64,000 nt of DNA from Pseudomonadota bacterium (GTDB taxonomy: Bacteria > Pseudomonadota > Gammaproteobacteria > Steroidobacterales > Steroidobacteraceae): the NCBI GenBank assembly GCA_021792755.1, contig JAJYUA010000021.1, positions 1 to 64,000 on the forward strand, read 5' to 3'. Numbering within the stretch: the stretch's first letter is position 1; every line of letters starts with the position of its first letter. A program made the translations under genes and the position numbers. A model generated the notes under the pieces. That model worked only from the letters and a program-made list of their open reading frames with translations. It was not told the DNA's origin and made no database searches. Below, in pieces: positions 1 through 64,000 of the stretch.

Positions 1-166
1 TCGCTCCTCGTTCAACAACACAATCTCCGCCGCTTTGCGCATCGCTCGTTCCCCATTGATCGCCTCAATGGTAAGACAGGAATTGCGCTCATCGGTTCCG
101 TTAATTATGAAGCACTACACTAGCGGCTTCGCAACTGCGGTGCCGCCGCGCGATGAGGGACTGACG

Positions 167-865
167 ATGGACGAGAAATTCGTGGCAAATCGAGTGTTGG
201 CGAGCGTTCCCGAGAAAAATCGCGCGCAGCTGCGGGCGCGGCTCGAGCCGGTGACGCTGAAGTTCCGCCAGGTGCTTTACGAGCCTGGACGGACGATCCG
301 CCACGTCTACTTTCCCGTCGATTGTCTGGTCTCGCTACTTACGGCGGTCGACAGGCGACGCAGCCTCGAGGTGGGCATGGTCGGCAACGAAGGCATGGCC
401 GGAATGCCGTTCATCCTGGGCGTCGGAAAGTCCGGCGTTCGCGCGATCGTGCAAGGTGGCGGCGCGGCGTTGCGCATGTCCTCGGCGCCCTTTCTCGAGG
501 AGTTCAACCGAAATCCGCCACTGCAGCAGGCGTTGTACAGGTACACCTTCGCGTTGATGACTCAGATATCGCAAACCGCCGCCTGCAACCGCTTCCATGA
601 AGCGGACGCGAGACTCGCGCGCTGGCTGCTGATGACGCGAGACCGGGTCGGAAACACGGACTTCTTTCTGACCCACGACTTTCTCTCCCACATGCTCGGC
701 TTGCGGCGTGAGGCGGTGACCCAGGCCGCGAGCGAGCTCAAGCGCCGGGGCGTGATCGAATATAGCCGCGGCAGACTGCGAATACTGAACGAAAGGAGGC
801 TCGAGTCCTCCTCCTGCGTGTGCTACCGGGCGGTTCAGGCGATATTTCGGCGCGCACAGAGCTAG
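167..865 (+). CDS. Crp/Fnr-family transcriptional regulator without iron-sulfur cysteines
   Basis: A 232-residue protein with an N-terminal cyclic-nucleotide-binding-like beta-roll (about residues 20-150) and a C-terminal winged helix whose recognition helix reads HMLGLRREAVTQAASELK (about 175-192). It lacks the N-terminal cysteine cluster of true FNR, so it is more likely to respond to a small molecule, a redox signal or haem than to O2 through an Fe-S cluster; the ligand cannot be read from sequence. The ATG at 167 is preferred over a frame open from 35 because GAGGGA lies 7 bases upstream and family homology begins just after it. An inverted repeat at 54-70 lies upstream. The gene stands alone, convergent with the GGDEF gene downstream. 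Confidence 0.85.
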   Translation: MDEKFVANRVLASVPEKNRAQLRARLEPVTLKFRQVLYEPGRTIRHVYFPVDCLVSLLTAVDRRRSLEVGMVGNEGMAGMPFILGVGKSGVRAIVQGGGAALRMSSAPFLEEFNRNPPLQQALYRYTFALMTQISQTAACNRFHEADARLARWLLMTRDRVGNTDFFLTHDFLSHMLGLRREAVTQAASELKRRGVIEYSRGRLRILNERRLESSSCVCYRAVQAIFRRAQS

Positions 866-1244
866 GCGGCGCACCCGTAAGTCCTCGCACCGGCTGCGGC
901 GCGCCTGAGGGTTTGCATCCGAACATCGGCCGCCGATCGGGCACCGTCCGGCAGATTTCTCTCTCGGCAAGCGCGCGCTGTGCCGATGGTGCGGAATTTC
1001 GATCGGTCGGCCCGGCCCGCCCCTCGGGCGTGCCGTGTTACGGGCGCGTGAAGAGAGTCGAGCAGCGGCCGAGGAAGACGCGGCGCAGCCCGGAGGCGCC
1101 GCATGAGGCCAGGGCGATGGCGACTCGCAGAAGGTATCGAGCGATGCGAGGCGCGCCATCGCGGGCGCGATGAACCTGTCGCTGGCGACGCTCGGCAAAG
1201 GTCGGCACGGGTCGCGTCGGAGAGGCGGCTGCGGGATCGCTGGG
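866..1244. other. Intergenic, nothing recognised
   Basis: About 380 bases between two convergent genes. Short frames exist on both strands but are arginine-rich, typical of GC-rich shadow translation. I see no terminator with a T-run and no RNA gene. Confidence 0.5.
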
Positions 1245-2195
1245 TCAGGAATGCGACTGCGCCGCGACACGCTCGCGCATGTTCGGCGTAAACAGCTGGT
1301 ATTGCGCCCCGCCACGCATCTTCGCGTCGAGCATGGCGATGTCGGCATGGCGCAATACCGTATCAGCGTCGGCACCGTCAGTCGGGTAGAGTCCGATTCC
1401 GATGCTCACCGTGATACGCAGCACCAATTTCTCGAGCTGGTGCGGGCGGCGCAGGGCGGCCAGCAGGTTTTCCGCACACGCAATTGCATCTCTTACGTGC
1501 GCCACCTCGGGCAGCAGCACTATGAACTCATCGCCTCCATGGCGACTCACGGTATCGGAGTCGCGCACGCAGGCTGTCATCCGATGCGCGATGGACCGCA
1601 GCAATTGATCGCCAATTGCGTGACCCATCGAGTCGTTGATCTGCTTGAAGCGGTCCACGTCCAGAAACATCAATGCGAGCAATGTACCGTGACGTCGGGC
1701 GAGCGACATCGCCTGCGTGAGCCGCTCGTTGAGCAACAGGCGGTTTGGAAGGTCGGTAAGCGTGTCATGCTGGGCTCTGTGGATCATCTCCAGCGATCGC
1801 GCGCGCGTTACGCTGACGTCGTGGAACACGATCACGGCGCCGCACAGAGTTCCCTTGCCGTCGCGAATGGGCGCCGCAGTGTCCTCAATGGCTGTCTCCA
1901 CGCCGTCGCGGCGGATCAGAACGCTGTTCGCACTCAGCGTCGCAGTCCTGTTGTGCAGGATGGCCATGGTGAGTGGGTTGAGCGCCGGCGTGCGGCTGTC
2001 GGCATCGATGATGCGCAGCACTTCCAGATGGGAGCGGCCGCATGCCGCCTGGCGCAACCAGCCGGTCATGCGCTCGGCGGCCGGATTGAGGTAGGTGATC
2101 TTGCCGTCAACGTCGATGCTGATCACCCCGTCGCCGATGGAATCGAGAGTCATCTGCGCCTCGTCGGTGGCGGGGTGGCCGCTCTGCGAATTCAT
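1245..2195 (-). CDS. PAS-GGDEF diguanylate cyclase
   Basis: A 316-residue soluble sensor protein. An N-terminal PAS domain (about 12-130; GDGVISIDVDGKITYLNPAA) is followed by a GGDEF domain (about 140-310). The active-site GGDEF at 220-224 is intact, and an RxxD inhibitory site (RDSD, 211-214) lies exactly five residues before it, so c-di-GMP synthesis with product feedback is expected. No transmembrane segment is present, so the signal is probably cytoplasmic. The ATG at 2195 is chosen because PAS homology starts soon after; the frame stays open further upstream but is not PAS-like. No EAL domain follows. Confidence 0.9.
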   Translation of the reverse strand: MNSQSGHPATDEAQMTLDSIGDGVISIDVDGKITYLNPAAERMTGWLRQAACGRSHLEVLRIIDADSRTPALNPLTMAILHNRTATLSANSVLIRRDGVETAIEDTAAPIRDGKGTLCGAVIVFHDVSVTRARSLEMIHRAQHDTLTDLPNRLLLNERLTQAMSLARRHGTLLALMFLDVDRFKQINDSMGHAIGDQLLRSIAHRMTACVRDSDTVSRHGGDEFIVLLPEVAHVRDAIACAENLLAALRRPHQLEKLVLRITVSIGIGLYPTDGADADTVLRHADIAMLDAKMRGGAQYQLFTPNMRERVAAQSHS

Positions 2196-2300
2196 CGAAC
2201 TCACTCCGCACCGCTGCACGATCGTACAGCCATGGCAGCGTGGGCCGATGGGACTCGACGGTCTGTACGGTATCGCACGCAACATGGCGGCAAACGGGAT

Positions 2301-2645
2301 TCAAAGTCCAAATTGAGCGGATTCGGGGCTCGAAACAGGCAAATTGACAGCTTGCGCAAACAGGCGCAGCCATGGCTTTGCCGCGGCGGCGCGGGCCGCG
2401 ATGTCGCCGCCGCGGTCGAGGTTGGTGTAGTGGAGAATCCGGTGCTCCGATCGCTGCCGGTCGCCGCCCGATTCCTCGATGCCACAGAGCGACGCCTCTT
2501 CCGTAAAGAACAGCCGCGTGTTGAGCGCGGCCTTGCCGTAACCGGGCGTCTGCGAGACCGGCCGGCTGCCGGCGAGGTCGCGCGTGTAGGGATACGAGGT
2601 CGGTCCGATCTCGGTGCCGTGTTGCAGCCGGTGGGGACTCCGCAC
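2301..2645 (-). pseudogene. Possible remnant of an alpha/beta hydrolase (epoxide-hydrolase-like C-terminus)
   Basis: A 114-codon frame whose middle part looks like real protein. It contains HYTNLDRGGDIAA, resembling the conserved histidine-containing end of epoxide hydrolases (pattern H-x5-DRGG-H-F-A-A), but the catalytic histidine position reads D-I. There is no nucleophile elbow or oxyanion-hole region, and a run of ten G residues (2652-2661) sits just before the open frame. I read it as a decayed 3' fragment. It could also be an unrelated small protein or a chance frame. Confidence 0.3.
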
Positions 2646-2677
2646 TGCCGAGGGGGGGGGGCGGCCGAGCGTGCGCG

Positions 2678-4282
2678 TTACGCGACCAGAGGATGTGCCG
2701 CCAGGTACTCGTCGAACGTTCCGGTGAAATCCTCGATGGTTCCGTCCGCTTTCAGCTCGATGATCCGATTGGCAAGGCCGCTGATGAATTCCCGGTCGTG
2801 GGAGACGAACAGCAGCGTTCCGGGGTAAAGCTCGAGCGCCGTTTGCAGCGACTCGATGGTTTCCATGTCCATGTGGTTCGTGGGCTCGTCCATGATGAGG
2901 ACGTTGGGTCTGGTCAGCATCAGCTTGCCGTAGAGCATGCGGCCCTTCTCTCCTCCCGAGAGCACCTGCACCGACTTCTTCACCTCGTCGCCGGAGAACA
3001 GCAGCCGGCCGAGCGTGGCGCGCACGATCAAGTCATCGTCCGCCTTGCCCGTCCATTCGGACATCCAGGTGAACAGATCCATCCTCTCGGCGAACTCCGC
3101 TTGCGGGTCCTGTGGCATGTAACCGGGTTCGGCGTTCTCCACCCAGTCGATCCGGCCCGCCGTGGGTGTCAATTCTCCGATCAAGCACCGCGCCAGAGTC
3201 GTCTTGCCCGCTCCGTTTGCGCCGATGATGGCGATCCGATCGCCGGCGCGGACGTTGAAGCTCACCTTGCTGAAGACATCCCTGTGCGCACCGGGATACC
3301 GGAATGAAAGACCTTCGACAGCGACCGCGGAGTTGTACAGCTTCTTGCGCTGTTCGAAGCGGATATACGGGTTTTGCCGTGAGGATGGCCGCACCTCCTC
3401 GAGCTTGATCTTCTCCAGCTCCCTGCGGCGGGAGGTCGCCTGCCGCGCCTTGGAGGCGTTGGCCGAGAAGCGCCGCACGAATTCCTGCAGATCCGAAATG
3501 CGATCCTGAGCCTTGGCATTCGCCGCTTCCACGCGCTGGCGCGCCTGCAGCGAGGCCAGCATGAAGTCGTCATAATTGCCCGGATAGAGCTTCAGTTGCT
3601 GGTAATCGAGATCCGCGATGTGCGTGCAGACCTGATTCAGAAAGCGTCGATCGTGGCTGATGATGATCATGGTCGCGTCGTAATCATTGAGCACGCCCTC
3701 GAGCCAGCGGATCGAGTGGATGTCGAGGTTGTTCGTCGGCTCATCGAGCAGCAGCACGTCGGGCCGCGAGAACAGGGCCTGCGCCAGTAGCACCCGCAGC
3801 TTCAATCCGGGCGCCACCTCGCGCATCGCTCGCTCGTGCAACGATTCCTCGATGCCGATGTCGCTGAGGATGCTGCCGGCGCGCGCTTCGGCGTCATAAC
3901 CCCCATACTCGCCGAATCTCACCTCGAGCTCGGCCGCCTTCATGTAATCCGCGTCCGTCGCGTTCGGGTCGGCGTAGATGCGATCGCGCTCCTGCTTGGC
4001 GCGCCACATCTCGAGGTGGCCCTGCATCACCACATCGAGCACGCGCTCGCCTTCATAGGCGAACTGATTCTGCCTGAGGGTGCCGAGGCGCCTTCCGGGC
4101 TGCATCACGACGTCGCCCGCGCTTTGCTCGAGCTCGCCGCTCAGGATCTTCATGAGGGTCGATTTGCCGCAGCCGTTGGCTCCGATCAGGCCGTAGCGGT
4201 TGCCATCGGAGAATTTGACGGTGACTTGCTCAAACAGCGGCTTGGCCCCGAATTGCATCGTGACGTTGAATGTGGAAAGCAT
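2678..4282 (-). CDS. ybiT: ABC-F family ATPase, YbiT type
   Basis: A 534-residue protein with two ABC ATPase domains in one chain and no membrane segment, the ABC-F arrangement of ribosome-associated translation factors. Walker A motifs are GANGCGKST (N domain) and GANGAGKTT (C domain). Walker B/D-loop sequences are [14 protein letters not shown] and [13 protein letters not shown]. The charged linker between domains (about 240-320) carries [15 protein letters not shown], very like E. coli YbiT, as does the opening [18 protein letters not shown]. The start at 4282 is set by that alignment although the frame is open upstream. The exact ribosomal role of YbiT is less defined than that of EttA; an antibiotic-protection function is possible but not shown. 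Confidence 0.92.
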
Positions 4283-4798
4283 GTCTGTCCGTTCAAATGG
4301 TGCGGTACCGGACCGGCCCGCGCTTCGGATCGCAATCCGGTCGTACGGGGTCGGGGGGTCGAAGGCCTGTGCAACAGCAGCCGCGACGATCGTGCTGTCG
4401 TGCCCCGTCCTGCCGGGGGACAGGCGGACGTAGGTCGCTTGTAGGCCTGGGTGCCGCGCGGGCATGGCTCGCAGCGGGCCGCAGAGTCTAGCCGATGAGC
4501 CGAATGTGCGCAACGAAGCCTCTGGAACGGCTGGGTGGCCCGACGTTCCCGGGTTGGCCGGACAGCAGGATCCCGGCGCGACGAGGCTGACCTGCCTGTG
4601 TTGGCGGCGCTGTGACGGGTCAGTCCGCAGCGCCGAGCCGCAGCGCGGGCCGAAGCGGGCCGGCAGACCCGCGGACTCTGCCGCTCGGACGCGATCGGGC
4701 CGGGTTGACTGCCGCCGGTGCCTGGGCGAAGCCGCACCGCCGCAGCCGGTGCCGGCTCACCCTGAGGAACTGGCGGACCGCGGCGCCGTCACGCCTTG
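4283..4798. other. Intergenic, nothing recognised
   Basis: About 515 bases between ybiT and msrQ. Both neighbours read leftwards, so it should hold the ybiT promoter and any msrPQ terminator. I see only GC-rich sequence with small hairpins, no T-run terminator and no convincing protein. Frames on both strands are Arg/Pro/Ala-rich shadows. Confidence 0.5.
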
Positions 4799-5563
4799 CT
4801 AATGAGACCGGTCCGCGTCGCAGACAGCCGCATTCGGGGGCGGCTGACTGTCGCGCGCGCACGGGAGAGCGTCGGGGTGGGTGACACGCTGCAGCCGATC
4901 GAATGTGGCGGCGAGCAATGCGCGGACGCGCGCGGAGCGCGCCACGCGGTAGCCGAGCAGAACGGCGAGCACCGCGGCATATTCGAGCGGCGTGCGCTCG
5001 TCGATTTTCTCCTGCCAGTAGAAGTGCCATATCCCGAGCGCCGCGATCAGGTAGAGGAGTCGGTGCAGCCGGCTCCAGCGCCGTCCGAGCCGCCGCATCA
5101 TCCGATTGGTCGACGTTACCGCGAGCGGAATGAGCAAGAGCAGTGCGCCGAACCCGACTGTGATGTACGGGCGCTTGAGGATGTCGGCGCCCACCATGTG
5201 CCAGTCCAAGTCCAGGTCCAGCACCACGTATACCGTGAAGTGCAGCAGCACGTAGAAGAATGCAAACAGTCCGAGCATGCGCCGCAGGCGCACCAAGTGC
5301 GGCAGCCGCGCCAGCTGGCGCACCGGTGTCACCATCAGGGTGATCATGATCAAGTCGAGCGCGGTCTTGCCGCAGCGGCGCTCGAGGAATTTCACCGGGT
5401 CCACGGCAACGCTCAAGCCGAGCCAGCCGAAGAGGCTGCAGGTCATCCACACCAGAGGAATCAGACAGGCCAGGAACACCGCCGGCTTGTAGATGAGGCG
5501 GTAGCGCCGCTCCACGGTCAATCCGAGAAATGGCGTGGGCGGGCTGATCGCAGTATGGGTCAT
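4799..5563 (-). CDS. msrQ: MsrQ, haem-binding membrane electron donor to MsrP
   Basis: A 254-residue integral membrane b-type cytochrome of the ferric-reductase-like YedZ/MsrQ family, with about six hydrophobic segments. Recognisable stretches are FFYVLLHFTVYVVLDLDLDW and LHRLLYLIAALGIWHFYWQEK, with the histidines expected to ligate haem. The family passes electrons from the quinone pool or flavin reductase to the periplasmic enzyme MsrP. It starts 21 bases after the msrP stop in the same direction, forming the usual msrPQ operon. The C-terminal 40 residues are longer and more polar than in E. coli and look unstructured. Confidence 0.93.
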   Translation of the reverse strand: MTHTAISPPTPFLGLTVERRYRLIYKPAVFLACLIPLVWMTCSLFGWLGLSVAVDPVKFLERRCGKTALDLIMITLMVTPVRQLARLPHLVRLRRMLGLFAFFYVLLHFTVYVVLDLDLDWHMVGADILKRPYITVGFGALLLLIPLAVTSTNRMMRRLGRRWSRLHRLLYLIAALGIWHFYWQEKIDERTPLEYAAVLAVLLGYRVARSARVRALLAATFDRLQRVTHPDALPCARDSQPPPNAAVCDADRSH

Positions 5564-5584
5564 GGGGGGATCGTGGAGGGAAGC

Positions 5585-6568
5585 TCAGAAGTACTCGCGC
5601 AGGTTCATGCCCTTGTAGAGGTGGGCGACCTCCCTCGCATAGCCGTTGAACATCAGGGTCTTCTGGCGCTGATGGAAGAACGGGTTGCCGATGCGCAGCT
5701 CCGACTCCTGGCTCCAGCCGGGTGTTGGAACGTTGGGATTGACGTTGGCATAGAATCCGTAGTAGTCGGGCCTGGCCAGGCTCCAGGTGGTCGGCGGCTG
5801 CGTTTCGGTCAATGTGATGCGCACGATCGCTTTGATGCCCTTGAAGCCGTACTTCCACGGCACGATCAGGCGCAGCGGCGCGCCATTTTGATTCGGCAGC
5901 ACGCGCCCGTAGAGTCCCACCACCATGAACGCGAGCGGATTCATCGCCTCATCGATGCGCAGCCCCTCGCGATAGGGCCACTCGAGGATCGGCACGTTCT
6001 GGCCCGGCATCTCACTCGGACGATAGAGCGACTCGAAAGCCACGTACTTGGCCCGTGATGTGAGCTTGAGCCGATCGAGCACGGCGCGGAGCGGAATTCC
6101 AACCCAGGGGATCACCATGGACCAGGCCTCGACGCAGCGAAAGCGGTAAATACGTTCCTCGAGCGCGTAGGGCTTGAGAAAGTCCTCGAGCGCGAACGTG
6201 CCGGTGTGCTCCGCCTCGCCCGCAATCGTGATGCTCCAGGGCCGGGTCTGCAGCCGTCCCGCGCGCTCGGCCGGGTCGGTCTTGCTGGTGCCGAACTCGT
6301 AGTAATTGTTGAAGTGCGTGATCTGGTACCAGGTGTTGGGCTTCTCGTTCTGGTCCGGGGCATGCACCAATGCGCCGACGGATTCGGCGGCGTCGAACGT
6401 GTAGGGGAGCGGCGCGCCGGCCGCGGCGGGCACCACCGCCGCGGTGGCCCGCCCGAGTGCCACGCCGGTCGCCGCGGCCAAGGCTCCGGTCAGGAAGGCG
6501 CGGCGGTTGAAATACACCTGCGGCGGGGTAATCTCGGAAGGAGCGATTCGGGGGACGCGCGTTGTCAT
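5585..6568 (-). CDS. msrP: MsrP, Tat-exported molybdenum methionine sulfoxide reductase
   Basis: A 327-residue periplasmic oxidoreductase that repairs methionine sulfoxide in envelope proteins using a molybdopterin cofactor. A twin-arginine signal is visible ([18 protein letters not shown] at 22-23). The Mo-ligating cysteine lies in [10 protein letters not shown] (C145), followed by [14 protein letters not shown], all characteristic of the family. The start at 6568 gives a short n-region before the twin arginines and follows AAAGGTG; the frame is open further upstream, but that would bury the signal. First gene of the msrPQ operon. Confidence 0.95.
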
Positions 6569-6758
6569 GACCGTAGCACCTTTGATGATTGTCGATGCCG
6601 CAGGTTCCAATCGAGTACGGCAACCGTCCGGCGCCGCGGTTTCACCAGCGGGCGAAGCGCAAGGATGAGCCGCGCCGGTGCGGTCATGAGTCCGCGGCTC
6701 ACCGCGAGGGCTCATCCGATCGGCCGGCCCGGGGAAGGAGCCTCGCCGCGCCCGCCGA

Positions 6759-7238
6759 TCATGGCTCTGAGTGGACGGGGGCAGGGCAGACGATCACCTC
6801 GGTGCGCACGGAATTTGCGAGAAAGCACTCGCAGTGGGCCTGGTGGTGCAGGTGCTGCACTTGCGCCGGATCCGGGATCGTTGGCCCCGAAAAGACAATC
6901 CGAGGCCGCAGTTGCACGCGGCTCAGCCACTGCTTTCCGGTCCCGTTGCGCGCCAAGTGGCCGACCGCCTCGTCCCGGTAGCTGTCCACGCAAAAGCCGC
7001 GGCCGGCGGCGATGCTGAGAAACCAGAGCATGTGGCAGCTCGAGAGCGCCGCTACGTACGCTTCCTCCGGATCGACGTTGGCCGGCTCCGAGAGCGGAAC
7101 GCGAACCACGTGAGGCGAGCTCGACGCCTCGACTGTCGCGCCGCCGTCGAACGTCCAGACATGGGCACGGCTGTACTTGTTGTCGAGGAACGGCTGGGAG
7201 CCCCGGCGCCACTCCACGGTGGCGGTGTGTGACGTCAT
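6759..7238 (-). CDS. OsmC/Ohr-family peroxidase-like protein
   Basis: A 159-residue cytoplasmic protein of the OsmC superfamily, dimeric thiol-dependent peroxidases. C68 in [14 protein letters not shown] is the expected peroxidatic cysteine; [10 protein letters not shown] (C136, C138) occupies the second conserved region, with two candidate resolving cysteines. The ATG at 7238 follows AGGGGAAAC and is preferred over an in-frame ATG 33 bases upstream. It is divergent from the DUF1993 gene. Placement next to msrPQ suggests an oxidative-repair neighbourhood, but the substrate (organic hydroperoxide or other) cannot be told from sequence. Confidence 0.87.
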
Positions 7239-7369
7239 GAGTTTCCCCTGAATCGGCCGATCCGATTGCATCGAGCGGCAGTTGCCCGCTGCGCGTCGGC
7301 AATATATTGTATCCGCAATCCCGAATCCTGCGCGCTCCCCACAACATCATCGCGAGTGAGGTTCCCGAC

Positions 7370-7888
7370 ATGTCGATGTCCACCGCATCCCTGCCCGTGT
7401 TCGAGATCGGCCTGAATTCGCTCTCGGCGCTCCTCGACAAGGCCGAGGCGTATGCCGAGGCGAAGAAGATCGATCCGGCGATACTGCTCAACGCGCGCCT
7501 TTTCCCGGACATGTTCTCGCTCGCCCGCCAGGTGCAGATCGTGTGCGACCAGGCGAAGAACGGCGGCGCGCGGCTCGCCGGCATCGATCCGCCCAAGCAC
7601 GATGACAACGAGAAGACGATCGGCGAGCTCAAGGCGCGGATCGCCAGGACGATCGCCTTCGTGAAGACGCTCGATGGAGCGACGATCGACAAGGCCTCGG
7701 AGCGGGAGGTCACCTTTCCGTTGGGGCCGGATCACAAGGGTCACATGAAAGGCGCCGACTATCTCAACCACTTCGTTCTGCCGAACTTCTACTTTCACCT
7801 CGCCATCGCGTACGGCATTCTCCGGCACAACGGTGTCGAGATCGGCAAGCGGGACTTCCTCGGCGCCATTCCGATGACGATGACTTGA
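7370..7888 (+). CDS. DUF1993 domain protein
   Basis: A 172-residue soluble protein that I recognise as DUF1993, a DinB-like helical-bundle family of unknown function. The helical pattern is visible, with histidines and acidic residues late in the chain (DHKGHMKGADYLNHFVLPNF) where DinB-like folds bind metal. The start at 7370 follows GAGTGAGG. A weak promoter-like pair, TTGCCC (7282-7287) and TATTGT (7305-7310) with 17-bp spacing, lies upstream in the divergent gap. No role is proposed. Confidence 0.8.
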   Translation: MSMSTASLPVFEIGLNSLSALLDKAEAYAEAKKIDPAILLNARLFPDMFSLARQVQIVCDQAKNGGARLAGIDPPKHDDNEKTIGELKARIARTIAFVKTLDGATIDKASEREVTFPLGPDHKGHMKGADYLNHFVLPNFYFHLAIAYGILRHNGVEIGKRDFLGAIPMTMT

Positions 7889-8230
7889 GACCGCGCAAGC
7901 CTTGAATCGCCCCGCGGCCGTTGACCCATGAGCGCCGGGTCCGCCCCGCAAAGGCCGGACAGGCGAGCGATGGGCGCTGCCCGGCGGGCATACACCCGCC
8001 GGGCAGGGCATCGCTCCCGCAGGGAAGATCAGGCGGCCTTGCGCCGCGAGTCGGCTGAGTGCTCACGTCGCTCCTCGCCGCGGCTGCGCGGCACCGGCCC
8101 CCTGAGCCGGGAAACGGTGGGCTGCCAGGAGGGAGAGCCCTGTGCGCCGTGCCCGCCGGCGTTGCGGGAAAATCCGCTCTAGGGCACGTTTCGCTCATCG
8201 TGTCGCCGGCCGGGTCATCAACGATGCGGC
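7889..8230. other. Intergenic, one strong hairpin only
   Basis: About 340 bases between two convergent genes. The only clear structure is the perfect hairpin at 7978-8005, listed separately. No protein or RNA gene was recognised. Confidence 0.5.
7978..8005. terminator. Perfect GC hairpin between convergent genes
   Basis: An 11-bp perfect stem (7978-7988 with 7995-8005, arm TGCCCGGCGGG) around a 6-base loop. There is no T-run on either side, so a canonical intrinsic terminator is not proven. Position between two convergent genes suits bidirectional termination or RNA 3'-end protection. Confidence 0.35.
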
Positions 8231-8497
8231 CTAGCGTAACTGGCTGTCCTTGCTGCCGCGCCGGTTATAGCCGCTGAACTGGGCGACCGACCGGTCGGAG
8301 GCCTCCTGGCAGGCCACGCATAGACGCACGCCCGGGATCGCCTGACGGCGGGCCTCGGGGATGTCCGCGCCGCATTCTGCGCAATGGGTGAGTGCCGGTC
8401 CCTGCGGCAGCCGGCTCTGCGCCCGCCGGATGGCGTCGCTCACGGTTGCGTCGATCTGATCTTGTACGGCGCCGTCGCCGGCCCAGCCGCTGGCCAT
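8231..8497 (-). CDS. DksA/TraR C4 zinc-finger protein, YbiI-like
   Basis: An 88-residue protein with a C-x2-C...C-x2-C zinc finger (C39, C42, C60, C63) in the DksA/TraR arrangement: CAECGADIPEARR then IPGVRLCVACQ. Both ends match E. coli YbiI closely: MASGWAGDGAVQDQI at the start and GYNRRGSKDSQLR at the end. It lacks the long coiled coil of DksA, so ppGpp-type action in the RNA polymerase secondary channel is not certain; YbiI has no settled role. It is transcribed away from the MarR gene. Confidence 0.9.
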   Translation of the reverse strand: MASGWAGDGAVQDQIDATVSDAIRRAQSRLPQGPALTHCAECGADIPEARRQAIPGVRLCVACQEASDRSVAQFSGYNRRGSKDSQLR

Positions 8498-8564
8498 GGG
8501 CTTTCACCTAGGACAAGCTTCGAAGCAAAGATTGTACGCATACCGCCCTTGCAGAAGCGATCGC

Positions 8565-8593
8565 TTGCGAGGCACCGTATCAAGGTATATAAT
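8565..8593 (+). promoter_or_regulatory. Sigma-70 promoter for the marR/efflux operon
   Basis: TTGCGA at 8565-8570 and a perfect TATAAT at 8588-8593, separated by 17 bp. Predicted transcription start is about 8600, 25 bases before the GTG of the MarR gene. The -10 lies inside the inverted repeat 8587-8610, so repressor binding would block the promoter. Confidence 0.7.
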
Positions 8594-8610
8594 AGACACC
8601 GATATTATAT
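8587..8610. promoter_or_regulatory. Putative MarR operator
   Basis: Perfect 7-bp inverted repeat ATATAAT / ATTATAT (8587-8593 and 8604-8610) with a 10-base spacer. It is an AT-rich palindrome of the kind MarR dimers bind. It overlaps the -10 element and the predicted start of transcription of the adjacent MarR gene, indicating autorepression and control of the efflux genes behind it. Confidence 0.65.
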
Positions 8611-8624
8611 TCATTGATACGAGT

Positions 8625-9074
8625 GTGGACCATCTCCGCCAGCTGGGCTTCCTGCTCAAGGACGTCAGCCGTCGCTATACCCGCCGCTTCGAGGAACGAG
8701 CGCAGAGCCTGTCGCTCACCCTGCCGCAGTGCAAGGCACTCATCTACCTGCAAGACAGCGAGGGTGTCAGCCAGAAGCGTCTGGCGGAGCTCACCGAGCT
8801 CGATCCCATGACGCTGGTGCGCATCCTCGACCGGATGGAGGCGGACGGGTGGGTGCAGAGGCGCTTCGATCCCTCCGATCGCCGCGCCCATTCGCTGTGG
8901 CTCACTTCCAGGGCCGCGCCAGTGGTCGAGCACGTCTGGCAGCTCATCCAGGAGACCCGAGCGGAGATGTTGCAGGGCCTGTCGGCCGAGGAGCGCACGC
9001 TGCTCGTGACGATGCTCGAGCGAGTCCACGCGAACCTGATTTCACTGCCACCGCTCTCGAGGCACCAGCCGTAG
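8625..9074 (+). CDS. MarR-family repressor of the downstream efflux operon
   Basis: A 149-residue winged-helix regulator. The family pattern is clear: a dimerising first helix (DHLRQLGFLLKDVSRRYTRR), recognition region (VSQKRLAELTELDPMTLVRI), and the DR wing loop (FDPSDRRAHSLWLT). The start is GTG 8625, because the promoter and operator at 8565-8610 lie inside the upstream extension of this frame and family homology begins at VDHLRQ. It sits 37 bases before an EmrA-like gene, as in emrR-emrAB, so it probably represses the operon until a lipophilic ligand binds. Confidence 0.9.
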   Translation: MDHLRQLGFLLKDVSRRYTRRFEERAQSLSLTLPQCKALIYLQDSEGVSQKRLAELTELDPMTLVRILDRMEADGWVQRRFDPSDRRAHSLWLTSRAAPVVEHVWQLIQETRAEMLQGLSAEERTLLVTMLERVHANLISLPPLSRHQP

Positions 9075-9111
9075 CCGCTCGAGGCGGCACCCAAGGCGCA
9101 AAGGAACGACG

Positions 9112-10254
9112 ATGAACGATTCGGCCAAGACCGCGCGGCTGGGGGAACCGCCGTCTCCCGAGACCGCCGTGCCCGGGGCCGCGCCTGCGGCGGCGCAGAT
9201 GCGGCGGGCGTGGCGCGCGCGGTTGCGGCCGCTGCTGCTGTGGGGCGTGCCGCTGCTGGTCGGCGCGGTCGCGCTCTATTTTTATCTCACCGGCGGCATT
9301 TATGTGTCGACTGACGATGCCTACCTGCGGGCGGCGCAGGTGGACGTCAGCGCCGACGTGTCCGGCCGAGTGGTCGCGCGCTACGTGCACGACAATGAGC
9401 CGGTGCGGCGCGGCCAGATTCTCTTCCGGCTCGATCCCCGTCCGTTCGCGATCGCGGTGCAGGCCGCGCGCGCGCGCCTCGCGGCCGCGCGGCTCGCGGT
9501 CGAGTCGCTCGAGGCCGATTATCGGGCCGGCCAGGCCGCGCTCGCCTCGGCCGAGAGCCGTCAGGCCTACGCCGAGCGGGAGTATCGGCGCCAGGTACGA
9601 TTGCTCAAGATCGGCGTTTCTTCGAAGTCCCGATTCGATCGCGCGCAGCTCGCCCGGCAACAGGCGCGCCAGGCCGTCCTCGCGGCGCGACAGCGGATCC
9701 TGGCGGTGCTCGCCCGTCTCGGCGGCAGTCCCGACATTCCCGTGCGCCGCCACCCGCAGGTCGCCGCGGCCCAGGCGGCGCTCAATCGCGCGCTGCTCGA
9801 GCTGTCCTACACCACCGTGCGAGCTCCCATGGACGGCATCGTCACCGAAGTGCAGCACTTCCAGGTGGGCGACTATCTGCCGCTTGCCGAGAAGGCGTTC
9901 GTGCTGGTGTCGACGCACGACGTGTGGGTCGCTGCGGATTACAAGGAAGACGAACTCGCCAACATCCGTCGGGGCGAGAATGCCACCGTGACCATCGATG
10001 ATTACCCGGGCCGGACCTTCCAGGCGGTCGTCTCGAGCATCACACCCGGCACGGGCGCGCAGTTCGCAATCCTGCCGCCGCAGAACGCGACCGGCAATTG
10101 GGTGAAGGTGGTGCAGCGCCTCGATGTGCGGCTGCGGCTCATCGGCTCGCTGCCGCCGGTGCGCTCGGGACTGAGCGCTGAGGTGACGATCGATACCCGC
10201 TCGGGCCCGGTGCACGGCCGGGCGGGACGCCCCGGCGCCGCCACCGCCTCATGA
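9112..10254 (+). CDS. HlyD/EmrA-type membrane fusion protein
   Basis: A 380-residue periplasmic adaptor anchored by one N-terminal transmembrane helix (about 40-62), followed by a lipoyl half-motif (YVSTDDAYLRAAQVDVSADV), an alpha-hairpin (about 110-210, Ala/Arg/Gln-rich) and a second lipoyl/beta-barrel region (TTVRAPMDGIVTEVQHFQVG). It links the inner-membrane transporter encoded next to the outer-membrane channel. AAGGA lies 7 bases before the ATG. Its stop overlaps the next start (ATGA at 10251-10254), indicating translational coupling. Confidence 0.92.
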   Translation: MNDSAKTARLGEPPSPETAVPGAAPAAAQMRRAWRARLRPLLLWGVPLLVGAVALYFYLTGGIYVSTDDAYLRAAQVDVSADVSGRVVARYVHDNEPVRRGQILFRLDPRPFAIAVQAARARLAAARLAVESLEADYRAGQAALASAESRQAYAEREYRRQVRLLKIGVSSKSRFDRAQLARQQARQAVLAARQRILAVLARLGGSPDIPVRRHPQVAAAQAALNRALLELSYTTVRAPMDGIVTEVQHFQVGDYLPLAEKAFVLVSTHDVWVAADYKEDELANIRRGENATVTIDDYPGRTFQAVVSSITPGTGAQFAILPPQNATGNWVKVVQRLDVRLRLIGSLPPVRSGLSAEVTIDTRSGPVHGRAGRPGAATAS

Positions 10255-11774
10255 ACAGCTCCGCCGACGGTGCTCATCCGCACCGCATTCCGATCACGAT
10301 CGCGGTGACTCTGGCGACCGTACTGCAGTCGGTCGATATCACGATCGCCAACGTTGCGCTGCCGCATATCGGCGGCAGCATGGGGGCGACGCTCGTGCAG
10401 ATGGACTGGGTGCTCACCTCGTACATCGTCGCGGCGGCGATCGCGACCCCGCTGTCGGGATGGCTCGCCGGGCGTTACGGCCGCAAAAGCGTTCTATTCG
10501 CCGCCGTCATCGGCTTCACGGTGAGCTCGGCGCTGTGCGGGCTTGCCCAGTCAATAGGGCAGATCGTGGTGTTCAGGCTCATGCAAGGCGCATTCAGCGC
10601 CGCGCTGGTGCCGCTGTCGCAGGCGGTGCTGCTCGACATCAATCCTCCTGAGCGCCACGGCCGGGCGATGGCGCTGTGGGGCCAGGGCGTGGTGCTCGGC
10701 CCGATGCTGGCGCCGGTGCTCGGCGGCTGGCTCACCGACAGCTACAGTTGGCGCTGGGTGTTCTACATCAACGTCCCGTTCGGCATTCTCGCGGCGGTCC
10801 TCATCGTCATCTACATGCGCGAGACCGAAAGGCGCCAGTCGACATTCGACTTCTTCGGGTTCGCCGCCCTGAGTCTGGCGGTCGGGGCGCTGCAGATCCT
10901 GCTCGATCGCGGCTCGCTGAAGGATTGGTTCGGTTCGACCGAGATCTGGATCGAGGCGGCCGTGGCGCTGCTCGGCCTGTACTGGTTCCTGGTGCATACG
11001 TTCACGACGCGCGAGCCGTTCGTCAGTCCGGCGTTGTTCCGCGACCGCAACTTCAGCACGGGAAACTTCCTGATGTTCATCATCAGCATGGTGCTGTTCG
11101 CGACTCTTGCGCTGCTGCCGCCGTTCATGGAGGACCTGCTCGGCTATCCGGTGCTGACCGCCGGCATCGCCATGGCGCCGCGCGGCATCGGCAGCTTCAT
11201 CGCCATGTTTCTGGCCGGCCGGCTCATCGGGCGCGTGGATTCACGTGTGTTGATCGCCGCCGGCCTCGCGATCGCGGGCGTTTCGCTCTGGACCATGGCC
11301 GATAACCTCTCCCTGCAGATACCGCAGGCGCTGATCTGGAGCGAGACCCTCACCCAGGGTTTCGGCATCGGACTCACCTACGTGACCTTGACGACCGTCG
11401 CGTTCGGCACGCTCGCCCGGCACGAGCGCTCCGAAGGCACTTCGATCTTCAACTTGCTGCGCAATATCGGCAGCAGCGTCGGCATCGCGGGCACGAGCGC
11501 GATTCTCACGCGCAACGTGCAGGTGATACACGAGAGTCTGGTATCGCACATCGTGCCGTACGGGGGGCAGATTGTGCTGCATGCGCCGTTCAGTTGGACG
11601 TCCGTCTTCGGCTTGTCGGCGCTCAATGCGATGGTGACACAGCAGGCGGTCATGATCGCCTACAACGACGACTTCAAGCTGATGGGCGTCATGACGCTCG
11701 CGGTGGTGCCCCTGGTTTTGCTGCTGCGGCCGCGCCTGAGCCGCAGCAGCGGGGAAGCGGTGGTGGTGGAGTGA
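10251..11774 (+). CDS. DHA2-family major facilitator drug exporter, EmrB-like
   Basis: A 507-residue inner-membrane proton-driven exporter with the 14-helix DHA2 layout. Motif A is visible as GWLAGRYGRKSVL (between TM2 and TM3), and motif C is approximated by GPMLAPVLGGWLTD in TM5. It pairs with the EmrA-like adaptor before it (ATGA overlap) and the outer-membrane factor after it (4-base gap), making a complete tripartite pump under the MarR regulator. Substrates are probably hydrophobic toxicants or uncouplers by family analogy; this is inference. Confidence 0.93.
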   Translation: MNSSADGAHPHRIPITIAVTLATVLQSVDITIANVALPHIGGSMGATLVQMDWVLTSYIVAAAIATPLSGWLAGRYGRKSVLFAAVIGFTVSSALCGLAQSIGQIVVFRLMQGAFSAALVPLSQAVLLDINPPERHGRAMALWGQGVVLGPMLAPVLGGWLTDSYSWRWVFYINVPFGILAAVLIVIYMRETERRQSTFDFFGFAALSLAVGALQILLDRGSLKDWFGSTEIWIEAAVALLGLYWFLVHTFTTREPFVSPALFRDRNFSTGNFLMFIISMVLFATLALLPPFMEDLLGYPVLTAGIAMAPRGIGSFIAMFLAGRLIGRVDSRVLIAAGLAIAGVSLWTMADNLSLQIPQALIWSETLTQGFGIGLTYVTLTTVAFGTLARHERSEGTSIFNLLRNIGSSVGIAGTSAILTRNVQVIHESLVSHIVPYGGQIVLHAPFSWTSVFGLSALNAMVTQQAVMIAYNDDFKLMGVMTLAVVPLVLLLRPRLSRSSGEAVVVE

Positions 11775-11778
11775 GCGC

Positions 11779-13236
11779 ATGAGACGACGGCGAAATGACC
11801 GGCGCGCCGGGGCGCGTCACGCACTTGCGCTCGCAGCGCTGCTGCTCGCCGGCTGCACGGTCGGTCCGGTGTTTCAGCGCCCGCGCGCACCCGCGCCGCG
11901 GCATTACCGCCGGCCCGGCAAGCCGGTCGCGGGCGATACCGGCGCGCCGGCGCGATACCGCCAGCAGACGCTGCTCGGGGCCGGCCCGGCCGCGCGATGG
12001 TGGCGGCTGTTTCACTCGCCGCAACTCGATTCGCTGGTGCGGCAGGCGCTTGCCGACAATCATGACCTGGCCGCGGCCGAGGAGGCGCTGGCTGAGGCGC
12101 ACGAGGGCGTCATGGTCGCCGCCGCCGCGCGTTACCCGCAGATCGAGGCCAACCTGGGCGCCGGACGGCAGAAATACGGCGCGGCGTTTCTCGGACCCGA
12201 GCACTTTCCCCCGTTCACCTACTTCGAGGCGGGTGTCAGCGTCGCTTATGAGCTCGATTACGTCGGCCTCACGCGCCACACCATCGAGGAGCGGCGCGCT
12301 CTTGAGCAATACCAGCGCAGCGAGCTGGCGGCCACGCGGCTCGTCCTGAGCGGGGAGGTAGCCTCTCGCGCGGTGATGATCGCCTCGACGCGCGCTGAAA
12401 TCCACGCGCTGGATGGGCTGCTCAGCGCGGATCGTACCAACGTCGCGCTGGTGCGCGAGGCGGTTGCGGCGGGCTCCGTGCCGCGCCTGGATGTGCTCAC
12501 CGCGCGCACGCAACTCGCCAGCGATGCGACGCTGCTGCCCCCTTTGTATCAGCAGCTCGCCGTGGCCCGTCACGCGCTCGCGGCACTGTTGGGTCGCACG
12601 CCGGCCGAGTGGCGCCGGCCGGACTTGACGCTCGGCGAGCTGGCGCTGCCGCGTCACGTGCCGGTGAGCGTTCCGTCGCAGCTGCTGCGCCGCCGCCCCG
12701 ACATCCTCGCGGCGCAGGCCGAGCTGCGCGCCGCGACCGCGGCTGCGGGGGTTGCCACGGCAGACCTTTACCCGCGAATCGAGCTCACCGGCACACTGGC
12801 CCAGGAGGGGCTGCAGCCCGGCCAGCTGTTCGACGCCAGCTCAACCGCCTGGTCGCTGATCGCGGGGCTCACCGCGCCCCTGTTCGACGGCGGGCGGCTT
12901 CATGCCGAGCGCCGCGCGGCGCTCGATGCGCTTCAAGCCCGGGCTGACCTGTATCGGCAGGTGGTCGTGAACGCCTTCGAGCAGGTGGCCGACGCGCTCG
13001 ATGCGCTGCAGCACGATGCGCAGCTGCGTGCCGCGCAGGCGCGCGCGCTGTCCTTGTCACGCAGACGGCTGATCCTCGAACGCAAGAGCTACCTCGCCGG
13101 CAACTCCGGATTGCTGCCCGTCCTCGATGCGGAGCGTCAGCGCGAGCGCGCCGAGCTCGGACTGCTCAGGGCCGAGGAGCGCCAGTACCTCGATACCATC
13201 CGGCTGCTGCTCGCCTCCGGTGGCCCGGTGAGCTAA
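11779..13236 (+). CDS. NodT-type outer-membrane efflux lipoprotein
   Basis: A 485-residue outer-membrane factor. The signal peptide ends in a lipobox, LLLAGC (C26), so the protein is lipidated. Two repeated OEP domains form the beta-barrel and alpha-tunnel. The family stretch RRRPDILAAQAELRAATAAAG and the closing LTAPLFDGGRL are typical of OprM/NodT proteins. Third gene of the marR-emrA-emrB set. Because the RND pair at 22.4-26.6 kb has no channel of its own, this protein could serve both pumps. The stop overlaps the convergent SPOR gene by 4 bases. Confidence 0.92.
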   Translation: MRRRRNDRRAGARHALALAALLLAGCTVGPVFQRPRAPAPRHYRRPGKPVAGDTGAPARYRQQTLLGAGPAARWWRLFHSPQLDSLVRQALADNHDLAAAEEALAEAHEGVMVAAAARYPQIEANLGAGRQKYGAAFLGPEHFPPFTYFEAGVSVAYELDYVGLTRHTIEERRALEQYQRSELAATRLVLSGEVASRAVMIASTRAEIHALDGLLSADRTNVALVREAVAAGSVPRLDVLTARTQLASDATLLPPLYQQLAVARHALAALLGRTPAEWRRPDLTLGELALPRHVPVSVPSQLLRRRPDILAAQAELRAATAAAGVATADLYPRIELTGTLAQEGLQPGQLFDASSTAWSLIAGLTAPLFDGGRLHAERRAALDALQARADLYRQVVVNAFEQVADALDALQHDAQLRAAQARALSLSRRRLILERKSYLAGNSGLLPVLDAERQRERAELGLLRAEERQYLDTIRLLLASGGPVS

Positions 13237-13934
13237 AGGGCCGACAGCCCGCCCGAGGAGGCGCGGATCTTGACGACCGAGCAGGGCTGACGAGCGCGGC
13301 GCACTTTGAGGCATGCGGCCTGCGCGGCGTTCTGGCTCATCTGCGAGGAGCGCACCTCGGTGAGCTTGCTCTTGCCTGCCGGCGGCAGGACGATGACGTC
13401 GGCGAACAGGCCGGCGAACTTCGCCTTCAGGCGTTTGGCGACGGTCTGCGCGACCGCCGGCGAGCGATAGCGGCCGAACAGGAGCTGGTAGGGGGCGAGC
13501 GTGTCGATCTTCGCCTGCGCCTGCGCCGCCTGGGGCGCATTGGGGTATTCCTTCAGGAAGGACTGGTAGGACGCCACGGTGTCCGCGGACTGGGCGCTCT
13601 GCCACGCCGCCCCTTGCCTGAGCCGGGTGACGGTGCTCTGCGCATCGGCGGCATGCGTGCCGTCCGGATACTGCTGCAGATATTGCCGGTAGGCCTGCAC
13701 CGTGCCGGCGCTCTTGGCCGCGCTCCAGGCCAGCTGGTCCTTCAGCGTATCGATGCGGTTGCGCGCCTGCTGCACCCGCGGGTCGGCGGGATAATGCTGG
13801 ATGAAGCTCTGGTAAGCGGCGACGGTGTTCTGCGAGGACGCCTTGTTCCAGGCGGCATTCGGCGAGCTGCAGCCGGCGAGCGCGGCGGCAGCGAGGATGC
13901 ATGCGGCGTAAAATCCAAGCGATGTCTTTTTCAC
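13233..13934 (-). CDS. SPOR-domain lipoprotein with three 41-residue repeats
   Basis: A 233-residue predicted lipoprotein (lipobox LAGC, C22). After the signal come three tandem repeats of exactly 41 residues beginning at A28, A69 and A110, each opening with AW and containing TVxxYxxxLxxYP, a TPR/Sel1-like helical-pair pattern. The C-terminal 75 residues resemble a SPOR domain (YQLLFGRYRSPAVAQTVAKR), which binds denuded peptidoglycan at septa. A role in envelope or division is likely but unspecific. Two cysteines near the end (AACLKVRRARQPC) may form a disulfide. It lies alone on the minus strand. Confidence 0.75.
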   Translation of the reverse strand: MKKTSLGFYAACILAAAALAGCSSPNAAWNKASSQNTVAAYQSFIQHYPADPRVQQARNRIDTLKDQLAWSAAKSAGTVQAYRQYLQQYPDGTHAADAQSTVTRLRQGAAWQSAQSADTVASYQSFLKEYPNAPQAAQAQAKIDTLAPYQLLFGRYRSPAVAQTVAKRLKAKFAGLFADVIVLPPAGKSKLTEVRSSQMSQNAAQAACLKVRRARQPCSVVKIRASSGGLSAL

Positions 13935-14214
13935 GTCAACCCCGGCGCGGACAGGTCAATCGCGTAACTTACCGCAGGGGCCGCAGATGCGCCAGCGAGC
14001 GGCGCGTTCGCGCGCCGCCAGCCCGTCCGCCGGCCGCGCATAGGTACTTTCCGCATGCCGGCTGCGTCAGCTCCTCATGCCTGACCCGCGGGACGCTGCC
14101 TAAGCTGCCGCTCGCATGCAGGTACCGGAAGCGGGATGCCGCCGGACTTCGCCGATGCGCAGCGTCCGCCGAGGCGGCGGGCCGCGCGGCCGGGCTCCCG
14201 GGAGGTAGCGCTCA

Positions 14215-15825
14215 ATGATTAACGGAACCGTCGTCGATCTCTCGCGCATACAGTTTGCGGCCACCGCGCTCTATCACTTTCTGTTCGTGCCGCTGACGCT
14301 CGGGCTGAGCTTTCTTCTGGCCGCGATGGAGACCGTGTACGTCACCACCGGCAAGCCGATCTACAAGGAAATGGCGCAGTTCTGGGGCAAGCTCCTCATG
14401 ATCAACTTCGCCCTCGGCGTGGCCACCGGCCTGACCATGGAGTTTCAGTTCGGCACCAACTGGTCGTTCTATTCCGGCTTCGTCGGGGACATTTTCGGGG
14501 CGCCGCTCGCCATCGAAGGCCTGATGGCGTTTTTCATGGAATCGACCTTCATCGGGCTGATGGTGTTCGGCTGGGAGCGCCTGAGCAAGGGCCAGCATCT
14601 GGCGGTCACCTGGCTGGTGGCCTTCGGCTCGAACCTCTCCGCGCTGTGGATACTGGTTGCCAACAGCTTCATGCAGAATCCGCAGGGCGCGGTGTTCGAT
14701 CCGCTGACCATGCGCATGCAGCTGACCAGTTTTCAAAGGCTGATCTTCAATCCGGACGCGCAGTCGAAGTTCGTGCACACCAGCGTCGCCGGTTACGTCA
14801 CGGCGGCGGTCTTCGTCGCCGGCGTGAGCGCCTATTACATGCTGCGCAAGCGGCACATCGAGCTGGCCAAGCGCTCATTCCGCATGGCGGCGCTGTTCGG
14901 CGTGTTGGCCACGATCGCGGTGATCACGCTGGGCGATGCTCTGGGCTTCGTCGATGCGCGGGTGCAGCCGACCAAGCTGGCGGCGATGGAGGCGCTGTGG
15001 CAGTCGGAGGCGGCGCCCATGCCGTTCAACCTCATCGCATTCCCCGACCAGGCCAAGCGCGAGAACGCGGGCGCCGTGCGCGTGCCGTATCTGTTGTCGC
15101 TGCTGGTGACGCACTCGCTCACGGGCACGGTGCCGGGCGCCGATGCGCTCGAGCGGCGGGCGGTGGGGCGGATCGAGGGCGGCATACCGGCGGTGCAGGC
15201 GCTTCAGAGGCTCGCCAAGAGTCCGGGCAACTCCGCGGCGCTGGCCGAATTCGATGCGCATCGCAAGGATCTCGGCTACGGGTTCCTCGTGCAGCGCTAC
15301 GCGCCGGACCTGAACGAGGTCACTCCCGCACAGATGCGGCGGGCGGCGCGCGACATCATGCCGCCTGTGGCGGCGGTGTTCTGGTCTTTCCGGGTGATGG
15401 TGGCCCTCGGCCTGCTGATGCTGGCGTACTTCGTGATCGCCGTGCTGTATACGCTGCGCAACAGGATTCAGCGCAAGAACTGGTTGCTGAAGGTGGCGAT
15501 GTGGATGATTCCCGTGCCATTCATCGCCAATGAGGCCGGCTGGCTGGTGGCCGAGCTCGGCCGCCAGCCATGGACGGTGTTCGATGTGCTGCCGACCTGG
15601 ATGAGCGCCTCGACGCACAGCGTGGCGTACATGGTGTTTTCGCTGGTCGGTTTCGTGGCCCTGTACTCGATCTTCATCGCTGTCGAGATGTACCTGATGG
15701 TCCGGGCCATCCGGCTCGGGCCCACCGGGCACGAGGAGTCGGGCGGGCCGCCCCTGCAGCCGAGTCCCGCGCTCCCGGGGCGTGCGCTGGCCGCGGCGCC
15801 CCAGGGCCGCAGACTGGAGGACTGA
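14215..15825 (+). CDS. cydA: Cytochrome bd ubiquinol oxidase subunit I
   Basis: A 536-residue membrane protein carrying haems b558, b595 and d and the quinol site. Characteristic segments are QFAATALYHFLFVPLTLGLS near the N-terminus (haem-ligand histidine), EGLMAFFMESTFIGLMVFGW (conserved glutamates of the proton path) and the GRQPW block in the second half. It oxidises quinol with O2 at high affinity without pumping protons. GGAGG precedes the ATG. It opens the operon cydA-cydB-cydX-like-cydD-cydC. No clear FNR or ArcA site was seen in the 280-bp upstream gap. Confidence 0.96.
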   Translation: MINGTVVDLSRIQFAATALYHFLFVPLTLGLSFLLAAMETVYVTTGKPIYKEMAQFWGKLLMINFALGVATGLTMEFQFGTNWSFYSGFVGDIFGAPLAIEGLMAFFMESTFIGLMVFGWERLSKGQHLAVTWLVAFGSNLSALWILVANSFMQNPQGAVFDPLTMRMQLTSFQRLIFNPDAQSKFVHTSVAGYVTAAVFVAGVSAYYMLRKRHIELAKRSFRMAALFGVLATIAVITLGDALGFVDARVQPTKLAAMEALWQSEAAPMPFNLIAFPDQAKRENAGAVRVPYLLSLLVTHSLTGTVPGADALERRAVGRIEGGIPAVQALQRLAKSPGNSAALAEFDAHRKDLGYGFLVQRYAPDLNEVTPAQMRRAARDIMPPVAAVFWSFRVMVALGLLMLAYFVIAVLYTLRNRIQRKNWLLKVAMWMIPVPFIANEAGWLVAELGRQPWTVFDVLPTWMSASTHSVAYMVFSLVGFVALYSIFIAVEMYLMVRAIRLGPTGHEESGGPPLQPSPALPGRALAAAPQGRRLED

Positions 15826-15828
15826 GTC

Positions 15829-16965
15829 ATGGCGCCTTATGCAATCCTGCAAGTGATCTGGTGGCTGCTGCTCGGCGTGCTGCTGATGGGACTTGCGATC
15901 ATGGTCGGCATGGACATGGGGGTGGGCGCGATCCTGCGCTACGTCGGGCGCACCGATATCGAGCGACGCGTCGCCCTGAACATCATCGGACCGCACTGGG
16001 ATGGCAACCAGGTCTGGTTCATCCTGGGCGGTGGCGCCATCTTCGCGGCCTTTCCGTTGATATACGCCACCGCATTCTCCGGCTTCTACGTGGTGATGCT
16101 GCTGCTGTTGTGGACCATGATCATGCGTCCGCTCGGCTTCGAGTATCGCAGCCAGCTCGCCAACCCCGCCTGGCGCAACGTGTGGGACTGGGTCTTCCTG
16201 GTGAGCGCTGCGGTGCCGATGATCGTCTTCGGGGCGGCCTTCGGCAACCTGTTTCGCGGCGTGCCGTTTCACTTCGCGTGGGACTTGACCTCCTTCTACA
16301 CCGGCAGCTTCCTCGGGCTTCTCAACCCCTTCGCGATCGTGACCGGGGTGCTGGCGCTCTCGCTCTCGGCGATGATGGGGGCATTGACCGTGATGAACGG
16401 CGCCGAGGGCGCGATGTTTCAGCGTGCCCGCCGGCTCGCGCAGCTGGCGGCAGGCCTCGCGATCGTGCTGTTCGCGCTCTGCGGCATCTGGGTGCACGCG
16501 CTTGCCGGGTATCGGTTGCTCGGCGGACCCGGAGCGGGTGTGCCGCAGACCCCGCTGCAGCAGAGCGTCGCGATGGTGCCGGGGGCGTGGCTGTCGAACT
16601 ACGGCGCCCATCCGGTTCTGTGGCTGCTGCCGCTCGCCGGATTTGCCGGGATGGTCGGGGCGCTGCTCGCTGCGCGCACCGGGCGCTCCCATCTGGGCTG
16701 GTGGCTCGGTGCGGTGGCGTGGATCGGCGTGATCAGCACCGCCGGTGCGGCGCTGTTCCCGTTCATGCTGCCCTCGAGCACCGATCCGTCGGTGAGCCTG
16801 ACGGTGTGGAATTCCAGCTCCAGCAAGTTGACGCTGTTGTGGATGCTCGGATTCGCGGTCTTTTTCATGCCGCTGATTCTGTGGTACACCAGCTGGGCGT
16901 TCTGGGTCATGCGCGGCAAGGTCACCGCCGAGCGGATCACCCACGAAGACGAGCACGCTTACTGA
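15829..16965 (+). CDS. cydB: Cytochrome bd ubiquinol oxidase subunit II
   Basis: A 378-residue, roughly nine-helix partner of CydA. It shows the family N-terminus (LLGVLLMGLAIMVGMDMGVG), IGPHWDGNQVWFI and the C-terminal TVWNSSSSKLTLLWML, all diagnostic for CydB. It starts 3 bases after the cydA stop, so the two subunits are tightly co-translated, and is followed by the small CydX-like gene 10 bases later. Confidence 0.96.
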   Translation: MAPYAILQVIWWLLLGVLLMGLAIMVGMDMGVGAILRYVGRTDIERRVALNIIGPHWDGNQVWFILGGGAIFAAFPLIYATAFSGFYVVMLLLLWTMIMRPLGFEYRSQLANPAWRNVWDWVFLVSAAVPMIVFGAAFGNLFRGVPFHFAWDLTSFYTGSFLGLLNPFAIVTGVLALSLSAMMGALTVMNGAEGAMFQRARRLAQLAAGLAIVLFALCGIWVHALAGYRLLGGPGAGVPQTPLQQSVAMVPGAWLSNYGAHPVLWLLPLAGFAGMVGALLAARTGRSHLGWWLGAVAWIGVISTAGAALFPFMLPSSTDPSVSLTVWNSSSSKLTLLWMLGFAVFFMPLILWYTSWAFWVMRGKVTAERITHEDEHAY

Positions 16966-16975
16966 GGAGGCGTCC

Positions 16976-17200
16976 ATGCGGACTTTTCTTTACTTCGTGC
17001 TGTTCATGGTGATCGCCTTTGGCGTGATCTTTCTCGCCGCCGTTCTGGGAGCCCGCGGCGCCTGGTATTTCGCCTGGCTGGTCGGTACCGCGATGATCGT
17101 GCTGATCTCGGCTGCCGGCGGGGCGCTGCTCGATGCTCAGGAAGAGCATGCCGCTGCGGCGCAGGCCGGCGCCGGCGCCGGCGAGCGCAAGCCGATCTGA
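16976..17200 (+). CDS. cydX: CydX-like bd-oxidase small subunit with an extra N-terminal membrane helix
   Basis: A 74-residue protein with two hydrophobic segments (about 4-25 and 29-51) and a polar Ala/Glu tail. The second begins WYFAWLVGT (30-38), which matches the start of E. coli CydX (WYFAWILGT, from memory) at seven of nine positions. CydX is a single helix of about 37 residues that stabilises the oxidase haems. Here an additional helix precedes the CydX part. Position directly after cydB is the normal place for cydX. AGGAGG lies just upstream of the ATG. The first helix might correspond to another small cyd-operon protein such as YbgE; that is not established. Confidence 0.75.
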   Translation: MRTFLYFVLFMVIAFGVIFLAAVLGARGAWYFAWLVGTAMIVLISAAGGALLDAQEEHAAAAQAGAGAGERKPI

Positions 17201-17214
17201 TCGGGCAACGACAG

Positions 17215-18990
17215 GTGCCCGCCGCGGGGCCGATTCCGGCCCCTCGTGCGCGCGATGCGGCACCGGGGGCAGAGTGGCTTCGGCGCGAGGCCGGGCGCAT
17301 CCGCAAGCCCCTGCTGGGCGCGGCGCTGCTCACCGGACTGCTGGCGCTCGCGCTGGTGGCCCAGGCGTGGCTGCTGTCGGGCCTGCTCGATCAGGCGGTG
17401 TTCGCGCATGCGCCGCTCAGGCGCCTGTGGCCGCTGTGGCTCGGCCTGCTGCTGCTCGCGTTGCTGCGTTTCGGGTTGAGCGTCGGCGCCCGGCGCACCG
17501 TATTTCGCGCGGCACAGCGTCTCTCCCAGGATCTGCGCGCCCGTCTGCTGCGCGGTGCGCAGGGACTGGGTCCCTACGGGCTGCGCGCGCAGTCGAGCGG
17601 TGAGCTCATCACCGGGCTGGTCGACGGGATCGAGGCCATTCTGGCCTATTTCGCGCGCTATTTGCCGCAGCTCGGCAGTGCGCTGCTCGTTCCGGCGCTG
17701 CTCGCGGTGTTCGTGTTTCCGGCGGACTGGCTCTCGGGTCTGGTGCTGCTGCTCACCGCGCCGCTGATTCCGCTGTTCATGACGCTGGTGGGCAAGGCCG
17801 CCGGGCAGGCGAGCGAGCGACGCTACGCGCAGCTGAGGCGCCTCGGCGCGGCATTCATCGAAGCGCTGGGCGGACTCGTCACGCTGCGTCAGCTCGGGGC
17901 CGCCGATCGCTTCGCGAGGCGGCTGGACGGCGAGAGCGAGGAGTATCGGCTGCTCACCATGCAGGTGCTGCGCATCGCGTTTCTGTCGACACTCGTGCTC
18001 GAATTCTTCTGCACGATCAGCATCGCGGTGGTCGCGGTGCTCATCGGCTTTCGCCTGCTATGGGGCGAGCTGCACCTGCGCGCGGGGCTGTTCGTGCTGC
18101 TGCTGGCTCCGGAGTTCTACCTGCCGCTGAGGGCCCTCGGCGGCATGCGCCACACGCGCATGGACGCGCTCGCGGCGGCGCAGCATCTCTCGGCGCTCGA
18201 TGACATCCCGTCCGCCCCGGGGGCATCGCTCGTAAGGGGCGCACGAGCGCCGCTCGAGGCCGCGCCGGAAATCCGCATCGAGCGCGTCAGCTATGCGCAC
18301 GGCGGCCGCGCAGCGGCACTTCGCGACTGCAGCATCGTGCTCGAGGCGCATCGTGTGACCGCTCTGGTCGGCGCCACGGGGGCCGGCAAGAGCACGCTGC
18401 TCAACCTGCTGTTGGGCTTCGCCGTGCCCGATGGCGGTCAGATATGCATCGATGGGGTCGATTTGACCGTGCTCGACCCGGCGCAGTGGCGTGCGCGCGT
18501 AGCCTGGGTGCCGCAGCAGACGCATGTGTTCGAGGGCAGCGTGCGTGACAATCTGCTGCTCGCAGCCGCCGACGCCGACGCCGACGCGCTGCGGCGCGCC
18601 GCCGAGCGCAGCGGTCTTGCGGCCGTGATCGAGCGTCTGCCGAAGGGTTGGGACACCCCGCTCGGGGAGCGCGGCTTGGGCCTCTCCGGCGGGGAGCTGC
18701 AGCGTCTGGCACTGGCGCGCGCGCTGCTGCGCGAGCGGGCGCGGGTCTGGCTGCTCGATGAGCCGACCGCGCATCTGGATCCCGACGGCACGCGCGCGGT
18801 GGAGGCGGTCATACGCGCCGCCGCCGCCACGCATACCGTGATACTGGTGGCGCACCGGCTGAGCGCGGCGCGCTCGGCGGACTGGGTGGCGGTGCTGCGC
18901 GACGGACGTGTCATCGAGCAGGGCACGCCGCGCGAGCTCGAGGGCTCGCGCGGGGCCTACGCCGATCTGTTGCAGGCGGAGCTGTCGTGA
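17215..18990 (+). CDS. cydD: CydD, ABC exporter subunit for thiols needed in bd-oxidase assembly
   Basis: A 591-residue fused membrane/ATPase half-transporter. Six hydrophobic segments (to about residue 320) precede a nucleotide-binding domain with Walker A GATGAGKST, signature LSGGELQRLALARALL and Walker B VWLLDEPTAHLD. With CydC it exports glutathione and cysteine to the periplasm, allowing maturation of cytochrome bd. The start is GTG 17215, 14 bases after the CydX-like gene. Its TGA overlaps the GTG used by the next frame (GTGA, 18987-18990), exactly where a repeat array begins. Confidence 0.93.
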   Translation: MPAAGPIPAPRARDAAPGAEWLRREAGRIRKPLLGAALLTGLLALALVAQAWLLSGLLDQAVFAHAPLRRLWPLWLGLLLLALLRFGLSVGARRTVFRAAQRLSQDLRARLLRGAQGLGPYGLRAQSSGELITGLVDGIEAILAYFARYLPQLGSALLVPALLAVFVFPADWLSGLVLLLTAPLIPLFMTLVGKAAGQASERRYAQLRRLGAAFIEALGGLVTLRQLGAADRFARRLDGESEEYRLLTMQVLRIAFLSTLVLEFFCTISIAVVAVLIGFRLLWGELHLRAGLFVLLLAPEFYLPLRALGGMRHTRMDALAAAQHLSALDDIPSAPGASLVRGARAPLEAAPEIRIERVSYAHGGRAAALRDCSIVLEAHRVTALVGATGAGKSTLLNLLLGFAVPDGGQICIDGVDLTVLDPAQWRARVAWVPQQTHVFEGSVRDNLLLAAADADADALRRAAERSGLAAVIERLPKGWDTPLGERGLGLSGGELQRLALARALLRERARVWLLDEPTAHLDPDGTRAVEAVIRAAAATHTVILVAHRLSAARSADWVAVLRDGRVIEQGTPRELEGSRGAYADLLQAELS

Positions 18991-20879
18991 AAAAATCGCC
19001 GGGAGCGATTTTTAACGCGGCGAAGCCGCGGCCCTCCAAGGGCGAGGCGCAGGAGGCGCCGAGTAAAAAATCGCCGGGAGCGATTTTTAACGCGGCGAAG
19101 CCGCGGCCCCCCAAGGGCGAGGCGCAGGAGGCGCCGAGTAACCCGCTGTTGCCACCTGTGCTGCGACGTTTGCTCGGCACGCTGTACCCCTATCGCGGCT
19201 GGATGGCCGGCGGCGCGGCGCTTGCCCTGCTTGCGGCGCTGGCCGCGATCGGCCTGATGGCGGTTTCGGGCTGGTTCATCGCGGCCATGGCGGTCGCCGG
19301 TGCCGGAGGCATCGTCATCAACTACTATACCCCCGCCGCGGCGATTCGCGCGTTCGCCCTCCTGCGCACCGGCGGCCGCTACGGCGAGCGTGTCGTCACG
19401 CACGAGGCGACGCTGCGCGGTCTCGCGGGGTTGCGCGCCTGGCTGTTTCGGCGATTGATCCCGTTGGCGCCGGCGCGCTTGTCGGCGCTGCGCAGCGCCG
19501 AGCTCTTCGCACGGCTGCGCGCCGACATCGATGCGCTGGAGCATTTCTATCTCGCCGTGCTGGTGCCGGCGGCGGTCGCGCTGCTCACCGTGGCGGCGGC
19601 TGTGCTCGTTTGCCTCATCGTGCTGCCCGCCGCCGCTTCGGTGCTGCTGCTTGGCGCGCTGTGCGCGGGCGTGCTGCTGCCGGTCTGGATGCAGCGCCGC
19701 GCCGCGCACGATGCCGCGCAAGCGGTGCGCGAGGGCGCCGCGTTGCGCGGCCTGCTGCTCGATGCGCTGCGCGGTCACGCCGAGCTGCTGGCCTGGGGAG
19801 GCGTCGCCGCGCACAGCCGGCGCATCGATGCGCTGGCGGCCCGGGTGGATGCGCGCCGGAGCCGCATCGAGCTGCTGCAGGCGGTGACCGGCGGCGCGGT
19901 CGGGCTGTTCGCGCAGCTGACGCTGCTTCCCGTGCTGGCGTTCGCCCTGACGGCGGCGCATCGCGGCACACTGGCGCCGTCGCTGGTGGTGATGCTGTCG
20001 CTGTTGACGTTGGCTTCGTTCGAGGTGATCGCGCCGCTGTCGGAGGCGCTGGCGCAGTGGCAGGCGACTCTCGTCGCCGGCGCGCGCGTGTTCGAGCTGG
20101 CCGATACGCCGCCGGCTTTCGTCGAGCCCGACAGCTGTGCGCCCCTGGCGCCGGCTGCCGCCATCGTGTTCGAGGGCGCCCGCCTGCGCTATGCCGCGGA
20201 TGCGCCCTGGGCGCTCGATCGCGTCGACCTCGCGCTGGCGCCGGGAGCCCGGGTGGCCGTGGTCGGCGCATCGGGAGCGGGCAAGAGCTCGCTGCTCGCG
20301 GCGCTGCTGAAGCTGTACCCGCTGCAGGAAGGACGCGTGCTGTTCGCCGGCCAGTCCGTGCAGGCGCTGCAGGGGGACGTGCTGCGCCGGCGCATCGCGG
20401 TCATCGCGCAGCAGCCGGTGCTGTTCAACCTGTCGTTGCTCGAGAACCTGCGGTTGGCGGCGCCCGAGGCCGACGCCGGGAGGATCGAGTGCGCCGTCGG
20501 GCTGGCTCAGCTCGATCCATTCGTGGCCTCTTTGCCCGCGGGGTATGACACCGTGTTGGGCGAGGGGGGGGCGCTCGTCTCCGGCGGCGAGGCGCGGCGG
20601 ATCGCGATCGCGCGCGCACTGCTGCAGGATGCGCCGGTGCTGGTGCTAGATGAGCCGACGGAGGGCTTGGATGCGCGCACGGCGCATGACCTGTACTCTG
20701 CATTGGATGCGGCGGCGCGCAATCGGACGCTGCTCCTCATTACGCACCGCCTGAGCGGCCTCGCCCGCCTCGTGGACGAGGTCGTGGTGATGGAGGCTGC
20801 TCGGGTCATCGAGCGGGTCCCGGTAAGCGATTATCTTGCCCGCGAGCGCACCGCCCGTATGGCCGATTCCGGAGGCTGA
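18987..20879 (+). CDS. cydC: CydC, ABC exporter subunit, with repeat-encoded N-terminal extension
   Basis: As drawn it is 630 residues from GTG 18987. The first 51 residues are the start plus two copies of a 25-residue repeat (KKSPGAIFNAAKPRP...). CydC-like sequence begins near LLPPVLRRLLGTLYPYRGW, with VSGWFIAAMAVAGAGG typical of the first membrane helices. Walker A is GASGAGKSS, the signature VSGGEARRIAIARALL, and Walker B VLVLDEPTEGLD. In-frame TTG 19149 and GTG 19158 lie after the repeats; the latter would give 573 residues, the usual family length. So either the repeats are translated or they are an intercistronic element and initiation is downstream. The cydD overlap (GTGA) favours the first, the length favours the second. 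Confidence 0.9.
   Translation: MKKSPGAIFNAAKPRPSKGEAQEAPSKKSPGAIFNAAKPRPPKGEAQEAPSNPLLPPVLRRLLGTLYPYRGWMAGGAALALLAALAAIGLMAVSGWFIAAMAVAGAGGIVINYYTPAAAIRAFALLRTGGRYGERVVTHEATLRGLAGLRAWLFRRLIPLAPARLSALRSAELFARLRADIDALEHFYLAVLVPAAVALLTVAAAVLVCLIVLPAAASVLLLGALCAGVLLPVWMQRRAAHDAAQAVREGAALRGLLLDALRGHAELLAWGGVAAHSRRIDALAARVDARRSRIELLQAVTGGAVGLFAQLTLLPVLAFALTAAHRGTLAPSLVVMLSLLTLASFEVIAPLSEALAQWQATLVAGARVFELADTPPAFVEPDSCAPLAPAAAIVFEGARLRYAADAPWALDRVDLALAPGARVAVVGASGAGKSSLLAALLKLYPLQEGRVLFAGQSVQALQGDVLRRRIAVIAQQPVLFNLSLLENLRLAAPEADAGRIECAVGLAQLDPFVASLPAGYDTVLGEGGALVSGGEARRIAIARALLQDAPVLVLDEPTEGLDARTAHDLYSALDAAARNRTLLLITHRLSGLARLVDEVVVMEAARVIERVPVSDYLARERTARMADSGG
18990..19139 (+). repeat. Tandem pair of 75-bp palindrome-rich repeats at the cydD/cydC junction
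   Basis: Copy 1 is 18990-19064 and copy 2 is 19065-19139; the copies differ at one base (19035 T versus 19110 C). Each unit folds into three hairpins. In copy 1 they are: 9-bp arm AAAAATCGC (18991-18999 with 19005-19013), 6-bp arm CGCGGC (19016-19021 with 19025-19030, loop GAA) and 5-bp arm GGCGC (19046-19050 with 19056-19060). The unit is 25 codons long and open in the cydC frame, so the array encodes two 25-residue repeats if translated. The array begins on the last base of the cydD stop codon. Confidence 0.95.
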
Positions 20880-20883
20880 AAGC

Positions 20884-21351
20884 ATGAGCCATTCCACCTC
20901 GCTCAATCCCGACCAGGCGCTGATCCTCGACTTTCTCGCCGGTGACGGGACGCCGCGGCCTTTCGATGCCAATCCCCTGGCGCGTGGGCTGGGCACGCAG
21001 CTGCTCGCGGCCGATGCGAAGGAGGGTACGGTGACGCTCGGTTTCACGCCAGGGCCGCAGTTCCTGCAGGGCAACGGCTGTGTGCAGGGGGGGATCGTCG
21101 CCGCCATGCTGGATTTCGCGCTCGCGCTCGCGGTGCTGACGCGCCTTGCGGCGGGCCAGAGCCACACCACTGCGTCGTTCTCGGTCAACCTGCTGCGGCC
21201 GACGCGCGTGGGACGCTATGTCGCCCGGGGCCGCCTGCAGCGCCTGGGCTCGCGCCTCGCCTTCGCGTACGCCAGCTTGGCCCTTGGCGATACCGAAGAG
21301 CCGGTGGCGACGGCCACCGGCGTCATGTCGCTGCGACAGGGGACGCGCTAA
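20884..21351 (+). CDS. PaaI-family hotdog thioesterase
   Basis: A 155-residue single hotdog domain. The family signature region reads GNGCVQGGIVAAMLDFALA, where the usual HGG is QGG and the catalytic aspartate follows. It probably hydrolyses acyl- or aroyl-CoA esters; the substrate is unknown. The ATG at 20884 is 4 bases after the cydC stop, so it may be co-transcribed with the bd-oxidase operon, without an obvious functional link. Confidence 0.82.
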   Translation: MSHSTSLNPDQALILDFLAGDGTPRPFDANPLARGLGTQLLAADAKEGTVTLGFTPGPQFLQGNGCVQGGIVAAMLDFALALAVLTRLAAGQSHTTASFSVNLLRPTRVGRYVARGRLQRLGSRLAFAYASLALGDTEEPVATATGVMSLRQGTR

Positions 21352-21524
21352 GCAGAGCAAGAGCGGCCGGCCATCGGCGGGGGTGACACGGGTCCGGGAC
21401 GCGCGCGCGCCTGCCCGCATTATGTCTCCTATCGCATTGGCGTGGGCGGGCGCAAGGAGTAAATTCACAAAACTGGCAACTCGTCCGCTCGGCCGGCCGG
21501 AGCAGGCGAAGATTAAGTCAAAGA

Positions 21525-21544
21525 GGGCCGCCTGATCGCGGCCC
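21525..21544. other. Hairpin in the leader of the secreted-protein gene
   Basis: A 7-bp perfect stem, GGGCCGC (21525-21531) with GCGGCCC (21538-21544), loop CTGATC, ending 24 bases before the start codon at 21569. There is no T-run. It could terminate the preceding operon or shape the mRNA leader; the function is unknown. Confidence 0.35.
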
Positions 21545-21568
21545 GCAGAGCGACAACGGAGAATGCAG

Positions 21569-22096
21569 ATGAAGAAAAGCCACGCCACGCTGCTCGTGCT
21601 CCTGATGATGGGGCTCGCCGGGCGCGCTTCGGCCGTCTCGCTCACATTCGGCCACTGGCTGGTGGCCACCTCCACCGATGGCAACTACTCCTATGCGGCC
21701 ACCGTGAACCGGCAGGGGGAGGTTTTCGGGGAGTTCTGCGCCTACCGCTCGGCCTCCTGTCGATGGCTGCTCGCCGTTCGCACAAGCTGCCGGTTCGGGG
21801 ACGTTTACCCGATCCTGGCCAATTCCAGCAGCGGCGCTAATCCCGTCGCGATCTTCTGCGTCGGTGCGGTGGGTCACCGTATCTACGGCATGGCGCTGAT
21901 GAATCGTGAGAAGCTCGAGCAGAGCATTGCGCATGCGGCCCAGGTCGGCTTCGCGGTTCCGCTCGATGACGGCGGTTTTACGGTGGCGAACTTTCAGCTG
22001 AACGGACGGGTCCAGGCGACGTCCTTCCTGCAGAAGTCCTTCTTCGCGGAAATCCAGCGCCGACGGCAGGCCCAAGCGGCCGAGCAGCCGCTTTAG
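21569..22096 (+). CDS. Secreted protein of unknown function, weakly IalB-like
   Basis: A 175-residue protein with a clear Sec signal (MKKSHATLLVLLMMGLAGRASA, cleavage expected after ASA). The mature part has four cysteines (in GEFCAYRSASCRW, RTSCRF and AIFCVG) and an FGHWLV opening followed by a VGFAVPLDDGG stretch. This faintly recalls the invasion-associated-locus-B family of periplasmic proteins, but I am not sure of the match. The ATG at 21569 is chosen over 21563 because GGAG is 8 bases upstream of it. No operon partner is obvious. Confidence 0.6.
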   Translation: MKKSHATLLVLLMMGLAGRASAVSLTFGHWLVATSTDGNYSYAATVNRQGEVFGEFCAYRSASCRWLLAVRTSCRFGDVYPILANSSSGANPVAIFCVGAVGHRIYGMALMNREKLEQSIAHAAQVGFAVPLDDGGFTVANFQLNGRVQATSFLQKSFFAEIQRRRQAQAAEQPL

Positions 22097-22369
22097 CTCC
22101 GAGGGCGCAGATCCCTCTCCTCCCTTCGAGGGACAGTGCGCGCCCGCGTGCGACGAGGACACGCTTAAGTGCGTCGAGCCGAGCTCAGAAAGCCCGCCGA
22201 CAGGTAAAATGGCCCATCTCTAAGCCGTACCGAGCGCGCATAGCGCGAGCCCGACGCGCATCCCTGAGGGGGATGCCGCCGGCTTCCGGCTGCTCCTTGA
22301 GATTGTAAGGTGAGCTGCAGCGAGATCGCCGGGAGCGGTCTGGCGAGAACGATCAGGACAGGAACCGTG

Positions 22370-23503
22370 ATGAAGAACGTGATGAGGCGACGACTGGTCA
22401 TCGTACTGGTCTCGATGGGGGTGGTGCTGGGCGCCGTGGTGGCCTGGAACCACATCAAGGCCCACTTTATCGCCCAGTTCATGGCAAAGAACGCCTCGAT
22501 GCCCCAGACGGTGTCAACGGCGGTGGTGCACTACTCGACCTGGCAGCCCCACATCACCTCCGTGGGGAGCCTGCGCGCGGTGCACGGTGTCGAAGTCAGC
22601 CCGCAGGTGGCCGGCATGGTGGTCAGCGTCGACTTCACGTCCGGATCCTATGCCCATGCGGGGCAGGCGTTGGTTCATCTCAACGACACGCCCGAAGTCG
22701 CGCAGTTGCGCTCGCTGCAGGCGACGGCGCACTACGACTGGCTAACGTACCAGCGCGACGTGAGCCAGTATAAGGCCCAGGCCATCGGCAAGGCGGTGCT
22801 GGATGCCGCGACGGCCAACTGGAAGAGCGCCGAGGCGCAGAGGAAGGCCGAGGCGGCGCTGATTGCGGAATTGACCATCCGGGCGCCCTTCAACGGCCGG
22901 CTCGGTATCACCACCGTCAATCCGGGGCAGTACCTGCAGGCGGGAGCTGCCGTCACGGCCCTGGAGTCGCTCGACCCGATCTACGTCGACTTCAAGCTCC
23001 CGCAGATCGACTTGTCCCGGGTGAGGGTCGGCCAGACCGTGCACGTCACGACGAGCGCATTCCCGGGCAGCGTGTTCACCGGTCGCGTGACCTCCATCGA
23101 CTCGGAGGTCGATCCGGCCACCCGCAATTTCGAGGCGGAAGCCACGATCGCCAACCCGCAACGCCGGCTCATGCCCGGGATGTTCGTGGATGCCGCGGTC
23201 CAGTCGGGCGCGCCGCGGCACTACCTCACCCTGCCGCAGACGGCCATCAGCTACAACCCCTACGGCGACACGGTGTTCGTGGTGAAGCGCGGTGCGAAGT
23301 CCGCCGCCAAGCCGACGGTGCGCCAGGTGTTCGTGACGCTGGGGCCGACGCGCGGCGATCAGGTCGCCGTGCTGAAAGGTCTTTCGGCGGGCGAGCAGAT
23401 CGTGACCAGCGGCGAGATGAAGCTCAAGAACGGCACGCCCATCACCGTCAGCAACAGCGTGCGGCCGCACGGCAAGTTTCGCGCCGTCGCGCAGAATCGG
23501 TGA
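22370..23503 (+). CDS. RND efflux periplasmic adaptor subunit
   Basis: A 377-residue membrane fusion protein of the AcrA/MexE type. A signal/anchor helix (about 8-26) is followed by a lipoyl half (GSLRAVHGVEVSPQVAGMV), a short hairpin, the second lipoyl half (TIRAPFNGRLGITTVNPGQY) and the beta-barrel (RVTSIDSEVDPATRNFEAEA). The ATG at 22370 follows AGGACAGGA. The permease starts 4 bases after the stop. No outer-membrane channel gene is linked. Confidence 0.92.
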   Translation: MKNVMRRRLVIVLVSMGVVLGAVVAWNHIKAHFIAQFMAKNASMPQTVSTAVVHYSTWQPHITSVGSLRAVHGVEVSPQVAGMVVSVDFTSGSYAHAGQALVHLNDTPEVAQLRSLQATAHYDWLTYQRDVSQYKAQAIGKAVLDAATANWKSAEAQRKAEAALIAELTIRAPFNGRLGITTVNPGQYLQAGAAVTALESLDPIYVDFKLPQIDLSRVRVGQTVHVTTSAFPGSVFTGRVTSIDSEVDPATRNFEAEATIANPQRRLMPGMFVDAAVQSGAPRHYLTLPQTAISYNPYGDTVFVVKRGAKSAAKPTVRQVFVTLGPTRGDQVAVLKGLSAGEQIVTSGEMKLKNGTPITVSNSVRPHGKFRAVAQNR

Positions 23504-23507
23504 CGGC

Positions 23508-26500
23508 GTGAGATTCACCGACATCTTCATCCGGCGGCCGGTGCTCGCGGCCGTCGTCAGCCTGCTGATCCTGGTGCTCGGCGCGCGCGCGATCTTCCAG
23601 CTGCCGGTCACGCAGTACCCGAAGACCCAGAGCGCGGTGATCACGGTCAGCACGTACTACTACGGCGCGGATGCGCAGACGGTGGCCGGGTTCATCACCC
23701 AGCCGCTGGAGACGGCGATCGCGCAGGCGCAGGGCATCGATTACATGTCCTCCCAGTCGATACCCGGGGAGTCGGTCATCACCGCGACGCTGCGCCTCAA
23801 TTACAGCGCCAACAAGGCGCTCACCGAGATCAGCGCCCAGGTGAACGCGGTGCGCAACCAATTGCCGCCGCAGTCGCAGCTGCCGGTGATCGCGCTGGCG
23901 AAGAACCAGACGACCGACACGATGTACGTCGGCTACTTCAGCAGTGTACTGCGGCCGAACGCGCTGACCGATTTTCTGCTGCGCGTGGTGCAGCCGCAGC
24001 TGAACGCCGTCGCGGGGGTTCAGGACGCCGAGCTTGTGGGCGCACGTATTTTCGCCCTGCGGGCCTGGCTGGACCCGAACCGCATGGCGGCGTACGGTGT
24101 CACCGCGGCCGACGTCTACCAGGCCCTGGCGGCCAACAACTACCTGTCGGCCGCCGGCCACACCAAGGGACGGATGGTCAGCATCAATCTGACCGCCTCG
24201 ACCGATCCGAAGACGCTGCGGGCATTTCGCAACCTGGTGATCCGTGACCAGAACGGGGCGATCGTGCGCCTGAAGGACGTGGCCACGGTCGTGCTCGGCG
24301 CGCAGAATTACAACTTCAGCGTGCGCTTCAACGGCCGCCCGGGCGTGTTCATCGGCATCAAGGCGGCCCCCAGCGCCAATATTCTCGACGTGGCCCGTCG
24401 GGTCGAGGCGCAGCTGCCGGTCATCGCGCGCCAGCTGCCGCGCGGCATCACTCAGAAAGTGGTGTTCAACGCCACCAGCTTCATTCACGCCTCCATCGTC
24501 GATGTCATCAGTACGCTGATCGAGGCGCTGCTCATCGTCACGGCGGTCATCTTCCTGTTCCTCGGCAGTCCGCGGGCGGTCGCCGTGCCGGCGCTGGCGA
24601 TGCCGCTGTCGATCGTCGGCGCCTTCATCGTCATGCTGGCGCTCGGCTACTCCATCAACCTGCTGACGCTGCTCGCGCTGGTGCTCGCGATCGGACTGGT
24701 GGTCGACGATGCCATCATCATCGTGGAAAACATCGACCGGCACATGAAGCAGGGGAGCACGCCGTTCGAGGCGGCGATCCAGGGCGCGCGCGAGCTCGGC
24801 GGCCCGATCATCGCCATGACCGCCGTGCTGGTGGCGGCCTACGTGCCGATCGCCTTCCAGGGCGGGCTCACGGGCGCGCTGTTCACCCAGTTCGCCTTCA
24901 CGCTGGTCGGGGCGGTCACCGCCTCGGGCATCATCGCGCTCACGCTCTCGCCGATGATGTGCTCGCGCATCTTCCGCGCCGAGCAGGAGGACAACCGCTT
25001 CACGCATCTGCTCGATCGCGGCTTCGATCGGTTGCGCCGCGGCTATCACCGCGTGCTGCAGAACTGGTTGTCGACCTGGCCGGTGCTGGTCGTGCTCGGG
25101 GTGGTGCTGCTCGCCGGCGTGTTCTACCTGTTCATGACCTCCAAGCACCAGCTCGCGCCGCAGGAGGATCAGGGCGTGGTGCTCTACCAGGTGATCGGCC
25201 CTCCGGATGCGACGCTCGCGCAGATGAAGCGCTACGCCCGCCAGATCTACCGGGAGGCGCGCACGCTGCCGGAAGTCATGCACGTGTTCCAGATGACCGG
25301 CACGCCGTCGGTGAACCAGGGGTTCGGCGGCGTGCTGCTCAAGCCCTGGAACGAGCGCACCCGTACCGCTACGCAAGTGCAGCAGATCCTGCAGAGCCGC
25401 TGGAATCACGTCGCCGGGGCGCGCGTGGTGGCCTTCCAGTTCCCCTCGCTGCCCGGGGCGCAGGGCCTGCCGGTGCAGTTCGAGATCACCACCGCCGAGC
25501 CGATCGCCAATTTGAACGTCGTGGCGAAGCAGGTGCTCGCGCGCGCGCGCGCGAGCGGGCTGTTTTTCTTCGTGGACGATGAGCTGAAGATCGATCAGCC
25601 TCAGGACGAGCTGGTGGTCAATCCCAACAAGGTGGCCGACCTCGGCCTCACCCAGCAGGACATCGCCGCGACGCTGGGGGCGGCGCTCGGCGGCGGCTAT
25701 GTCAATTACTTCGAGCTCGGCGGCCGCTCCTACGAAGTGATGCCGCAGGTGCGGCAGAGATTCCGGCTGAACCCAAGCCAGATCCTGGACTATCACCTGC
25801 GCACGGCCTCCGGGCACATCGTGGAGCTCGGCACGGTGGCGCACCTGAAGCCCGAGGTCGTGCCCGAGGCGATCACGCATTTCCAGCGGCTGAATGCCGC
25901 CCTGATCGCGGGTGTTCCGGCCGTCTCGCAGGGGCAGGCGCTCGCTTTCCTGCGCAACGCCCTGCACAAGGTCGCTCCCACCGGCTACGAGGCCGACTAC
26001 GCCGGCGAGTCCCGGCAGTTCATGAAGGGCTCCAACAGTTTCGTCGCGACCTTCGGTTTTGCGCTGATCATCGTGTTCCTGGTGCTCGCGGCGCTGTTCG
26101 AGAGTTTCCGCGACCCGGTGGTCATCCTGGTGTCGGTGCCGGCGGCGCTGTTCGGCGCGCTGCTGTTCATCAATCTCGGCTTCACGACGATCAACATCTA
26201 CACCCAGGTGGGCCTGGTGACTCTGCTCGGGCTGATCAGCAAGCACGGCATCCTGATGGTGCAGTTCGCCAACGATGAGCAGCGCTCCGGCAAGACGAAG
26301 CTCGAGGCCATCGAAGCGGCCGCCGAGGTGCGGCTGCGCCCGATCCTCATGACGACCGCGGCGATGGTCGTGGGTGTGCTGCCGCTGGTGCTCGCCACGG
26401 GCGCGGGCGCGGCCGGAAGGAGGGCCATGGGCATCGTGATCTTCACCGGCTTGTCCATCGGCACGCTGTTCACGTTGTTCATCGTGCCGGCGGTGTACCT

Positions 26501-26588
26501 GCTGCTGGCGCAGGATCACGAGCAGGACCGGCAGAAGGCGGCAGGCCTGGCCGTCGCGGCTACCGCGGTCGCAACCGCGGCGGAGTGA
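23508..26588 (+). CDS. RND-family multidrug efflux permease
   Basis: A 1026-residue inner-membrane trimeric pump subunit of the hydrophobe/amphiphile class. It has twelve membrane helices and two large periplasmic loops. The proton-relay aspartate pair is present in TM4 (GLVVDDAIIIVENIDRH). Repeated families of motifs (FTDIFIRRPVLA at the start, GKTKLEAIEAAAEVRLRPI before TM11) identify the class. GTG start at 23508, separated from the adaptor stop by 4 bases. It probably works with the NodT-type channel at 11.8 kb or one outside the window. Substrate range is not deducible. Confidence 0.94.
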   Translation: MRFTDIFIRRPVLAAVVSLLILVLGARAIFQLPVTQYPKTQSAVITVSTYYYGADAQTVAGFITQPLETAIAQAQGIDYMSSQSIPGESVITATLRLNYSANKALTEISAQVNAVRNQLPPQSQLPVIALAKNQTTDTMYVGYFSSVLRPNALTDFLLRVVQPQLNAVAGVQDAELVGARIFALRAWLDPNRMAAYGVTAADVYQALAANNYLSAAGHTKGRMVSINLTASTDPKTLRAFRNLVIRDQNGAIVRLKDVATVVLGAQNYNFSVRFNGRPGVFIGIKAAPSANILDVARRVEAQLPVIARQLPRGITQKVVFNATSFIHASIVDVISTLIEALLIVTAVIFLFLGSPRAVAVPALAMPLSIVGAFIVMLALGYSINLLTLLALVLAIGLVVDDAIIIVENIDRHMKQGSTPFEAAIQGARELGGPIIAMTAVLVAAYVPIAFQGGLTGALFTQFAFTLVGAVTASGIIALTLSPMMCSRIFRAEQEDNRFTHLLDRGFDRLRRGYHRVLQNWLSTWPVLVVLGVVLLAGVFYLFMTSKHQLAPQEDQGVVLYQVIGPPDATLAQMKRYARQIYREARTLPEVMHVFQMTGTPSVNQGFGGVLLKPWNERTRTATQVQQILQSRWNHVAGARVVAFQFPSLPGAQGLPVQFEITTAEPIANLNVVAKQVLARARASGLFFFVDDELKIDQPQDELVVNPNKVADLGLTQQDIAATLGAALGGGYVNYFELGGRSYEVMPQVRQRFRLNPSQILDYHLRTASGHIVELGTVAHLKPEVVPEAITHFQRLNAALIAGVPAVSQGQALAFLRNALHKVAPTGYEADYAGESRQFMKGSNSFVATFGFALIIVFLVLAALFESFRDPVVILVSVPAALFGALLFINLGFTTINIYTQVGLVTLLGLISKHGILMVQFANDEQRSGKTKLEAIEAAAEVRLRPILMTTAAMVVGVLPLVLATGAGAAGRRAMGIVIFTGLSIGTLFTLFIVPAVYLLLAQDHEQDRQKAAGLAVAATAVATAAE

Positions 26589-26693
26589 TTCCGCCGCAGC
26601 GACTCTCTATCCCGGCACGCGGCGCCGGTCGCGTGTACGGGGGGGGCGGCATGTCGGCCGCGTGGAGTCCGGCGCGGAGCGCGTGAGGGGAAT

Positions 26694-26707
26694 TTGATCC
26701 CTGTCAA
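26694..26707 (+). promoter_or_regulatory. FNR/Anr box upstream of ubiD
   Basis: TTGATCCCTGTCAA: half-sites TTGA and TCAA separated by six bases, one base from the TTGAT-N4-ATCAA consensus. The centre is 42.5 bp from the ubiD ATG. A weak -10-like TAGCGT at 26729-26734 is about 31 bp from the box centre, the class II spacing, predicting transcription to begin at or next to the ATG. An Fe-S FNR homologue is encoded 4 kb away. Confidence 0.7.
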
Positions 26708-26742
26708 TCGGATGCCGGTGCCCTGCGGTAGCGTTCGCAGGA

Positions 26743-28215
26743 ATGGCATTCCATGATCTGCGCTCGTTCCTCGCTCGCCTGGAGGAGAGCGGCGACCTGC
26801 GGCGCGTGGGCTCGGCGGTCAGCCCCGAGCTCGAGAGCACTTCCTTCTGTCTTCGCGCGCTCAAGGCCGATGGGCCGGCGCTGCTGTTCGAGCGGCCATC
26901 GGGCTCTCGGCACGCGCTTCTCGGCAACCTGTTCGGGCACCGGCGGCGCATCGACGCGGCTCTCGGCGGGCGGTGCGCCGGAAACCTGCGCCAGCTGGGC
27001 GAGTTGCTCGCCGCGCTGAAGGAGCCGCATTGGCCCGCGAGCCTGCGCGAGGCGCTCGCGAGCTGGCCGCAGTTCGCGCAGCTCGCGCACGTGGCGCCGC
27101 GCCAGAGCCAGCGGGCGGCCTTTCAGGAAAACACTCTCGGGGGCTCGGAACTCGATCTCGCCCGCCTGCCCATCCAGCGCTGTTGGCCGGAGGATGCGGC
27201 GCGGCTGATCACGCTCGGCCTGGTCGTCACCCGCGGTCCGCGCAAGGCACGCCAGAATGTGGCCATCTATCGCCAGCAGGTCATCGACCGCAACCGCGTG
27301 ATCATGCGCTGGCTGGCGCACCGGGGTGGCGCCGGCGACTTCGCCGACTGGCAGCAGGACCGGCCCGGCGAGCCCTTCCCCGTGCTGATCGCGATCGGCG
27401 CCGATCCGGCGACGCTGCTCGCCGCCGTGGCCCCGATCCCCGATACGCTGTCGGAATACGAGTTCGCGGGCCTGCTGCGCGGGGAGCGCAGCAGCGTGGT
27501 CAACTGCGGGCTCACCGGGCTCGATGCGCCGGCGGGCGCCGAGATCGTCCTGGAGGGCTTCATACGGCCCGGCGACCGTGCGCTCGAGGGGCCCTTCGGC
27601 GATCACACCGGGTACTACAATTCCCGCGCGGAGTTTCCGGTGGTCACCCTGGAGCGGATGCACCTGCGCTCCGGGGCGATCTACCAGGGCAGCTACATGG
27701 GCCGCTCGCCGCACGATGAGCCCTCGGTGCTCGCCATGGCGCTCAACGAGCTGTTCGTGCCCATCCTGCGGCGCATCTTCCCCGAGATCGTCGACTTTCA
27801 TCTGCCGGCGGAGGCCTGTTCCTATCGCATGGCCGTCGTCAGCATCCGCAAGCAGTATCCGGGCCACGCGCGCCGCGTCATGATGGGAATCTGGTCGTAT
27901 ATGCGCCAGTTCACGTACACCAAGTTCGTGATCGTCACCGACGATGACATCGACGTGCGCAACTGGCAGGAGGTAGTCTGGGCGGTGGCCACGCGAGTCG
28001 ACCCGGCGCGCGACGCGATGCTCGTCGAAAACACGCCGATCGACTACCTGGATTTCGCAAGTCCCATTGCGGGGCTCGGCTCGAAGCTGGGGCTGGATGC
28101 GACCCACAAGTGGCCGGGGGAGAGCGCGCGCGAATGGGGCCGCTCCATAACGCTCGATCCGCAGGTCGAGCGCCGCGTGGATGCATTGTGGTCGGAGTGC
28201 TTCGGTCGTGTCTGA
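26743..28215 (+). CDS. ubiD: UbiD-family decarboxylase (3-polyprenyl-4-hydroxybenzoate decarboxylase)
   Basis: A 490-residue prenylated-FMN-dependent decarboxylase. The family motif EGPFGDHTGYYN around the catalytic acid is intact, as are the opening MAFHDLRSFLARLEESGDL and the cofactor region near IYRQQVIDRNRVIMRW. In ubiquinone synthesis it removes the carboxyl of polyprenyl-hydroxybenzoate using prFMN from UbiX, which is not in this window. It heads ubiD-ubiU-ubiV, all involved in or compatible with O2-independent ubiquinone synthesis. No properly spaced ribosome site is seen: AGGA touches the ATG, consistent with a leaderless message. Confidence 0.92.
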   Translation: MAFHDLRSFLARLEESGDLRRVGSAVSPELESTSFCLRALKADGPALLFERPSGSRHALLGNLFGHRRRIDAALGGRCAGNLRQLGELLAALKEPHWPASLREALASWPQFAQLAHVAPRQSQRAAFQENTLGGSELDLARLPIQRCWPEDAARLITLGLVVTRGPRKARQNVAIYRQQVIDRNRVIMRWLAHRGGAGDFADWQQDRPGEPFPVLIAIGADPATLLAAVAPIPDTLSEYEFAGLLRGERSSVVNCGLTGLDAPAGAEIVLEGFIRPGDRALEGPFGDHTGYYNSRAEFPVVTLERMHLRSGAIYQGSYMGRSPHDEPSVLAMALNELFVPILRRIFPEIVDFHLPAEACSYRMAVVSIRKQYPGHARRVMMGIWSYMRQFTYTKFVIVTDDDIDVRNWQEVVWAVATRVDPARDAMLVENTPIDYLDFASPIAGLGSKLGLDATHKWPGESAREWGRSITLDPQVERRVDALWSECFGRV

Positions 28216-29236
28216 GCCAAATGAGCAGAAGCGTCCCCAGATCGAGCTGGTATGCCCCGCGGGGAGCCTGCCGGCGCTGCGGGCCGCGGTCGACAACGGG
28301 GCCGACGCGGTGTACATCGGCTTTCGCGACGGACTCAACGCGCGCAACTTTCCGGGCCTGAATTTTTCGGCCGAGGATGCCCGCCTGGGGATCGAGTATG
28401 CGCACCGGCGCGGGACGCGGGTCTTTGTCGCGCTCAACGTCTATCCGCGGCCGCAGCTGTGGGAAGGGGCGACGCGTGCGGTCGATGAGGCCGCCCGCCT
28501 CGAGGCAGATGCGGTGATTCTTGCCGACGTGGGCCTGCTGCAGTACGCCGATGAGTATCATCCGCGGCTCAACCGCCATCTGTCGGTGCAGGCCTCGGCC
28601 ACCAACTGGCGGGCCCTGGAGTTCTACGAGCGGCAGTTCGGCGTGCGGCGCGCCGTGTTGCCCCGGGTGCTCTCGCTCGCGCAGGTGCGCAAGGTGATCG
28701 AGCACACTCATCTCGAGATCGAGGTGTTCGGCTTCGGGAGCCTGTGCATCATGGTGGAAGGCCGGTGCGCCCTCTCCTCGCACGTGACCGGCGAATCGCC
28801 GAATACCCACGGAGTGTGCTCTCCGGCACATGCCGTGCGCTGGGAAGAGACGGGCGCAGGGCGGAGGGTGCGCCTCAATGGCGTGCTCATCGATGAGTTC
28901 ACGCCGGGAGAAGCCGCCGGCTATCCGACGTTGTGCAAGGGGCGGTTCGAGGCGCTCGGCAACGTCATGCATGCCCTCGAGGAGCCGACCAGTCTCAACG
29001 TGCTCGACATCCTGCCGCAGCTGGTGGCCGCCGGCGTGCGCGCGATCAAGGTGGAGGGGCGCCAGCGCAGCCCGGCCTACGTGGCACAGGTCACCCGCAC
29101 GCTGCGCGCGGAGCTCGATGCCTGCCTGCGCGACCCGGAGCGCTATCGGCCGCAGGCTGCCGCGAGCGCGGCGCTGCAGCGCCTGGCGGAAGGACGCACC
29201 CACACGTTGGGCGCGTACTCGAGGCCATGGCAGTAG
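28208..29236 (+). CDS. ubiU: UbiU, U32-family [4Fe-4S] protein of anaerobic ubiquinone hydroxylation
   Basis: A 342-residue U32 'peptidase'-family protein. It has the family opening ELVCPAGSLPALRAAVDNGA and four cysteines, C180, C187, C204 and C243 (GSLC, GRC, GVCSP, TLCKG), in the pattern that binds [4Fe-4S] in E. coli UbiU. With UbiV it performs the O2-independent hydroxylation steps of ubiquinone synthesis, probably using prephenate as oxygen donor. The start is GTG 28208, overlapping the ubiD stop by 8 bases. Confidence 0.94.
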   Translation: MSEPNEQKRPQIELVCPAGSLPALRAAVDNGADAVYIGFRDGLNARNFPGLNFSAEDARLGIEYAHRRGTRVFVALNVYPRPQLWEGATRAVDEAARLEADAVILADVGLLQYADEYHPRLNRHLSVQASATNWRALEFYERQFGVRRAVLPRVLSLAQVRKVIEHTHLEIEVFGFGSLCIMVEGRCALSSHVTGESPNTHGVCSPAHAVRWEETGAGRRVRLNGVLIDEFTPGEAAGYPTLCKGRFEALGNVMHALEEPTSLNVLDILPQLVAAGVRAIKVEGRQRSPAYVAQVTRTLRAELDACLRDPERYRPQAAASAALQRLAEGRTHTLGAYSRPWQ

Positions 29237-29247
29237 GGCGCGCCGGC

Positions 29248-30135
29248 ATGCGGCTCTCGGTCGGCCCGCTGCTTTATCTCTGGGACCGGCCCGGGGTGTT
29301 CGCGTTCTACCGGCAGCTCGCGCAGCTGCCGGTCGACATCGTTTATCTCGGCGAGGTCGTGTGCTCGAAGCGCCGGGTGCTGCGGCGCGCCGACTGGATC
29401 GCGATTGGCCGCGACCTGTCCGCCGCCGGCAAGGAAGTGGTCGTCTCCACTCTGGCGCTCATGGAAGCGGAGTCGGAGCTCTCCTCCCTTGCCCACACCG
29501 TCGCCATGGCCGATCTCATCGAAGCGAACGACATGGCGGCCGTGCAGCTGTTGCGGGATCGGCCATTCGTCGCCGGCCCTCATCTCAACGTGTACAACAC
29601 CGCGACGCTCTCGCTGCTCTCCTCGCTCGGCATGCGGCGCTGGGTGGCGCCGGTGGAGCTCGATACCGCCACGCTCGCAGCGCTGCTCGGGGAGCGGCCC
29701 CCGGGCCTCGAGGCCGAAGTGTTCGCCTACGGCAGGATGCCGCTGGCGTTCTCCGCCCGGTGCTTCAGTGCGCGCGTGCGCCGCCGGCACAAGGACGACT
29801 GCGGCTTCGTTTGTGCCGAGGACGTCGATGGTCTCACCGTGCACACGCGCGAAGGCGAGCCGCTGCTGGCGCTCAATGGGATCCAGACTCAATCGGCGCA
29901 GGTGCGCAATCTCATCGGCCGCGTCGATGTGCTCGCACGCGCCGGAGTGGATGTGCTGCGCCTCTCCCCGCATTCGAGCGCGGCCGTGAGGTTCGAGGAA
30001 GTGGCCGGCGCGTTCCGCTCGGCGCTCGACTCGCACGCGCGCAGCGCACCGTGTCCGCCGACGGCGTTGCCGGGCGGCTATTGCGAAGAGTACGTGCACA
30101 CGGCTACGGTCTCAGGCGCCGGCCCAGCGCGATGA
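29248..30135 (+). CDS. ubiV: UbiV, U32-family partner of UbiU
   Basis: A 295-residue U32-family protein. It begins MRLSVGPLLYLW, like E. coli UbiV, and shows YLGEVVCSKRR (C39), FSARCFSAR (C172) and DDCGFVC (C185, C189), the four cluster ligands. It forms the UbiUV heterodimer. An ATG at 29227 is possible, but the homology starts at 29248, 11 bases after the ubiU stop. Its 3' end overlaps the convergent ubiT gene by 32 bp. Confidence 0.93.
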   Translation: MRLSVGPLLYLWDRPGVFAFYRQLAQLPVDIVYLGEVVCSKRRVLRRADWIAIGRDLSAAGKEVVVSTLALMEAESELSSLAHTVAMADLIEANDMAAVQLLRDRPFVAGPHLNVYNTATLSLLSSLGMRRWVAPVELDTATLAALLGERPPGLEAEVFAYGRMPLAFSARCFSARVRRRHKDDCGFVCAEDVDGLTVHTREGEPLLALNGIQTQSAQVRNLIGRVDVLARAGVDVLRLSPHSSAAVRFEEVAGAFRSALDSHARSAPCPPTALPGGYCEEYVHTATVSGAGPAR

Positions 30136-30577
30136 GTGCCTCGGCCGGCAGCAGCGGCAACACGGCCCGCACGTGACGCGTCCAGTCCCAGTCGAGCGCA
30201 TCTAGCGCGTTCTTCATGGCAAGGCCCGTCTCCGTCTCCCCCTCGACGGCAAGCCGGCGCTCGAAGAACAGCGTGTCGGGGTCCTCGGCCCGGGTGGCGA
30301 GCCGCCAGAAATCCCGCAGCCGCCCGCGAAACGTGACGTGCGGCGGATCCTGGGCGGAGGCGGACTTGAGCCGGCCCGAGGCGACGACCAGATACAGCCT
30401 CAGCGGCACGTCCGTGACCTGGATGCGTATCCGTTTGCCTTCGAGCGCCGCGAGCGACTCGCCCAGGCTTTGCCCGCGCGCCCAGTGATTGAACAGGGGC
30501 GTGAACAGCCGGCTCGGCACCGTTTCGGCGCCGGGGGGGCGCGGCAGCCGCGATGCGAGTGCGAGCAGGCGGTTCAT
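30104..30577 (-). CDS. ubiT: UbiT, SCP2-domain accessory factor of anaerobic ubiquinone synthesis
   Basis: A 157-residue protein with an SCP2 sterol/lipid-carrier domain (about 40-135), containing AEDPDTLFFERRLAVEGETE very like E. coli UbiT. It probably binds the polyprenyl intermediate and works with UbiUV under anaerobiosis. The start at 30577 is preferred over in-frame ATGs at 30586 and 30607. It lies 42.5 bp from the FNR-box centre, the same distance as in ubiD, and a -10-like TACCAT (30590-30585) fits class II spacing. The other ATGs would fall before the predicted transcription start. Confidence 0.9.
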   Translation of the reverse strand: MNRLLALASRLPRPPGAETVPSRLFTPLFNHWARGQSLGESLAALEGKRIRIQVTDVPLRLYLVVASGRLKSASAQDPPHVTFRGRLRDFWRLATRAEDPDTLFFERRLAVEGETETGLAMKNALDALDWDWTRHVRAVLPLLPAEALIALGRRLRP

Positions 30578-30612
30578 GCCGCCCATGGTAGGGGAGGCGA
30601 AACTCATGGCTT

Positions 30613-30626
30613 TTGACCCGTGTCAA
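30613..30626. promoter_or_regulatory. FNR/Anr box between ubiT and fnr
   Basis: TTGACCCGTGTCAA, a TTGA-N6-TCAA palindrome located between divergent ubiT and the FNR-type gene. Its centre is 42.5 bp from the proposed ubiT ATG and 62.5 bp from the regulator's ATG. It could activate ubiT as a class II site and also set FNR autoregulation. Confidence 0.7.
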
Positions 30627-30681
30627 GTGCCAGTATTGCGGATGCGGTCTGTGCGGCGCGTGCGATAGGGTGACAATTCAC

Positions 30682-31443
30682 ATGAAACCTCAACGGCATA
30701 CCAGCGCTCCCGCGGCCACCGATTCCTGCCGGGGCGCCCTTGCGCGGGTCTCGTGCCGCAGCTGTGCGCTCAATACCCTCTGTCTGCCGGCGCGCCTTCC
30801 TCCCCAGGAGGCGCGGGTCCTCGAGAGCGTGGTGGAGCGAGGCCGGCAGCTCTGCGCTGGCGCCAGCCTGATTCGTGCCGGCACGCGCATGGATGCCCTG
30901 TACGTCCTGCGCAGCGGCTCGGCCAAGCGATATGCCTTCACCATGAACGGAGCGGAGCGCGTGCACGGCTTCGTGCTGCCCGGGGAGACCGTGGGGCTGG
31001 AGGGCTTCGCAAGTGACCGGTATGCGTGCGAGGTCGCTGCACTCGAGCCCACGAGCTACTGCCGCATCCCCTTGAACCGGCTCGAGCCTTTGCTCGAGCA
31101 GTTGCCCGGGCTGCGCCGGGAGGTGCTGCGGCTGCTTGGAGAGGCGCTCGATGAGTCCTTGCGGCTGCGGGCGGAGCTCGGCATGTGCGATGCTCGCGGC
31201 CGTGTGGCGCGCTTCCTGGCAGACCTGTCGCGCCGTCTCGAGCTGCGCGGGCTGTCGCCGACGCAATTTCGCCTCAGCATGAGCCGTGGCGACATTGCGC
31301 GCCATCTTGGCCTGACGCTGGAGACCGTCAGCCGCGCGCTCGGGACGTTCAAGCGCTCCGGCTGGGTGGAAGTGCGAGCGCGCTATATCACGCTGCTGCG
31401 CCCGGAGGCGCTCGCATCGATGGGCGGGTACGCGGCGTCCTGA
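30682..31443 (+). CDS. fnr: FNR/Anr-type O2-sensing transcription factor
   Basis: A 253-residue Crp/Fnr protein with the [4Fe-4S] ligand set C25-x2-C28-x5-C34 (CRSCALNTLCLP) and C116 (DRYACEV). The cNMP-like domain follows and then the HTH (MSRGDIARHLGLTLETVSRALG) whose ETVSR recognition contacts are those of FNR, reading TTGA half-sites. It becomes a DNA-binding dimer when O2 is absent. The ATG at 30682 follows AGGGTGAC. Divergent from ubiT with an FNR box between them, and two further FNR-like boxes nearby. Confidence 0.93.
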   Translation: MKPQRHTSAPAATDSCRGALARVSCRSCALNTLCLPARLPPQEARVLESVVERGRQLCAGASLIRAGTRMDALYVLRSGSAKRYAFTMNGAERVHGFVLPGETVGLEGFASDRYACEVAALEPTSYCRIPLNRLEPLLEQLPGLRREVLRLLGEALDESLRLRAELGMCDARGRVARFLADLSRRLELRGLSPTQFRLSMSRGDIARHLGLTLETVSRALGTFKRSGWVEVRARYITLLRPEALASMGGYAAS

Positions 31444-31460
31444 GGCCCCGCCGCCGGGGA

Positions 31461-33341
31461 TCACGTGCCCGCCGGGGCGGCCAGCCGCACTTGAAACGGC
31501 CAGGCATTGAGCGCGGCCAGGCCGTGCAGGACCTCGGCCTCGATCGAGACCTTGTCGGCGAAGTGCGCCAGACGATGGAGGAGCCGCTGCAGCCGGGGCA
31601 CGTCCGCGGCGCGGATCTCCTCGAAGCGCAGCGTCAGCCGCGCGGGCGTTTCCCGGAGCAGGGAGCGCAGCTGCACCGCCGCACGCCTCAGCCCCCGGCC
31701 CGGCACGGCGCGCAGTGACAGCGCCAGCACCGGTGTGCCGCGCTCGCACACCCCATGGCTGATGGTGACTTTCCCGGCGTCGCAGCGGCGCAGCACGCGC
31801 GCCAGGCGCGCCAGGCGCTTGTTCCACACAGCGGGACTCTCGGCCGCCGCCCCGCCGAAATGTCGCTTGGCGTAGTCCTGCATCGACAACCCCACGATCC
31901 AGTCGCCGAGGGTGAGCGGGATCTGCCATGGCTTCGCCCAAGGGAAGCTGCGCAGGAAGTGCCAGAGACGGGCCGGGCCTCCCGGCAGCAGTCCGCGACG
32001 GAAAAAGCGCAGCATGATGCCCAGGCTCGCGCTCGCGCCATATTCCAGGGCCGGACCGCCGCAGGATCTGCCGAGGAAGCGGTTCTTGCTGCGGATGCGG
32101 CGGGCGATCGCGCCGTCGGCAAGCAGCCGCTCGTGCAGCCGGCGGTAGCCGGCGATCAACTCCTCATGCGACATTCCCAGGGGCACGACGTTGGTGGAGA
32201 GCTTGGTGTTGTCTCCGCCGCTGTCCTGCTCGCGCAGCCGGCCCGCCGCCTGCAGTCGCTCGTAAAGCGGCGTGCGCGGCATGGCGTTGAGCAGGCCGAT
32301 CATGGCCGTCTGGATGCCCGAGTTCACGATGAACTCGTACTGGCGCTCGAAGGTGGCCACCGTGTCGTTGTCGAAGCCGACGATGAAGCCGGCCAGCACT
32401 TCGATGCCGTGCGCATGGATCCGGCGCACCGCCGAAAGCCCGTCCATGCGCAGGTTCTGCAGCTTGTGCGTCTCGCGCAGGCTGTCCTCGTCGGGGGACT
32501 CGATGCCGATGAAGGTCCAGCGGAAGTGCGCCGCGCGAAACAGCTCCATCAGCTCCTCGTCATGGGCCAGATTGAGCGAGGCCTCGGTGCCGAAGCTGAA
32601 CTCGTAGCGGTGGCGCGCCTGATAGTCGATGAGGTATCTCAACAGGCTCTTGGCGACCTTGAGGTTGCCGATGAGGTTGTCGTCGACGAAGAACACCTTG
32701 CGCACGCCGCGCCCGCGCAGCACATCGAGCTCGGCGCCGACCTGCTCGAGGCTCTTGTGCCGGGGCTTGCGGCCGAACATCACGATGATGTCACAGAACT
32801 CGCACATGTAGGGGCAGCCGCGCGAGAACTGCATGGTCGCCATCGTGTAAAGGTCGAGCTTGAGCAGGTCGAAGCGCGGCGCCGGCGTGGCGCGCAGGTC
32901 GACCGCGCCGGTTTCCCTGTACAGCGCGAGCGGCCGCCCTGCCTCGAAGTCGGCGCAGAAGCGCGGCCAGATGTGCTCGGCTTCGCCACAGATCACCGTG
33001 TCGGCGAGATCCTGGTAGCGCTCCGGACACAACGAGGCGTAGCTGCCGCCGGCCACCACGTGGTGGCCGCGGGCCCGGAAATACTCGAGCAGCTCGCGCT
33101 GACGCGGAAACTGCACGCCCATGCCGCCGATTCCGATCAAGTCCGCTTCGGGCTCGAGCTGCAGCGGCTCGATGTTCTCATCGACGATACGAACCTGCCA
33201 ATGCGGTGGGCAAAGCGCGGCGAGCGTGGCGAGACCGAGGGGCGGGTTGACCGCGCGCTTGCCCGGCAGGATTTCGCTGACCGCCCAGTGGAAATTCCAG
33301 AAGCTTTCCGGGGACTTGGGGTTGATCAACAGCAGGCGCAT
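31461..33341 (-). CDS. B12-binding radical SAM protein with DUF4070-like C-terminus
   Basis: A 626-residue protein. Residues 1-140 form a cobalamin-binding Rossmann domain, then a radical SAM core with C176-x3-C180-x2-C183 (SRGCPYMCEFCD), then an HpnP/BchE-class C-terminal region (RTPLYERLQAAGRL; LSTNVVPLGMSHEELIAGYR), and finally about 180 residues rich in Arg and Leu that I do not recognise. Members of this class methylate or oxidatively cyclise lipids and tetrapyrroles; the substrate here is unknown. No hopanoid genes are visible in the window. The start at 33341 is set by MRLLLINPKSP. An FNR-like half-degenerate box lies at 33400-33413. Confidence 0.87.
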   Translation of the reverse strand: MRLLLINPKSPESFWNFHWAVSEILPGKRAVNPPLGLATLAALCPPHWQVRIVDENIEPLQLEPEADLIGIGGMGVQFPRQRELLEYFRARGHHVVAGGSYASLCPERYQDLADTVICGEAEHIWPRFCADFEAGRPLALYRETGAVDLRATPAPRFDLLKLDLYTMATMQFSRGCPYMCEFCDIIVMFGRKPRHKSLEQVGAELDVLRGRGVRKVFFVDDNLIGNLKVAKSLLRYLIDYQARHRYEFSFGTEASLNLAHDEELMELFRAAHFRWTFIGIESPDEDSLRETHKLQNLRMDGLSAVRRIHAHGIEVLAGFIVGFDNDTVATFERQYEFIVNSGIQTAMIGLLNAMPRTPLYERLQAAGRLREQDSGGDNTKLSTNVVPLGMSHEELIAGYRRLHERLLADGAIARRIRSKNRFLGRSCGGPALEYGASASLGIMLRFFRRGLLPGGPARLWHFLRSFPWAKPWQIPLTLGDWIVGLSMQDYAKRHFGGAAAESPAVWNKRLARLARVLRRCDAGKVTISHGVCERGTPVLALSLRAVPGRGLRRAAVQLRSLLRETPARLTLRFEEIRAADVPRLQRLLHRLAHFADKVSIEAEVLHGLAALNAWPFQVRLAAPAGT

Positions 33342-33399
33342 GCGCAGGACCTTTGCGGCGGGGTGTCGCGCAAGCGTAGCCGTCCGCGGCACGGATCGT

Positions 33400-33413
33400 C
33401 TGATCCAGGTCAA
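33400..33413. promoter_or_regulatory. Degenerate FNR-like box between two divergent genes
   Basis: CTGATCCAGGTCAA: one mismatch in the left half-site (CTGA for TTGA), perfect TCAA on the right, six-base spacing. It shares YTGAYCC...GTCAA with the boxes at 26694 and 30613. Centre to start distances are 65.5 bp (radical SAM gene) and 48.5 bp (cysteine-synthase-like gene), neither canonical for class II. Confidence 0.4.
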
Positions 33414-33454
33414 ATGGGGTGTCACCGGGCGCCGCGACGTGATAGGTTCGGCGG

Positions 33455-34540
33455 ATGCCAGCACCTCAAGCCGGCCGGCGGACGTGGACGGACCAGGCGG
33501 TGCGCCGGATCGAGGCGGACTTCAACCGCTCTGCCGATACGCACCTCATCCCGATCGAGCTGCCGCATTACCCGGGCATCGAGCTGTATTTCAAGGACGA
33601 GTCCAGCCACCCGACCGGGAGCTTGAAGCACCGGCTCGCCCGTTCACTGTTCCTGTACGGGCTCTGTAACGGCTGGATCGGGCCCGACATGCCCATCGTC
33701 GAGGCCTCCAGCGGCTCGACCGCGGTGTCGGAAGCCTACTTCGCGCGCATGCTGCGCCTGCGCTTCATCGCGGTGGTGCCGCGCTCGACCGCGGCCGAGA
33801 AGATCGCCGCCATCGAGTTTCAGGGCGGACAGTGCCATTTCACCGACGATCCCGGCGCGGTGTACCGGGAGGCCGAGCGGCTGGCGCGGGAAGTCGGCGG
33901 CCATTACATGGACCAGTTCAAGTACGCCGAGCGCGCCACCGACTGGCGCGGCAACAACAACATCGCGGAGTCGATCTTTTATCAGCTCAGGCAGGAGCGC
34001 CATACGGTACCGCGCTGGATCGTGTGCGGGGCGGGCACCGGGGGGACTTCCGCGACGCTCGGCCGGTTCGTGCGCTACAACCACTACGCGACCGAGATCT
34101 GCGTCGGCGACCCGGAGGGCTCGGTCTTTCACCGCTATTTCGCCGATCGGCGCACCCTGACGCTCGAGCGCTGCGAGTGCCTCATCGAGGGCATCGGCCG
34201 CCCGCGTGTCGAGCCGTCCTTCATTCCCGAGGCGGTCGATCGCATGATCGTCGTGCGCGACGCCGACAGCATCGCCGCCGCGCGGGTGCTGAGCGAGCGG
34301 CTCGGGCGCCGCTGCGGCGGCTCGACCGGCACGAACCTCTGGGCCTGCGCGCAGCTGATCACGGAGATGGCCGCGCAGGGCGAGAGCGGCTCGGTGGTGT
34401 CGATCCTCTGCGACCAGGGCGAGCGCTACGCCTCGACGTATTTCAATGACGAATGGGTGGCGAGCAAGGCGCTCGATCTGGCGCCGGCGATGCGCGCGAT
34501 GCACGAGTTCTTTGCCGGCCTCGGACTCAGGGTGCCCTGA
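33455..34540 (+). CDS. PLP-dependent cysteine-synthase-fold enzyme, Cds1-like
   Basis: A 361-residue fold-type II PLP enzyme. The PLP lysine lies in [12 protein letters not shown], the asparagine-loop equivalent in [13 protein letters not shown], and the phosphate-binding glycines in [14 protein letters not shown]. The sequence, including [16 protein letters not shown], resembles the group annotated as cysteine synthase-like or L-cysteine desulfhydrase (Cds1) and not true CysK/CysM, so H2S release from cysteine is a reasonable guess. It is divergent from the radical SAM gene. Confidence 0.82.
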
Positions 34541-34732
34541 GTCGGGTGCGGGCCGGAGGTGGCCGCAGCGAGCGGCTCCGCGGCGAGGCTCAACGCCTCG
34601 GTCCGACGATACCTACGGGTCCGGGGTGCAGCCCGAGGATGGACCGCCGCCGTCTCGCCGGGGGGGGGGCCGGCGCAGCGGGCTGCCCGGGGAATCGCCG
34701 CGAGCGACGTCCCCAGGCAGTGCGTGATGCGC

Positions 34733-35341
34733 TCAGGCGGCGGCGAGCTGGGCTGCGGCGAACTCGAAATTTGCCAGCTTGGCGAGGAAATTGTCCACGA
34801 AGTCCGCACGGCGGTTGCGGAAGTCCACGTAGTAGGCGTGCTCCCACACGTCGATCACCAGCAGCGCCTTTCCTTCCCTGGTGGCCACCGGGGTGCCGGC
34901 ATTGCCGGTCTTGGTGATCTTCAGCCGGCCCTCGGTGCCGAGGATCAGCCAGGCCCATCCGGAGCCGAACTGGCCGAGCGCTGCGGCTTTGAACTGCTCC
35001 TTGAACTTGTCGACGCCGCCGAAGTCCGCGGTCAATTTCTTCTCCAGGCTCCCGGGAACGCCGCCACCCTCCGGCGACAAGGAATTCCAGAACAGGCTGT
35101 GGTTCCAATGCTGTCCGGCGTTATTGAACACCGGGGCAAGATCGTCGCGGCCGTGAGCGAGGCGAATGATGTCCTCCAGGCTCTTGCCTTTGAGGACATC
35201 GTTCTTGTCCACCAGCCCGTTCAGCGCGGTGACATAGGCCTGATGGTGCTTGCCGTGGTGCAGCTCCAGGGTCTCCTGGCACATGCCCCGGGCGGCAAGC
35301 GCGCCGGGCGAGAAGGGAAGCGAGGGAAGTGAAAAGGTCAC
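34733..35341 (-). CDS. sodB: Superoxide dismutase, Fe type
   Basis: A 202-residue Fe/Mn-superoxide dismutase. Metal ligands are H28, H81, D164 and H168 (ELHHGKHHQ, WNHSLFW, DVWEHAYY). Q77 in NNAGQHWNH occupies the second-sphere position typical of the iron form. No signal peptide, so cytoplasmic. The start is GTG 35341 preceded by AGGAGA. It is convergent with the Cds1-like gene, across a 192-bp gap containing a run of ten G residues at 34660-34669. Confidence 0.94.
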   Translation of the reverse strand: MTFSLPSLPFSPGALAARGMCQETLELHHGKHHQAYVTALNGLVDKNDVLKGKSLEDIIRLAHGRDDLAPVFNNAGQHWNHSLFWNSLSPEGGGVPGSLEKKLTADFGGVDKFKEQFKAAALGQFGSGWAWLILGTEGRLKITKTGNAGTPVATREGKALLVIDVWEHAYYVDFRNRRADFVDNFLAKLANFEFAAAQLAAA

Positions 35342-35498
35342 GGTGGCTCTCCTACGGTGACGATGGATCAGCTCTTGCTGAGTGTCGCCGAAGGCTAGGA
35401 GACTTTCTGGAATTTGTCTACCGAGCTTCCTGAGCGCTTCGGCGGCGCACTTTCGGCATAATCCGGCGCCGAGGACCCAGTCCGCTCACCGGATCGAC

Positions 35499-35816
35499 AT
35501 GAGCTCCAAGCCCCAGGCCCGTCAATCGGCGCGCGCCCCGGCGTCGCTGCCGAGGCGGTGGCGCGTGATCCTGTCCGGTCACGAGGACCTCGCGAGCGCC
35601 GTCTTCTGGCCCGCTGTCGCGGCAGTCGCCGCCGCGCTCGCCAGCGCCGCATTGCGCCTGGGCATCCGCCTCTGCGTCCGCCTGTTCAGCGGCTCGATCC
35701 TGAAGGTGGGGCGGCTGCCCGTCGCGCCGGGACAGGGGCGCCGCACGATGCTCGGTGACGTGTCGTGCGACGATGTGCTGCTCGCCGTCCCGCACCCTCC
35801 CCCCATCAGGAAATGA
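35499..35816 (+). CDS. Small hypothetical protein coupled to rlmKL
   Basis: A 105-residue unrecognised protein: a basic N-terminus, then a hydrophobic stretch (about 30-57; AVFWPAVAAVAAALASAALR) that could be one membrane helix, and a polar C-terminus. Its TGA overlaps the rlmKL ATG (ATGA, 35813-35816), which argues that it is translated. Composition is Ala/Arg-rich, so a chance frame cannot be excluded. Starts further upstream exist (35382). Confidence 0.4.
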   Translation: MSSKPQARQSARAPASLPRRWRVILSGHEDLASAVFWPAVAAVAAALASAALRLGIRLCVRLFSGSILKVGRLPVAPGQGRRTMLGDVSCDDVLLAVPHPPPIRK

Positions 35817-37996
35817 GTACGCTCACGCTTCTGGCGACCGTCCCCCGAGGGCTCGGTGACTTGTTGGCCGCGGAGCTTGCCGCGCTGGGCGCTGGGGAAG
35901 TCCGTGAGCGCTCGGGCGCGGTGTCTTTTAGCGGCACACTGCAGTGTGCGTATCGCGCCTGCCTGGAATCGCGGCTCGCCAACCGGGTGCTGCTCGAGAT
36001 CGCGCGTTTCGAGGCTGCGGACACCGCGGCGTTCTACCGGGGCGCACGTTCCATCGACTGGCAGGCGCTGCTGAAGCCGAACGCGACGCTCGCCTGCGAG
36101 TTCAGCGGCCGGCACCCGAGCATCGCCCATAGCCATTTCGGCGCACTGAAGCTGAAGGACGCCATCGTCGATGCCCTGCGCGAGGCGACCGGCACGCGCC
36201 CCGATGTGGTCTTGGACAGGCCCGGCGCGCGGGTGCATGCCCACGCGCACGGGGCGGCCGTCAGCCTGTCGATCGACCTCTCGGGCGAGAGTCTGCATCG
36301 GCGTGGCTACCGGGCAGCCGCCGGCGAGGCGCCGCTGAAGGAGAACGTGGCCGCCGGCGTGCTCGAGCGCAGCGGCTGGCCGAGGCTCGCCGCAGCCGGG
36401 GCGCAATTCCTCGATCCGCTGTGCGGCTCGGGCACCCTGGCGATCGAGGCTGCGTTGATCGCCGCGCACTGTGCGCCGGGCCTTCACCGGCAGTACTTCG
36501 GGTTCTTCGGCTGGCGCGGACACGACGAGGCGCTGTGGCGCAGCGTACGGGAGGCGGCCGCGGCGCGTTGCCTGGCGGATCGGGCGCCCACGGTGATCAT
36601 TCGCGGCCAGGATCGCGACCCGGCGGCGGTACGCGTTGCGCGCGCCAATGCGCAGCGCGCCGGAGTCGGGCAGTGGGTGCGCTTCGATGTGTGTCCGCTC
36701 GCGCAGGCGGCGCCCGCCGAAGGAAGCGACTGCCGGCGGGGCCTCATCTGTACCAATCCCCCTTATGGTGTCAGGTTGGCAGACTTGCAAGCCGCCCGCG
36801 CGGTGCACCGGGAGCTTGGCGCGGTGCTGCGCGAGCGATTCCAGGGCTGGCAGGGATCGGTGCTGACCGGTGCGCCGCAGCTCGGCATGGAGTTGGGCAT
36901 CCGCGCCGCGCGCACGCACGCGCTATGGAACGGGGCGATCGAGTGCCGGCTGCTCAGAATGACCGTTGAGCCCGGGAGCCTGCGCGAGCCCGGCACCCTG
37001 GCGAGGCCGGAGAGCTCGCTGCGCGAGACTGCCGGGGCGCGCATGTTCGCGAACCGGCTCGAGAAGAACATGAGGCGCTTGAGAAGCTGGGCGAAGCGCG
37101 AGGGAGTCTCGTGCTATCGGCTCTACGATGCGGACATGCCCGAGTACGCCTTCGCCATCGACCTGTACCGGACGGTGCAGCCGCAGGAGGAGGATTGGCT
37201 GTACGTGCAGGAATACGCCGCCCCGGCAGACATCGAGCACGAAGCGGTCCGCCGGCGCCGCGCCGAGGCGCTCGCGAGCCTGCCGGAGGCGGCCGGCGTA
37301 CCGCGGGAGCGGATCAAGGTGCGCCTGCGCCGCCGCACCCGCCGCGGCGAGCAGTATGAAAAACACGGCGGCGACGCCGAGTTCCACGTGGTGGGCGAGG
37401 CGGGGCTGAAATTCCTGGTGAATTTCGGCGATTACCTCGACACCGGGCTGTTTCTCGATCACCGGCTCACCCGCGAGCGGTTGCGGCGCTCGGCCTCCGG
37501 CGCGCGCTTTCTCAACCTGTTCGCCTACACGGGCACGGCCACTGTGTATGCCGCTGCGGGCGCGGCGGCCGAGACCACCTCGGTGGACCTGTCGAGGACC
37601 TATCTTGACTGGGCGCGGCGAAACCTCGAGCTGAATTTCCCGGCCGGCGGGCCGCACGAACTCATCCAGGCCGATTGCCTGACCTGGCTGCAAGAGGGCT
37701 CGAGGGCGCGTGCGCGCTACGACCTGATCTTTCTCGACCCTCCGACGTTTTCCAATTCCAAGCGCATGCAGGGCGTGCTCGATGTGCAGCGCGATCACGC
37801 CTCGCTCATCGAGGCGTGCATGCGGCTGCTCTGCCCGGCAGGGCTGTTGGTGTTCTCGACCAACGCGCAGCGCTTCCGCATGGACGCCTCAGTGCAGCAG
37901 CGCTACGCGGTTCGTGACGTGTCCGCGGCCACGCTGCCGCGCGATTTCGAGCGTAACCCCCGGATTCACCGCTGTTTCGAGGTTCGCTTCCCCTGA
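35813..37996 (+). CDS. rlmKL: RlmKL, bifunctional 23S rRNA guanine methyltransferase
   Basis: A 727-residue fusion typical of Gammaproteobacteria. It has an N-terminal THUMP RNA-binding domain (about 45-155), an RlmL-type N2-methyltransferase (about 165-385, catalytic CTNPPYG), then an RlmK-type m7G methyltransferase (about 420-727, FLNLFAYTGTATVYA and LDPPTFSNSKRM). It modifies G2445 (m2G) and G2069 (m7G) by E. coli numbering. AGGAA precedes the ATG at 35813. Its 3' end overlaps the convergent ribbon-helix-helix gene by 31 bp. Confidence 0.95.
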   Translation: MSTLTLLATVPRGLGDLLAAELAALGAGEVRERSGAVSFSGTLQCAYRACLESRLANRVLLEIARFEAADTAAFYRGARSIDWQALLKPNATLACEFSGRHPSIAHSHFGALKLKDAIVDALREATGTRPDVVLDRPGARVHAHAHGAAVSLSIDLSGESLHRRGYRAAAGEAPLKENVAAGVLERSGWPRLAAAGAQFLDPLCGSGTLAIEAALIAAHCAPGLHRQYFGFFGWRGHDEALWRSVREAAAARCLADRAPTVIIRGQDRDPAAVRVARANAQRAGVGQWVRFDVCPLAQAAPAEGSDCRRGLICTNPPYGVRLADLQAARAVHRELGAVLRERFQGWQGSVLTGAPQLGMELGIRAARTHALWNGAIECRLLRMTVEPGSLREPGTLARPESSLRETAGARMFANRLEKNMRRLRSWAKREGVSCYRLYDADMPEYAFAIDLYRTVQPQEEDWLYVQEYAAPADIEHEAVRRRRAEALASLPEAAGVPRERIKVRLRRRTRRGEQYEKHGGDAEFHVVGEAGLKFLVNFGDYLDTGLFLDHRLTRERLRRSASGARFLNLFAYTGTATVYAAAGAAAETTSVDLSRTYLDWARRNLELNFPAGGPHELIQADCLTWLQEGSRARARYDLIFLDPPTFSNSKRMQGVLDVQRDHASLIEACMRLLCPAGLLVFSTNAQRFRMDASVQQRYAVRDVSAATLPRDFERNPRIHRCFEVRFP

Positions 37997-38211
37997 GGGG
38001 CGGCGCGGGGCGAGGCGCCCGCGCGAGGCGGCTGCTGCGGGCGCCAGGGCCGGCGCTGCTTGTCCTCGATATAGGCGCGGATCAGGCGCCGTACCACCTG
38101 GGAGGGCGTCGCGTCCTCCTCGACGCACAGCCGCTCGAACACGGCTTTTTTTCGCGGGTCGATCAGTATCGTCAGCCGGGCGGTACGCGCTTCGAGGGGC
38201 ACGGAGTGCAA
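37966..38211 (-). CDS. Ribbon-helix-helix (CopG/Arc-like) regulator
   Basis: An 81-residue basic protein. Residues 10-52 fit the ribbon-helix-helix fold: a beta strand ARLTILID that would insert in the major groove, helix 1 (KKAVFERLCVEED), turn, helix 2 (TPSQVVRRLIRAYIED). A disordered Pro/Arg-rich tail follows. TTG 38211 or GTG 38202 is the start; GAAG lies 6-9 bases before the TTG. Divergent from the Ehr operon with paired GATGCAT boxes between them, so it probably regulates that operon and itself. No toxin gene is adjacent, which argues against an antitoxin role. Confidence 0.7.
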   Translation of the reverse strand: MHSVPLEARTARLTILIDPRKKAVFERLCVEEDATPSQVVRRLIRAYIEDKQRRPWRPQQPPRAGASPRAAPQGKRTSKQR

Positions 38212-38216
38212 TCTGC

Positions 38217-38245
38217 TTCACATTCAAGATGCATGCAATGATAAT
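38217..38245 (+). promoter_or_regulatory. Strong sigma-70 promoter of the Ehr (hyf-like) operon
   Basis: TTCACA (38217-38222) and GATAAT (38240-38245), each five of six to consensus, with a 17-bp spacer. Transcription should begin near 38252, 17 bases before the GTG of the first gene. GATGCAT boxes overlap the spacer and the start point. Confidence 0.65.
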
Positions 38246-38255
38246 ACGATGCATC
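38228..38255. promoter_or_regulatory. Paired GATGCAT boxes, candidate operator of the RHH regulator
   Basis: GATGCAT at 38228-38234 and GATGCATC at 38248-38255, starting 20 bp apart, about two helical turns, as RHH dimers usually bind. The outer pair forms an inverted repeat, and the second box is itself inside a perfect 10-bp palindrome (CGATGCATCG). One box lies between -35 and -10, the other spans the predicted transcription start. Confidence 0.55.
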
Positions 38256-38268
38256 GGCTGCCGCACCT

Positions 38269-40284
38269 GTGACCACCACCTTCCCATCGCTTCTGACTGG
38301 CTGCGTCGCGCTGCTGTGCGGCTGGGTGCTCGTCGGCCTTGCCGGCCTGCTGCGCCCGGAGAGCGTCCGCTTCGCCGGCCGGACGCTGTTTACTTTGGGG
38401 GCGGCGCTCGGGCTGGGGCTGGCGGCTCTCGCCGGGGCGAGCCTGCTGTCGGGCGGCATCGAGCGGCTGATCCTGCCGATCGGCCTGCCGGAGCTGCCGC
38501 TGCATCTGCGGCTCGATCCGCTCTCGAGCCTGTTCCTGTTTCTGCTCGGCGCCTCCTCCTTCGGCATCTCGGTGTTTGCCGGGGGGTATTTCAGAGAGGG
38601 GGAAGGCACCGCCCCCGGACTCCTTTGCCTGCAATACCACCTCTTCCTCGCCAGCATGGGCGGCGTGCTGCTCGCCAACGACGCTTACGGGTTTCTGGTC
38701 GCCTGGGAGGTGATGGCGCTCTCGTCCTACTTCCTGGTCACCACCCAGCATCGCCTCCCGGAGATCCGCCGCGCGGGCTTTCTCTACCTGCTGATGGCGC
38801 ACGTGGGAGCGCTGTGCCTGCTGCTGTGCTTCGGGGTGCTGCAGGGCGGCAGCTGGCTCTTCACGTTTCATGCCATGCGCGCAGCGCACCTCTCCCCGGG
38901 CTGGGCGGCCGCGGCGTTCCTGCTGGCGCTCGTCGGCTTCGGGGCCAAAGCGGGGCTGGTGCCGCTGCATGTGTGGCTGCCGGATGCGCACCCGGCGGCG
39001 CCCTCGCCGGTCTCGGCGCTCATGAGCGGCGTGATGCTCAAGACCGCCGTCTACGGCATGTTGCGGGTGGGACTCGATCTGCTCGGCCGTCCGGTCTGGT
39101 GGTGGGGGCTCGCGCCGCTGATTCTCGGGCTGTTCACGATTTTCTACGGGGTGCTGTTCGCGGCGGTGCAGACGGACATGAAGCGCCTGCTCGCCTACTC
39201 GTCCGTCGAGAACATCGGCATCGTGTTCGCCGGCATCGGGCTCACGATCGTATTCGCGGGCTCGGGAATGAAGGCGGTCGCGGCGCTGGCGCTGCTCGCC
39301 ACGCTCTATCACTGCCTCAACCACGCGTTCATGAAGAGCCTGCTGTTTCTCGGCACGGGCTCGGTGCTGCACGCCACCGGCGAGCGCAACCTCGGTCGCC
39401 TGGGCGGGCTGATCCACCGCATGCCCTGGGTGGCGTGGCTGACTCTCATCGGGACGCTCGCGATCGCAGGGATTCCGCCGCTCAACGGCTTCGTGTCGGA
39501 GTGGCTGCTGCTGCAGTCGTTTCTGTTCGCCGGCCGCCTGCCGCACGCGTTCGTGAATCTGTTGATCCCGATGGGCATGGCGCTGCTCGTGCTCGGGGCC
39601 GCGCTCGCCGGCTACGTCATGGTGAAGTTCTACGGGATCATCTTTCTCGGCCAGCCGCGAGAGGCGTCCCTTGCGCGCGCGCACGACTGCGGCTGGCTCG
39701 AGCGCGTCGGGCTCCTGTGGCTCGCCCTCGGCTGTCTGGCGCTCGGCCTGTTCCCGCTTCAGGTGATCCGGGCGCTCGGGGCCGTCACGGCACAGCTCAT
39801 CGGGGCGGTCGTCCCGCAGGCATCGCCCCACTGGTGGCTGCTCGCACCCGTACCCGGCCGGCCGGTGTCCTACGGACCGCTGGTGTTCCTGACGGCGACC
39901 ACCGCTGTGGTGCTGCTCACGGTGCTCGTCGTGCGCCTGACCTATCGGCAGCGCGTGCGGCGGGGACCTGCCTGGGACTGCGGGTTCGGCGCCGTCACGG
40001 CGCGCATGCAGGACACCGCCGAGGGCTTCGGCCAGCCGATCCGGCATCTGTTTCAGCCGTTCTTCGAGATCGAGCGGCAGCTGCCCGAGCCGGCCGATCG
40101 CGAGCCCCGCTATCGCATCGCCATTCGGGAGCGGATCTGGCGGCTGCTCTATGAGCCGATTTCGGCTGCCGTCGACCGGTTGGCCAACACCGCCGCCCGC
40201 GTGCAGCAGGGACGCATTTCGGTGTACCTGCTCTACAGCTTCGCAACCCTGCTGGTGCTGCTGGCGGTGGCCTTGATCTCATGA
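38269..40284 (+). CDS. hyfB: HyfB/NuoL-like antiporter subunit of an Ehr complex
   Basis: A 671-residue polytopic membrane protein of the proton-translocating NuoL/M/N and Mrp antiporter family, closest to hydrogenase-4 HyfB. The conserved glutamate of TM5 (FLVAWEVMALSSYFLV) and lysine of TM7 (FGAKAGLVPLHVWLPDAH) needed for ion translocation are present, with further Lys/His in YHCLNHAFMKSLLFLG. GTG start at 38269, no clear ribosome site. First of six genes; the next overlaps by ATGA. Confidence 0.9.
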   Translation: MTTTFPSLLTGCVALLCGWVLVGLAGLLRPESVRFAGRTLFTLGAALGLGLAALAGASLLSGGIERLILPIGLPELPLHLRLDPLSSLFLFLLGASSFGISVFAGGYFREGEGTAPGLLCLQYHLFLASMGGVLLANDAYGFLVAWEVMALSSYFLVTTQHRLPEIRRAGFLYLLMAHVGALCLLLCFGVLQGGSWLFTFHAMRAAHLSPGWAAAAFLLALVGFGAKAGLVPLHVWLPDAHPAAPSPVSALMSGVMLKTAVYGMLRVGLDLLGRPVWWWGLAPLILGLFTIFYGVLFAAVQTDMKRLLAYSSVENIGIVFAGIGLTIVFAGSGMKAVAALALLATLYHCLNHAFMKSLLFLGTGSVLHATGERNLGRLGGLIHRMPWVAWLTLIGTLAIAGIPPLNGFVSEWLLLQSFLFAGRLPHAFVNLLIPMGMALLVLGAALAGYVMVKFYGIIFLGQPREASLARAHDCGWLERVGLLWLALGCLALGLFPLQVIRALGAVTAQLIGAVVPQASPHWWLLAPVPGRPVSYGPLVFLTATTAVVLLTVLVVRLTYRQRVRRGPAWDCGFGAVTARMQDTAEGFGQPIRHLFQPFFEIERQLPEPADREPRYRIAIRERIWRLLYEPISAAVDRLANTAARVQQGRISVYLLYSFATLLVLLAVALIS

Positions 40285-41231
40285 AGGCGATCGACTGGAT
40301 CACCCAGGTGCTCGAGATGGCGGCGGCGCTCGCGGCGGCGCCCGTGTTTCTCGGCTGGGTGAACCAGTGCCGCGCCTGGCTGCAGAATCGGCGTGCGCCG
40401 AGCCTGTGGCTGCCCTATCGCAACCTGCACAAGCTCTTTCACAAGGAGGCGGTGATCGCGCAGAACGCCTCGCCGCTCTTTCGGATCGCTCCGTACGTGG
40501 TCTTCGGCGCGATGGTGCTCGCCGCGGGCATCATCCCGTCGATGGGCACACGGTTGCCGCTGGTCGTATCGGCGGACGCCATCGCCCTCGTAGGGCTGTT
40601 CGCGGCGGCGCGCGTGTTCATGACGCTGGCGGCGATGGATGTCGGCACCGCGTTCGGCACGCTCGGCGCGCGCCGCGAGATGATGGTCGGCTTTCTCGCC
40701 GAGCCGGCGCTGCTCATGGTCATCTTCGTCGCCTCGCTGATCTCCTCGAGCACGGCGCTTCCGGTGATCACCGAGCACCTGGTCTCGGGCCACCTCGGCC
40801 TCTCGCCCAGTCTTGCCTTCAGCGCGGTGGCCTTCATCCTGGTGCTGCTGGCGGAAAACGCGCGCATCCCGGTCGACAATCCCGCCACCCACCTCGAGCT
40901 CACCATGATCCACGAGGCCATGGTGCTCGAGTACTCGGCTCGCCATCTGGCCCTGATGGAATGGGCCGCGCAGCTGAAGCTGTTCAACTATGTCTGCATC
41001 GGCTTCGCGCTGTTCCTGCCCTGGGGGGTGGCGACGGGGCACATCGGTCCGGAGGGGCTGCTCGTGGCGATCCCCGCGCTCGCGGTGAAGCTCGCCGCCG
41101 CCGGCGTCGCCCTGTCGCTGATCGAGACGGTGTCGGCCAAGATGCGCGTCATGCGCATCCCGGAGTTCCTCGGCACGGCGTTCCTGTTCGCGGTGCTCGG
41201 GCTTCTGGTACACGTGCTGCTTAGGACCTGA
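40281..41231 (+). CDS. hyfC: HyfC/NuoH-like membrane anchor subunit
   Basis: A 316-residue membrane protein of the NuoH/HycD/HyfC family, which docks the peripheral arm and forms the quinone or ion entry region. The diagnostic acidic segment AENARIPVDNPATHLELTM, with HEAMVLEYS after it, is intact. It overlaps hyfB by four bases (ATGA). Confidence 0.92.
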   Translation: MKAIDWITQVLEMAAALAAAPVFLGWVNQCRAWLQNRRAPSLWLPYRNLHKLFHKEAVIAQNASPLFRIAPYVVFGAMVLAAGIIPSMGTRLPLVVSADAIALVGLFAAARVFMTLAAMDVGTAFGTLGARREMMVGFLAEPALLMVIFVASLISSSTALPVITEHLVSGHLGLSPSLAFSAVAFILVLLAENARIPVDNPATHLELTMIHEAMVLEYSARHLALMEWAAQLKLFNYVCIGFALFLPWGVATGHIGPEGLLVAIPALAVKLAAAGVALSLIETVSAKMRVMRIPEFLGTAFLFAVLGLLVHVLLRT

Positions 41232-41236
41232 GCGCG

Positions 41237-41905
41237 ATGACACACCTTCCATTGGGGCAACAGCTGCTCGACACCTGCGCGGCGCTGCTGCTGCTGCTGT
41301 CCTTCGCCATGTTGTCGCAGCGGCGCGTGGTCACGCTGGTCAATCTCTACGCCGCGCAGGGCGCGGTGCTCGCCGCGGCAACTTTGCTGCTCGCCTGGCG
41401 GACCGGAGAAGAGCATCTGTACGTCTCGGCCGCGCTCACCCTCGTGCTCAAGGTGGCGTTCCTGCCGTGGCTGCTGCACAGGCTGATCCGCAGGCTCGGG
41501 GTGTATTGGGATACCGAGCCGCTGCTCAAGGTCTCCGGCACCATGCTCGCGGGCCTGGTGATCGTGGTGTTCGCCTTCTCTCTGGCGCAGCCGATCACGC
41601 GCCTTGCCAGCACCGACACCCGCAGCGCCATCGGCATCGCGGTGAGCGTCGTGCTGCTCGCCTTCCTGATGATGATCACGCGGCGCAAAGCCATGTCGCA
41701 GGTGGTGGGGTTCCTGTCGATGGAAAACGGCGTGTTCTTCGGCGCCATGAGCGCCAGCTACGGCATGCCCATGGTGGTCGAGCTCGGGGTCGCTCTCGAT
41801 GTGCTGGTGGCCGTGCTCGTGCTGGGGGTGTTTTTCTTTCAGATCCGCGAGCGCTTCGACAGCCTGGATCTGCATCATCTCGAGACGCTGAAGGAGCGCG
41901 ATTAA
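41237..41905 (+). CDS. hyfE: HyfE-like small membrane subunit
   Basis: A 222-residue membrane protein with about six hydrophobic segments, matching hydrogenase-4 component E. The N-terminal half carries a NuoK/MrpC-like region, and RFDSLDLHHLETLKERD closes the chain as in HyfE. It lies between hyfC and hyfF with 5- and 1-base gaps. Confidence 0.87.
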   Translation: MTHLPLGQQLLDTCAALLLLLSFAMLSQRRVVTLVNLYAAQGAVLAAATLLLAWRTGEEHLYVSAALTLVLKVAFLPWLLHRLIRRLGVYWDTEPLLKVSGTMLAGLVIVVFAFSLAQPITRLASTDTRSAIGIAVSVVLLAFLMMITRRKAMSQVVGFLSMENGVFFGAMSASYGMPMVVELGVALDVLVAVLVLGVFFFQIRERFDSLDLHHLETLKERD

Positions 41906-41906
41906 C

Positions 41907-43364
41907 ATGGAGCTCGTGCTGCTGCTCGGGTTTCCCGTCCTCGGCGCGGCCCTGCTCGGGATCACCGGAGCTCATCGCCGGGCGCCCGAGATCAATGCGG
42001 CGCTCAGTCTGGCGACATTCCTCGCCTCGTGCGCGCTTACGGTGCGGGTGATCCGCCACGGCAATCTGCTGCTCGGGGACGAGCAATTCTTCATCGACCC
42101 GTTCAACGTGTTCCTCGTGGCGCTGACGGCCTTCGTCGGCTTGACTACGTCGTTGTTCTCGCGGCCCTACATGCGTGTCGAGCTCGATCACGGCCGCCTG
42201 ACTTCGGGAAGGCTGCGCCTCTATCACAGCATGTATCAGCTGTTCATGTTCACCATGCTGCTGGCACTCACGACCAACAACATGGGGCTGATGTGGGTGG
42301 CGATGGAGGGCGCGACACTCTCGACGGTGCTGCTGGTGACCCTGTACCGCACGCCGGGCAGCCTGGAGGCGGGCTGGAAGTACTTCATTCTTTGCGGCGT
42401 CGGTATCGCCCAGGCCCTCTTCGGCACCATCCTGCTGTACGTTGCGGCCGAGAAGGTGCTCGGCGCCCAGGGCATGACGGCGTTGCTGTGGACGCATCTC
42501 GATGCCGTCAAAACGCAGCTCGAGCCGACCGTGCTGGCGCTCGCGTTCGTGTTCCTGCTGATCGGCTACGGCACCAAGGTCGGGCTGGTGCCGCTGCACA
42601 GCTGGCTGCCGGACGCGCACGCGGAGGGACCGACGCCGATCTCGGCCGTGCTGTCGGGCCTGTTGCTCAACGTAGCGCTCTATGCTGTCGTGCGCAGCAA
42701 GGTGCTGGTGGAGGGCTCGCTGCATTCGCGGCTGCCTTCGATGCTGCTCATGGGTTTCGGCCTGGTGTCGGTGGTGCTGGCCTCGCTGCTGCTGTGGCGG
42801 CAGCGCGACATCAAGCGCTTGTTCGCGTATTCCTCCATCGAGCACATGGGGATCGCGACCTTCGCCTTCGGCATGGGCGGCCCCATCGCCAACTTCGCCG
42901 CCCTCCTGCACATGACGGTGCACTCGCTCACGAAGTCCTCGATCTTCTTCACGGCGGGCCACGCCGCGCAAAAGACGGGCACGCAGGTCATGGAGCACAT
43001 CCGCGGCCTGATCACGCTCTCGCCCACCGTGGGCTGGGGGCTGATGCTCGGCTCGCTCGCCATCCTCGGACTGCCGCCCTTCGGGGTGTTCACCAGCGAG
43101 TTCCTGATCCTGACGACCGCCATGCGCGAGCAGCCGTGGGCGACGCCCATCCTGCTGGCGGCGCTCGCCGTGGCGTTCGCGGCCATCTTCTCCAAGGTGC
43201 AGCCGATGGTGTTCGGCGAGACCAGCGGCCGGCGCCTGCCGCATGCGCCGGCGCTGCTGCCGGTGTTCACGCACCTCGCCATCGTGCTGCTGCTTGGGCT
43301 GTACATCCCCCCGTATCTGGCGCACTGGTACCGCGCGGCGGCACATCTGATCGGGGGCGGATAG
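41907..43364 (+). CDS. hyfF: HyfF/NuoN-like antiporter subunit
   Basis: A 485-residue second antiporter-like subunit. TM5 glutamate (MWVAMEGATLSTVLLV) and TM7 lysine (IGYGTKVGLVPLHSWLPDAH) are both present, so ion translocation capacity is expected. E. coli Hyf has three such subunits (B, D, F); only B and F occur here. Confidence 0.91.
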   Translation: MELVLLLGFPVLGAALLGITGAHRRAPEINAALSLATFLASCALTVRVIRHGNLLLGDEQFFIDPFNVFLVALTAFVGLTTSLFSRPYMRVELDHGRLTSGRLRLYHSMYQLFMFTMLLALTTNNMGLMWVAMEGATLSTVLLVTLYRTPGSLEAGWKYFILCGVGIAQALFGTILLYVAAEKVLGAQGMTALLWTHLDAVKTQLEPTVLALAFVFLLIGYGTKVGLVPLHSWLPDAHAEGPTPISAVLSGLLLNVALYAVVRSKVLVEGSLHSRLPSMLLMGFGLVSVVLASLLLWRQRDIKRLFAYSSIEHMGIATFAFGMGGPIANFAALLHMTVHSLTKSSIFFTAGHAAQKTGTQVMEHIRGLITLSPTVGWGLMLGSLAILGLPPFGVFTSEFLILTTAMREQPWATPILLAALAVAFAAIFSKVQPMVFGETSGRRLPHAPALLPVFTHLAIVLLLGLYIPPYLAHWYRAAAHLIGGG

Positions 43365-43401
43365 CGATGGGAGCCACCGGGAGCCGCAGGGGGACCGATC
43401 G

Positions 43402-44880
43402 ATGCCATTGAGGCGTTGGTGGAATGGGGCGCGGGCCGTTGCAGGCGCACCGGGGGTGCGAGGCCTCGGCGCCGGCCGCGGGGAATGGGTGCAGGTGGCG
43501 CGGGATGTGGCCGCCTCGGGCGGCACGCTGCACGCCCTGTGGGTCTCGGCGGTGTCGGAGGCGGTGCCGCAGACCGCTGTGCATGGGGCATATCTGACGG
43601 ACATGGGGGTGCTGGTCGTCGAGCTCGCGCTGCCCGCCGGCACCGGTGCGGCTTATCCGGGGCTCGAGGGGATCTTTCCGGCCGCCTCGCGGCTGCAGCG
43701 GGCCGCGTTTGACTTGTCGGGCGTTCGCGCGAGCGATCCGGACGCGCGGCCCTGGCTGAATCATGAGAGACCCTACGAGTTCATACGGGTCGACGGAGAG
43801 GGTGTTCATGAGATTGCCGTGGGACCGGTGCATGCCGGTACCATCGAGCCGGGGCACTTCCGCTTCTCGGTCGTGGGCGAGAAGGTCTTGAGGCTCGAGG
43901 AGCACCTGGGCTACGTGCACAAGGGCCTCGAGCAGCGTTTCACCGAGCTGCCCATCCTGCAGGGCCATCGGCTGGCGGCTCGGGTGTCGGGCGACTCGGC
44001 GGTGGCGTTCTCGTGGGCATACTGCCAGGCGCTCGAGGGCATGAGCGGCTGTTTGGTCCCGCCGCGAGCGGCCTGGCTTCGCGCCGCCTGCCTCGAGCTC
44101 GAGCGCCTGGCCAACCATCTCGGGGACCTCGGGGCGCTCGGCAATGATGCCGGGTTCGCGTTCGGGCTCGCGCAGTTCTCCCGCCTCAAGGAGGATCTGC
44201 TGCGGGCGGTGGCGGCGGCATTCGGCCGGCGCTATCTGTTCGATATCCTCGTCCCGGGAGGCATGGCGGTGGACCTGCCGGCCGAGGCGGCACGCGCGCT
44301 GAGCGGCGCGGTGCGCGCCGTCTGCATCGAGACCGCCGAGCTCCGCGGTATCTACGAGGAGCACGAGGGCGTGCGCGATCGTTTCACCGGCACCGGCCGC
44401 CTGGAACCGCAGCTCGCCGCCAGGCTCGGCGTGGTCGGGCTGGTGGGGCGCGCCAGCGGACAAGCGCGGGATGCCCGTGTGGATCTGCCGTGCGCGCCAT
44501 ACAGTGAGCTGCCGGTGGCGAAGGTGGTGCAACAGGCAGGAGACGTGGCCGCGCGGGTGGCGGTGCGCTTCGAGGAGGCGCGGGAGTCGGGTCGGCTGTT
44601 GGAGCGGCTGCTGTCACAGCTGCCGCAGGGAGATCGCACGGCGCCGGTCGATACGCCGGCCGATGGCGCATTCGGCGTCGGCCTCATCGAGGGCTGGCGC
44701 GGACCGGTGCTCGTTGCGCTGCAGGCGGGGCCCGGCGGCTCCGTCCGCCGTTGCCACCCTCACGATCCGTCGTGGCAGAACTGGCCGGCGCTCGAGTACG
44801 CCATCATGGGCAACATCGTGCCGGACTTCCCGCTCATCAACAAGTCGTTCAACCTGTCCTACAGCGGCGTGGATCTGTAG
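43402..44880 (+). CDS. hyfG: HyfG/NuoCD-like large subunit lacking all NiFe ligands
   Basis: A 492-residue fused subunit: a NuoC-like N-terminal domain (about 1-120) and a NuoD/[NiFe]-hydrogenase-large-subunit domain (about 121-492, opening RPYEFIRVDGEGVHEIAVGP). In real hydrogenases a CxxC lies near the start of this domain and a second near the C-terminus. Here the first site reads RVSGDSAVAF (194-203) and the last residues read SFNLSYSGVDL (482-492); no CxxC exists anywhere. The protein therefore cannot hold a NiFe centre and resembles NuoD or Ehr large subunits. It may bind a quinone or another redox partner. It makes no H2. Confidence 0.88.
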   Translation: MPLRRWWNGARAVAGAPGVRGLGAGRGEWVQVARDVAASGGTLHALWVSAVSEAVPQTAVHGAYLTDMGVLVVELALPAGTGAAYPGLEGIFPAASRLQRAAFDLSGVRASDPDARPWLNHERPYEFIRVDGEGVHEIAVGPVHAGTIEPGHFRFSVVGEKVLRLEEHLGYVHKGLEQRFTELPILQGHRLAARVSGDSAVAFSWAYCQALEGMSGCLVPPRAAWLRAACLELERLANHLGDLGALGNDAGFAFGLAQFSRLKEDLLRAVAAAFGRRYLFDILVPGGMAVDLPAEAARALSGAVRAVCIETAELRGIYEEHEGVRDRFTGTGRLEPQLAARLGVVGLVGRASGQARDARVDLPCAPYSELPVAKVVQQAGDVAARVAVRFEEARESGRLLERLLSQLPQGDRTAPVDTPADGAFGVGLIEGWRGPVLVALQAGPGGSVRRCHPHDPSWQNWPALEYAIMGNIVPDFPLINKSFNLSYSGVDL

Positions 44881-44883
44881 ACC

Positions 44884-45393
44884 ATGCTCAAGACGCTGCG
44901 CAAGATCGCATCGGTCGGCTTGGTGTCGGAGCCGGCGCCGCCGTCCGAGGAGTCATTGCGCGCGGGCCGCGCGCTGGACGAGAGGATCGCTGCGGTGCTC
45001 GGCAGAGCGCTGTGCATCCGTCACGTCGATGCCGGCTCCTGCAACGGCTGCGAGCTCGAGATCCAGGCGCTCGGTAACCCCTATTACAACCTGGAAGGCC
45101 ACAATATCCGCTTCGTCGCCAGCCCCCGGCACGCGGACATGCTGCTGGTCACGGGGCCGGTGGTGAAGAACATGGAGGCGGCGTTGAAGCGTGTCTGCGC
45201 GGCGACGCCGGATCCGAAGCTGGTCGTGGCGGTGGGGGACTGCGGCGGCACGGGCGGTCTGCTCGGCGGGTGCCCGGCCTGCCTCGGCCGGGTGTCGAAC
45301 GTCATCCCGGTGGACGTGGCGGTGCCGGGCTGTCCGCCGAGTCCCATCCGCATCCTCCAGGGGATACTGACGGCGATATCGCCGCCGGCGTGA
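44884..45393 (+). CDS. hyfI: HyfI/NuoB-like [4Fe-4S] small subunit
   Basis: A 169-residue NuoB/HyfI-family protein with all four ligands of the proximal (N2-type) cluster: C53, C56 (DAGSCNGCELEI), C120 (VAVGDCGG) and C150 (VPGCPPSP). It would pass electrons to or from the large subunit. It starts 3 bases after hyfG and ends the operon. No ferredoxin-like HyfA/HyfH or HyfD, HyfJ and no hydrogenase maturation gene follows, so the electron donor is unknown. Confidence 0.9.
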   Translation: MLKTLRKIASVGLVSEPAPPSEESLRAGRALDERIAAVLGRALCIRHVDAGSCNGCELEIQALGNPYYNLEGHNIRFVASPRHADMLLVTGPVVKNMEAALKRVCAATPDPKLVVAVGDCGGTGGLLGGCPACLGRVSNVIPVDVAVPGCPPSPIRILQGILTAISPPA

Positions 45394-45482
45394 ATTTCCG
45401 CTTCCCGCCCGAGGCGCGCCTTGCTGCGCACCGCGCGGCAGCGCTTTACAGGCCGCGGCGCTTGCGGTAGCTTCGGCTCGCG

Positions 45483-45554
45483 ATGGTCCCGAAAAAGCGC
45501 ACGATTACCCTCGAGACGCCCGGCGGCGGGGCTGCGGGGGACTGCGCTCGCTGA
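45483..45554 (+). other. Possible leader peptide upstream of asd
   Basis: A 23-codon frame with Thr, Ile, Thr and Thr codons early (KKRTITLET) and a GC-rich Gly/Ala end. It lies before a terminator hairpin and an aspartate-family biosynthesis gene, the arrangement of a ribosome-mediated attenuator. Bases 45524-45532 inside it (CGGCGGGGC) are exactly complementary to 45586-45594 in the terminator's left arm, giving a possible antiterminator. No good ribosome site is visible, and GC-rich complementarity can arise by chance. Confidence 0.35.
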
Positions 45555-45583
45555 GAAGCGCCCGGGAAGTCCCGAAGATGCAG

Positions 45584-45616
45584 AGGCCCCGCCGGCACCG
45601 CCGCGGGGCCTTTTTT
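45584..45616 (+). terminator. Rho-independent terminator or attenuator before asd
   Basis: A 9-bp perfect stem, AGGCCCCGC (45584-45592) with GCGGGGCCT (45603-45611), a 10-base loop that can pair internally, then six T residues (45611-45616). It is 190 bases after the hyfI stop and 39 bases before the asd ATG, so it may end the Ehr operon or attenuate asd. Confidence 0.85.
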
Positions 45617-45654
45617 CTGTCTGAGAAACCTTGCCTGAGAATCGGAGCTCGCAC

Positions 45655-46680
45655 ATGTCATCTGGTCGTTCCGCCGGCGCTTCGCCGGTCGTCGCGGTCG
45701 TCGGCGCCACCGGGGCGGTCGGCGTCGAGCTGATACGCTGTCTCGAGGAGCGGCGCTTCCCGCTCTCGAAGCTGCGCCTGCTCGCCTCGGCACGCTCGGC
45801 GGGCAGGACGCTGCCCTTTCGCGGCCAGGAGCTTGCCGTGCACGAGCTGCAGGAGGATAGCTTCCGCGGGGTGGACATCGCGCTGTTCTCGGCCGGGAGC
45901 GGTATCTCCAAGCGCTTTGCGCCCCTTGCAGTCGAGCAGGGCGCGGTGGTGGTGGACAACTCCTCGGCCTTCCGGCGCGATCCGGCCGTGCCGCTGGTGG
46001 TGCCCGAGATCAATCCGCAGACGATCGAGAGCCACAGGGGCATCATCGCCAATCCCAACTGCTCGACCATCATCACCATCACGCCGCTGTGGCCGGTGCA
46101 CCGCAGGAACCCCATCCGGCGCATGATCGTCTCGACGTACCAGGCGGCTTCCGGGGCGGGGGCGGCGGCGATGCAAGAGCTGCGCGAGTCGACCCGCGCC
46201 TATCTCGAGGAGCGCCCCTATCAGCCCACCGTGCTGCCGCACCCTTATGCCTTCAATCTCTTCAGCCACAACTCCAGGATCGACCCGGAGAGCGGCTACA
46301 ACGAGGAGGAAATGAAGGTCGTGCACGAGACACACAAGATCTTCGGCGATGAAAGCATTCGCATCGCCGCCACCTGCGTGCGCGTGCCGGTGCTGCGCGC
46401 CCACTCCATGGCCGTCAATTTCGAGTGCGAGCGGCCGATCACCCCGGCCGAGGTGCGCGACATCGTGGGCGGTGCGCCGGGCGTGAAGCTGGTCGATGAT
46501 CTCGAGCGCAATTATTTCCCGATGCCCAAGGATGCCTCCGGCGCCGATCCGATCCTCGTCGGACGCATCCGTCGGGACATCTCGGACCCGAGCGGCCGAT
46601 CGATCGCGATGTTCTTGGCGGGGGATCAGCTTCTGAAGGGCGCAGCGCTCAACGCGGTGCAGATCGCGGAGCTGCTCTAA
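45655..46680 (+). CDS. asd: Aspartate-semialdehyde dehydrogenase
   Basis: A 341-residue NADP-dependent enzyme reducing aspartyl-phosphate to the semialdehyde, the branch point to lysine/diaminopimelate, threonine, methionine and isoleucine. The NADP-binding loop is VVGATGAVGVEL, and the catalytic cysteine lies in IANPNCSTI. It is the gap-lacking type (FSAGSGISKRFAP). The ATG at 45655 follows GGAG at a 7-base spacing. It stands behind a terminator-like hairpin. The stop overlaps the convergent puuB gene by 3 bases. Confidence 0.95.
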   Translation: MSSGRSAGASPVVAVVGATGAVGVELIRCLEERRFPLSKLRLLASARSAGRTLPFRGQELAVHELQEDSFRGVDIALFSAGSGISKRFAPLAVEQGAVVVDNSSAFRRDPAVPLVVPEINPQTIESHRGIIANPNCSTIITITPLWPVHRRNPIRRMIVSTYQAASGAGAAAMQELRESTRAYLEERPYQPTVLPHPYAFNLFSHNSRIDPESGYNEEEMKVVHETHKIFGDESIRIAATCVRVPVLRAHSMAVNFECERPITPAEVRDIVGGAPGVKLVDDLERNYFPMPKDASGADPILVGRIRRDISDPSGRSIAMFLAGDQLLKGAALNAVQIAELL

Positions 46681-47942
46681 AGCAGGTCCCTCAGCCGGTA
46701 ATAGAGCATTGCCAGCACCAGCAGCGGGCGGCGCGCGAGCGTCCCGCCCGGGAAGTCGCGGTGCGGAATGCGCGCGAAGACATCGAACCGCTCCGCCTCG
46801 CCCGCGACCGCTTCGGCAACCAGCTTGCCGGCGATGCCGGTGAGGGCGATGCCGTGTCCCGAGAAGCCCTGCAGGAAATACACATTGGGCATGAGCCGGC
46901 CGAAATGCGGCGCGCGATTCAGGGTGATGTCGACATAGCCGCCCCAGGTGTATTCGATGCCCACGTCCTCGAGCTGCGGGAACACCCTCAGCATGCGCGC
47001 GCGCGTAGCCCGGCGCGCATCGAAGCCGCCGAGCCCCGAATAGCTTACCCGCCCGCCGAACAGCAGCCGGTGATCGGCCGACAGCCGGAAGTAATCGAGC
47101 ACCCAGTTCATGTCGCTCACCGCCGCGTTGTTGGCGATCAGGGCGCGGGCGCGGCGCTCGCCGAGCGGCGCGGTGGCCACGATATGGGTGCCGACCGCCA
47201 TGATCTTCGAGCAGATCTGCGGGGCGGTCTTGCCGAGGTAGACGTTGCCGCACAGGACCAGGTGGCGGGCGTTGACTTCCCCGTGCTCCGTGCGCACGTG
47301 TGCCGCCGTGAAGCCCACGGCGCGCGTTTGCTCGTGGATGCGCACGCCCTTGCTTTCCGCGGCGGCAGCCAGCCCCAGCGTGTAGTTGAGCGGGTGAAGA
47401 TGGCCGCTGTTGCTGTCGTAGAGCGCGCCGAGGTAGCGCGTCGTGGCGAGGGTCGCGCATACCTCGTCCCGGTCGATGTGCCGGACGCTGTGATAGCCCA
47501 GGCGCGTCCTGAGCTCCTCGATCTCCTCGTGCAGCTGCCGGTCGTGCCGGGGCTTGATGGCGGTAAGCAGGTATCCGTCGGCCCAGTCGCAGTCGATGCG
47601 GTAGCGGCTGATCAGTTGCCGTGTCAGAGCCAGCGCTTCCGTGGAGACATCCCAGACGGCGCGGGATGCCTGACCGCCGATCAGCCGCTCGAGCCGGCTC
47701 TGACCACAGGCGACGCCATGGATGACCTGGCCGCCGCTGCGGCCCGAGGCGCCCCACCCGATGTGGTGCTGCTCGAGCAGTACCACCGAATACCCCCGCT
47801 CGGCGAGGTGCAGGGCGGCCGAGCAGCCGGCGATGCCACCGCCGATGACGCACACATCGCAGCTCACCGAGCCGGCCAGGGGCACCCGGTGGGGGGTCGG
47901 ATGCGCCGAGGCGGCGTAGTACGAAGCGTGGGCGGCAGGCAT
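46677..47942 (-). CDS. puuB: PuuB-like gamma-glutamylputrescine oxidase (FAD)
   Basis: A 421-residue DAO-family flavoprotein. The FAD dinucleotide-binding motif VCVIGGGIAGCSAALHLAE is near the N-terminus, followed by GWGASGRSGGQV, and the C-terminal ATP-like grasp LQGFSGHGIALTGIAGKL is typical of PuuB and sarcosine-oxidase relatives. Together with neighbouring PuuA and PuuD it fits oxidation of gamma-glutamyl-putrescine. The ATG at 47942 follows GGGGGAGCA; the frame runs much further upstream, but that is antisense to puuD. Confidence 0.88.
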   Translation of the reverse strand: MPAAHASYYAASAHPTPHRVPLAGSVSCDVCVIGGGIAGCSAALHLAERGYSVVLLEQHHIGWGASGRSGGQVIHGVACGQSRLERLIGGQASRAVWDVSTEALALTRQLISRYRIDCDWADGYLLTAIKPRHDRQLHEEIEELRTRLGYHSVRHIDRDEVCATLATTRYLGALYDSNSGHLHPLNYTLGLAAAAESKGVRIHEQTRAVGFTAAHVRTEHGEVNARHLVLCGNVYLGKTAPQICSKIMAVGTHIVATAPLGERRARALIANNAAVSDMNWVLDYFRLSADHRLLFGGRVSYSGLGGFDARRATRARMLRVFPQLEDVGIEYTWGGYVDITLNRAPHFGRLMPNVYFLQGFSGHGIALTGIAGKLVAEAVAGEAERFDVFARIPHRDFPGGTLARRPLLVLAMLYYRLRDLL

Positions 47943-47953
47943 GGTGCTCCCCC

Positions 47954-47960
47954 TATAATA
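47954..47960. promoter_or_regulatory. AT-rich -10-like element between puuB and puuD
   Basis: TATAAT at 47954-47959 on the plus strand, also readable as TATTAT on the minus strand, in a 30-base divergent gap. No matching -35 was seen for either direction, and the implied leaders are only 6-7 bases, so an activator or leaderless start would be needed. Confidence 0.35.
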
Positions 47961-47972
47961 GCCCCCACTTCC

Positions 47973-48728
47973 ATGGCATCGGCGCGTCCCCTCATTGGCC
48001 TTCCCGCGGACCGCCGCATGATCGGGCTGCACCCCTTTCATGTGGTGGGGGAGAAGTATTCCCGGGCGCTGCTCGATGCCGCGGACGCCCTGCCGCTGCT
48101 GATCCCCGCGCTGGCCGAGGAACTGCGCTTCGATGAGCTGCTCGAGCGATTGGACGGCCTGCTCTTTACCGGCAGCCCTTCCAATGTCGAGCCGCATCGC
48201 TACTCGGGCCCGCCCAGCGCGCCCGGCACCCTGCACGATCCGGCCCGCGATGCCACGACGCTGCCGCTCATCCGCAAGGCGGTAGAGAAAGGCGTGCCGG
48301 TGCTCGGCATCTGCCGCGGGTTCCAGGAGGTCAATGTCGCCTTCGGCGGCAGCCTGCATCAGAGGGTGCACGAGGTGCCGGGGCACATGGACCACCGCGA
48401 CGATGACAGCCAGCCAGTGGAGGTGCAATACGGGCCGGCGCACGAAGTCACCCTGGAGCCCGCAGGGGTGCTGCGCGCCCTTGCGGGCACGGGGCAGGTG
48501 AGGGTCAATTCCCTGCACTGGCAGGGCATTGAGAGCCTGGGCCACGGCCTGCTCGTCGAAGCGCGGGCGCCGGATGGCTTGATCGAGGCGTTCCGCGTGA
48601 AGGGGGCGGCGCGGTTTGCGCTGGCGGTGCAATGGCATCCGGAATGGAAGGTCATGGACAATCCGTTTTCCCGCGCGCTGTTCGCAACGTTCGGCGCCGC
48701 GTGCAGGGACCGTGCGCGCGCACGGTGA
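47973..48728 (+). CDS. puuD: PuuD-like gamma-glutamyl-GABA hydrolase
   Basis: A 251-residue class I glutamine-amidotransferase-like hydrolase that releases GABA from gamma-glutamyl-GABA in putrescine catabolism. Nucleophile C114 lies in LGICRGFQEVNVAFGG and the His/Glu partners in VQWHPEW (H222, E224). SPSNVEP and DPARD are shared with PuuD. It precedes puuA by 11 bases and is divergent from puuB, so three of the Puu enzymes cluster; PuuC and the PuuR regulator are not in the window. Confidence 0.92.
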   Translation: MASARPLIGLPADRRMIGLHPFHVVGEKYSRALLDAADALPLLIPALAEELRFDELLERLDGLLFTGSPSNVEPHRYSGPPSAPGTLHDPARDATTLPLIRKAVEKGVPVLGICRGFQEVNVAFGGSLHQRVHEVPGHMDHRDDDSQPVEVQYGPAHEVTLEPAGVLRALAGTGQVRVNSLHWQGIESLGHGLLVEARAPDGLIEAFRVKGAARFALAVQWHPEWKVMDNPFSRALFATFGAACRDRARAR

Positions 48729-48739
48729 AAGGTCGGCCA

Positions 48740-50080
48740 ATGGCGAGCGAGATCGGACAGTTCTTCCGCGACAACAGCATCTCGGAAGTCGAGGCGATCA
48801 TCCCGGATATGGCCGGCATCGCGCGCGGCAAGATCATGCCGGCGGAGAAGTTCGCCGAGGACGGCGGGATGCGCTTGCCCGAGAGCGTGTTCCTGCAGAC
48901 CGTCACCGGGGACTATCCGCCCGATACCACCGCCGCCATGAGTCAGGCGGAGATCGACATCATTCTCAAGGCCGATGCCAAGACCGTGCGGCGCGTGCCT
49001 TGGGCCGCCGAGCCCACCGCTCAGGTGATCCACGACTGCTTCTACGCCGACGGGCGGCGTGTGACGATGGCGCCGCGCCACGTCTTGCGCCACATCCTGG
49101 AGCTTTACGCCCAGCGCGGCTGGGAGCCGGTGGTGGCCCCGGAGCTCGAGTTCTATCTCGTCGAGCAGAACAAGGACGCCGATTATCCGCTGCGTCCCCC
49201 CGTGGGCCGCTCGGGACGCTCCGAGCCCGGCCGCCAGTCCTACAGCATCGCTGCGGTCAACGAGTTCGATCCGCTGTTCGACGACATCTACCAGTTCTGC
49301 GAGGAACAGGACATCGAGATCGATACCCTGATCCACGAGGACGGGCCGGCGCAGATGGAGATCAACCTGATCCACGGCCATCCCATGGACCTGGCGGACC
49401 AGGCGTTCCTCTTCAAGCGCACGGCGCGCGAGGCGGCGTTGCGGCACAAGATGTACGCCACTTTCATGGCCAAGCCCCACGCAAAGGAGCCGGGCAGCGC
49501 CATGCACATCCACCAGAGCGTGGTGGACGTCGAGACACGCCGCAATGTGTTCAGCAGCGCCGACGGCACGCCCTCGCCGCTGTTCTTCTCGCACATCGGC
49601 GGGCTGCAGAAGTACCTGCCTGCGGCGATGGCGCTGTTCTGCGCCAATGTCAATTCCTATCGTCGTCTCACCCGCTATCTGTCCTCGCCGATCAACGTGC
49701 ATTGGGGGTACGACAACCGCACCGCGGGGCTGCGTGTGCCGATGTCGGACCCCGAGGACCGGCGTGTGGAGAATCGCGTGAGCGGCGCCGACGCCAACCC
49801 GTACATCGCGATCGCCGCGTCGCTCGCCTGCGGGTACCTCGGCATGGTGCAGGGCCTGCAGCCCTCGGACCCCGTCACCGGCAGCGCGCACGAGCTGCCT
49901 TTCGGCCTGCCGCGCTCGCTCGATGAGGCGTTGCGCGAGCTCAGGCGCTGCGAGTCGCTGGTAGAGGTGCTCGGCGAGGCATTCGTCTCGGCGTTCACCA
50001 TCGTGAAGGAGGCCGAGTACGAGGTCTTCCTGCAGGTCATCAGTTCCTGGGAGCGCGAGCATCTGCTGCTGAACGTCTGA
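48740..50080 (+). CDS. puuA: PuuA-like gamma-glutamylputrescine synthetase
   Basis: A 446-residue glutamine-synthetase-family ligase. The metal/ATP site is visible in APELEFYLVEQNKD, and the C-terminal NRxxxIR-like region reads RVENRVSGADANPYIAIAAS. The opening (IGQFFRDNSISEVEAIIPDM) is typical of PuuA and not GlnA, and the adenylylation tyrosine loop of GlnA is absent. It ATP-dependently attaches glutamate to putrescine. The ATG at 48740 is 11 bases after puuD. Confidence 0.92.
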   Translation: MASEIGQFFRDNSISEVEAIIPDMAGIARGKIMPAEKFAEDGGMRLPESVFLQTVTGDYPPDTTAAMSQAEIDIILKADAKTVRRVPWAAEPTAQVIHDCFYADGRRVTMAPRHVLRHILELYAQRGWEPVVAPELEFYLVEQNKDADYPLRPPVGRSGRSEPGRQSYSIAAVNEFDPLFDDIYQFCEEQDIEIDTLIHEDGPAQMEINLIHGHPMDLADQAFLFKRTAREAALRHKMYATFMAKPHAKEPGSAMHIHQSVVDVETRRNVFSSADGTPSPLFFSHIGGLQKYLPAAMALFCANVNSYRRLTRYLSSPINVHWGYDNRTAGLRVPMSDPEDRRVENRVSGADANPYIAIAASLACGYLGMVQGLQPSDPVTGSAHELPFGLPRSLDEALRELRRCESLVEVLGEAFVSAFTIVKEAEYEVFLQVISSWEREHLLLNV

Positions 50081-50175
50081 GGAATCGAGTGCGGGTGCCG
50101 GAGCGCTCTTTACTTGCCTCGCTGCGGCCCCGCGGACCTCTCTGCACGAATGGCTGGGACCAAGAGACTGACGTT

Positions 50176-50925
50176 ATGACAGGAAAAATGCTGGGCATCG
50201 ACGTGGGCGGATCCTCGATCAAGGCGGGCGTGGTGGACGTCGGCGCCGGAGAACTGCTGGGCGAGCTGATCTGCGCCCCGACCCCCAGGCCGGCGACGCC
50301 GGATGCGATGATGCCGGTGATCGCGGCGCTCGCGGGGAGGCTGCCCGAGGCCGCCGGCCGGATCGGGCTCGCCTTCCCGAGCGTGGTCAAGCACGGCAGG
50401 GCGCGCACCGCCGCCAACGTCGATCACGCGTGGATTGGCGCTGACGGAGCGGCGCTGGTGCGGCGCACGCTCGAGCGCCCGGCGCTGTTTCTCAACGATG
50501 CCGACGCTGCCGGACTCGCCGAGATGCGCCTGGGCGCCGGCCGGGGCGTGCAAGGCACTGTCATCATGCTCACCTTCGGCACGGGCATCGGCACGGCACT
50601 GTTCACCGACGGGCGGCTGTTCCCCAACGCCGAGCTCGGGCACATGGAGCTCAACGGGATGGATGCGGAGAAATGGGCGTCAGCGCACGTCAAGACGGTG
50701 GAGGGCCTGGACTGGCGCGCCTGGATCGAGCGGGTGAATGTGTACCTCGAGCGCATGCACGCGATGCTGTGGCCGGACCTGTTCATCCTGGGCGGAGCGA
50801 TCAGCGAGCGGTTCGCGGACTTCGAGCCGCTGCTGCGCTCGCAGGCCGAGATCCGCCCGGCGCAGTTCGCCGGCCAGGCGGGCGTGATCGGCGCGGCGCT
50901 GGCGGCGGCGGAGAGCGAGTCCTGA
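50176..50925 (+). CDS. Polyphosphate glucokinase-like ROK kinase
   Basis: A 249-residue ROK-family sugar kinase. The phosphate loop reads GIDVGGSSIKAGVVD, the catalytic base region LNDADAAGLAEM, and LTFGTGIGTALFTDG follows. This combination is characteristic of strictly or mainly polyphosphate-dependent glucokinases (PPGK), which phosphorylate glucose using polyP or ATP. The start may be 50176 or the Met four codons later. It follows puuA by 95 bases without a clear functional link. Confidence 0.85.
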   Translation: MTGKMLGIDVGGSSIKAGVVDVGAGELLGELICAPTPRPATPDAMMPVIAALAGRLPEAAGRIGLAFPSVVKHGRARTAANVDHAWIGADGAALVRRTLERPALFLNDADAAGLAEMRLGAGRGVQGTVIMLTFGTGIGTALFTDGRLFPNAELGHMELNGMDAEKWASAHVKTVEGLDWRAWIERVNVYLERMHAMLWPDLFILGGAISERFADFEPLLRSQAEIRPAQFAGQAGVIGAALAAAESES

Positions 50926-50941
50926 GCGCGCGAAATCGCCG

Positions 50942-52111
50942 ATGACGCCGGGGCGCAGCAAGCTTCCCGATGTCGGCACGACGATCTTCACCGTCGTGTC
51001 GCGCCGGTCCGGCGAGCTCGGCGCGCTCAATCTCGGCCAGGGGTTCCCCGATTACGACATCGACCCGCGGCTTGCGGAGCTCGTGGGGCAGGCGATGCGC
51101 GAGGGGCACAACCAGTACGCGCCCATGGAGGGCCTGATCGAGCTGCGGGAAGGTATCGCGCGCAAGCTCGCGTTGAGTTACGGACTCTCCGTCGATCCGC
51201 ACTGCGAGATCACGGTGACGCTCGGGGCCACCGAGGCCATCTACTGCGGCATCCAGGCGCTCGCGGGGCCGGGCGACGAAGCGATCGTGTTCGATCCGGC
51301 GTATGACTCCTACGAGCCCGCGGTGCGCCTCGCCGGCGCGCGGTGCGTCCGTCTGCCGCTCATGCCGCCGCAGTTCCGCTATGACTGGGACCGTGTGCGC
51401 GCGGCCATCAACGCGCACACGCGTTTGATCCTGTTCAACTCGCCGCACAATCCGGCGTGCACGACCGCGATGGCCGGGGACCTGGATGAGCTGGCCGCAG
51501 CGATCCGGGGGCGTGACATCGTCGTGTTGTCGGACGAGGTCTATGAGCACATGGTGTTCGACGGCCGCGCTCACGCGTCCGTGCTGACGCAGCCGGAGCT
51601 GCGCGAGAGGAGTATGGCCGTTTTCTCCTTCGGCAAGACGCTGCACGCTACGGGTCTGCGCGTCGGCTACTCCGTCGCCCCGGCGCCCCTGAGCGCCGAG
51701 CTGCGCAAGGTTCACCAATTCAACACGTTCAGCATCGCCAATCCGCTGCAACGCGCGATCGCCGCGTATCTTGCCGAGAGGCCGCAGACCGGCCGGGATC
51801 TGCCCGGATTCTTCCAGGCCAAGCGCGACCGGCTGCGCTCGCGGCTCGCGCACTGCGGCTTCTCGCTGCCGCCGGCGCAAGGGACGTTCTTTCAGCTGCT
51901 TGACTTCGGCGAGCTGTGTCCGCCGGGGGACGTGGCGTTTGCCGAGCGCACGCTGACCGAGGCGAAGGTGGCCACCATCCCGCTCTCGCCCTTCTACGCC
52001 GAGCCGCCCGAGCTCTCGGTGGTGCGGCTGTGCATCGCCAAGCGCGATGACACGCTGGACCGGGCCGCCGAGCGGCTTGCGCAGCTCGCTCAACGGTTGG
52101 GGCGGGCCTGA
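50942..52111 (+). CDS. YbdL-like methionine/aromatic aminotransferase
   Basis: A 389-residue fold-type I PLP aminotransferase. The PLP lysine lies in SFGKTLHATGLRVGY; LGQGFPDYD and NSPHNPACTT place it in the class I family near E. coli YbdL and kynurenine aminotransferases. YbdL prefers methionine, histidine and phenylalanine as donors. It starts 16 bases after the kinase gene, so the two are probably one transcript. Confidence 0.87.
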   Translation: MTPGRSKLPDVGTTIFTVVSRRSGELGALNLGQGFPDYDIDPRLAELVGQAMREGHNQYAPMEGLIELREGIARKLALSYGLSVDPHCEITVTLGATEAIYCGIQALAGPGDEAIVFDPAYDSYEPAVRLAGARCVRLPLMPPQFRYDWDRVRAAINAHTRLILFNSPHNPACTTAMAGDLDELAAAIRGRDIVVLSDEVYEHMVFDGRAHASVLTQPELRERSMAVFSFGKTLHATGLRVGYSVAPAPLSAELRKVHQFNTFSIANPLQRAIAAYLAERPQTGRDLPGFFQAKRDRLRSRLAHCGFSLPPAQGTFFQLLDFGELCPPGDVAFAERTLTEAKVATIPLSPFYAEPPELSVVRLCIAKRDDTLDRAAERLAQLAQRLGRA

Positions 52112-52165
52112 GCCGCGCGCCGCGAAGCGGATCGATTCACGCGCAAGCCTTGGCCGAGCGGCGGA

Positions 52166-52366
52166 TCAGCGGCGGAAGATCCACGCCAGAACGGAGATCA
52201 CCAGGCTGAGCAGCAGCATCGTGGTGATCGGGAAGAAGAACTGAAACCCGGGCCGGTCGATGACGATGTCGCCCGGCAGCTTGAACAGCGGCAGGCGCCT
52301 CGCCCAGGGCCAGGCGAGGCCGATCAGGATCAGAATGACGCCGAGGACGATGAGGATGCGGCTCAT
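52166..52366 (-). CDS. DUF2905 small membrane protein
   Basis: A 66-residue protein with two hydrophobic helices (about 3-20 and 47-64) joined by LPLFKLPGDIVIDRPG, the hallmark of DUF2905. Function unknown. The start at 52366 is set by the family; the frame is open upstream into sequence with no similarity. Confidence 0.85.
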   Translation of the reverse strand: MSRILIVLGVILILIGLAWPWARRLPLFKLPGDIVIDRPGFQFFFPITTMLLLSLVISVLAWIFRR

Positions 52367-52402
52367 GGGCCGCAGTCTACCTGCTACCGCTCGCCGATCA
52401 CA

Positions 52403-52501
52403 AAGTCGCCTGGAGCGGTCCTGCTCGGCACGATCGCCGCGCCTCGCGGCCTGCCGGCTCCGCGCGCAAGGCCGCCCGTTCACAGTCGCTGCAGGCGACT
52501 T
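52403..52501. repeat. Long imperfect inverted repeat in an otherwise empty gap
   Basis: Left arm 52403-52417 (AAGTCGCCTGGAGCG) pairs with right arm 52487-52501 (CGCTGCAGGCGACTT): 14 of 15 pairs around 69 bases of GC-rich sequence. The left arm resembles the start of each 75-bp repeat in cydC (TCGCC-G/T-GGAGCG, 11 of 12). The rest of the 300-bp gap 52367-52666 holds nothing I recognise. It may be a REP/BIME-type element. Confidence 0.6.
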
Positions 52502-52666
52502 CAGCGCACGGTGCGAAGCGCCGGCCCCGAAGGGGCGAGTCGCGGGGGGATCCTCCGGGACCTGCGGCCAGGTGCACCGGCGTGCTCGAGGAAACCCCTC
52601 CGGGGCCGGCCTGTGCAAGGCGCAAGAGCCCCCGGGGAGGCGGACGGGCAATCCCTGCGCGGCCTC

Positions 52667-54416
52667 TCAAGGGTGACTCGCCACCCGGACGCGGTATGGG
52701 TGATAGGGCAGCACTTCGAGCACCTCTCCGTCGGCGAGACGCTGCTGGACCCTGCGCCAGTAGGGAGCGGTGAAAATATCGCCGTGCGCGCGCAACAAGG
52801 CGGCGCGCTGGGCTTCGTCGAAGGCCAGGAAGTTGATGAAGGTCTCGGGGAAGACGTCGTGTTCGCCCACGTAGAACCAGGCTTCGGCGCGCATCTCGTC
52901 CTCGGGGCTGGTCGGTTGAGGCAGGTCGCGGAAGCGGCAGTCCGTCACCCGGCAGAGCTCATCGTAGTCGTAGAAGATGACCCTGCCGTGGCGGGTGACG
53001 CCGAAGTTCTTCGGCAGCAGATCGCCCGGAAAGATGTCGGTATTGGCAAGGTCGCGGATGCACTGGCCGTAATCGAGCGCAGCCTGCTCGGCCGCCGCCG
53101 GTGGGGCGGTGCGCAGGTACAGGTTGAGCGGGATCATGCGCCGCTCGATGTACAGATGGTCGAAGTCGAGGTACTCGCCGTCCTCGCGCACCGTGAGCGC
53201 CGTCTCCCTGAGCAACTCCTCGAGCAGTTCGGGGGCGAACAGCCGCTTGGGCAGGCGCAAGCGGCGGAACTCCTGGGCATCGACCAGGCGTCCGGCGCGA
53301 TCGTGCTTGTACACGAGCTGATATTTCGCGAGCACATCCTCGCGCGCCACGTTCTTGGGGTAGGGGAACCGGTCGCGAATGACCTTGAAGACGACCGCGA
53401 GCGACGGCAACGTGAAGCACACCATGACCAGTCCCTTCTCCCCGGGGGCGCAGACGAAGCGGTCCTCGGTCCTGTCCAGGTGGCGCATGATCTCGCGGTA
53501 GCGCTCGGTCTTACCCTGCTTGGCCCGCCCCAGCATGGTGAACAACTCGCTCACCGGCTTGCGGGGCAGGAGGGATCTCAGGAATGCGACGGCTTCATCG
53601 ACCCGGTCGAGGTCCGCGTGGAAATAGGATCGCGAGACGCTGAAGACAATACTGACGTCGCCCTCGGCCATCATCACGGCATCAACCATCAGGCCGCCGT
53701 CGGCATTCTTCAGTGCCATCACCAGCGGGATGCAGGCCCCGGGGCCGATGATCCGCCCGACGATGTAGGCACGGGACAATTGATAGAACACCGGCCGGAT
53801 CACCTCGATGCGGTGCACGCCGCCGGTTCCGCCCAGGGTTGCCAGCTGGTGCTGAACTTCGGTGGTGACGTGGCGGATGCTGCCGTCGAGGTCCTTCCAC
53901 GGCGTGCGGAAGCGCACGTCGCCCAAGAGGTCCTCGATCAGCAGGGGCAGTGACCCGTGGTTGCTGTACGTATTGGTTACGACGGTGGAGGTGGCGTTCG
54001 CCAGAGGGTCGAGATCGGTGGCGACGAACTCGATGTCGGGCGCGACGCCTATGGTGCCGAAGAGCCGGCGGCTGACGGAGCTGAAATAGGTCTTGCGGAA
54101 CTCGGCGTCGGGCAGCCGTGCCACGCGTGTGGCGAAGGCGGCGCGGATCTCACGCCACAGGGCGCGCTCCAGCGCGCGCGCGCCGAGCAGGTCTCGAACC
54201 TCCGCGACGGTGTGGTCGACGAACAGATCGTAGAGCTCGATGCGCTCGACGATGTCCTGCTGGGCGCCCTTCCAGTCGCGGTTGTCGAAGCGCAGCGGCG
54301 CGCGGCGGGTGATGGCGCGGAATTGCGCGTTGTATCGGGCGAACGCTTCGGCGATGCGGCGGGCGCACTCCCGCGCCGCCGCATGCCCAGGGCCGTCCTC
54401 GCCCGCGATGCGTCCC

Positions 54417-54442
<26 letters not shown>
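52667..54442 (-). CDS. aceK: Isocitrate dehydrogenase kinase/phosphatase
   Basis: A 591-residue AceK, the bifunctional enzyme that phosphorylates Icd to send isocitrate to the glyoxylate shunt and dephosphorylates it when carbon is plentiful. Family features include [20 protein letters not shown], the ATP-binding region [19 protein letters not shown] and a kinase-like catalytic stretch with [18 protein letters not shown]. The start is GTG 54442, overlapping the 3' end of icd by 26 bases, so the kinase is translated from the same message as its target. aceA and aceB are not in the window. Confidence 0.95.
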
Positions 54443-55724
<1,282 letters not shown>

Positions 55725-56047
55725 TGCGGACTCCTTTGGCTGAGAGGGCTTCGCGGGCTGCGGCATGAGCCTGGGCGGGCCGGGAATCCTAGCATGGGCC
55801 CTTCCGCGGCGGGGCCGGGAAACTGAGCTGGATCAGGTCTTGCGCGTGAATGGCACGAGCAGTGAAGGCGCGATACGTGAACAGCGAGCCCGGCCGGGAC
55901 CGCCCTGATGCCTGCCCGGCACATCGAGAGAGCCGACGGGGCTGACGAAGAAGGCTGCCGGGATGCCCGCCCAAAGCGCCGAAGGCGTCTTTGGGCCAAG
56001 GTATGAGACACTTCGCCATAACCATTTTTCCGGGGGTTTTCCGAATC
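55725..56047. other. Divergent gap between icd and the permease, with a strong hairpin
   Basis: A 323-bp divergent region. A stem at 55969-55996 pairs GCCCAAAG with CTTTGGGC and, inside it, CGCC with GGCG around a GAA loop, with one bulged T: twelve pairs in all. No T-run follows. It lies 51 bases before the permease ATG and could be a leader structure. No gene was recognised in the gap. Confidence 0.5.
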
Positions 56048-57541
56048 ATGAATGATGTCACCGAGAGCGAGGCGCCAGGGGCAATGGCCGGGAATTCCTT
56101 GCTGCGCAAGCTGTTTGCGGTGCACCCGGTCGTGGCCCCCGAGCGCTCGGGCGCCGAGCGCCTTCGCCAGACGCTGTCCGTCTGGGCGCTGATGGCGATC
56201 GGGATCGGAGCCACCATCGGTACCGGAATCTTCGTGCTCACGGGCACCGTGGCGGCGAACGAGTCCGGACCGGCCATCACCCTCTCGCTGATGGTCGCGG
56301 CCTTTGGCAGCGGGCTGGCGGCGCTGTGCTACGCGGAGTTCGCCGCATTCCTGCCGGTGCCGGGCAGCGCCTATAGCTACACCTACGCCACGCTCGGAGA
56401 GGTGGTGGCGTGGTTCATCGGCTGGAATCTGCTGCTCGAGTACGGCATCTCCGCCTCGGCGGTGGCGGTGAGCTGGTCGGCGTACGTGGTGAACCTGCTG
56501 GCCGAGGTGCACATCCATCTGCCGGCCGACTGGATCAATGCCCCGTTCGCGCAGAACGCCGCCGGCCACCTGGTGGCGACCGGGGCGATCATCAATGTGC
56601 CCGCGATACTGATCGTGTTGGCATTGAGCACGCTGTGCTACGTGGGCATCCAGGAGACCGCGCGCGCCACCAATTTCATGGTGGTCCTGAAGGTGACGGT
56701 GATCGTGGTCTTCATCGTGGCGGGATTGAAGTTCGTGAACCCCGCGAACTGGCATCCCTACATCCCACCCAACACGGGAACCTTCGGACACTTCGGCTGG
56801 ACCGGCGTGCTGCAGGGGGCGGGGATCATTTTCTTCTCCTACGTGGGGTTCGACACGGCCTCGACGACGGCGCTCGAGGCGCGCAACCCCCAGCGCGATC
56901 TGCCACTGGGGATCATGGGCACGCTCGTGATCTCCACGGTGCTTTACGTGGCCATGGCGGCGGCGATCACCGGGATGGTGCCGTATTTCAAGCTCAACGT
57001 GGCCGAGCCGGTGGCGACGGCGCTCGACGCGCATCCGACGCTCTCGTGGCTGGGCATGTTTCTGAAGCTCGGCATCATCGCCGGGATGACCTCGGTGATT
57101 CTGACCTCGATCCTGGGGCAACCGAGGATTCTGCTGTCGATGGCCGATGACGGGCTGTTGCCGCCGGCGATGAGCCGCTGCCACCGGCGCTTCAAGACCC
57201 CGCACGTGGCCACCGCGATCACCGGGATCGTGGCGGCGCTCATCGCCGGGGTGTTTCCCCTCGATGTGCTCGCGGACCTGATCTCCATCGGGATCCTGCT
57301 CGCCTTCGCGGTCGTCTGCATCGGGGTGCTGGTGATGCGCTACACCCGGCCGGATGTGCATCGTCCGTTTCGCGTACCCGCGGCGAGGATCCTTTGTCCG
57401 TTGGGGGGGGCGGTGTGCCTGGGCATGACGTATTTTCTCTCCGACGCCACCTGGATTCGCCTGGTGGTCTGGACTGCGGTGGGAGGAGCCATCTACGCCT
57501 TCTATGGCTTCAAGCACAGCAAGCAGCGCTGCCGGCCATGA
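56048..57541 (+). CDS. APC-superfamily amino acid/polyamine permease
   Basis: A 497-residue, about 12-helix transporter of the cationic amino acid/APC type. The unwound TM1 motif reads IGIGATIGTGIFVLTG and the TM6 region FFSYVGFDTASTTALEA. The loop RNPQRDLPLGIM is typical. Its stop overlaps the agmatine deiminase start (ATGA), so the cargo is probably agmatine, arginine or a polyamine. The start at 56048 is uncertain (ATG 56003 is in frame), with no strong ribosome site. Confidence 0.88.
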   Translation: MNDVTESEAPGAMAGNSLLRKLFAVHPVVAPERSGAERLRQTLSVWALMAIGIGATIGTGIFVLTGTVAANESGPAITLSLMVAAFGSGLAALCYAEFAAFLPVPGSAYSYTYATLGEVVAWFIGWNLLLEYGISASAVAVSWSAYVVNLLAEVHIHLPADWINAPFAQNAAGHLVATGAIINVPAILIVLALSTLCYVGIQETARATNFMVVLKVTVIVVFIVAGLKFVNPANWHPYIPPNTGTFGHFGWTGVLQGAGIIFFSYVGFDTASTTALEARNPQRDLPLGIMGTLVISTVLYVAMAAAITGMVPYFKLNVAEPVATALDAHPTLSWLGMFLKLGIIAGMTSVILTSILGQPRILLSMADDGLLPPAMSRCHRRFKTPHVATAITGIVAALIAGVFPLDVLADLISIGILLAFAVVCIGVLVMRYTRPDVHRPFRVPAARILCPLGGAVCLGMTYFLSDATWIRLVVWTAVGGAIYAFYGFKHSKQRCRP

Positions 57542-58677
57542 TCTGCGAGACCGTCGCCCTGCCGGGCACCCCCGCCGCCGACGGCTGGTGGATGCCGGCG
57601 GAATTCGAACCGCACGCCGGCTGCTGGATGTTGTGGCCGGAGCGAGCGGATAACTGGCGCGAGCGGGCGCGTCCGGCTGAGGCAGCCTTCCTCGCCGTGG
57701 CCGAGGCGATAGGCCGGTTCGAGGAAGTCCACGTCGGCGTCTCGGCCGAGCACCGGGCGACGGCCCGCGCGATGCTCCCCTCGCACGTGGATTTGCTGAC
57801 GCTGCCGCACGATGACTGTTGGATGAGGGACGTCGGACCGACGTACCTGGTGAGCGAGCGGCCGGGGCTGCGGGGAGTGCACTGGCAATTCAACGCCTGG
57901 GGAGGTCTCGAGGAAGGGCTCTATCACCCCTGGGATCGGGACGAGCGGGTCGGTGCGGCAGTCCTCGCATACGAGAAGCGGGACCGCTACCGCGCGCCCG
58001 TCGTCCTCGAGGGCGGCGCCATCCACGTGGATGGTGAAGGCACGGCGCTGCTCGTGGAACAGTGCGTCCTCAATCCCAACCGCAACCCCGGCATGACCAA
58101 AGAGCGCATGGAGGCGCTGTTGCGCGAGTATCTCGGCGTGAGCGGCTTCATCTGGCTCGGCCGTGGCTTGTTCAACGACGAGACCGACGGGCACATCGAC
58201 AACCTGGCCTGCTTCGTGGCGCCCGGCAAGGTGTGTCTTACCTGGACCGATGACGGCGCGGATCCCCAATACGCCATTTCGCGCGATGCGTGGCAGCGGC
58301 TGAGCGAGGCGCGCGATGCGCGCGGCCGCCGGCTGCAGGTGACGAAGCTGCCCATGCCCGGACCGCTGTACATGACGGAACAGGAGGCGCGGGGCCTCGC
58401 ACCCGGCAGCGGCAAGCCGCGAAGGGCCGGCGAGCGGATGGCGGGCAGCTACGCGAATTTCTACTTCGCCAACGGCGGCCTCATCATGCCGCTGTTGGAT
58501 CCGCGTACCGACACGCTTGCGGCGCAATGCCTGCAGCGGCTCTGCCCCGGGCGGCGCGTGGTGGGGGTGCCGGCGCGCGAGATCCTGCTCGGCGGGGGCG
58601 GCATTCACTGCATCACCCAGCAGGTGCCCGACCCGCAGGCGAGGCGGGTGAATCCCAGGCATGCGGCGAAGAGCTGA
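57538..58677 (+). CDS. aguA: Agmatine deiminase family protein
   Basis: A 379-residue five-bladed pentein-fold guanidine hydrolase. All active-site signatures are present: DDCWMRDVGPT, FNAWGG, VLEGGAIHVDGEGT, NDETDGHIDNLACF and the nucleophile cysteine in GGGGIHCITQQ (about C358). It converts agmatine to N-carbamoylputrescine plus ammonia. The amidase AguB, needed to reach putrescine, is not in the window. Translationally coupled to the permease; linked to putrescine catabolism encoded at 46.7-50.1 kb. Confidence 0.92.
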   Translation: MICETVALPGTPAADGWWMPAEFEPHAGCWMLWPERADNWRERARPAEAAFLAVAEAIGRFEEVHVGVSAEHRATARAMLPSHVDLLTLPHDDCWMRDVGPTYLVSERPGLRGVHWQFNAWGGLEEGLYHPWDRDERVGAAVLAYEKRDRYRAPVVLEGGAIHVDGEGTALLVEQCVLNPNRNPGMTKERMEALLREYLGVSGFIWLGRGLFNDETDGHIDNLACFVAPGKVCLTWTDDGADPQYAISRDAWQRLSEARDARGRRLQVTKLPMPGPLYMTEQEARGLAPGSGKPRRAGERMAGSYANFYFANGGLIMPLLDPRTDTLAAQCLQRLCPGRRVVGVPAREILLGGGGIHCITQQVPDPQARRVNPRHAAKS

Positions 58678-58703
58678 TCCGCCTCGCGGCCGGCGCTCGG
58701 CTG

Positions 58704-59696
58704 TCAGGACTGCGCCGGGGCCGGGCTTGCGGCGCGCTGAATCAATGCCGCGAAACGCGTTGGATCCACATTGCCGCCCGAGAGCACGACACCCACGCGC
58801 TTGCCTCGGACGGGCGCCCGGGCGAAGAACGCCGCCGCCGCCGCCAGCGCACCGGTGGGCTCGACGACGATTTTCATGCGGCCGGCGAAAAAAGCCATGG
58901 CCTCGATGAGCTGCGCGTCGCTCACCGTGACCAGGTCGTGGACCAGGTCGCGGATCACGGGAAAAGTGAAGTGTCCCAGGTGCTGGGTCTGGGCGCCGTC
59001 CGCGATGGTGTCGGGCGTGTCGATGTGCACGATATGCCCGGCACGCAAGCTCCGTTGCCCGTCGTCGCCGGCCTGCGGCTCGACTCCGATCACCGTGCAG
59101 CGGGGACACAGGGCCCTCGCCGCCACCGCGCACCCCGACAGCAGCCCGCCGCCGCCGAGCGGTACCAGCAGCAAGTCGAGATCGCCTGAGTCCTCAAAGA
59201 GCTCCTTTGCGGTCGTGCCCTGTCCGGCCATGACATCGGGGTGGTCGTACGGAGGGATCAGCGTGAGCCCCCGCTCTTCGGCGAGGCGCCGGCTGATCGC
59301 CTCGCGATCCTCGCCGTAGCGGTCGTAGAGCACCACCTGTGCGCCGTAGCCGCGGGTGGCCGCCACTTTGATCTGCGGCGCGTCCCGCGGCATGACGATC
59401 AACGCGCGGCTGTCAAGCAACCGCGCGGCCAGCGCGATCGCCTGGGCATGATTCCCGGAGGAAAAGGCGACGATTCCGGCGGCCCTGCGATCGGCATCGA
59501 GCCTGGCGATCGCGTTATACGCGCCGCGCAACTTGAACGCGCCCATGCGCTGGAAATTCTCGCACTTGAAGAACAGGCGCGCGCCGGTCATCGCATCGGC
59601 GGTGGCCGAGGTCAGCACCGGCGTGCGGTGCGCAACGCCCGCCAGCCGCCTGTGCGCGGCCTCGATGTCGGCGAAGGAGAGGGCGGGCTCGGTCAT
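58704..59696 (-). CDS. Threonine/serine dehydratase or serine racemase-like PLP enzyme
   Basis: A 330-residue fold-type II PLP enzyme without the regulatory ACT domain of biosynthetic IlvA. The PLP lysine is K55 (MGAFKLRGAYNA), the substrate loop is FSSGNHAQAIALAA and the phosphate-binding loop VPLGGGGLLSG. It deaminates threonine or serine catabolically (TdcB-like); racemase or threo-hydroxyaspartate dehydratase activity is also possible in this group. The start at 59696 is set by homology and the annotated frame extends no further. Confidence 0.87.
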   Translation of the reverse strand: MTEPALSFADIEAAHRRLAGVAHRTPVLTSATADAMTGARLFFKCENFQRMGAFKLRGAYNAIARLDADRRAAGIVAFSSGNHAQAIALAARLLDSRALIVMPRDAPQIKVAATRGYGAQVVLYDRYGEDREAISRRLAEERGLTLIPPYDHPDVMAGQGTTAKELFEDSGDLDLLLVPLGGGGLLSGCAVAARALCPRCTVIGVEPQAGDDGQRSLRAGHIVHIDTPDTIADGAQTQHLGHFTFPVIRDLVHDLVTVSDAQLIEAMAFFAGRMKIVVEPTGALAAAAAFFARAPVRGKRVGVVLSGGNVDPTRFAALIQRAASPAPAQS

Positions 59697-60040
59697 GATG
59701 TGCGCCGGGGCGATGGTAACACGGTTGGTAGATATGCCGATGGCGGTCCGGGCGGCGCCGGCGGTAGGCTTTTTCGGGCGCGCGGCGGACTGTTGTCCCG
59801 CTGCGCGCCGGCGCAGCGCACGCCGCTGCGCCCGCTCGGGTGGCGTACCGGGGCCCGCTGCTCCCGCCCGCTTGCCGCCTGCGGCTCGGCCGCCGCGCGC
59901 AGGCCCGCGCTGTCCGCCGATGGGCAGCCGCTCGGGGAAGCGGCGTGCAGCCTCGCTGAACGGCGCCGCCTCGGCTTGCTTTGGCGCCCGGGCGTGCGGG
60001 CGGCCGTGGCAGAATGCGTGCCGGCCCGCCACCCGATGCC
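59697..60040. other. Divergent gap, nothing recognised
   Basis: About 345 bases between the dehydratase and the LysR gene, very GC-rich, with open but Arg/Ala-rich shadow frames. The divergent layout suggests the LysR protein may regulate the dehydratase, but I could not find a convincing T-N11-A palindrome. Confidence 0.45.
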
Positions 60041-60970
60041 ATGAATCTCAAACAACTGGAATACTTCGTGCGTGTTGCCGAGCTCGGCAGCTTCAGCCGG
60101 GCGGCCATGATTCTCGATGTGGCGCAGCCGGCGCTCAGCCGCCAGGTGAGGCTCCTCGAGACCGATCTGCGCTGCGCGCTCCTGCAGCGCACGGGCCGAG
60201 GCGTGGTGCTGACCGAAGCGGGCAGGCGGCTGTTCGAGCGCGGCGTCGGGATTCTGCAGCTGGTGCGACAGGTACGCGAGGATCTGGAGGCAGGCCGGGA
60301 GGAGCCGGCGGGTCGCGTGACGATCGGCCTGCCGCCGAGTCTCGGGCGCCTGCTCACCCTGCCGCTCGCCGAGCGCTTCCGCGATCATCTGCCCAAGGCG
60401 CATCTGGTCATCATCGAGGGGCTGTCCACCCACCTCATCGAGTGGATCGCCACCGGACGGGTGGATCTCGCTCTGGTGCACAACCCGGAGGCCCAGCCCG
60501 CCATCGAGATCCAACCCCTCCTCGACCAGCCGCTGTGCCTGGTCGGCCCGGCTCGCCGGCGGCCGCGCCGCGCCGGGTTGAGAATCGAGGCGCCGGTGCC
60601 GTTCACCGATCTGGCGCATCACCGCCTCGTGATTCCGGATCATACCCAGGCCATCCGCAGGCTGCTCGAGGCTCAGGCGGCTCTCTCGGGCGTGAAGCTC
60701 GCGATAGCCTGGGAAGCTTCCGGCGTGCCCGCCATTCTCGAGTTGGTGCACGCCGGCTACGGGTACGCGGTGCTCGGCGCCGACGCCGTGCGGGCGGCCC
60801 CCGAGCCGCAAGCGTTCGTCATCCGCCCGATCGAGCGCCCGCAACTGCTGAGCAAGCTGTGCCTGGCGCAGTCGGCGCACAAGCCGGCGACGCCGCTCAC
60901 TCGCCACGCCATGCGCATGCTCGAGGAACTGGCGCGCCGGTGCGGCGATCAACCCGATAGCGGTCCCTGA
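60041..60970 (+). CDS. LysR-family transcriptional regulator
   Basis: A 309-residue regulator. The N-terminal winged helix (MNLKQLEYFVRVAELGSFSR; AQPALSRQVRLLE) is followed by a periplasmic-binding-protein-like effector domain (about 90-300). The opening resembles Cbl/NAC-like LysR proteins in the IlvY/GltC range; the effector is unknown. Divergent from the dehydratase gene, its most likely target. Confidence 0.9.
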   Translation: MNLKQLEYFVRVAELGSFSRAAMILDVAQPALSRQVRLLETDLRCALLQRTGRGVVLTEAGRRLFERGVGILQLVRQVREDLEAGREEPAGRVTIGLPPSLGRLLTLPLAERFRDHLPKAHLVIIEGLSTHLIEWIATGRVDLALVHNPEAQPAIEIQPLLDQPLCLVGPARRRPRRAGLRIEAPVPFTDLAHHRLVIPDHTQAIRRLLEAQAALSGVKLAIAWEASGVPAILELVHAGYGYAVLGADAVRAAPEPQAFVIRPIERPQLLSKLCLAQSAHKPATPLTRHAMRMLEELARRCGDQPDSGP

Positions 60971-61055
60971 TATCTGCTAGTGCGCGCGCCCCCCTTCCCG
61001 GGGAGGCGGGCACACGCGAGAATCAGGCATTCCCCCCCTGCCCCGCATCACGCCG

Positions 61056-62057
61056 ATGGACACCCCACCGCATCGCCAGCGCCAAATCGGGCCCTTCACG
61101 GTCACCGCGATCGGGCTCGGCTGCATGAGCCTCAACCACGCGTACGGGACGCCGCCGTCGCCTCGGGACGCCGAGCGCCTGCTGCTCACCGCGCTCGACC
61201 TCGGTGTGGATTACTTCGATACCGCGGCGCTTTACGGCTTCGGCGCCAACGAGGCGCTGATCGGCCGGGTGCTCTCGCCGCATCGCTCACGAGTGGTACT
61301 CGCCACCAAGGGCGGCATGGCCGGAGTGCTCGGCAAGCGGGTCATCGACGGCCGTCCCGAGGCCATTCGCAGCAACTGCGAGGACAGCCTGAGGCGGCTG
61401 CGCACCGAAACGATCGACCTCTATTACCTGCACCGGTGGGACCGGCGGGTTCCCATCGAGGAGAGTGTCGGTGCGCTCGCCGATCTGAAGCGCCGGGGCA
61501 AGATCCGCGCGCTCGGCCTGTCCGAAGTCTCGGCGGCAACGCTTCTCAAGGCGCACGCAGTCCATCCCATCGCCGCGCTGCAGAACGAGTACTCCCTCTG
61601 GACGCGCAACCCCGAGATCGCCTCCCTTGGCGCGTGCCGGCGGATCGGCGCGACTCTGGTGGCGTTTTCTCCCCTGGCGCGCGGCTTCCTGACGAACACG
61701 CTGCACGAGGTGTCGGTCCTGCCCCCGCAGGATCTGCGGCGGGCGATGCCGCGCTTCTCGCCCGAGAGCTACCCGCGCAATCTCGCGCTGCTCACCGATT
61801 ACACCGCTCTGGCGCGGGAGGCCGGCTGCACGCCCGCGCAGCTGGCGCTCGCCTGGCTGCTGTCCAGGGCGGAGCACATCGTGCCGATTCCCGGTACCAC
61901 CCGGGTCGAGCACTTGCGCGAGAACCTGGGCGCTCTCGATGTGCACCCGGCAGCGCACGTGCTGGCGCACGTGGACGGCCTGATCAATCAGCGCACCGTG
62001 AGCGGCGCCCGTTACAACGCCGCCGCACAGGCCGATATCGATACCGAAGAGTTCTAA
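61056..62057 (+). CDS. Aldo/keto reductase
   Basis: A 333-residue TIM-barrel NADPH-dependent reductase with the catalytic tetrad D55, Y60, K85 and H126 (VDYFDTAALYG, LATKGG, YYLHRWD). The C-terminal cofactor loop IPGTTRVEHLRENLGA is intact. It is close to the YhdN/AKR11-13 type that reduces aldehydes such as methylglyoxal; the substrate is unproven. It ends in a 4-base overlap with convergent pqqE. Confidence 0.9.
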   Translation: MDTPPHRQRQIGPFTVTAIGLGCMSLNHAYGTPPSPRDAERLLLTALDLGVDYFDTAALYGFGANEALIGRVLSPHRSRVVLATKGGMAGVLGKRVIDGRPEAIRSNCEDSLRRLRTETIDLYYLHRWDRRVPIEESVGALADLKRRGKIRALGLSEVSAATLLKAHAVHPIAALQNEYSLWTRNPEIASLGACRRIGATLVAFSPLARGFLTNTLHEVSVLPPQDLRRAMPRFSPESYPRNLALLTDYTALAREAGCTPAQLALAWLLSRAEHIVPIPGTTRVEHLRENLGALDVHPAAHVLAHVDGLINQRTVSGARYNAAAQADIDTEEF

Positions 62058-63187
62058 CCCGCTCCCGGCGGCGCACGGTGATCGCGGAAGATGAGCGCTT
62101 GCTCCCGGTTCTCTCCCGCCTCGGCCTGCGCCACGATGCGCGTCACCAAGTGGCGATGAGGCGAGAGGTTGCAGACCGGATCGGCGTTTGCCGCAGCACC
62201 GGTGAGCAGGTAGGCCTGGCAGCGGCAGCCGCCGAAGTCTGCCGAGCGCTCCGGGCAGCTGCGGCAGGGCTCCTTCATCCATCCCTCGCCGCGGTAGCGG
62301 TTGAACGCCGGCGAGTCGTACCAGATCGAGCCGATGCTCGCCTCGCGCACGCTCGGGAAGGCGAGTCCCGGCAGCATGCGCGCCGCGTGACACGGCAGCG
62401 CCACCCCATCGGGCGAGATCGCGAGAAAGATCCGGCCGAGGCCCTTCATGCACGGCTTGGGACGGGTCTCGAAGTAATCCGGTACCACGAAGAAGATCCG
62501 CATGCGCGATCCGAGGCGCTCGCGAAAGCGCCGCGTGCTCTCCTCGGCCCGGCGCAGCTGCTCGCGGCTCGGCAGCAGCTGGGCGCGGTTGAGCCACGCC
62601 CAGCCGTAGTACTGGGTGTTGGCGAGCTCGACGTACTCGGCGCCCATGCGCTCGGCCATCGCGAGGATGTCCTCCACATGGTCGATGTTGAGCCGGTGGA
62701 TCACCACGTTGAGCACCATGGGATAGCGGTACTTCTTGATCAGCGCCGCCACCTTCGATTTGAGCTCGAACGTGCGCGTGCTGCTCAGGAAATCGTTCAT
62801 CTGGCGCGTGCTGTCCTGGAACGAGAGCTGGATGTGATCGAGCCCGGCGTCCCGCAGCGCGGCCAGGCGCTGCTCGGTGAGCCCGATGCCGGAGGTGGTG
62901 AGATTCGTGTAGAAGCCGAGACGGTGCGCCTCGGCGACAATGATCGCAAGGTCGTCCCGCACCAGCGGCTCGCCGCCGGACAGCCCCAGTTGCACCGCCC
63001 CGAGCGCGCGCGCTTCCCGCAGAACCCGCAGCCACTCGGCGGTGTCGAGTTCGGCCCCGACGTGCGAGAAATCCGTCGGGTTGTAACAGAACACGCAATG
63101 CAGCGGGCAGCGGTAGGTCAGCTCCAGCAGCAGCCACAGCGGCGGACCGGGCCGTCCGGGCAGGGCTTCCCGCGTCACAGTGCTCAC
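62054..63187 (-). CDS. pqqE: PqqE, radical SAM enzyme of PQQ synthesis
   Basis: A 377-residue radical SAM/SPASM protein. The SAM cluster motif is C27-x3-C31-x2-C34 (YRCPLHCVFCYN). Auxiliary cluster cysteines occur in the SPASM domain (GWMKEPCRSCPERSADFGGC). It forms the Glu-Tyr carbon-carbon bond in the PqqA precursor peptide, with PqqD as chaperone. The start is GTG 63187, overlapping the pqqD stop (GTGA). Confidence 0.96.
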   Translation of the reverse strand: MSTVTREALPGRPGPPLWLLLELTYRCPLHCVFCYNPTDFSHVGAELDTAEWLRVLREARALGAVQLGLSGGEPLVRDDLAIIVAEAHRLGFYTNLTTSGIGLTEQRLAALRDAGLDHIQLSFQDSTRQMNDFLSSTRTFELKSKVAALIKKYRYPMVLNVVIHRLNIDHVEDILAMAERMGAEYVELANTQYYGWAWLNRAQLLPSREQLRRAEESTRRFRERLGSRMRIFFVVPDYFETRPKPCMKGLGRIFLAISPDGVALPCHAARMLPGLAFPSVREASIGSIWYDSPAFNRYRGEGWMKEPCRSCPERSADFGGCRCQAYLLTGAAANADPVCNLSPHRHLVTRIVAQAEAGENREQALIFRDHRAPPGAG

Positions 63188-63465
63188 GGGCGCAGCTCCA
63201 GCCAGTTGCGCTCCAGCGCGAGTCTGACGAAGGCGAGGACGTCTTTATCGAGCCCCTCGGCCGAATACGACCGCTCGAGATCGGTGATGATGTCGGTGAC
63301 GGTCCTCGCACCGTCGCACCGGGTCAGGATCGCCGCGGCGCTGGGGTTGAGCTTGACCATCCCTTCGGGGTAGAGCAGCACATGCGCGTCCTGCGCGCTC
63401 TCCCATTGCAGCCGAAAGCCGTGCCCGATCGCCGGGCGGGAGGTTTCGCTCAAGCCTTCCATCAT
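63184..63465 (-). CDS. pqqD: PqqD, peptide chaperone of PQQ synthesis
   Basis: A 93-residue winged-helix-like RRE protein that binds PqqA and presents it to PqqE. It shows the family pattern [18 protein letters not shown] and [19 protein letters not shown]. The ATG at 63465 overlaps the pqqC stop (ATGA), and its stop overlaps pqqE, so three genes are translationally coupled. Confidence 0.94.
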
Positions 63466-64000
63466 TGAACCCCATAGTGCTGCTGCAGGGCATCGTTCAT
63501 CTGCCACAGCACGTCGAGCTTGAACTGCAGGATGTCGAGGGCGCGCTCTTGAGCGGCGCGCGTCGTGAACCGGTCGAGCGTCGTGGCGAGCCCGTACTCG
63601 ACATCCCGCCGGGCCTGCTCCACCCGGTTTTGGAAATAGCGCAGGCCTTCGCGCTCGATCCACGGGTAGTGCTCGGGCCAGCCGGCGAGCCGCTGCTTGT
63701 GAATCTGCGGCGCGAACATCTCGGTGAGCGAGGAACAGACGGCCTCGGGCCAGGGCGCGCGCCGCGCGAAGTTCACGTACGCGTCGACAGCGAAGCGCAC
63801 GCCCGGTAAGACGTCTTTCAGACTCTCGATCCGCGCCCGTTCCAGCCCCACTGCGTCGGCGAGCCGCAGCCAGGCCTCGATCCCGCCGGGATCATCGCCG
63901 TGGCCGTCATGGTCGTGAATGCGCCGTATCCATTCGCGCCGCACGGCCCGGTCCTCGCAGTTGCTCAGAATGGCCGCATCCTTGATCGGGATGCTGATCT
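63462..64000 (-). CDS. pqqC: PqqC, pyrroloquinoline-quinone synthase (partial)
   Basis: The C-terminal part, about 178 residues, of the cofactorless oxidase that performs the final ring closure and oxidation to PQQ. The segment [12 protein letters not shown] followed by [12 protein letters not shown] and [16 protein letters not shown] is diagnostic. The 5' part, and any pqqA and pqqB, lie beyond the right window edge. Confidence 0.95.

Follow-up and report, generated by a model that had tools for sequence, protein, structure and literature searches.

The junction between cydD and cydC raises the question of what a tandem array lodged exactly where two genes overlap might be, and whether CydC carries it as an N-terminal extension. 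In the window, that is, the whole 64,000-nt stretch analysed, all features described here lie on the forward strand. The upstream gene cydD (17215..18990, 591 aa, Pfam ABC_membrane and ABC_tran) ends in a TGA that overlaps the start of the cydC ORF (18987..20879 including the stop, 630 aa, ABC_tran) as GTGA (18987..18990), and a putative Shine-Dalgarno sequence, GGAG (18978..18981), lies 5 nt before GTG 18987. The array was by far the top-scoring tandem repeat in the window (297 by TRF, which gave seven rows). The earlier note described two 75-bp units, 74/75 identical, at 18990-19064 and 19065-19139, both open in the cydC frame from GTG 18987 and adding two 25-residue peptides to the CydC frame, all of which was borne out by the sequence and the ORF. 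Its statement that the units begin on the last base of the cydD stop was right as to the junction, but the register is ambiguous by one base, and comparison with loci lacking the element places the inserted units at 18991..19065 (copy 1, 75 nt, KKSPGAIFNAAKPRPSKGEAQEAPS in the cydC frame) and 19066..19140 (copy 2, 75 nt, a tandem duplicate with one base different), right after GTGA, which we take as the insertion target. As argued below, the array very probably represents a non-autonomous four-hairpin element that inserted after GTGA, was duplicated in tandem, and is read as a tag on CydC.

Each unit had been thought to form three hairpins, whereas the predicted fold contained four. In copy 1 these were hairpin 1 (18991..19013, arms 18991-18999 and 19005-19013), the most conserved in sequence and marked by compensatory changes; hairpin 2 (19016..19030, arms 19016-19021 and 19025-19030), variable in sequence with its pairing largely retained in a fixed-length set; hairpin 3 (19031..19043, arms 19031-19035 and 19039-19043), predicted from the fold and that same set; and hairpin 4 (19046..19060, arms 19046-19050 and 19056-19060), predicted from the fold and compensatory changes, with the loop AGGAG (AGGAGG with the following base). 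The minimum free energy of the window unit was -37.2 kcal/mol (z = -2.43), equalled or bettered in 5 of 200 shuffles. In the fixed-length set (46 copies of 77 nt), pairing was found in 91.6% of cells as compared with 33.0-45.4% when the structure was slid, and two-sided changes affected 14 of the 25 pairs (88 cells) as compared with 7-11 pairs (15-26 cells). Since RNAalifold on a gapped alignment supported only hairpins 1 and 4, hairpins 2 and 3 rest on the fixed-length set. Four hairpins were predicted in 90 of the 122 full copies. A copy typically starts CAAAATCG-like, and 94 of 138 copies end in GAGTA or GAGCA.

In keeping with the mobile repeat suspected in the earlier note, the unit occurs elsewhere in its own genome and in relatives. 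With the window unit as query, 10 places were detected in its own genome at E ≤ 1e-3, including both cydC copies, and a consensus query detected 17; matches at E ≤ 10 were left out of the counts, their weak end being mostly chance palindromes. Counting the own genome in each case, copies were found in 19 of the 41 genomes from the genus and in 57 of the 229 from the class, or about a quarter of the sampled class. The element is therefore a dispersed family that has spread through the Gammaproteobacteria. Searches of plasmid and phage collections with the window array were negative.

NTGA is one of several targets, most of which end in GA. Under a laxer filter, 40 of 119 copies in the genus lay at NTGA as compared with 7 of 147 outside it, where 86 of 147 were located in tRNA T-loop sequences; under a stricter filter over all loci, 26 NTGA copies were retained, 16 of them with a length divisible by three and an ORF of at least 100 aa. 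A length-modulo-three bias was considered as proof of selection and dropped: 75 nt was the commonest length outside NTGA, T-loop, and tandem sites as well (30/58), so that a multiple-of-three length alone is not a sign of selection. The NTGA site, the copies at tRNA and rRNA tails, and the fourth hairpin had escaped the earlier reader.

Filled and unfilled sites were then compared at two junctions. Among 18 same-genus cydC loci, two were filled, one carried a truncated copy, and 15 were without the element; in 12 of these 15, a bare 4-bp NTGA stop/start overlap was present and cydC started at its NTG. The cydC locus of genome G003 has one copy and that of the window genome two, in support of the recent duplication proposed earlier. 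Among 30 gatA/gatB junctions, three carried a full tag, two a decayed tag, and 25 none. As the GatB tag is absent from G003 and kept in decayed form in G000 and G018, its distribution requires independent gains, a clean loss, or recombination. No target site duplication beyond a possible single A was seen between filled and unfilled sites at cydC and gatB. These comparisons indicate that insertion just after GTGA kept both the cydD stop and the cydC start, and that the duplication came later.

Within the genus, 23 of 33 NTGA copies were fused in frame to recognisable genes, a count separate from the stricter and laxer filters above. The tag comprises about 25 N-terminal residues (MTKSPGAILDxAxPRPRRGEAQDGPS) and was found on HisB, GatB, TrpA, TrpC, BioD, MurG, SdhD, PurE, KdpC, PyrF, and others; all 18 tagged proteins scanned had a Pfam domain above the cut-off, representing about 17 gene families. 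In GatB, HisB, BioD, TrpA, and one response regulator of sister species, there is no ATG, GTG, or TTG between the tag and the conserved core, although a TTG stands at codon 9 inside most tags. Barring a rarer start codon, translation must therefore include some of the tag in GatB, HisB, and TrpA. PyrF was dropped as a forced fusion, since a GTG at codon 59 coincides with where its Pfam domain begins. Decayed tags had lost their hairpins and retained the reading frame. The remaining 10 NTGA copies were without a demonstrated gene fusion: three have an unassigned ORF of at least 197 aa, and the group also includes the window genome's purE, in which the tag frame closes after 23 codons and an element-derived ATG is probably the start. 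Outside the genus, none of the seven NTGA copies opened into an ORF of more than 72 codons.

These tags bear on which start CydC uses. The earlier note had also entertained an intercistronic control element separating CydD from CydC, with CydC starting at GTG 19158 (19158..19160); in such an element the hairpins would part the two genes and the array would be non-protein, and TTG 19149 is a further possible start. Four stable hairpins per unit, the AGGAG loop in hairpin 4, the two in-frame downstream codons, and the probable purE start would all suit such an element, and the 573 residues given for a start at GTG 19158, 57 codons fewer than from GTG 18987, proved correct. However, the AGGAGG in copy 2 (19126-19131) is separated from TTG 19149 by 17 nt and from GTG 19158 by 26 nt, distances greater than a usual site would have; GTG 19158 is further disfavoured by the GGAG 5 nt before GTG 18987. 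Moreover, the relatives start cydC at the NTG of the overlap, similarly sited elements in GatB, HisB, and TrpA leave no later start before the core, and decayed copies keep the frame rather than the hairpins. TTG 19149 or GTG 19158 could still serve CydC, since few native residues would be removed, yet we consider a non-coding array unlikely, and the CydC tag is presumably translated.

The tag reading can be put as a sequence of steps. A copy would land directly after the GTGA overlap of cydD and cydC, leaving no visible target duplication, and tandem duplication would follow. Since the unit measures 75 nt and has no stop codon, cydD ends normally. Ribosomes halting at the cydD TGA would re-initiate at the overlapping GTG and read the array as a basic, Pro/Gly-rich N-terminal tag of 2 × 25 residues. 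Start/stop overlaps would be permissive sites because both genes remain intact, and also because coupled upstream ribosomes would unwind hairpins that otherwise block initiation. With time, the hairpins would be lost to decay and the reading frame retained. The tags are thus envisaged as near-neutral, their translation coupled to the upstream gene.

Copies adjoining tRNA and 5S genes in other class members, among them E. coli, suggest a different interpretation: a conserved structured RNA (an sRNA, or a processing or terminator part of stable RNAs) inherited in place, its gene-start copies being stray duplicates. The E. coli copy lies downstream of 5S rRNA in rrn operons, beside a stable RNA rather than at a gene start like the window unit; no annotated gene covers it in the rrn loci that were viewed. 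It is 82.9% identical to the family consensus with the same hairpin order and sequence pattern, and is flanked by GGA and by an 18-nt stretch repeating the 3' end of 5S and the bases downstream of it. The tRNA-tail and E. coli rrn copies share the hairpin 1 core, the four-hairpin order, and a left flank ending in A (mostly GA); a GAGTA-like right end is a family feature, and in E. coli that end is CCATA. Judged by these shared features, both belong to the same family as the window unit. Strong covariation agrees with an RNA function, as does a sub-threshold match of the window copy to Rfam RF02902, AaHKsRNA22 (Aggregatibacter sRNA 22; 37.5 bits, gathering cut-off 39.8), a match that spans the whole model and has hairpins in a similar order. 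Scans of 20 other loci gave no Rfam match to the element at gathering level, and three E. coli loci gave none at E ≤ 0.01. That genomes of one genus differ in carrying the element at cydC and gatB contradicts fixed orthologous positions and, together with the tandem copies and the 17 gene families reached in that genus, requires spreading. A purely inherited RNA is accordingly improbable, whereas the element may still have an RNA role at tRNA and rRNA tails.

If the element spreads, its mobiliser must be considered. REPs of the GTAG/CGTC type are palindromic, high-copy in some genomes, and in part intragenic; many lie between same-direction genes, and GTAG ends often give a TAG stop, according to the portions of PMC3733652 available. 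Mobilisation as a REP-type element by a Y1 tyrosine transposase (RAYT) would agree with small palindromic units and such intragenic cases. Y1_Tnp was detected in 11 of 41 genus genomes, comprising three of the nine copy-rich ones (G003, G036, and G063; copy-rich meaning 11 or more consensus-query matches) and eight of the 32 others. However, Y1_Tnp gave no match in six of the nine copy-rich genomes (G000, G014, G018, G022, G032, and G035), although all are drafts, and the element has no GTAG/CGTC end tag and is, at about 75 bp and with four hairpins, longer than the 20-40 bp of REPs, which makes this origin highly improbable. RVT_1 (reverse transcriptase) was weakly associated with copy number, occurring in seven of nine copy-rich versus 13 of 32 other genus genomes, and is a weak candidate; no mobilising enzyme was identified among the families tried in genus genomes (Y1_Tnp and RVT_1). 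A MITE of a DDE transposon was rejected, there being no terminal inverted repeats and no target site duplication beyond the possible single A. Finally, an assembly artefact creating the tandem duplication at cydC is extremely unlikely, for although the source assembly looks draft (57 contigs), the units differ by one base, further head-to-tail arrays occur elsewhere (hisB and gatB of G036, L051, L122), and the single copy in G003 attests that the insertion itself is real.

Returning to a mobile element read as a tag, none of the matches listed in our literature searches described this hairpin-element family. HEARO RNAs are inserted at ATGA or GTGA, are much longer, and are tied to an endonuclease gene; in the present family, NTGA is one of several targets. 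The resemblance to in-frame palindromic repeats of Rickettsia drawn in the earlier note stands for a dispersed unit contributing 2 × 25 residues in the CydC frame. In the available parts of PMC10969869, such repeats are unusually frequent in Rickettsia; these RPE are short palindromic repeats that lie between genes as well as in frame within conserved protein genes (PMC2229807 and PMC10969869, in part), and Table 1 of PMC2229807 lists them as having terminal inverted repeats (TIR +). As far as those parts go, the likeness is that of an in-frame repeat encoding a recognisable peptide in several unrelated conserved protein genes. The differences are a quoted length of about 150 bp versus 75 here, a host of another bacterial class, four separate hairpins whose ends do not pair with each other in place of terminal inverted repeats, and fusions that, where examined here, stand directly after NTGA at the gene start. 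By analogy of behaviour, not RPE sequence, the element appears to work like an RPE, and we claim no membership.

More tentatively, the whole may be read as a mobile hairpin element of the entire class that follows a landing rule of its own, with gene-start tags and an E. coli relict, a reading that we hold as possible but somewhat short of even. Integration would occur mostly 3' of GA, in tRNA-tail T-loops, the 5S tail, and NTGA overlaps; one genus would have made translational-coupling junctions a landing site, with many housekeeping enzymes coming to share a translated tag; the E. coli rrn element would be a fixed relict of the mobile family; and the common theme would be an as yet undiscovered enzyme that finds its targets via RNA or single-stranded DNA. 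Apart from that reading, a gammaproteobacterial family of different build does at the start/stop overlap what the in-frame repeats do in Rickettsia, offering a natural test of how much structure translational coupling tolerates and of how N-terminal extensions originate. For annotation, such extensions can be genuine starts, not mis-calls.

In E. coli, 3950 of 5426 genomes contained a match, with a median of two places per genome having any. The rrn terminator region holding the element in the loci viewed is used in many expression vectors, and the segment would correspond to the rrnB T1-T2 spacer of the common ones; E. coli boxC is at most a possible identity for it. The E. coli sequence also matched 26 of 72,556 plasmid records, some of them chromosome-sized.

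In the window, the repeat lies among forward-strand open reading frames comprising cydA (14215-15825, named from its translation), cydB (15829-16965), cydD (17215-18990) and cydC (18987-20879), the last three assigned by Pfam. As the earlier note had described, the cydD/cydC junction carries two 75-nt units, 74/75 identical, and the cydC frame is open through both. The units are arranged head-to-tail (TRF score 297). The frame is open from GTG 18987, which forms a GTGA overlap (18987-18990) with the cydD stop codon TGA and has GGAG 5 nt upstream. The three hairpins ascribed there to each unit were revised to four by fold prediction of a single unit as RNA. TTG 19149 and GTG 19158 are formally possible as cydC starts.

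In all, 24 cydC loci were read, 18 from the same genus and 6 from other genera, the latter (two without alignment) being left out of the counts. The element was present in two of the 18, namely the source genome (G000, two copies) and a sister species (G003, one copy), and absent from 15; one locus was truncated (L176). The 15 element-free loci showed the bare 4-bp stop/start overlap NTGA (12), TGATG (2) or a different arrangement (1), and cydC of the relatives starts at the NTG of this overlap. Comparison of filled and unfilled sites placed the insertion behind GTGA and showed that each copy adds exactly 75 nt; apart from perhaps a single A, nothing is duplicated. The confinement of the element to G003 and G000, as one copy versus two, suggests that the insertion is recent and that the duplication, as the earlier note had proposed, is more recent still.

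The search suggested in that note did recover the unit elsewhere: queried with the window unit, the source genome contained 10 places at E<=1e-3, the cydC pair included, and 17 with the family consensus, which matched 19 of the 41 genomes of the genus, the source genome among them. At the class level, 57 of 229 genomes (again including the source genome) and 50 of 196 genera were matched by the consensus with tRNA-type flanks. An exact core pattern occurred in 102 stretches of named genomes, the best 80 of which were mainly from gammaproteobacterial MAGs, as well as Alteromonas, Idiomarina, Salinicola and Rheinheimera. Among the core matches listed, two bore titles outside Gammaproteobacteria, a Filomicrobium MAG (L062) and Desulfobulbus sp. 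Tol-SR (L072), for which contamination or transfer might account. Judged by sequence, the cydC-junction unit is thus a dispersed element.

In 46 distinct 77-nt copies, 91.6% of cells formed a standard pair under the four-hairpin structure, compared with 33.0-45.4% in a control with partners slid by 1-3 positions; two-sided changes affected 14 of the 25 pairs (7-11 in the slid control) and 88 cells (15-26 in the slid control). Four hairpins were found in 90 of 122 distinct full copies, three in 14 and two in 18. A 64-sequence MAFFT alignment supported hairpins 1 and 4 and gave no support for hairpins 2 and 3; hairpin 2 is variable in length. By eye, L125, L127 and L073 were seen to be composite inverted pairs, in which a common hairpin 1 is directly followed by an inverted element copy.

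The borders of 138 copies were examined for insertion preference. The preceding dinucleotide was GA in 91, CA in 30 and TA in 8, and an A directly followed in 103; the first base was C in 123, and the terminus GAGTA or GAGCA in 94. Two target classes were prominent, namely the T-loop of tRNA 3' tails, entered between TTCGA and ATCC, and NTGA. Of 147 distinct copies from outside the genus, 86 fell into the T-loop class and 7 into the NTGA class, in a tally including some loci retrieved by a query with tRNA flanks; inside it, the respective numbers were 13 and 40 of 119. For 86 T-loop copies from genus and outside loci, ARAGORN placed a tRNA within 500 nt upstream in 58, one on the opposite strand, and the joined flanks formed a whole tRNA in at least 8, a lower bound given that the script often misplaced the right-hand border. 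In L206 (1360-1620), the 3' tail of an intact tRNA-Arg recurs behind the gene, and this second tail copy holds the element between TTCGA and ATCC; this arrangement of an intact tRNA and its own repeated tail, split in the T-loop, was also observed in L048 (1480-1700), L046 and L077. A third recurrent context, GGCCGCGCA/...A/(A)CGCGGCAGG-like with slashes for borders, has flanks able to pair mutually around the element (L218, L222, L223, L224, L231, L232, L241 and others).

The lengths of 46 T-loop copies left remainders of 0, 1 and 2 on division by three in 17, 13 and 16 cases, and therefore the element is not primarily a coding unit. Of the 58 copies that belonged to none of the T-loop, NTGA and tandem classes, 30 were 75 nt long; since this length dominates there also, the multiple-of-three length at genes may reflect a filter on existing copies rather than selection for length. 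One copy (L009:1500-1582) lies between two convergent genes, presumably SufT-like and DUF2249-like, and possibly supplies the C-terminal codons of the DUF2249-like gene on the opposite strand.

In a separate tally, 33 distinct genus copies follow NTGA, and 23 of them were counted as fused in frame to a recognisable gene, furnishing an N-terminal tag of about 25 residues. The frame closed within 65 codons in seven (L216, L209, L252, L245, L004, L278 and L267), and L263, L264 and L287 open into ORFs of at least 197 aa whose gene was not recognised. A Pfam scan of 18 tagged proteins (17 of the 23 plus L006) detected a domain above cut-off in all 18. Domains and sequence reading together identified HisB, GatB, TrpA, TrpC, BioD, MurG, SdhD (two), GmhB, PurE, KdpC, PyrF, CydC, a 4Fe-4S protein, a beta-propeller-like protein, a Mur ligase, a class-V aminotransferase and a response regulator; the remaining 6 fused copies were HisB, GatB or GmhB by likeness to the scanned proteins. 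As none of the 7 NTGA copies outside the genus opens into an ORF of more than 72 codons, the fusions are, as far as seen, a feature of this genus.

Of 39 places found for gatA/gatB, the junction was read in 30: a full tag was present in G014, G022 and G036 (double), a decayed one in G000 and G018, and none in 25. The decayed tags of G000 (L321) and G018 (L313) versus the clean site of G003 (L309) indicate independent gain, clean loss or recombination. At purE, the element is in frame with PurE in G003 (L283:701-1273); in G000 (L004:1490-1580) the tag frame is only 23 codons long, and PurE probably starts at an ATG derived from the element.

In GatB, HisB, BioD, TrpA and the response regulator, the stretch from the tag to the conserved core contains no ATG, GTG or TTG. 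The first candidate start of HisB, codon 42, is already past the DRDGT motif, and that of BioD at codon 40 falls within the P-loop. Unless a rarer codon serves as start in these conserved genes, the tag is translated at least in part; because most tags contain TTG at codon 9, a shorter tag starting there is possible. The decayed tags of GatB (G000, G018), SdhD (G000, G036) and TrpC had lost the four-hairpin fold and were still in frame, as expected if frame rather than structure is kept after insertion. The tag is basic, with abundant Pro and Gly; it is probably an unstructured extension, and we infer it to be near-neutral.

In the proposed mechanism, an unassigned activity would move the element to sites preceded by GA. 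Where the site is an NTGA overlap, the upstream stop and the downstream start would both be kept, so that both genes survive, provided that the unit has no stop codon and a length divisible by three; translational coupling would render such junctions hairpin-tolerant. Y1 transposases were found in 3 of 9 copy-rich genus genomes (at least 11 consensus matches) versus 8 of 32 others, and reverse transcriptases in 7 of 9 versus 13 of 32, all genomes being drafts. Reverse transcriptase was weakly associated with high copy number, and neither tally across the 41 drafts tied an enzyme to element movement.

The Rickettsia-like palindromic element envisaged in the earlier note was borne out in its way of working and not in its ends: the element resembles Rickettsia palindromic elements, as well as the in-frame ERIC, YPAL and Correia insertions reviewed in PMC2229807, and lacks terminal inverted repeats. 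Its way of working likewise resembles that of intragenic REPs, without their GTAG/CGTC tag (PMC3733652). The literature matches listed, from open-licence papers, contained no description of the family. Rfam AaHKsRNA22 was matched end to end with a score just below gathering, and may be a Pasteurellaceae member of this element family.

In E. coli, the consensus matched 3564 of 5426 genomes and the E. coli version of the element 3950, with a median of 2 places per genome having any. Among four places viewed (L357-L360), three were at a post-5S site beside yhdZ, L357 having an IS3 transposase gene on the other side. In BL21 (L358:1420-1620, record ~3284.4 kb), inspection by eye placed the element downstream of the 5S gene, between two terminator-like hairpins. 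GGA stands between the first hairpin and the element, and an 18-nt repeat of the 5S end and the bases downstream of it stands between the element and the second hairpin. Segments of this type are known as T1-T2 in rrnB and serve in expression vectors. In E. coli AML001_ev03 (L359:1501-1570), the element lies behind lacI, with a broken lacZ-like gene and a fragment of a relaxase next to it.
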